DNA of 23,781 nucleotides. Origin: a virus. Where the stretch lies: the IMG/VR virus record IMGVR_UViG_3300005527_000295, positions 1 through 23,781 of that record; one strand, written 5' to 3'. The notes under the pieces were generated by a model, which worked only from the letters and a program-made list of their open reading frames with translations, was not told the origin of the DNA and did not search any database. This document shows positions 1 to 23,781 of this stretch, in pieces. The stretch's first letter is position 1; each line of letters opens with the position of its first letter. Position numbers and translations under genes: made by a program.

Positions 1-135
1 GAGATGCGTGATGCTTTCCTATCAAAGATGCAAGCGGAGAAGTCACTTGAGTACGCTACTAGCGTAGTTGAGTACAACCGTCAGCGCATCCGTCGCCTTG
101 AAGAAAGATTAAAAGAGATAGGAGACAAGGAATGA
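1..135 (+). CDS. Phage protein of unknown function, C-terminal fragment
   Basis: The reading frame is open from the first base of the window to a TGA at 133-135, so the gene starts upstream and only 44 residues are seen. The visible part is rich in Glu, Arg and Lys (for example RIRRLEERLKEIGDKE) and looks like the end of a coiled coil. Its stop overlaps the start of the next gene as ATGA, which indicates translational coupling in a rightward operon. An internal ATG at position 4 gives no stronger case for a complete short gene, since no ribosome binding site can be seen in front of it. Function cannot be assigned. Confidence 0.6.
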   Translation, partial: EMRDAFLSKMQAEKSLEYATSVVEYNRQRIRRLEERLKEIGDKE

Positions 136-449
136 CACCCGAAGACGAAGAGTTCACACGCATCGAGATGGAGTCTCGCGTTAAACAAGAGTACGTAAAG
201 TCTATGAACCGCAAGCGTCAGATAGCCGAACCACAAGATGCCGTAGTTCACTTGATGGACGAGTTAGCCATAGCAAGGATTGCCGTCAGAGAGTTAGGCG
301 ATAGGCTCTCGAAAGTAGAGAAGAGCAACACCCAAGTCAGAAACGAGACGCTAGACGAGGTTACGCATGAGTTTGAGAAACTGGCTATTGCTTTCGGAGT
401 AGACACAGTGCACAGCTTTATGATTTTTGTGCGGGAGATGAAGGAATGA
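132..449 (+). CDS. Hypothetical phage protein, helical (105 aa)
   Basis: I do not recognise this 105-residue protein. It is charged and probably mostly helical. Residues 35-70 contain a heptad-like stretch (DELAIARIAVRELGDRLSKVEKS) suggesting a short coiled coil and oligomerisation. No enzymatic motif, signal peptide or membrane segment is visible. The start is supported by an AGGAG sequence about nine bases upstream and by the ATGA overlap with the previous gene; its own stop overlaps the next start in the same way. It belongs to the rightward early/replication operon by position only. Confidence 0.7.
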   Translation: MTPEDEEFTRIEMESRVKQEYVKSMNRKRQIAEPQDAVVHLMDELAIARIAVRELGDRLSKVEKSNTQVRNETLDEVTHEFEKLAIAFGVDTVHSFMIFVREMKE

Positions 450-796
450 TAGACGTACTGTTGAGAGATCAGATTGCTATGGCGGCGATGCAAGCAATGT
501 TGATACGAGGAGATACAGAGGGCGTAGCAGAAGAAGCTTACCTACAAGCAGACAGGATGCTTGAGGCAAAAGTCAAAGCCCCCGCAAGTGATTGGTTAAG
601 GGAAGACCCCGCAATTTATTTAGAACTACCGAAAAGAGTAGCAAACGCAGTCAGAGCACAACACATCTTAACTATGGAGGACTTACTGGATACGAGAGCG
701 TATTTTTGGTTAAACCGAGTGCCCAACATGGGCGCAATGTCAGCAAAACAATTATTCGCCGCGTTGGAAAATCGCGGTCTTAAACTTAAATCTTAA
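446..796 (+). CDS. Small phage protein with an RNA polymerase alpha-CTD-like helix-hairpin-helix domain
   Basis: The N-terminal part (residues 1-45, RDQIAMAAMQAMLI then AYLQADRMLEAK) matches a short region I know from many small phage proteins of unknown function. The C-terminal part (about 55-116) reads like the C-terminal domain of the bacterial RNA polymerase alpha subunit: LPKRVANAVRAQHI, an MEDLLDT turn, then VPNMGAMSAKQLFAALENRGLKL. Compared with E. coli alpha from memory, R64, N67, G96 and S99 line up with the UP-element-contacting residues R265, N268, G296 and S299; the lysine at 298 is Met here. In alpha this fold binds the DNA minor groove and transcription factors. A role in DNA binding or in host transcription control is inferred; it could simply be a generic helix-hairpin-helix. 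ATGA overlap with the upstream gene. Confidence 0.75.
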   Translation: MIDVLLRDQIAMAAMQAMLIRGDTEGVAEEAYLQADRMLEAKVKAPASDWLREDPAIYLELPKRVANAVRAQHILTMEDLLDTRAYFWLNRVPNMGAMSAKQLFAALENRGLKLKS

Positions 797-806
797 AGAG
801 GAAAAT

Positions 807-1454
807 ATGGCAAAGAGATCACAAGCAATGAGCACAAAAGTGCGTAAGTATTTAGCAAAGCACCCACTTGCAAAAGCACAAGTCGTAGCCGACGCCACTG
901 GTGCAACGGTGCAATACGTCCACAACATTCGGTACGCTGATAAGAAGAATGGTGTGGTTAGTACACCGGCAGTAAAGAAGCCCAAGTGGAAGGCAGTATG
1001 GGCGGGTACAAGTAGCAAGTCAATCAAAGCCGACATGGAAGCAGACGCGCAGTTTGAGAAAGACCAAGACAAGCGTAGAGCACAAGGTTGGCAAGGTCAG
1101 CATGTTGGAGATAAGTTTGTGGCAGTCCCAGTAGGGTTTAACGGTACAACTAAAGCACATCTCGAAAATGCTTGGAATGAAATAACTAGAGAAGAAGCAA
1201 ACAAAACTAGAAAAGACATTGTTGCCGAGCACCATACCGACATGGTTAACCACCCACCTCACTACAAGATGGGCGGTATTGAGACTATCGACTTCATTGA
1301 GGCGAAGCAGTTTGGTTACAACCTAGGTAACGTAGTCAAGTACATCAGCCGTGCTGACCTCAAAGGTAGCCACTATGAAGACTTGCTCAAAGCACGTTGG
1401 TATTTAAACCGCGAGATCGCTAAGTTCTCACCAGACACAAAGGTAACCAAATGA
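807..1454 (+). CDS. DUF3310 domain protein with N-terminal helix-turn-helix-like region
   Basis: The C-terminal region (about residues 146-205) carries the DUF3310 signature: VNHPPHYKMGGIETIDFIE, then NVVKYISRAD and a Leu/Trp-rich helix ending RWYLNREI. DUF3310 is a small domain common in phage genomes, sometimes labelled nucleotide-kinase-like, but its reaction is not established. Residues 8-45 (STKVRKYLAKHP, VADATGATVQYVHNIRYADKK) look like a winged or simple helix-turn-helix, so a DNA-binding module fused to DUF3310 is plausible. The middle is a charged linker. The start at 807 is supported by AGAGGA upstream, and the stop overlaps the next ATG. Lies just upstream of the DNA polymerase gene. 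Confidence 0.85.
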   Translation: MAKRSQAMSTKVRKYLAKHPLAKAQVVADATGATVQYVHNIRYADKKNGVVSTPAVKKPKWKAVWAGTSSKSIKADMEADAQFEKDQDKRRAQGWQGQHVGDKFVAVPVGFNGTTKAHLENAWNEITREEANKTRKDIVAEHHTDMVNHPPHYKMGGIETIDFIEAKQFGYNLGNVVKYISRADLKGSHYEDLLKARWYLNREIAKFSPDTKVTK

Positions 1455-1696
1455 CTACAAAAGCAAAAGCCGACGAGACGGCGGAACTACATAAGTACAC
1501 AACATTCAAACTAGATGGCATCACTTATGTACCACACTACCGAGACGTTAAGAGATACGTTGGCCCGGGGTATCCAAGACACACTACTGATGTGTTTACA
1601 GCATCAGACTTGTTTAGTGCTGGCGCTGTGCCAACTATCTCATTTCTTTGGAAGCGATCTGAGTTTGGCATCATAAAAGCGGGAAAGATAGGATGA
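1451..1696 (+). CDS. Hypothetical phage protein (81 aa)
   Basis: I do not recognise this protein. It is small and basic, with several aromatic residues (YVPHYRDVKRYVGPGYPRH) and no cysteines, signal peptide or catalytic motif that I can see. ATGA overlaps on both sides (with the DUF3310 gene and with the DNA polymerase gene) and an AAGGT sequence upstream make it a credible gene coupled in translation to the polymerase. A polymerase accessory role is only a guess from position. Confidence 0.65.
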   Translation: MTTKAKADETAELHKYTTFKLDGITYVPHYRDVKRYVGPGYPRHTTDVFTASDLFSAGAVPTISFLWKRSEFGIIKAGKIG

Positions 1697-3552
1697 ATTT
1701 AATCACCCTTGACTTCGAAACGTTCTACGATAAAGACTTCTCTCTATCCAAATTAACAACTGAAGAATACATTCGCGATGACCGTTTTGAAGTTATCGGT
1801 GTAGGAGTAAAAATAAATGATGACGAAACGCAATGGTTCACAGGAGACCACGCCGACACCTCCGAGTTTCTATCTCGCTTTGACTGGGATAGTTCTTTTC
1901 TGCTTGCTCATAATTGCATGTTTGATGGTGCTATCCTTTCTTGGCGGTTTGGTATTAGGCCAAAAGTACTTCTCGATACCCTAGCAATGCTACGTGCCAT
2001 TGACGGCACAGAGGTTGGCAACAGCCTAGCAAAAGCCGCCGAGCGTTATGGCTTGGGGGTGAAGGGTACTGAGGTAGTCGCGGCTATGGGTAAACGCCGT
2101 GCTGATTTCTCTGCGGAGGACTTGGCGCAATATGGCGTGTACTGCAAGAACGACGTCAAGCTGACGTACGACTTGTTTAATATCTTGCAAGCAAACTTCC
2201 AGAAGCCAGAGCTTAAGCTAATAGACATGACTCTCCGTATGTTCACAGAGCCTACGCTACGTCTTGATCTACCTGTGTTGGAGCAACATCTTGTACTTGT
2301 ACAAGAAAAAAAGGAGGCCCTGATCGCCGAGGCATGCGCCGACAAAGAAGTGCTTATGTCCAATCAGAAGTTCGCCGAGCGATTGATTGAGTATGGTGTC
2401 CCACCACCCATGAAGGTTAGCCCCACGACAGGCAAAATGGCTTTGGCTTTGGCTAAGAGCGACGAGGGATTTAAAGCGTTGGCAGACCACTGGGATGAGC
2501 GGGTGCAAGCACTTGTTGCCGCGCGTCTTGGGACAAAGTCCACATTAGAAGAGACACGCACCCAAAGATTTATCTCCATAGCGAAGCGTGGTAGCCTTCC
2601 AGTTCCCCTGAGATACTATGCCGCACACACAGGGCGTTGGGGTGGGGACGACAAACTCAACCTACAGAACTTGCCACGCAAGTCACCACTCAAGACGGCT
2701 ATCGTAGTACCCGAAGGCTACGTCATGATTGATGCCGACTCCTCACAAATTGAAGCGCGGATCGTTGCATGGTTGGCGGGGCAAGCTGATTTGGTAAGCG
2801 CGTTTGCAAAAGGCGAAGACGTTTACAAGATCATGGCAACAAAGATATACAACAAACCTCTTGGAGAGATTGACGACGCTGAGAGATTTGTGGGTAAGAC
2901 TACGATTCTTGGCGCGGGCTACGGCATGGGTTGGCGCAAGTTTCAGATACAACTCAAGAACTTTGGGGTAAGTTTGGACGACAACATGTGCCAACATATT
3001 TTGAAGGTGTACCGACAAGAGTTCCCATATATTCCTGCGCTATGGGATGAAGGACACAAAACCTTGGATGCACTGGCAAGCCCTAAACTTGTTACTACTC
3101 CGTTTGGGAAACAGGCACAGGCAGTGAGCGTACTCCCCGGAATTGGATACGATCTTCCTAGCGGTTTGCCTCTCAAGTATATGAACTTGCGTGCCCCCGA
3201 GATTGACTTGCATGGTCGACCACAGTACGTCTACGATACCCGCAAAGGTGAAGTCCGTATCTACGGTGGTAAGGTAGTCGAGAACTTATGCCAAGCACTT
3301 GCACGCTGTGTGATTGCCGAGCAAATGCTACGGATAGCGAAACGCTACAAACCAGTTCTGACTGTGCATGATGCCGTGGCGTGCGTAGTATCCGAATTAG
3401 AGCGCGATGAAGCCATCAAATATGTAAACGAATGTATGCGTTGGCGACCCAAGTGGGCTGAGACTTTGCCTTTGGCATGTGAGATTGGTGCAGGAAAAAG
3501 CTACGGCGACTGCGGTAAGAAAATGTCTATTGAGAAATGGGGGCTGAAATGA
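1693..3552 (+). CDS. Family A DNA polymerase with 3'-5' exonuclease domain
   Basis: This is a replicative phage DNA polymerase of the Pol I family. The N-terminal DnaQ-like exonuclease shows Exo I (DFETFYD, D7/E9), Exo II (HNCMFDGA, D78) and Exo III (YCKNDVKLTYD, D154). The polymerase part has motif A DADSSQIEAR (catalytic D349), motif B in the O-helix RFVGKTTILGAGYG (R398, K402, Y410) and motif C VLTVHDAV (H559, D560). There is no 5' nuclease domain, and 619 residues is normal for phage enzymes of this type. Two substitutions stand out: the position equal to E. coli F762 is Leu406, and the residue after the motif C aspartate is Ala561 rather than Glu. It should copy the phage genome together with the primase-helicase and SSB-like protein encoded downstream. 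Confidence 0.97.
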   Translation: MNLITLDFETFYDKDFSLSKLTTEEYIRDDRFEVIGVGVKINDDETQWFTGDHADTSEFLSRFDWDSSFLLAHNCMFDGAILSWRFGIRPKVLLDTLAMLRAIDGTEVGNSLAKAAERYGLGVKGTEVVAAMGKRRADFSAEDLAQYGVYCKNDVKLTYDLFNILQANFQKPELKLIDMTLRMFTEPTLRLDLPVLEQHLVLVQEKKEALIAEACADKEVLMSNQKFAERLIEYGVPPPMKVSPTTGKMALALAKSDEGFKALADHWDERVQALVAARLGTKSTLEETRTQRFISIAKRGSLPVPLRYYAAHTGRWGGDDKLNLQNLPRKSPLKTAIVVPEGYVMIDADSSQIEARIVAWLAGQADLVSAFAKGEDVYKIMATKIYNKPLGEIDDAERFVGKTTILGAGYGMGWRKFQIQLKNFGVSLDDNMCQHILKVYRQEFPYIPALWDEGHKTLDALASPKLVTTPFGKQAQAVSVLPGIGYDLPSGLPLKYMNLRAPEIDLHGRPQYVYDTRKGEVRIYGGKVVENLCQALARCVIAEQMLRIAKRYKPVLTVHDAVACVVSELERDEAIKYVNECMRWRPKWAETLPLACEIGAGKSYGDCGKKMSIEKWGLK

Positions 3553-4316
3553 CAGAAGGCAGAACTTGCACTAAGTGCGGCGAGTTCAAGTTGTTTTTAA
3601 ATTTTGAATCCCAAGGCATTAAAACTAGGGCAGATGGTAGTACGTACCGAAAGTACCGAGCACAATGTAAATTGTGTATGAAAGATAAAGTACAACAGTG
3701 GAATCAAAACTACCGAACAAGGAATGGTGACGCAATACGTGCAAGGAACCGAAAACAGTGGCGGATTGAGCACCCACCAAAAGAACCAAAACCAAAACGA
3801 ACGATCGAAGAAGCTAGGGAGTATCAACGAAACTACTACAGAACTCACAAGGAGTACTACGCTGAATATACTAAAAAATATTACGCGGATAACAAAGAAA
3901 AGATAGATGCGTGTGTTAGAAAATGGCAAAAGGAAAACAAAGAACGGCATAACGAAACACGCCTTAAATGGCGGGAACAAAACAGAGAAAAAGTAAACGC
4001 GCAACAAAAAACAAATAGAGATAAGTTATTTGCTGAAAACCCCGAACGAATTCGTGCGTTAAGGCGCGCCAAGAAAGCTAAACAAAAAGCTAAAGACCCA
4101 CAAGCGTGGAACGCAAAGATGGCTAAGTACAACGCATCGTGCCAAAAAAGAATGGTAAATGAACTTTCAGATGCGTATGTACGAGCAAGGCTTGTAATCC
4201 CAAGTGACGGAAGCCGCCGAAAAATATCCGCTAAGGATATACCTCAAAGTTTGGTAGAAGCCAAACGTGTACAACTGATGATTTTAAGGAGTTTAAAAAA
4301 TGAAAAACATGAATGA
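3549..4316 (+). CDS. Basic zinc-finger phage protein with helical repeats
   Basis: The N-terminus has a CX2C-X29-CX2C zinc-binding pattern (C7, C10, C40, C43) of the CTKCGE...CKLC type seen in many phage HNH-related and unknown proteins. A long, very basic, helical middle follows (about 60-190) with loose repeats built around W/Y, N and EK pairs (YYADNKEKI, KWQKENKE, KWREQNREKVN). The end (about 210-250, ELSDAYVRARLV then DIPQSLVEAKRVQL) matches a tail I know from other phage proteins. No HNH catalytic histidines are visible, so DNA or RNA binding is the safest inference. An in-frame ATG at 3537 exists, but ATG 3549 overlaps the polymerase stop as ATGA and is preferred. The gene is more A-rich than its neighbours, which may mark recent acquisition. 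Confidence 0.8.
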   Translation: MTEGRTCTKCGEFKLFLNFESQGIKTRADGSTYRKYRAQCKLCMKDKVQQWNQNYRTRNGDAIRARNRKQWRIEHPPKEPKPKRTIEEAREYQRNYYRTHKEYYAEYTKKYYADNKEKIDACVRKWQKENKERHNETRLKWREQNREKVNAQQKTNRDKLFAENPERIRALRRAKKAKQKAKDPQAWNAKMAKYNASCQKRMVNELSDAYVRARLVIPSDGSRRKISAKDIPQSLVEAKRVQLMILRSLKNEKHE

Positions 4317-4536
4317 ACTGCGCGACCAACTGTCTGAAATTTTTGCTGGTTTGAAAGCGGGGACTATTCAGCATAAGGACGCCGCAGAGTTTGCTAATTT
4401 GGCTGGAAAGATGATTAACTCTGCCAAAGTTCAAGTAGAGTACTTCACCCTGCGCCAAGAAGTGCCCGATATCCCATTTTTGGATTGTGGAACTAAAACA
4501 GCCAAAACAGCCAAAACAGCCAAGAAAGCCACATAA
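4300..4536 (+). CDS. Small conserved phage protein with Lys/Ala/Thr repeat tail (78 aa)
   Basis: The core (residues 1-60, NELRDQLSEIFAGLKAG, AAEFANLAGKMINSAKVQVEY) resembles a short phage protein family that is common next to replication genes and has no known function; residues 40-60 look helical. The C-terminus after about residue 64 is a basic repeat, KTAKTAKTAKKAT, encoded by four 9-bp repeats. AAGGAG upstream supports the ATG at 4300, and the start overlaps the end of the zinc-finger gene. The basic tail could contact nucleic acid, but this is inference. Confidence 0.75.
   Translation: MKNMNELRDQLSEIFAGLKAGTIQHKDAAEFANLAGKMINSAKVQVEYFTLRQEVPDIPFLDCGTKTAKTAKTAKKAT
4495..4530 (+). repeat. 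Four tandem 9-bp repeats (AAAACAGCC) inside a coding region
   Basis: Three exact copies of AAAACAGCC (4495-4503, 4504-4512, 4513-4521) are followed by a degenerate copy, AAGAAAGCC (4522-4530). Each copy adds Lys-Thr-Ala (last Lys-Lys-Ala) to the C-terminal tail of the 78-residue protein. The unit is a multiple of three, so slippage would change tail length without a frameshift. Confidence 0.9.
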
Positions 4537-5201
4537 TGAATTACACATGGTCGTATTCCAGCATCTCGCTGTTTCAGCAATGCCCACGCAAGTACCACAG
4601 GATGCGTATCGTCAAGGATATCGTCGAGCCACCACAGGAACACTTGCTCTACGGCAGTGCGGTTCATAAGGCAGCAGAAGAATACATCCGTGACGGTACT
4701 GCGATACCAGAAAAGTATGCTTACATTCAGCCGTTCCTTGACCCACTGAAAGCCTTGTCAGGTGAGAAGTTATGTGAGCACGAGATGGGCTTGACCAAGG
4801 ACATGCAACCATGCAAGTTCAGAGACAAGAATGTTTGGTTCCGTGGTATTGCTGACCTGCTTGTTATCGACGGCGATAAGGCACGGATCATTGACTACAA
4901 GACTAGCAAGTCCAGTAGGTATGCGGACAAGAAGCAACTAGAATTGCTGTCCCTTTTGACCTTCAAGCATTTCCCGCAAGTCAAATCAATCAAGGCTGGC
5001 TTGATGTTCTTGGTAGTCAAAGACCTAGTTGCCGCCGAGTTCAATACAGATCAACAGACGGAGGCTTGGGGCAAGTGGATACCCGAGACAAATCAGCTAG
5101 AGAGTGCGATGATTACAGATGTTTGGAACCCTCGACCAAACTTCACCTGCCGTGGTTGGTGTCCTGTCACCGACTGCGAACACAATTCAAAAAGGAGTTG
5201 A
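4536..5201 (+). CDS. PD-(D/E)XK superfamily nuclease (RecB/Cas4-like)
   Basis: The motifs of the RecB/Cas4-type exonuclease branch occur in order: SYSSISLFQQCPRKY near the N-terminus, GSAVHKAAEEY (H44), RGIADLLVID (D107), the core IIDYKTSK (D120, K122) and KQLELL (Q134). Four cysteines, C16 and a C-terminal set C205, C209 and C214, have the one-plus-three layout of the 4Fe-4S cluster in Cas4 and AddB, although the spacing is not identical. Enzymes of this family degrade or process DNA ends; in phages they serve recombination or host DNA breakdown. At 221 residues it fits a single-domain nuclease. The start overlaps the previous stop (TAATG). Its neighbours include a SNF2-type helicase, a possible partner. 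High confidence for the fold, moderate for the cluster. Confidence 0.93.
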   Translation: MNYTWSYSSISLFQQCPRKYHRMRIVKDIVEPPQEHLLYGSAVHKAAEEYIRDGTAIPEKYAYIQPFLDPLKALSGEKLCEHEMGLTKDMQPCKFRDKNVWFRGIADLLVIDGDKARIIDYKTSKSSRYADKKQLELLSLLTFKHFPQVKSIKAGLMFLVVKDLVAAEFNTDQQTEAWGKWIPETNQLESAMITDVWNPRPNFTCRGWCPVTDCEHNSKRS

Positions 5202-5202
5202 A

Positions 5203-5595
5203 GTGCCATACGTTTACATTGCTAATGGGAAAATGAATCCATTGGGAGATATTCCCGAAGAAATAGAAAAAGTTTGTAATGAGTACCCCAACTTAACTGG
5301 TCACGGACTAAAAAAATATAAAGAAGATTCCGTTCACCAACTACCTAATCCTAATGGAGTGCAGTTGTGTATGCGGTGGCTGTTAGAAAATGATGGGCTT
5401 AAACGAAGAATTACTATAAACACTAAAAGAAGTAGCTACGGCTGGAAACATATCGTAGAAAAAAGTTGCGGCGAATATGTCAGCAATGGCGAGTTTATAT
5501 GCGCCGCACTGTTGTTAGGGTACAAAATGAAGCACCCTGCTGGTTCACCAAATGCGTATTTCAACATAAAGGAACAAGATGCCGTACGTAAATAA
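5203..5595 (+). CDS. Conserved phage protein of unknown function, GTG start (130 aa)
   Basis: The frame is open further upstream into the nuclease gene, but the GTG at 5203 has a perfect AAGGAG (5192-5197) five bases before it and starts just after the nuclease stop, so it is preferred over an ATG at 5119. The C-terminal half has a segment I recognise as recurrent in phage and plasmid proteins (SSYGWKHIVE, YVSNGEFICAALLLGYK, PNAYFNI), which reads like a compact alpha-helical fold, but I know of no function. There are no clear catalytic motifs. The base composition is somewhat richer in A and T than in the nuclease and helicase genes. The stop overlaps the HNH gene by 17 bases. Confidence 0.8.
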   Translation: MPYVYIANGKMNPLGDIPEEIEKVCNEYPNLTGHGLKKYKEDSVHQLPNPNGVQLCMRWLLENDGLKRRITINTKRSSYGWKHIVEKSCGEYVSNGEFICAALLLGYKMKHPAGSPNAYFNIKEQDAVRK

Positions 5596-5845
5596 ACCTA
5601 GACCATACAAGCACGAATACGAAACCTACGACGGCACACCCGCCGTTAAGAAGAAACGTGCACAGCGAAACAAAGCACGCGCAATCATGGAAAAAGCAGG
5701 ATTAGTTCACAAGGGAGATGGAAAAGATGTCGATCATAAAAAGCCTCTTAGTAAAGGCGGAAAAACCACAAGATCAAACTTGCGCGTCAAAAGCGCAACA
5801 GATAATAGATCATATGCTCGCCGATCAGACCACGGGGTTAAGTAA
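5579..5845 (+). CDS. HNH endonuclease-like protein (88 aa)
   Basis: The small basic protein carries an HNH-type core near residues 33-75: RAIMEKAGLVHKGDGKDVDHKKPLSKG, where D51 and H53 form the first motif, followed by N67 in SNLRV and a closing N76-R77. This compact layout is common among phage HNH proteins, which nick or cut DNA with one metal ion and may assist packaging, replication or homing. No zinc-binding cysteines are present. AAGGA upstream supports the ATG at 5579. The gene overlaps the following frame by at least 32 bases. Activity is inferred from family; the third HNH-motif residue is not certain. Confidence 0.82.
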   Translation: MPYVNKPRPYKHEYETYDGTPAVKKKRAQRNKARAIMEKAGLVHKGDGKDVDHKKPLSKGGKTTRSNLRVKSATDNRSYARRSDHGVK

Positions 5846-6257
5846 GGCGATCGACGACTCCGTCACTGATTCTTTGGTCTACGGGTCTTCAATGTTACAT
5901 GTGAAGAACAACAACGGAATAACAGCAATAACAAATGCTGGCCCTTTCATAACTCACATTGGTAACACTGGCATTGGCAGTGTTACCGCCGTAAAACAAA
6001 GCTACCCACCAATAGTTCGTCTTAGGAGTACTGACTTGGAAGAACACCCTGCATTTGAGTTAACCGTGGAACAACTCCGTGCCGCTTGGATGCTGGCGTA
6101 TGGAACACGTTGGGTGTCTATGGAGAAGCCTATGGACGACGACTATCTAAATGTTGTGGCGCATCGTCTACTTGCTTTTGGTGAAGTAGAAACCCATAAC
6201 GTAATCGACCAGTACACGCCTATGGGCAGAATAAAAATACAAGATGCAAGTAGTTGA
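5814..6257 (+). CDS. Hypothetical phage protein (about 147 aa, start uncertain)
   Basis: I do not recognise this protein. Visible parts are an N-terminal acidic stretch (AIDDSVTDSLVYGSSML), a Gly/Thr/Ile-rich middle (NAGPFITHIGNTGIG) that may form beta strands, and a helical C-terminal half (EQLRAAWMLAYG, DDDYLNVVAHRLLAFGE). The frame stays open upstream to ATGs at 5718 and 5727, the latter with AAGGGAG in front, which would give up to 179 residues but an overlap of about 120 bases with the HNH gene. The ATG at 5814 gives a 32-base overlap but has no good ribosome binding site. The stop overlaps the helicase start by 14 bases. Confidence 0.6.
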   Translation: MLADQTTGLSKAIDDSVTDSLVYGSSMLHVKNNNGITAITNAGPFITHIGNTGIGSVTAVKQSYPPIVRLRSTDLEEHPAFELTVEQLRAAWMLAYGTRWVSMEKPMDDDYLNVVAHRLLAFGEVETHNVIDQYTPMGRIKIQDASS

Positions 6258-7785
6258 AAACAAATACCTAGTCATACAGACTGAAGAGCCACAGAAGATT
6301 CTCTCGACGATTGCTAAGAGCGCCGAGTACACCGAAGACTCGGTGGCTGTTCATTGGGGGCTGAAAGAAGCACAGATGCTAAAGACGCTTGGCTGGGAAA
6401 GCGTGCCGTCCCCGATTAACCGAGACTATGACTGGCCCGGACTCCATAGGCCAATGAATCACCAAAAGGAAACTTCATCCTTTCTAACCCTACATCCCCG
6501 CGCTTTCTGTTTTAACGAACAAGGCACTGGCAAGACTGCATCAGCTATCTGGGCATCAGACTATTTAATAGCGCAGGGGTACATCAGCCGTGTTCTGGTT
6601 ATCTGCCCTGTGTCCATCATGCAAGCCGCATGGCAAGCCGACCTATTTAAGTTTGCTGTTCATCGCCACGTAGATGTAGCGCATGGAGATCGTAAGAAAC
6701 GCAAGGCTATCGTAGAAGGTGTAGCTGAGTACGTCATCATTAACTACGACGGTGTGAGCATTGTTGAAGAAGAACTCAAGGCTGGTGGGTTTGACCTCAT
6801 CATCATTGACGAAGCCAATGCCTACAAGAATTCTAGGACTGAGCGTTTTAAAACGTTGAGAAGAGTAGTCACTCCTGATACTTGGATATGGATGATGACT
6901 GGTACACCTGCAGCTCAATCACCATTAGATGCCTACGGCCTTGCCAAACTCTGCGTGCCTTCAAGAACCCCACACTTGTACACGGCGTTCCGCGATGTTG
7001 TGATGTATCAGTTCTCACGATTCAAATGGATTCCAAAACCGCAAGCCCAAGGCATTGTGCACAACCTACTGCAACCCGCGATTCGTTTCGAGAAGAAAGA
7101 CTGTATCGACTTGCCTGATGTGACACACACTTCACGGTTTGCACCGCTCACACCACAGCAGTCCAAGTACTACAAAGACCTCAAAAAAGAGATGCTAATC
7201 GAAGCAGTTGGCGATGAAGTTTCTGCGGTGAATGCGGCGGCTCAACTAAACAAACTATTACAAATCTCCTGTGGGGCTGTGTACACCGATACTAAAAATG
7301 TTATAGAGTTTGATGCGTCAAGCCGACTAAACATTTTGTTAGAAGTTATTGAGGAAGCCAGCCATAAAGTTCTAGTATTTGTGCCGTTTACTCATGCACT
7401 AAATCTAATACAAGATTTCTTAAATAAAAATAAAGTAACGTCAGAGATTATCAATGGCTCTGTAAGCGTGTCAAAGCGTACCGACATCTTTAAACGGTTT
7501 CAAGAACAAGATGAACCACGAGTACTTTTGATTCAACCACAAGCGGCGGCACATGGGGTAACCCTTACTGCGGCTAACGTAATCGTGTGGTACGCTCCTG
7601 TCACTTCGATTGAAACGTACTTGCAAGCAAACGCACGTATTGATAGGCCGGGACAGCGCAACCCTATGACGATCGTACATCTTGAAGGTAGTCCAGTAGA
7701 AACAAAACTCTACTCAATGTTGCAAAACAAATTGGACTTCCACAACAAGATTATTGATCTGTATAAAAGTGAAATTAACTCTTGA
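6244..7785 (+). CDS. SNF2-type superfamily 2 DNA helicase/translocase
   Basis: Both RecA-like lobes of a SNF2-family ATPase are present. Lobe 1 has motif I NEQGTGKT (91-98, K97), motif Ia VICPVSIMQAAW, motif II IIIDEAN (D189, E190; DEAN rather than DEAH) and motif III MMTGTPAAQSPLDAYGL. Lobe 2 has VLVFVPFTHAL, the motif V region AAAHGVTLTAAN and motif VI QANARIDRPGQR (461-472), typical of SNF2 proteins. Phage members of this family remodel or unwind DNA during replication, recombination or transcription; no accessory domain shows the substrate. It follows the nuclease genes in the same operon and may pair with the RecB-like nuclease. The stop codon lies inside the -35 region of the next promoter. 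Confidence 0.95.
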   Translation: MQVVENKYLVIQTEEPQKILSTIAKSAEYTEDSVAVHWGLKEAQMLKTLGWESVPSPINRDYDWPGLHRPMNHQKETSSFLTLHPRAFCFNEQGTGKTASAIWASDYLIAQGYISRVLVICPVSIMQAAWQADLFKFAVHRHVDVAHGDRKKRKAIVEGVAEYVIINYDGVSIVEEELKAGGFDLIIIDEANAYKNSRTERFKTLRRVVTPDTWIWMMTGTPAAQSPLDAYGLAKLCVPSRTPHLYTAFRDVVMYQFSRFKWIPKPQAQGIVHNLLQPAIRFEKKDCIDLPDVTHTSRFAPLTPQQSKYYKDLKKEMLIEAVGDEVSAVNAAAQLNKLLQISCGAVYTDTKNVIEFDASSRLNILLEVIEEASHKVLVFVPFTHALNLIQDFLNKNKVTSEIINGSVSVSKRTDIFKRFQEQDEPRVLLIQPQAAAHGVTLTAANVIVWYAPVTSIETYLQANARIDRPGQRNPMTIVHLEGSPVETKLYSMLQNKLDFHNKIIDLYKSEINS

Positions 7786-7809
7786 CAATGTCAACAAAAA
7801 GAGTATAAT
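7782..7809 (+). promoter_or_regulatory. Consensus sigma-70 promoter with palindromic operator-like -35 region
   Basis: A perfect -35 box TTGACA (7782-7787) and a perfect -10 box TATAAT (7804-7809) are separated by 16 bases. The -35 box begins inside the helicase stop codon (TGA at 7783-7785). It is embedded in an inverted repeat, TTGAC-AAT-GTCAA (7782-7794), which could bind a dimeric repressor or activator. The expected transcription start is near 7816. This is the only strong promoter-like sequence I see in the window. Confidence 0.88.
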
Positions 7810-7822
7810 GATTTTCGTTGGC

Positions 7823-7918
7823 GGTGTGTAATGCGGGTTAGCGCCGTATCTTCCTAGTTTTGTGCAAATACAAAGGAAGTCAAACACCACTGCTTCATGT
7901 GAGCGCATCGTCAACACC
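7823..7918 (+). promoter_or_regulatory. Structured 5' leader RNA candidate
   Basis: Between the promoter and the next gene lies a leader with nested complementary segments. An outer stem pairs GGTGT (7823-7827) with ACACC (7914-7918) and, after an internal loop, ATGCG (7831-7835) with CGCAT (7904-7908). Inside is a hairpin pairing CTTCC (7850-7854) with GGAAG (7875-7879) and TTTGT (7859-7863) with ACAAA (7870-7874) around a GCAAAT loop. A competing pairing, GGCG (7820-7823) with CGCC (7842-7845), is also possible. No T-tract follows, so this is not a simple terminator. It may be a regulatory leader or a small RNA; I do not recognise a known riboswitch or tRNA. Confidence 0.5.
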
Positions 7919-7942
7919 TATAAAAAATAATTTGGAGTGAGT

Positions 7943-8338
7943 ATGGAATCAGATTTTTCTATTGAGAAAGTCGTCGAGGCTTACATTAAGATTCGCGACA
8001 CCAAAGAAGCAATGTACGCAAAGTACAAAGCCGAGTCTGCCCAGTTAGAAGAGCAGATGACTATCCTAAAGCACAAGTTACTTGAGGTCTCGAAAGAGAC
8101 TGGCGTGACTAGCTTTTCAACACCGCAGGGCACTGCGTATCGAACCGTCAAAGACCGCTTCTGGACTAATGACTGGGAAAGCTTCTATAAATTTATGCAA
8201 GAGCATGAAGCAATGGGGCTACTAGAGAAACGTATTCATCAAACGAATATGAAAGAGTTCTTAGAGAACAACCCCGATGTTGAGCCTATGGGCTTGAACA
8301 TTGATCGGGAATATGAAATCACCATTCGGAGGAAGTAA
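7943..8338 (+). CDS. Conserved phage protein with N-terminal coiled coil (131 aa)
   Basis: This is the first gene after the leader. Residues 15-55 form a heptad-like coiled coil (YAKYKAESAQLEEQMTILKHKLLEV). The second half (FSTPQGTAYRTVKDRF, WESFYKFMQEHEAMGLLEKRIH, VEPMGLNIDREYEITIRRK) matches a phage protein family usually found beside ssDNA-binding or recombination genes, with no proven function. GGAG (7934-7937) is five bases before ATG 7943; the in-frame GTG at 7937 overlaps this site and is less likely. The stop overlaps the next start by one base. A role in replication or recombination is inferred from family context. Confidence 0.82.
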   Translation: MESDFSIEKVVEAYIKIRDTKEAMYAKYKAESAQLEEQMTILKHKLLEVSKETGVTSFSTPQGTAYRTVKDRFWTNDWESFYKFMQEHEAMGLLEKRIHQTNMKEFLENNPDVEPMGLNIDREYEITIRRK

Positions 8339-8529
8339 TGGACACCGAGATAACCACAATGGAATTGCAGTTCCGCAGGGAACGCGACGAAATGTTCTAC
8401 CGAGAGCGTGCGGTAGATCAGGCACTTACTCAAATGAAACAGAGTAAGTACTACGAAGGGTCAGTTGAAGAACTGCTCTTTAACGCAAATGCTATATACA
8501 ACTTTATTAAAGGAACTCCAAATGAGTAA
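8338..8529 (+). CDS. Hypothetical small phage protein (63 aa)
   Basis: I do not recognise this small charged, probably all-helical protein (ELQFRRERDEMFYRERAVDQALTQM then EELLFNANAIYNFIKG). It begins at a TAATG junction with the previous gene and ends overlapping the start of the SSB-like gene, so it is coupled on both sides. An accessory role for the neighbouring ssDNA-binding protein is possible but unproven. Confidence 0.65.
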   Translation: MDTEITTMELQFRRERDEMFYRERAVDQALTQMKQSKYYEGSVEELLFNANAIYNFIKGTPNE

Positions 8530-9394
8530 CGACCTCGCACTCTTCAGTAACAATCTCCCCGACTACTTAAAGGAAGTCGGCCTCGATGACATGACCAAGG
8601 CTCTTGCTGGTAATACTGGCATGAAGCGCATCTCCATCCGTGGTGGTGTGTTCCGCATGATGGTCAGCGGTGAGGAAATTGCAAAGAATGAAAACCGCGC
8701 AATGAACATCGTCATTGTGAACGGCGCATCTAAGGTGTCGCGTTCTTTCTATGCTGGTAAGTATGTTGCTGGTGAGACTTCGCACCCTGACTGCTGGTCT
8801 AACGACGGCGACAAACCCGATGCAAGCATCGAGTATCCACAACACTCTTCTTGCGAAGGCTGTTCACAAAACATCAAGGGCTCTGGTCAAGGCGATTCAC
8901 GCGCCTGTCGCTATCAGCAACGCTTGGCTGTCTTGTTAGCCGACGACGTTGGAGGTGATGTGTTTCAGTTGGTGTTACCCGCCAAGTCGATCTTCGGTCG
9001 TGGCGATACTGACAAAATGCCTTTCCAGCAATACGCTAAGTATGTTGGCGCGCAAGGCAAGAGCCTCGGCACTTTGGTAACAGAGATGCGTATGGACAGC
9101 GATAGCGATACCCCCAAGTTGACCTTCAAGCCTGTGCGTTTTCTGACTAAAGATGAGTGGTTGTCTGCTAAAGAGAAGGGCGATAGCCCCGCAGCAAAGT
9201 CAGCCGTTGTGCAAACTCCATCACAAACAGATGGTTTGAAGAAGAAGGCGATTGCCGCACCAGCCCCCGCTCCTAAAGCCGAAGCTGAAGAAGTAATGCC
9301 TGAGCCTACAAAACGCACTATCAAGAAAAACGTCGAACCCGCTCCTAAGAAAGAGTTCAATGACGTACTGAAGCAGTGGACTGAAGAAGAGTAA
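8522..9394 (+). CDS. Putative ssDNA-binding replication protein with four-cysteine site and acidic tail
   Basis: The start at 8522 has AAAGGA upstream; the frame is open to 8465 but that extension has no good site. Residues 30-215 form a folded region with beta-rich segments (MKRISIRGGVFRMMVSG, AMNIVIVNGASKVSRSFYAG, LAVLLADDVGGDVFQLVLPA). Four cysteines, C91, C111, C114 and C129, could bind zinc. A Pro/Ala/Lys-rich linker (about 220-275) leads to an acidic end, FNDVLKQWTEEE. This globular head, flexible linker and acidic tip resemble phage ssDNA-binding proteins, and the position between polymerase and primase genes fits. The assignment is inference from architecture and context, since no OB-fold motif is diagnostic by eye. 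Confidence 0.8.
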   Translation: MSNDLALFSNNLPDYLKEVGLDDMTKALAGNTGMKRISIRGGVFRMMVSGEEIAKNENRAMNIVIVNGASKVSRSFYAGKYVAGETSHPDCWSNDGDKPDASIEYPQHSSCEGCSQNIKGSGQGDSRACRYQQRLAVLLADDVGGDVFQLVLPAKSIFGRGDTDKMPFQQYAKYVGAQGKSLGTLVTEMRMDSDSDTPKLTFKPVRFLTKDEWLSAKEKGDSPAAKSAVVQTPSQTDGLKKKAIAAPAPAPKAEAEEVMPEPTKRTIKKNVEPAPKKEFNDVLKQWTEEE

Positions 9395-9636
9395 TGGATA
9401 ACAGAGGTTACGCAACTCGAATCGTCCGTGCTAACCAAGAAGCAGATATTAAAAGTCCCGGCGTAAAGCTGGGGCGCTTCTGCATCAAGAAAGACTATTC
9501 CGTTCGTGAAGTTTCCGAGTACTTTGGAGTCAGCCGCATGACCATCTACAAGTGGTTTACAGGCGAGTGGATTCCACGCAAGGTACACGAGAACAAAATT
9601 AACGAGATGCTTTCAAAGGTTGGGTTTGTTCAGTAG
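9394..9636 (+). CDS. Helix-turn-helix DNA-binding protein (80 aa)
   Basis: Residues 35-58 form a clear helix-turn-helix: YSVREVSEYFGVSRMTIYKWFTGEW, with the GVSRMTIYKW pattern of the recognition helix. At 80 residues it is the size of Cro-type or excisionase-type phage regulators, but the sequence does not say which. It starts at a TAATG junction with the SSB-like gene and its stop is followed at once by a strong hairpin. It could bind the palindrome in the upstream promoter, although that is only a hypothesis. It has no dimerisation or inducer-binding domain. Confidence 0.87.
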   Translation: MDNRGYATRIVRANQEADIKSPGVKLGRFCIKKDYSVREVSEYFGVSRMTIYKWFTGEWIPRKVHENKINEMLSKVGFVQ

Positions 9637-9677
9637 CGTTCGGATGGGGCTCGCCGCGCCCCTCCGACGCATTTCTT
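9637..9677 (+). terminator. Strong GC-rich hairpin, likely terminator or attenuator
   Basis: Directly after the stop codon at 9636, CG (9637-9638), TCGGA (9640-9644) and GGGGC (9646-9650) pair with GCCCC (9658-9662), TCCGA (9663-9667) and CG (9668-9669), with single-T bulges at 9639 and 9645 and a seven-base loop. The tail CATTTCTT is only weakly U-rich, so partial termination or mRNA protection is as likely as full termination. It separates the upstream block from the primase-helicase gene, which starts at 9688. Confidence 0.7.
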
Positions 9678-9687
9678 AGAGGCGGCT

Positions 9688-12501
9688 ATGACAAGAGCAG
9701 ATTTACTGTCGACGGTGTTATCGTCTGACGGGTGGTACTGCGTGGTGGGTCTAAAGAAGACAGGCCACCCTCGACAAATATTTGTTGAGGACATGCAGGG
9801 AGTAGAAGATGCCGTTCAGACTTTGATGGACGAAGGATTTGACGTTTACTTTGCGTGTGCAAAGTACGAAGAATCAGGTTCACGTACTAACGATAACGTG
9901 AAAAACATCAAGTCGTTTTGGCTTGATATCGACTGTGGGGTAGGTAAGCCGTATGCCGATCAAGGTGACGGACTAGCCGCGCTTAAAACATTCTGTAAAA
10001 CTGTTGGCTTACCGAAGCCGACGATTGTGAACTCTGGTCGTGGACTGCATGTCTACTGGCCTTTGACTGAACCAATCTCCCGCAAAGAGTGGGTTAACAC
10101 CGCTAAGCGCTTAAAAGTTGTGTGCAATCAGGAAGGGTTGGAGGACGATCCCGCTAGAACCGCCGATGCCGCATCTATTTTGCGGATGCCTGACACATTC
10201 AACCATAAGACTGAGCCACCACTGCCTGTAGCAGTTATGGTGATGGGCGACGAGATATCGTTCGGTGAGTTCAAAGACAAACTGGGCGTGATAGATGAGA
10301 CGCCAGACTATCTGCCTACATTTGCAGATGACATGACCAAGGCGTTGATGGGCAATCGTCAGCACCGATTCCAAATCATAGTAGACAAGAACGTAAATGG
10401 AACAGGCTGTCTGCAGCTAGCTAGGGCTATCGCTGACCAAAAGGTTTTGGACGAACCACGTTGGCGTGCCGCACTATCTATTGCTAAGTTCTGCACGGAT
10501 GCCGACACTGCCATACATGATGTATCTAGAGATCACCCCGACTACCACCCTGACGAGACAGTCGCCAAGGTACAACTAATCAAAGGCCCTTACACATGCC
10601 AGTCATGGGAGGCTATCAACCCATCAGGTTGCGCAGGTTGCATCCATAAAGGCAAAATTAAAAGTCCTATTGTTCTTGGCGCAGAGATTGCCGCCGCTAC
10701 AGCAGAGGACAACACGGTTGAGTATGTGACGGAAGAAAAGACGGTTATCTACGATATCCCCGAATATCCTTTTCCATACTTCAGAGGTAAGAACGGCGGC
10801 GTCTACCGCAAGTCAGATGATGATGACCCCGAAGCCGACCTGATTTACGAACACGACCTATATGTGGTCAAGCGATTGAAAGACCCGCAAGCGGGTGAAA
10901 CCATTTGGATGCGTCTGCACACCCCCCGTGACGGCGTAAAAGAGTTTGCGTTGCCTGTGGTGGATTTGCTGACAACAGATAAGTTACGCGAGAAGCTGGC
11001 TTGGTTTGGTGTCGTGGCATTGAAGAAGCAAATGGAAAACATCATGGCCTATATCGTTCGTTCGGTAAAGGAGATGCAATACAAACAAGGAGCAGAGATT
11101 ATGAGGACGCAGTTCGGTTGGACCGAGAAGGATAAATCGTTTATTTTGGGTGAGCGGGAGATTACCGCACAGGGTGACAAGTACAGCCCACCATCTAGTT
11201 ACACAGCAGACCTTTCAGATTGGTTCAACCCAGTCGGTGACTTTGAAGAATGGAAAAGCGTAATAAATAAGTACGACATTCCGGGGTTTGAGCCCCATGC
11301 GTTTGGATTCTTTACTGCGTTTGGCGCACCGCTAATGAAGCATTTACACCTTAAAGGCGCAATCATTAACATGATTAACAATGAGTCTGGCACAGGCAAG
11401 ACGACAGCCATCAAAGCCATGCACAGCGTGTACGGGCACCCCGAAGAACTAATGCTGATCGAGCGAGATACTATGGCAGTGCGCTTACACCGACTCGGTG
11501 TGATGAACAACATTGGGTTGGGCTGTGACGAGATTACCAAGATGAAGCCAGACGATTGCTCTGACTTTGCCTATGCAGTTTCCCAAGGCCGAGGCCGTGG
11601 ACGGATGAACTCCAACTCGAACTCTGAGCGCAAGAACTTTGCTAAGTGGCAGACTATGCTTCTCTGTTCATCAAACGCATCAATCGTAGACAAGCTTAAG
11701 TCCCTGAAGTCCACACCCGACGGTGAGTTGATGCGGGTAATTGAGTATCAAATCCCTGAGACTAAGCTAATCACTAAGGAAGAAGCCGACGACCTGTATC
11801 CCAAACTCTACACAAACTACGGGCATGCAGGGGCTATCTACATCCGTGACTTAGTGGAAAACTTGGAAGAGCGCATCTTAGAAGTCAAAGAACTACAGCG
11901 CATCATTGACAAGCAGATTGGGTTTACAGGCCGTGAGCGGTTCTGGTCAGGTGTGGCGGCATGCAACATAGCTGGTGCTTTGTTTGCCAAGCGGTTAGGA
12001 ATCCATGATATCGACGTAGGTCGCGTACTTAAATGGGCAGTCGCCGAGTTTGGTCAGATGCGTACAGAGATTAAGCCACCAGCCACAACCCACAGCAGTG
12101 TGATCGGCGAGTACTGGAGTGAGCACCGTCGCAATACCTTGGTGATTAACGACCAAGCGGACAAGCGAACGGGGGTAGAGATGCTCCCTATCTTAGAACC
12201 ACAGGGTGAACTTATCATCCGGATGGAGCCCGATACCCGCAAGTTGTTCATTATCAGTAAGAAGTTACGGGCTTGGTGTGCTGAGCACCAGATCACGATA
12301 AAGGATGTGCTTACATCACTCACCAAAGACGGTATCTATGTCGGCACCGTAAAGAAGCGTATGGCTAAAGGCACGAAGATTAGCGGCATCCCACCAGTTG
12401 ATGCGTTTGTATTTGATTGTTCTAAGGGCGACTTCCTTGACCCCGATGCTTTTATAGGTACTACAGATACGGATGAGGCGCAAGCCGATGAGGATAAATG
12501 A
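9688..12501 (+). CDS. Primase-helicase (AEP-type primase plus RecA/AAA-like helicase)
   Basis: This 937-residue protein joins two activities. The N-terminal third is an archaeo-eukaryotic primase-like domain: WLDIDCG supplies the DxD pair (D80, D82), NSGRGLHVYW the following motif (H121), and the TADAASILRMPDTFNHK segment (159-173) the third conserved region. A cysteine cluster (C304, C315, C318) may bind zinc. The C-terminal part holds a helicase ATPase with Walker A NESGTGKTT (K571), Walker B GCDEIT (D614, E615), a sensor-like SSNAS (N663) and a candidate arginine finger (R683), of the DUF927 type seen in phages and mobile elements. It should prime and unwind at the fork for the family A polymerase. 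AGAGG upstream supports the start. Confidence 0.93.
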   Translation: MTRADLLSTVLSSDGWYCVVGLKKTGHPRQIFVEDMQGVEDAVQTLMDEGFDVYFACAKYEESGSRTNDNVKNIKSFWLDIDCGVGKPYADQGDGLAALKTFCKTVGLPKPTIVNSGRGLHVYWPLTEPISRKEWVNTAKRLKVVCNQEGLEDDPARTADAASILRMPDTFNHKTEPPLPVAVMVMGDEISFGEFKDKLGVIDETPDYLPTFADDMTKALMGNRQHRFQIIVDKNVNGTGCLQLARAIADQKVLDEPRWRAALSIAKFCTDADTAIHDVSRDHPDYHPDETVAKVQLIKGPYTCQSWEAINPSGCAGCIHKGKIKSPIVLGAEIAAATAEDNTVEYVTEEKTVIYDIPEYPFPYFRGKNGGVYRKSDDDDPEADLIYEHDLYVVKRLKDPQAGETIWMRLHTPRDGVKEFALPVVDLLTTDKLREKLAWFGVVALKKQMENIMAYIVRSVKEMQYKQGAEIMRTQFGWTEKDKSFILGEREITAQGDKYSPPSSYTADLSDWFNPVGDFEEWKSVINKYDIPGFEPHAFGFFTAFGAPLMKHLHLKGAIINMINNESGTGKTTAIKAMHSVYGHPEELMLIERDTMAVRLHRLGVMNNIGLGCDEITKMKPDDCSDFAYAVSQGRGRGRMNSNSNSERKNFAKWQTMLLCSSNASIVDKLKSLKSTPDGELMRVIEYQIPETKLITKEEADDLYPKLYTNYGHAGAIYIRDLVENLEERILEVKELQRIIDKQIGFTGRERFWSGVAACNIAGALFAKRLGIHDIDVGRVLKWAVAEFGQMRTEIKPPATTHSSVIGEYWSEHRRNTLVINDQADKRTGVEMLPILEPQGELIIRMEPDTRKLFIISKKLRAWCAEHQITIKDVLTSLTKDGIYVGTVKKRMAKGTKISGIPPVDAFVFDCSKGDFLDPDAFIGTTDTDEAQADEDK

Positions 12502-12682
12502 TCTTGACTATCAAATTAACTGGCGCAAATTCAAAAGGGGCACGTCGTTCTTCGTGCCCTGCCTAAGAATAGAAGAAGGAATAGAGACAGTCCGAGCCGT
12601 AACTAAGCGGCTTGGATTTAGGGTGGCAATAAAAGCCGTCATTGAAGACGGCATTAAAGGTCTACGGGTCTGGCGTAAGTGA
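12488..12682 (+). CDS. Small conserved phage protein (64 aa)
   Basis: The short protein has a pattern I know from many phage genomes: YQINWRKFKRGTSFFVPCL near the N-terminus, a helix (IETVRAVTKRLGFRV) and a closing VIEDGIKGLRVWRK. Its function is unknown. The frame is open to an ATG at 12473, but the ATG at 12488 has GAGG upstream at good spacing and a shorter overlap with the primase gene. It is the last gene of the rightward block. Its stop touches the stop of the leftward virion gene with no base between, and its coding sequence contains a terminator hairpin acting on the opposite strand. Confidence 0.8.
   Translation: MRINDLDYQINWRKFKRGTSFFVPCLRIEEGIETVRAVTKRLGFRVAIKAVIEDGIKGLRVWRK
12628..12652 (-). 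terminator. Rho-independent terminator of the leftward virion operon, inside the opposing gene
   Basis: A perfect six-base-pair inverted repeat, GCCGTC (12635-12640) and GACGGC (12647-12652), encloses a six-base loop. Read on the - strand, the hairpin is followed by TTTTATT, a good U-tract; on the + strand it is followed by ATTAAAGG, so it should act on leftward transcripts only. It lies about 30 bases past the stop codon of the 2232-residue virion protein gene. Confidence 0.78.
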
Positions 12683-15600
12683 TTACTGACCCAGCATTGG
12701 CAGAGTTTTGTACAGCATCTTCTTGTTGAGGCGTGCACCGATTGCTTCGGCTTCTGCATCGCTTTCAGCGCGTTTGATTACAGTATTGAATACTGACTCT
12801 GCTGTGATAGCCATTCCCGGATATTTGGCAGAAAACTCTGCGGCTTTCTCCAAGTTAGCTTCCAAAGTATCTGAGCCAAACTTAATATCAAGATAAATGC
12901 GAGTCAGCAACTCATCGTGGCGGGTTTGGACTTTTCGGTCGTACTCAACTGCTTGGAACGCTTTCTTCTGAGCCATAGCACGCTTCTCAGTTTGGAAACC
13001 TACAGCCTCCATTGCGAGATTCCATGCGCTGAACTCTTCTGCGTACATGTTGCCGATCACAACGCCCTTCTTGTTCGTAGCACCCTCGGTACCAAGACGG
13101 AAAGCGGTTGCTGGCTTAGACAGAATCGCTGGTGCAACAGTCTCAAACGCACGACTAACTTGACCTTCTTGGAATAGTTTCCATCCGTCAGCCCAGTTAA
13201 ACAACAGACCAACAGAAGGACCAAGGTTAGCAATCACTTCTTCTTTCAAAGACTCGCGTATATCGGGAGAGAATTTGCCGTCACGGAACCAAAGGTTCTT
13301 CAAGTCCAAACTGACACGGTCGGCAAGCGCGGTACCAGTAAGTTTAGATGCCGCACCACGGGTAATGACGTTAGCTATTGCTCTACCAAACTCATCAACT
13401 TCCGCTACCTTCTGTGGGTCACCACCCGTGCTAAGGTACATTGACGAAGCCCATCCACCGAGCGTATCTTCCATGCCGTTGTAGAAATCATTCTGCCAGT
13501 TGAGGAACTCGTCGTCTTCATCGTCGTCATTGAACATGCGAACCAGCGGGCCAAGCATTGAGAAGAATGGCATTGCTGTGATACCACCGTATAGAAACGC
13601 CATACCAAGAATACCGGCAAGACGACGACGGCCTTCCTTGTACATCTCTTTGCGTTGCACTTCCATCTCACCGACCTTTCGGTCAATGTCTTCTGTGGTT
13701 AGGTCTTTATTCTTCTCTAGCTCAGCACGGAACTGAGCAATCTCACCTTTAGAGAATGGAGCGCCCAAGGTTAGATAGAGATTGCGCAACACAACATATG
13801 ACGTGGTAATTGCGTACTGTTTGAACTGTAGTAATACGTTAACCCCGGGCTTCGTAAAGATGCGCCCTTTCATTTGACGCGTATAGTCACCGAGAGTTAA
13901 ACCAGCAATGTCACCCGCGTCGGTAATCGCTGCCTCGAACGCTTCGTCATCAGTAAGTTTGACTGGGTTGCCATACTGGTCGCGCTGTACGACACCGCGA
14001 ATGTCTTTTTTGTCTGAGCCTTTGAATTTGTCGTACGCCAGTTTGAAAGACGTTAGCATCGCTACTTCACGGTTCAAGCGTTCCGCTTGATGGAACATCG
14101 CCGCCAGTGCTTGCTTAACTGTATTAGTGCGTCCCGTATACATCGCAGATGGTTGCTCACTCATGCTGAACACGTCATGCGTCGAGGAAATATTCCATTG
14201 CCCGTCTTGGGTAAAGCGTTCTGCCGCCCTGCGTTCTATCGGGTCTAAGTCTTTGCTATCCGTAATGGATGGGAATTCAATAGAAGAGAAGGCACCTGCC
14301 TTCAACGGGCCTACAGTTCGCTTAGCCGTAGTCCCAATGTAGCGACCAAGGTTCTTCAGCATCAACTTATTAGTTTCGGCGTAGCCATACTTACCGCCGA
14401 TATACGGCATGGTGATAGCCTGCATACCGATAATGTTCAGCATGGCGGAAGCTGGTGCAGTCAGCATAAAGAAGAACGTTGTCTCAGTAATCCGCCCAGC
14501 CATCTTAGCCCAAGCACTCTTATCCTCAATACCAAGCACAGTCTGAGTACGCGCCTCCAACTCACGCACAAAGTCACGATAGACAATCTGTTGCTCTACG
14601 GGAAGCTGATCTATGTACTTGTCAGCATTGCTGATGTTATTCATGAAAGGCTCAGCGTACTTAAAGCGAGCCTGTTGATACGCACTATGAACCGAAGTCA
14701 TTGCAAAGACACGCAACATATCTGCGCTAGCGCCCTGTACGGCACGGCGGTTGATAAACATCTTACGCATGCTTTGCTGTGGGAGTAGCAAGTACACGAG
14801 TTGGTTGATGCTGTCTTTAATTTCGCCCTTTAGTTGTGCAGGATCGGCAGTGGTCAACTGGTCAACCATCTTGTTAATGTCGCCAAGCACCTTGCTGGTG
14901 TTTGCGTTGTGCGAATAGATAGTGGAGATGCCTTGACCAGCATACATAGTATCTGCTAATTCTTGCTGTTTCTCATCGCCATTTTGTAACTCGCGTCGGC
15001 GCTCATTCAAAGCACGGCGTCTCTCTGACGCACTCTCAAACATGTAGAACTCTTTTTTGTCGCCTTCGCCAACTTGAAACCAGTAGTCACCAAAACGACG
15101 TAGCGGAAAGTAAGGACGCACTAACTTATCAGGTCCAAACTGATCGTCAATCTGGGCAAGTAGTTTGGCACGCTCATCATTAGGTAGACCTTTGGTCTTG
15201 TCCTTCATAGCCTGCACCATGTCTTGCACAGACCGAGCATAGTAGTCACGGGCATCCCGATAGATTTCTTGGAACTCAGGGAGCAGCGTGCCCCAAGCAT
15301 CCGACAATGCTTTATTAACTTTGTTTGCGTTGTATCCATCGCCTTTGGGGTCGACCTCGATGCCACGTATCGTCACTTCAAGCATTAACCTACCCATGAG
15401 GCGGGACTGAGCAGGGTTCTCCCCCTGTGCTTTAGACCAACGCTTAGTGATGCCTTCTGGAGATTTGCTAATGTCGCCGTTGACTGGGCCACTAATCTTG
15501 TTACCACGATAGGAAGTCATTTGCTCAACGATACCTACGCTTGCCTCTAACTGCGGAATGGTGCCGCGAGTCATATCTTTTAACTGGCGCAGTTGTAGCA

Positions 15601-18600
15601 CGGGCAGTATGACTTTGCGGGCAGAGTCGCCAGCCACATCAAAGATGATGTCTTTTAAATCTTTTAACGCGTCGGCCTTGGTGGGGTGCCCACTCATTAA
15701 ATCAGATATGCGTTCTTTAATGTTCTTACCGTCGCGCTCAGCAATCTTCCAACCATCAGCGTTACTGATTGGCCCCGCATTGTTTTCTTTTTTGGTAAAC
15801 AGAGGGCCGACAGGGAATACTTTAAATGGACGATGGGCAGAGAATATCTCGTTGACTTCGATTGCTGCTGCTCCTGCTAGGTTATCAAACCCAAGCAACT
15901 TCATGATGGCATTAACAATGCGAGAGAAGACACTAGCACCCTTGGCTTGGTACTTAATGTTTTTAAGTTTGTCTTGGAATCCTTTGTTTGTCATCAGTTC
16001 TGCGACAAACTCTGAAATGCTCTTAAGACCATATTCACCCGCAGGTAAACGGTCTTTAGCGTAGCGATACATCTTTTGGAGTTCGGCAACCGCTTCTATC
16101 TGGCGCTTAGACAAACCATCTGGGCTACGAAGCGCAAACTCTGTGGCGGCATGCACGATCTCATGCAAGACAACACGATTCGATGTGCCAAAAGTTGGGT
16201 TTGGGTTAATGTTGATTACATCAAACGCAGGCAAGAAAAAGCCGGGTGCGTTCATGTTGGGGATAAGTTCACCAAAAACTTTTACTACAGATTTAAACTC
16301 ACTCTCAACCGGTGCTTTCTTGTACTTACCTTTGTCAAACTCGCGCAGGCCATCCATGACGCGCTCAAGATTCTCTTCACGATCGAAGTTTTCAAAATAC
16401 TTTGTGTACAGGTCAGGGTACATCTGACGGATGTACGAGAACAAATGCACCTGCTGCGGTGCAGTCTGGCGGTCAATTTCTTTACGGAACAACTTGCGCT
16501 GCTGCCCAAACACAATGGTGACTGGTAAATCTAACTCTGCTAAACGTGCGGCTAGCTCCCGGGTAAAGCCTGACGTGTTCTGTGCCATAGCACGGAGAGC
16601 ACCATTGACATCATTGTTTTCAATCGCCTTGGCTACATCAGGGTGCAATGAACTAGATGCTTTTACGCCAGTCTCTGCAGTCTCCCAACCTTTTGGACCT
16701 GCATATTTAGCCGACTCCAAATCTTCCCCTGCAAACAAAGCACCGGGAAGTTCAGTCTTACGGGTGAGTCCTGACCACGCTTTCTTTTTCTTTTCAATTT
16801 GTGTGTTTAGCTCATCCCACTGTTCACGTTTCTTTGAGCCATCAGCAGGTAACTTACCTGCCTTAGTCAATAGCTTTTGCTGCTTATCTGTAAGTGCACG
16901 AATCTCTGTATGTAGGGCTTCAGCACGGGAGGTGTCCCCTGCTTCAGTAGACAAAGAAAGAATTTTGTTTCCTTCTTTAGCGGCTTCTAATATTTGTTTT
17001 GGCGTAGTAAGTTTTTGTAAACTTCTTACAGTGTCAGGAGTTATGTTGAATAGGTCGTCTACGTCAACTGCATAGACGTCATCTCCATGAGCTAAAGACT
17101 CTGTTGCGGCACGGGACGATTCAAGGCTACCTTCTTCAGTCAACCTAGTAGTTAGGGCTTCAAAGTCTATAGGCTTTTGGTTGAGGAACTTATACGCCGC
17201 CGCGTTTATAACTCTAGCTTCGCCTTCTTTAATAAAGTTTGCTTTTTCATGGATTCGTTGAACTAACTGTTCATCAGTAAATGCTGCTGCTCTAGTGGGC
17301 GGAACCATCACAGCCCTAGAACCATTGGGTCTAGATATCACAGTCCAGCCGTCATCACCCCTAACTACTTTATAGTCTTGAGTTTCAGTTGTGGTTTCGT
17401 CCCCAGCGTAATTTGTTACATCGTTTGCCGCCGTATATATAGGCCCTTTCCGCGCCGCGCCTTGCTTTATTTTTTTATTAAGCTCTTCGGTAGGTAAATT
17501 TAATGTTTCTTCTACAGACTTTTCATCCAAACTTTTTTGCCCTGCCATAACTGCATCTTCATCAAGAACTTCAGTAGATACAGGGGCGACGTCGGCGGGT
17601 GCTTCTTTCTTTGCTTCGTAGTAAGCATCGATTTGTTTTAGGCGTTCCGAAGACTCTGCGGTTTCAGCTTGTTTTTTAGACCCGTAAGTACCAATTACCT
17701 CACCATCTTTAGTAAGCGTCCATTGTTCTTGGCCCCTTATTTTTCTAACCAAATACCCTGAAGTATCGGGCGGAGTAACTGTTGCAGTTTCTTCTGCAAA
17801 TGGGTCAACCTCAAACGGATCGACGATAGCCGTCTGCTTTGGTGCAGGGGCAAAGATATCAGGAGGCTCTGGGGCTTCTAGTTGAGTCTCGTCTACTGCA
17901 CCTGCCTGTATTGCGGCACGCTCGACATCCATTTCCTTCTGTACTTTTTCGCGGGCAGCGCGTTCTTTACGTACGGCAGGTGGCTCAAGTGCTTGGAGTT
18001 TGCTCTCAAGCGTGGTTTTCAATCCTTCGTAGTCGTCAACCAAAAACTCAGGGGCTTCGCCAAACCGTTGCTCAGCCGCGTCGACCTTAGCTTTAGCCTC
18101 ATCGACTCTTGCTTTTAACCTAGTGAGTTCATCCTGTGCAGGGGGAACTGTCATGTCTTGTTGCGTAAGCGCAGGGGCAGCAGCAACGGATTGCTTCAAC
18201 GCGTCGACTTCAATCTGTTCTTGCTTGGTGCGGGTTGGTTTTTGCTCCAACTCAGCGATGCGTTGTTGTTTCTCTTCCTGTGCAATCAGTGCATCCAAGT
18301 TTTTAATTTGCTGACCTTCGGGCGTACCCTCTAGTTCCATCTGTCGGCGAGCCTGTGAACCTTCTCTAGCACCAACAGCAGTACCTAAACCAGCAGCAGT
18401 TAACGCGCCTAGCGTACCTGCACCAACAGCGCCACGGAACGTAGGTACATCAAAGCCTTCACGTTGCTGAGCAATATTCTGTGCAACTTGTTCTTGGCCT
18501 TCTTGTCCGAACTCTGTACCGGCCTCGGTTACGCCCGTGATAGCCCCTTGTTTATATGGTCCGCGTTTAGCCGCAGTCTTAGTAGCCGCTTGCGTAGCCT

Positions 18601-19381
18601 TCTCAACTGCTTCGCGCTGAAGAATATTTCCAGCCGAACGTCCTGCAATCTTTTGTGCCATCTGGCGGGCAACCACACCTTCTAAGCCAGTAGCCGCACT
18701 AAGACCACCGATAGCAGTGCCCATCAAAATCTGATCTAGGTTTTCTCCGTTGTAAGACTGCGCTAGCGCCGCACGCTTTTCGATTTGATCCGGTGATAAC
18801 TTAGTATTGGCACTAAGCACGTCTTTTACCGCTTCGTAGATAGAGCCTTTTACAGAACCAGTACCCATAGCCGCACCAGTGCCAGCGCCAACAGCCGTAG
18901 TAGCCATAGCACCACCACGCAACAAAGTCGTTGCTAAGCCGCCAGCAATGACAGGCATTGCATTACCAAAGACGTTCGCTAGTAAATCAACGGGAGCAAC
19001 GGAGAATGCCTTAACGCCAGCCAACACTTGGTCAGCAACGCCTTTATCTTCGGCATCTTTCATGATGCGGCTGATCTCTCTGGAGTCCTTCTTAGACTGA
19101 GCGCTTAGTAAATCGCCGACATAGTCCTCGACACCACGCAAGCCTTTAGAGACTGGGTTATCCGCACCAAGCACGTCAGTCAGCATACGCACGCCCTGAA
19201 CTGCGCCCTTAGTAACTTGTAGGGGAACGTCCGCTACTTGGCGGAATCCAGACTGAGACTCTGGTGTCGGCTCAGGTGTGGCAAACGGATCGACGATCCC
19301 TCTGGCTTGCGGGGCTGCTTGTTGTGCGAATGGATCAACAATCGCCGGTGCTTTAGGGGCAAACGGATCAACGATCGGCAT
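12683..19381 (-). CDS. Giant polyvalent virion protein with zinc-metallopeptidase motif and PLxRFG domain
   Basis: The 2232-residue protein is of the large polyvalent type that phages package and inject with their DNA. In order: three IVDPFA repeats (3-34); Gly/Ala-rich hydrophobic segments (about 120-180 and 310-340); charged coiled coil (about 350-500); another IVDPF plus VDPFA pair (near 518); two similar W-containing small domains (about 540-580 and 669-705); a zinc-peptidase-like domain with HEIVH (H1073, E1074, H1077) and a candidate third ligand in SISEFVAE (E1124 or E1128); the PLRRFG motif (1426-1431); then hydrophobic stretches such as TETTFFFMLTAPASAM and GILGMAFLYGGITAMPFF. The protein may process host or phage proteins at entry and contact the membrane. 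AAGGT precedes the start. It is the last gene of the virion operon. Confidence 0.92.
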   Translation of the reverse strand: MPIVDPFAPKAPAIVDPFAQQAAPQARGIVDPFATPEPTPESQSGFRQVADVPLQVTKGAVQGVRMLTDVLGADNPVSKGLRGVEDYVGDLLSAQSKKDSREISRIMKDAEDKGVADQVLAGVKAFSVAPVDLLANVFGNAMPVIAGGLATTLLRGGAMATTAVGAGTGAAMGTGSVKGSIYEAVKDVLSANTKLSPDQIEKRAALAQSYNGENLDQILMGTAIGGLSAATGLEGVVARQMAQKIAGRSAGNILQREAVEKATQAATKTAAKRGPYKQGAITGVTEAGTEFGQEGQEQVAQNIAQQREGFDVPTFRGAVGAGTLGALTAAGLGTAVGAREGSQARRQMELEGTPEGQQIKNLDALIAQEEKQQRIAELEQKPTRTKQEQIEVDALKQSVAAAPALTQQDMTVPPAQDELTRLKARVDEAKAKVDAAEQRFGEAPEFLVDDYEGLKTTLESKLQALEPPAVRKERAAREKVQKEMDVERAAIQAGAVDETQLEAPEPPDIFAPAPKQTAIVDPFEVDPFAEETATVTPPDTSGYLVRKIRGQEQWTLTKDGEVIGTYGSKKQAETAESSERLKQIDAYYEAKKEAPADVAPVSTEVLDEDAVMAGQKSLDEKSVEETLNLPTEELNKKIKQGAARKGPIYTAANDVTNYAGDETTTETQDYKVVRGDDGWTVISRPNGSRAVMVPPTRAAAFTDEQLVQRIHEKANFIKEGEARVINAAAYKFLNQKPIDFEALTTRLTEEGSLESSRAATESLAHGDDVYAVDVDDLFNITPDTVRSLQKLTTPKQILEAAKEGNKILSLSTEAGDTSRAEALHTEIRALTDKQQKLLTKAGKLPADGSKKREQWDELNTQIEKKKKAWSGLTRKTELPGALFAGEDLESAKYAGPKGWETAETGVKASSSLHPDVAKAIENNDVNGALRAMAQNTSGFTRELAARLAELDLPVTIVFGQQRKLFRKEIDRQTAPQQVHLFSYIRQMYPDLYTKYFENFDREENLERVMDGLREFDKGKYKKAPVESEFKSVVKVFGELIPNMNAPGFFLPAFDVININPNPTFGTSNRVVLHEIVHAATEFALRSPDGLSKRQIEAVAELQKMYRYAKDRLPAGEYGLKSISEFVAELMTNKGFQDKLKNIKYQAKGASVFSRIVNAIMKLLGFDNLAGAAAIEVNEIFSAHRPFKVFPVGPLFTKKENNAGPISNADGWKIAERDGKNIKERISDLMSGHPTKADALKDLKDIIFDVAGDSARKVILPVLQLRQLKDMTRGTIPQLEASVGIVEQMTSYRGNKISGPVNGDISKSPEGITKRWSKAQGENPAQSRLMGRLMLEVTIRGIEVDPKGDGYNANKVNKALSDAWGTLLPEFQEIYRDARDYYARSVQDMVQAMKDKTKGLPNDERAKLLAQIDDQFGPDKLVRPYFPLRRFGDYWFQVGEGDKKEFYMFESASERRRALNERRRELQNGDEKQQELADTMYAGQGISTIYSHNANTSKVLGDINKMVDQLTTADPAQLKGEIKDSINQLVYLLLPQQSMRKMFINRRAVQGASADMLRVFAMTSVHSAYQQARFKYAEPFMNNISNADKYIDQLPVEQQIVYRDFVRELEARTQTVLGIEDKSAWAKMAGRITETTFFFMLTAPASAMLNIIGMQAITMPYIGGKYGYAETNKLMLKNLGRYIGTTAKRTVGPLKAGAFSSIEFPSITDSKDLDPIERRAAERFTQDGQWNISSTHDVFSMSEQPSAMYTGRTNTVKQALAAMFHQAERLNREVAMLTSFKLAYDKFKGSDKKDIRGVVQRDQYGNPVKLTDDEAFEAAITDAGDIAGLTLGDYTRQMKGRIFTKPGVNVLLQFKQYAITTSYVVLRNLYLTLGAPFSKGEIAQFRAELEKNKDLTTEDIDRKVGEMEVQRKEMYKEGRRRLAGILGMAFLYGGITAMPFFSMLGPLVRMFNDDDEDDEFLNWQNDFYNGMEDTLGGWASSMYLSTGGDPQKVAEVDEFGRAIANVITRGAASKLTGTALADRVSLDLKNLWFRDGKFSPDIRESLKEEVIANLGPSVGLLFNWADGWKLFQEGQVSRAFETVAPAILSKPATAFRLGTEGATNKKGVVIGNMYAEEFSAWNLAMEAVGFQTEKRAMAQKKAFQAVEYDRKVQTRHDELLTRIYLDIKFGSDTLEANLEKAAEFSAKYPGMAITAESVFNTVIKRAESDAEAEAIGARLNKKMLYKTLPMLGQ
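19281..19377 (-). repeat. Three IVDPFA-encoding repeats at the start of the giant virion gene
   Basis: Near-identical units of about 17 bases, each encoding IVDPFA, lie at 19281-19297, 19326-19342 and 19359-19377 on the - strand, separated by Pro/Ala/Gln-rich linkers. A further double copy (IVDPFEVDPFA) is encoded near 17796-17828. Synonymous differences between copies suggest selection for the peptide rather than recent duplication. Confidence 0.85.
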
Positions 19382-19392
19382 AGGGCTCTACC

Positions 19393-21672
19393 TTACTTTT
19401 TGTATTTAGTGTTGTAGTATGCCGTTAAATCTGCGTCGGAGACTCCGGGGTTTGCCTTTCTTGCTGCTTCTAAGAAGGTATTTAGGTCTTTAGGTGCCTG
19501 CATTGGTGCAGGCGCTGGTGTATTAGCACCTTGCATCGCTGGGTGTGACGCTGGTAATTTATAGCCAGCCGCCGCTGCATTTTTCCTATCGAGTTCAGCA
19601 ATCTTAGCTGGGTCGCCCTTAGCAGCACGATAGTTTTTAGAATCCATGATTTTTGCAGTATTAAAGTCTTCGCGGGCTTTAATCTGTTCGGTAGACTCAA
19701 CCTTAGTTGCAACGCCTTCATAACCAGCGCTCTTACCTGCCATGTATTGGCGACGGGCTTCAGCTTTCTGTTTCTCTGGCGACCACTCTGGATGCTCTTC
19801 TTTAATCTGCCCAAGCAACTCTGCTGGGCCAATGACGTACTCCTTGCTACCCGCACCACCTGCACCGGAGCCACCAGAAACTTTGTTTGCCGCCATCGCT
19901 CTAGCGGTTGCGTTTGCTGCGGCTGACTTGGCTGCGGTAGCGTTCTTATCTGCGTCAATGAGGAACTTCTGTCCAGCGTCGTAAGCAACACGAGCCTCAT
20001 GATGTAAGCCCATGCGCTCTTTGCGCTCGGCGTCTTTAAGTTTAAATTGGGCTTCTGATAAGTTTGCTCTGCCAAGTCTTTCGTTTTTAGCAGCTTTAGC
20101 TATACCACCACCAAATTTTGCTACGCCACCAGCGATACCACGCAATGCGTTATTACCTTCAAGGATAGCTGGAATTGCTTCAAAAGCGGCAGCGGCTTCG
20201 TCTAGTTTGCGTTCTGCGCTGATCCCAGCGTATTGCCCTTCGATGTTTTTATTAAGGTCTCCGTACGGACTTGGGCCAGCGGCTTTCTGCGCTTCAGCAA
20301 TGTACTCGGCTTGCGCTTTCATACGATCTTCTTTAGTTCCGGGTGTGACACCTTGATGCTTCGATAGGTAATCAATCAGTGCTAATTGACGAGCACCAAG
20401 CTGCGCTTGAAGTCGTGGGTCTGCTACGCGAGTAGCAAACATAGAAGATAGATCAGGGGCCTCATCACTCTCTCCACCATCCTTAAACGCCAAGATGCCG
20501 CCACCAGCGGCACGGACTACACCGTCTTGCATCTGTGGGGGAAGGGAGTTGAACGCACTGCCAAGGCCGCGTTGAAGTGATGCGTTCTCCGCCATCTGTT
20601 TCTGTAACGCAATCTGTGCATCTAGGTCGTTGCGTTGTTGCGCCATCTGTAGTGACTTGGGTACTTGCTCTTTAGGAAGGAAGTTAGCAATGCTCTTTAC
20701 ATTTTCTTCGCTAGTTACGGAGCCACCATCAGCATAAGAGTCCATTAGGCCGCCGTTTGCGCCCATTTTGCTCAGTTGGTTAATGCCATATGCACCCATA
20801 CCCAAAGCGCCTACAGTTTGTAGAGCACTAGGAGGGGCTTGGTACATCTGAGTAACCGATGACGAACCTGTCGGCGTACCGCGCAGTAAGTCGGACATAA
20901 AGCCCAACTGTTTGTATGGGTAGTTTTGCTGGTTGAGGAAGTCTTGATACGAAGTATCCAAACCTTTTTGCATCTGAGCTTGTTGCTGACCACCATACTG
21001 CGCTTGCAGTTGATTGATACCCATCTGCTGACCATACTGAGTCTGGCCTAGTTGACCCAACGTGCTTGCACCTTGCAAACCAACACCTAATCCTTGTAGG
21101 GCTTGCTGCTGTGCTTGGTTGTACTGATTCTGCGCTTGGTTATACGCGGTGTTGTAGCCCTGACCAATAATGCTACTTAAACCCATATTACGATTACGTT
21201 CGTTCTCCGCAGCCATGATCGCTTCACGGGAACCTCCAAACGCACCGGCCTGTGTTGCCGCGCTCTGTTGTTTAGTAGCACCAATATCATATTGACGGTT
21301 AGCTTCAGCAAGTTGAGGAGCCAGCGAATACTGTAGGTATGGGTTCATGTACCCACCGACTTGGCTTTGGAAATTCTGGGGGGTTGCACCCATTGCCATA
21401 CCAAGGCCGCCTAGCCCCGCACCATACGCCAGTCCACTACCCTGCGCTACTTGTTGAGAAGGCTGCATCCCTGCCGCGCTCTGCATAGCCTGCTGCTGCA
21501 TTGGGGAAAACCCCGCAAGGCGTTCTTGGTTGTATGTTTGGTACGGGTTTTGATTGATGTCAGTTAAAGCTGCGCCTTTAGCAAGGATATCCTTACCATA
21601 CGGTTTTGCCCATTCTGGTAGTTCCGTAACAGCTTTTTGTTCTGCGGCTGGGGCTTGTTGTGGACTGCACAT
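19393..21672 (-). CDS. Gln-rich virion protein, probable internal or ejection protein (759 aa)
   Basis: The start (ELPEWAKPYGKDILAKGAAL, then QERLAGFSPMQQQAM) and the following GGSREAIMAAENERNRN segment are typical of structural proteins that I know from podovirus-like environmental phages. Residues 170-240 are a Gln/Asn/Tyr/Gly-rich helical region. Double-glycine motifs follow (NGGLMDSYADGGSV near 307-319, RAAGGGILAFKDGG near 387-400). The C-terminal 350 residues are Ala/Lys/Glu-rich helices ending in a Pro-rich linker and TFLEAARKANPGVSDADLTAYY. No enzyme motif is present. It lies between the acetyltransferase and the giant virion protein genes; AAGGAAG precedes the start. A role as an internal virion or DNA-ejection protein is inferred from family and position. 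Confidence 0.82.
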   Translation of the reverse strand: MCSPQQAPAAEQKAVTELPEWAKPYGKDILAKGAALTDINQNPYQTYNQERLAGFSPMQQQAMQSAAGMQPSQQVAQGSGLAYGAGLGGLGMAMGATPQNFQSQVGGYMNPYLQYSLAPQLAEANRQYDIGATKQQSAATQAGAFGGSREAIMAAENERNRNMGLSSIIGQGYNTAYNQAQNQYNQAQQQALQGLGVGLQGASTLGQLGQTQYGQQMGINQLQAQYGGQQQAQMQKGLDTSYQDFLNQQNYPYKQLGFMSDLLRGTPTGSSSVTQMYQAPPSALQTVGALGMGAYGINQLSKMGANGGLMDSYADGGSVTSEENVKSIANFLPKEQVPKSLQMAQQRNDLDAQIALQKQMAENASLQRGLGSAFNSLPPQMQDGVVRAAGGGILAFKDGGESDEAPDLSSMFATRVADPRLQAQLGARQLALIDYLSKHQGVTPGTKEDRMKAQAEYIAEAQKAAGPSPYGDLNKNIEGQYAGISAERKLDEAAAAFEAIPAILEGNNALRGIAGGVAKFGGGIAKAAKNERLGRANLSEAQFKLKDAERKERMGLHHEARVAYDAGQKFLIDADKNATAAKSAAANATARAMAANKVSGGSGAGGAGSKEYVIGPAELLGQIKEEHPEWSPEKQKAEARRQYMAGKSAGYEGVATKVESTEQIKAREDFNTAKIMDSKNYRAAKGDPAKIAELDRKNAAAAGYKLPASHPAMQGANTPAPAPMQAPKDLNTFLEAARKANPGVSDADLTAYYNTKYKK

Positions 21673-21682
21673 ATTGGCTTCC

Positions 21683-22144
21683 TTAGAATTCGTAGATCAT
21701 TTGTGTAGCGGCTTCTTTAAAACCCATACGGCCCCAAAGTTTCGCTACACGTAAGTCGGTCATTGCCGACACCATCAAACGTTTTGTACCCCTAGATTTT
21801 AGGTCTTGGAGTACAAACAAAACAAGTTTTTTACCAACGCCATTGCGGTGCGTTTTCAACACAAAGAGAGTATCTTCTTGCGAAATTAAATCTCCGTTGT
21901 GCATGTCGTTGGTTAGATACACATTAGCGTACCCACAGGCTTCCCCATCATGGCGCAAAACATAGGTGAGTAAATCACCACGCTCGCAGGCCGCACCATA
22001 TTCATGCAACCTAGGGTTATACGGGGAGTACGTAATACCCTGACCATCAAGACGCTCAACCATCTCAGCATAGTGCTGACGGTACAAGGGCTCAAGCTCC
22101 AAGTACGTGTCGGTAAACTTCTCGACGTTTATTTCGTAGGTCAT
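21683..22144 (-). CDS. GNAT-family N-acetyltransferase
   Basis: The 153-residue protein has the GNAT fold signature: a beta strand DTLFVLKTH, the acetyl-CoA pyrophosphate loop HRNGVGKKL (99-107, the Q/RxxGxG/A-like motif), an amphipathic helix LVLFVLQDLKSRG, then MVSAMTDLRVAKLWGRMGFKEA, which is motif B with the characteristic LWGRMGF. Such proteins transfer acetyl from acetyl-CoA to an amine on a protein, peptide or small molecule; the substrate is not shown by the sequence. Stand-alone GNATs are frequent in the late regions of podovirus-like phages. Its start overlaps the stop of the upstream virion gene (ATGA), and only ten bases separate it from the Gln-rich virion gene, so it is expressed late with structural proteins. 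Confidence 0.92.
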   Translation of the reverse strand: MTYEINVEKFTDTYLELEPLYRQHYAEMVERLDGQGITYSPYNPRLHEYGAACERGDLLTYVLRHDGEACGYANVYLTNDMHNGDLISQEDTLFVLKTHRNGVGKKLVLFVLQDLKSRGTKRLMVSAMTDLRVAKLWGRMGFKEAATQMIYEF

Positions 22145-23781
22145 GCAGGTAAATATTTATCTGCACGGTTATTTTTAGCAACCTTGCCCTTACCAACTGT
22201 GTTCTTTCGTGACGCTTGAACTCTGTCCATCATTGCGTATAGTTTGCGGGCACCAGCCTCAGTTGAACCGTTACCCAACTCAGAGACGATACGGGCTGGA
22301 ACTACGAACTCACCGTCGGCTAAACGAGCAGGTTGCTTCTTACCAATTACGGCAGGGATCGAATCAGATACGCCATCTCCCGGCCCGCGAAGTAAGCGAC
22401 CGCCGTCAGAATAACCGCCCAAGTTATATCCCGCATCTGAGATACCTCCTGTAGCCATTTGTTGGTACTGCCGAGATTGTGGGTTGTATGCGTATTTGAG
22501 GGCGGGGTTTTGTTGTTGCTCTGGTATGTTGTACGCACGTCGTATCTCAGCCATAAAATCATCGTTGGGTGCACCTTCGCTTATTGCTGGGCCAGCCGTG
22601 TACTTCTGAGCTTGCGGGTCGTATGTATAGGAGGGTCTGCTTTCAGCCTCACCACCTTCAGCCATACGGGTGCCCTGCATATTGGGTTCACCGTTCATGG
22701 TCACACCGCTGTCGCTGGTAGGCGCAAGCATGTTAGTAGACACAGGAGACTGATAAGGCGTGGCAAAAGATGACGTAGCCATATTAGCCATCGGATACAT
22801 AGTGTTTGCACCCATCGCGGCTTGGTTAGACATTTGTTCTACAGGGCCACCAGCAGCGTAGTTATACAAATCTTTAGCCGCAGTATTAGAAATTGGTGTG
22901 TATGCAGGACTGAAATACTTTTGTTGGCGACCGTAGTTGCCCTGCTTTGTAAGCATATCTTCGTACGTTGGTACATCAGGTTCAGGTATTGGGTTTGTTG
23001 CGCCGGGGCTGTACGAGTACCGCTGACCCATATCCTTGTCTGGTTGAGACATAGTGGGGTCTTTTTGCATACCCGAAGCAATACTTGCCGCAGCGCCAAC
23101 GGCAGTCTTAGGATTTGCCGCAATAAAATCACCTGCATTACTAAACGACGCACCGCTTCTAATAGATGCAGCACGGTCGGCAGCATTCATACCCTCAAAA
23201 GATTTTGGTATTGTCGGCGGCTGTGTACCTGCGGGGTAACCGTAAGATTGACCGTCTGTGAAGGAAGGTCCCGCTTGAGAAATTCCTCCGGTTGGCGGAG
23301 TTGGTGCCGTTACATTCATACCACCCGGGCTAGTAGGTAACCGCGCTGAACTAGCTGTATGTTCCCCTACAGGACCATAATCTGGGATCGGTGCTGCACT
23401 ACTTACCACTGGTGGGGGAGCATTTAAAACTGAGGGGTCAAAAGATTGAGCATCTGTGAAGGACGGCCCATATTGTGGAATAGTGTTAGCAGTAGCATTA
23501 GCAGCGTTTGTGGTACTAGCACCCGCAGCACCAGCCGAACCAGCCAGACCAGCGCCACCATAAGCACCGAGGCCAGCCATAATGCCCTGCTTCAAACTAC
23601 CAGTGCGTGCTGTTTGTAAGCCACCAACAATAAGCCCCGCAGCACTTGCTTGCATACCGGGAATCATCATTAAGCCCGCGCCAGCGACCATTGGCAAAAT
23701 AGCGGAAAGGAACCCTGCTTCGGGGAGTCCAGTTTGTGGGTTAATAGTTAAAGAACCCCCATTAGCTAACGCTAACTTTTG
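22141..23781 (-). CDS. Gly/Ala-rich virion protein with GPGDGVSDSIPA motif, N-terminus beyond the window
   Basis: The - strand frame is open to the end of the window. The residues before a possible TTG start at 23697 (NGGSLTINPQTGLPEAGFLS) are typical of this phage protein, so the gene is cut by the window edge and 546 residues are seen. A hydrophobic Gly/Ala region follows (PMVAGAGLMMIPGM, GIMAGLGAYGGAGLAG), then a Pro/Ser-rich part with repeats (GPSFTDAQSF and GPSFTDGQSY; YTYDPQAQKY and YAYNPQSRQY), double-glycine motifs, and a conserved C-terminus RGPGDGVSDSIPAVIG, LADGEFVVPARIVSELGNG, ARKLYAMMDRV. A similar GPGTGTSDSIPA motif occurs in some tape measure proteins. A structural, probably ejected, role is inferred. 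Confidence 0.85.
   Translation of the reverse strand, partial: QKLALANGGSLTINPQTGLPEAGFLSAILPMVAGAGLMMIPGMQASAAGLIVGGLQTARTGSLKQGIMAGLGAYGGAGLAGSAGAAGASTTNAANATANTIPQYGPSFTDAQSFDPSVLNAPPPVVSSAAPIPDYGPVGEHTASSARLPTSPGGMNVTAPTPPTGGISQAGPSFTDGQSYGYPAGTQPPTIPKSFEGMNAADRAASIRSGASFSNAGDFIAANPKTAVGAAASIASGMQKDPTMSQPDKDMGQRYSYSPGATNPIPEPDVPTYEDMLTKQGNYGRQQKYFSPAYTPISNTAAKDLYNYAAGGPVEQMSNQAAMGANTMYPMANMATSSFATPYQSPVSTNMLAPTSDSGVTMNGEPNMQGTRMAEGGEAESRPSYTYDPQAQKYTAGPAISEGAPNDDFMAEIRRAYNIPEQQQNPALKYAYNPQSRQYQQMATGGISDAGYNLGGYSDGGRLLRGPGDGVSDSIPAVIGKKQPARLADGEFVVPARIVSELGNGSTEAGARKLYAMMDRVQASRKNTVGKGKVAKNNRADKYLPA
23245..23469 (-). repeat. Two direct copies encoding a GPSFTD(A/G)QS(F/Y) unit
   Basis: Segments at 23245-23272 and 23443-23469 are similar over about 27 bases and encode GPSFTDGQSY and GPSFTDAQSF, each followed within about ten residues by a proline run. 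They form a spaced internal repeat in the Pro/Ser-rich part of the virion protein. A weaker third relative, GASFSNAGDF, lies further along the protein. Confidence 0.65.

Follow-up and report, generated by a model that had tools for sequence, protein, structure and literature searches.

Why would a phage encode, among its replication genes, a small protein that ends in a domain of RNA polymerase, and is the domain what it appears to be? The first-pass annotation of the DNA analyzed here (the window, a 23.8-kb virus record) had proposed that one short gene carries a relative of the C-terminal domain of the RNA polymerase alpha subunit (alpha-CTD). We address the identity of that domain, its history in related phages, and the functions that its residues and setting would allow.

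The gene and its neighborhood

The gene lies on the plus strand at 446..796 as an open reading frame from ATG to TAA for a two-domain protein of 116 residues. Codons 1-45 (446..580) specify an N-terminal phage module with the pattern RDxxAxxAM..AYxxADxMLxAK and predicted helices at residues 4-20 and 27-43, and codons 48-116 (587..793) specify the alpha-CTD, assigned from Pfam, NCBIfam and PDB matches, from the ortholog L008 and from model superposition. A ribosome-binding-like GGGAG (433-437) precedes the start codon, which shares an ATGA with the stop codon of the gene before it (together 433..449, plus strand); the same four-base overlap occurs in L003-L006 and L008. That upstream gene (132..449, plus strand, 105 residues) has no confident Pfam family. 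On the 3’ side follow a gene with DUF3310 (807..1454, plus strand; Pfam, and PHROG ‘nucleotide kinase’), a small ORF, and a family-A DNA polymerase gene of the same operon (1693..3552, plus strand; Pfam and PHROG), leaving two genes between the alpha-CTD gene and the polymerase gene. Beyond the polymerase lie genes for a PD-(D/E)XK nuclease, an SNF2-type helicase (6244-7785) and a primase-like protein (9688-12501), and Pfam and PHROG annotation together identify the setting as a DNA-replication operon. At the megablast level, no DNA similar to the window was found in the INPHARED phage collection.

Elsewhere in the window, a single ORF of 2,232 residues (12683-19381, minus strand) represents a giant multi-domain phage protein. 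One stretch of it matches a DarB-like antirestriction family (PHROG 10089, E 1.2e-42), and it contains an HExxH motif (LHEIVHAATEF).

Identity of the C-terminal domain

Taken alone, the window protein gives an alpha-CTD signal in sequence comparisons that is weak, yet specific. Its best Pfam model among 24,736 is RNA_pol_A_CTD (PF03118; residues 59-108, E 0.0014) at 18.8 bits, below the cut-off of 23.8 bits for that model and followed by DUF3701 at 16.2 bits. The best NCBIfam model is rpoA (residues 58-115, E 2.5e-4), and a search of PDB sequences gave 24 matches at E<=10, every one of them RpoA (best E 8.5e-4). L008, an ortholog with 75% identity, exceeds the Pfam cut-off (29.0 bits, 9e-7), and a profile of the family picks up the L028 and L086 proteins of sister phages (E 5e-7 and 3e-7, respectively). 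These two score 55.6 and 60.4 bits against RNA_pol_A_CTD, PDB comparison agrees, and they are unmistakable alpha-CTDs. Because L008 passes Pfam and the profile reaches L028 and L086, the chain of homology from the window protein to the alpha-CTD is closed. At the family level, membership in PF03118 by curated profile holds for L008 and for 26 of 26 aligned phage sequences (best E 6.8e-23).

We also considered a generic helix-hairpin-helix (HhH) domain with a convergent likeness to alpha-CTD. The small Pfam margin of the window protein alone speaks for this, as do the HHH_5 matches of 12 of the 26 phage relatives (best 7.5e-7). However, neither HHH_5 nor DUF3701 is a better match than alpha-CTD for the window protein or its relatives. 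Among the 50 matches listed for each of two PDB fold searches, one with Foldseek and one with a second fold aligner, all were RNA polymerase alpha, either alone or as part of a complex. A convergent origin is therefore largely refuted, and we consider it very improbable. The profile and Foldseek searches suggested in the first-pass annotation thus place alpha-CTD on top, with no unrelated HhH family doing better, and profile matches, homology traced through intermediates and the comparison of folds all uphold its preference for alpha-CTD over a generic HhH domain: residues 48-116 are an alpha-CTD with the central DNA-contact residues kept. When the family-only profile was run against PDB, recA tandem constructs ranked first; we rejected these as sums of sub-significant repeats (each with an i-Evalue of ~800).

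Other collections were searched for the family. The E. coli alpha-CTD as query matched no family in PHROGs (v4), the window protein (P0001) found only RpoA of bacterial sequence in INPHARED, and a GTDB scan of cellular genomes did not find the alpha-CTD-protein family. In a plasmid collection queried with the L028 domain, every named gene among the matches listed is rpoA.

AlphaFold2 with a 26-sequence alignment gave a model with a mean pLDDT of 82, helices at 63-71, 77-81, 85-90 and 97-109, and the alpha-CTD fold; with six close orthologs only, the C-terminal domain reached a pLDDT of about 50-60 with a similar helix order. The model superposes on E. coli RpoA 250-316 over 67 residues (second aligner: Z 12.5, rmsd 1.4 Å, 33% identity). 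As the 26-sequence alignment included phage alpha-CTDs picked by an alpha-CTD pattern, the model and the sequence evidence are not separate lines of argument; the model confirms compatibility with the alpha-CTD fold, short of independent proof.

DNA-contact and protein-contact residues

In the E. coli alpha-CTD, the patch at 285-288 faces activators and the patch at 258-261 faces sigma. Aligned with E. coli RpoA, the window protein keeps the key minor-groove contact R265 as R64 (codon 635..637) and N268 as N67 (644..646). Within codons 94-99 (725..742; NMGAMS for NLGKKS of E. coli N294-S299), it keeps N294, G296 and S299 as N94, G96 and S99. R64, N67, G96 and S99 had been named beforehand as the DNA-contacting set; the alignment agrees and N94 joins them. 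K271, K291 and E261 are also kept, as R70, R91 and E60. Replacements are found at C269 (A68; C in L008), K297 (A), E302 (Q102) and D258/D259 (I/Y), as well as at K298, which is M98 in six of six aligned orthologs. Residues 285-288 have become R, A, F and W, and one residue is inserted ahead of helix 3. Five of the eight contact residues looked at are identical, which is only modestly above the domain average of ~33%.

Across the 26 phage alpha-CTDs, the R265 equivalent, an arginine outside the search pattern, is invariant; all 26 have S or T at the S299 position and a basic residue at that of K271. In sequences retrieved with the pattern, its Asn, Pro and Gly are necessarily conserved and hence are no evidence. 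The first-pass annotation had suggested that a small phage protein with this domain could bind UP-element-like DNA, compete with alpha or redirect activators. R265 and N268 bind DNA and are required for UP-element activation (PMC11434276), and retention of the main contact residues fits DNA binding by the window protein. By the alignment, the domain has largely retained its DNA face, and its protein-contact faces have diverged. Since the 285-288 patch and most of the 258-259 patch are not kept in the window family, the chances of canonical activator contacts are lowered, and canonical contacts with CRP-like activators or with sigma region 4 seem doubtful. The alpha-CTD of the distant L114 group, described below, keeps host-like patches (RTEVEL, DLDL).

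A mobile N-terminal module

What had been described as a short phage-specific segment fused to the alpha-CTD proved to be a separate phage module, as indicated by PHROG matches and by ORFs of sister phages. Residues 6-45 weakly match PHROG 20565 and PHROG 2201, families of unknown function (PHROG 20565 E 3e-4; 2.3e-5 for L008). Positions ~5-45 of the family profile match free-standing ORFs of about 65-77 residues in sister phages (best E 5e-5), which share the motif LRDxFAxxAMxG...AYxxADAMLxAR. The module forms two helices in the AlphaFold2 model. These matches identify residues 5-45 as a mobile phage module; that it oligomerizes or docks onto a partner would be a guess. In L114, three consecutive small genes (10370-11205) carry the module (RDxxAxxAM..AYxxADAM) in the manner of a shuffling cassette: at the C-terminus of another protein, nearly alone, and, in the third, fused to an alpha-CTD.

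Conservation and loss in close relatives

IMG/VR contains eight full-length relatives that are 75-100% identical and one cut by a contig end. The full-length orthologs (L001-L008) have the same ends at all eight loci, and pairwise whole-gene dN/dS among six orthologs is 0.025-0.37. The alpha-CTD gene is therefore real and under purifying selection.

Three phages with a polymerase 97-98% identical to that of the window (L010, L011 and L022) have lost the gene. Between the same flanking genes, each retains codons 82-97 (L010 425-472, L011 1335-1382, L022 8421-8468). Two deletions have taken away the beginning of the gene and most of its end while sparing its neighbors and the ribosome-binding-like AAGAGG ahead of the DUF3310 gene. 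The shared remnant indicates loss, rather than lack of gain. Because close relatives have lost it, the gene serves an accessory function, and it is dispensable in some settings.

Distribution among other phages

Scanning the DNA of IMG/VR with the pattern NCL[KR]-21 residues-PN[x]GK identified 27 contigs. The ORFs found are 55-210 residues long, some of them cut by contig ends, and in most the alpha-CTD is near the C-terminus behind varied N-termini; the collected set includes at least six different N-terminal settings. Five contigs (L114, L123, L125, L130 and L137) encode proteins of 132-133 residues with the two-domain architecture of the window protein, which aligns with that of L114 at 30% identity over residues 7-116 (E 5e-10). 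A relative of the window polymerase (47-58% identity) is present on 12 of the 27 contigs, and in 10 of these 12 distant contigs the alpha-CTD gene lies directly against the polymerase gene or overlaps it. Among 50 sister-phage records with a window-type polymerase, eight carry an alpha-CTD and most do not. A tree from 63 alignment columns does not discriminate between single and repeated capture from host rpoA.

Two further types of phage alpha-CTD were noted. One, with the N-terminus MKIHVEFNSIAEMV..., is found in L113 (7982-8458), L115, L118, L122, L133 and L139 just downstream of the polymerase gene, which it overlaps in L115, L122, L133 and L139 and follows by about 1 kb in L113 and L118. 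The other, divergent, type is encoded on the reverse strand of L129 (5998-6498) and L135 (1452-1952) and seems to end in a zinc-ribbon-like tail, CPFCHRKFW.

Small sigma-70 region 4 proteins are also encoded by sister phages (L011 364-813, L114 7661-8353). That of the L114 group matches PF04545 (66.5 bits, E 1.5e-18), and eight other IMG/VR contigs, several of which also carry the same polymerase, encode homologs of that of L011. We considered, and rejected, a swap between alpha-CTD and sigma region 4. In the 50 sister records, eight alpha-CTDs and 13 confident sigma region 4 proteins never co-occur, an absence of overlap with a probability of about 0.07; the 36-kb record of L022, which has lost its alpha-CTD, yields no confident sigma region 4, and in the L114 group the two domains are found together.

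Possible functions of a free alpha-CTD

We propose that the window protein, an alpha-CTD free of RpoA, binds DNA and thereby regulates the host RNA polymerase in trans, a reading that we judge the most likely of those considered, at about even odds. From the domain identity, conservation, loss and context observed, we infer each functional step. At promoters of the phage (or of the host), the alpha-CTD half would take the place of a host alpha-CTD in the minor groove of A/T-rich DNA resembling UP elements, and the N-terminal half would pair with itself or with another phage protein. The outcome would be that phage promoters are favored, or UP-dependent host promoters weakened, as the replication genes come on.

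Identity of the domain, its fold and DNA-contact residues, purifying selection and fixed gene ends are consistent with such a regulator. The L114 group encodes both polymerase modules that contact upstream promoter DNA, alpha-CTD and sigma-70 region 4, which favors a role in transcription. Precedents, by analogy, for phages that target alpha-CTD function are T4 Alt/ModA, which modify Arg265 of the host alpha-CTD (PMC2988021), and LUZ19 Rac, a phage GNAT that causes host alpha-CTD removal (PMC7552054). Against the regulator stand the failure to keep K298, C269 and E302, the loss of the 287 patch and of D258/D259, the small margin by which identity at the contact residues exceeds the domain average, the dependence of the confident model on pattern-selected alpha-CTDs, and a position among replication genes with no recognized transcription factor beside it. 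A broader proposal is that the phages of this clade supply upstream-promoter-contacting modules in trans, replacing host domains on phage promoters, with a free alpha-CTD and, in the L114 group, a free sigma region 4 as well; we regard this as speculative and rather unlikely. In the literature searched, no characterized phage protein that supplies such modules in trans was found.

The position among replication genes raises the alternative that the protein is a replication accessory, a sequence-lax minor-groove DNA-binding part that aids the family-A DNA polymerase, helicase or primase without contacting RNA polymerase. The gene sits in the polymerase/helicase/primase operon, and the sigma- and activator-contact patches are lost in the window family; we keep a replication role as a serious rival because the alpha-CTD gene adjoins the polymerase gene in so many of the distant contigs. 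However, this is an argument from position alone, early operons of phages contain regulatory as well as replication genes, and in the window two genes intervene before the polymerase. Given that so few of the sister records with the same polymerase carry an alpha-CTD, the domain is not needed for replication, and the retention of host-like patches in the L114 group also argues against such a role, which we judge possible but on the unlikely side. More doubtful still is a decoy, in which the free alpha-CTD titrates a host or rival-phage factor that docks on the RpoA alpha-CTD, either an activator or a protein that modifies or cleaves the domain, with DNA binding not needed. Alt/ModA and Rac show that alpha-CTD-acting phage proteins exist, R265, the target in T4, is retained as R64, and patchy presence and loss would fit a conditional, defense-like role; but the window family has lost the 287 patch that faces activators, and no interacting factor is known.

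Comparison with known systems

With the E. coli RpoA alpha-CTD (PF03118, residues 250-316), the window protein has in common the fold and the equivalents of R265, N268, N294, G296 and S299; it differs in having no tether to an alpha N-terminal domain, in its fusion to a phage helical module, in K298->M, C269->A and E302->Q, and in replacement of the 285-288 and 258-259 patches. Pfam finds no alpha N-terminal domain, the part that dimerizes and holds beta/beta', in the 116-residue ORF. The window protein is therefore not an alpha subunit and cannot assemble into polymerase as one.

Small phage proteins automatically named as alpha-CTDs, including those of Rhodococcus phage Finch and Mycobacterium phage Mithril, are distant sequences, of which two can be aligned almost from end to end (about 130 columns, 26-28% identity). 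Bacillus phage Goe8 QDP42789 (210 residues) and Microbacterium phage Mazun gp26 (141 residues) have a C-terminal alpha-CTD behind an unrelated N-terminal part, and ORF40 of Erythrobacter phage vB_EliS-L02, compared by annotation only, is annotated as a free-standing alpha-CTD protein (PMC9127768). The Goe8, Mazun and vB_EliS-L02 proteins belong to other phage lineages and have other N-termini than the window protein. Phage alpha-CTD proteins are thus already known and automatically annotated, and the window protein is not unprecedented; as far as we found, none has been characterized, and the literature searched contained no functional study of a phage-encoded alpha-CTD.

T4 Alt/ModA and LUZ19 Rac act on the same polymerase module by modifying the host domain or causing its cleavage, whereas the window phage encodes its own copy. 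The window also contains a GNAT-type acetyltransferase gene near the structural genes (21683-22144, minus strand; PHROG 1249, E 2e-8); a link to the RpoA-cleaving Rac found no support, as LUZ19/phiKMV are absent from its four phage hits.

The usual accounts of phage takeover of RNA polymerase involve proteins that modify, inhibit or cut. A free copy of the alpha-CTD that recurs on varied N-termini would be a different route, in which a part of the polymerase is supplied in trans. The set collected here, with its conserved R265 equivalent, its relatives with and without the gene and its N-terminal settings, makes supply in trans directly testable.
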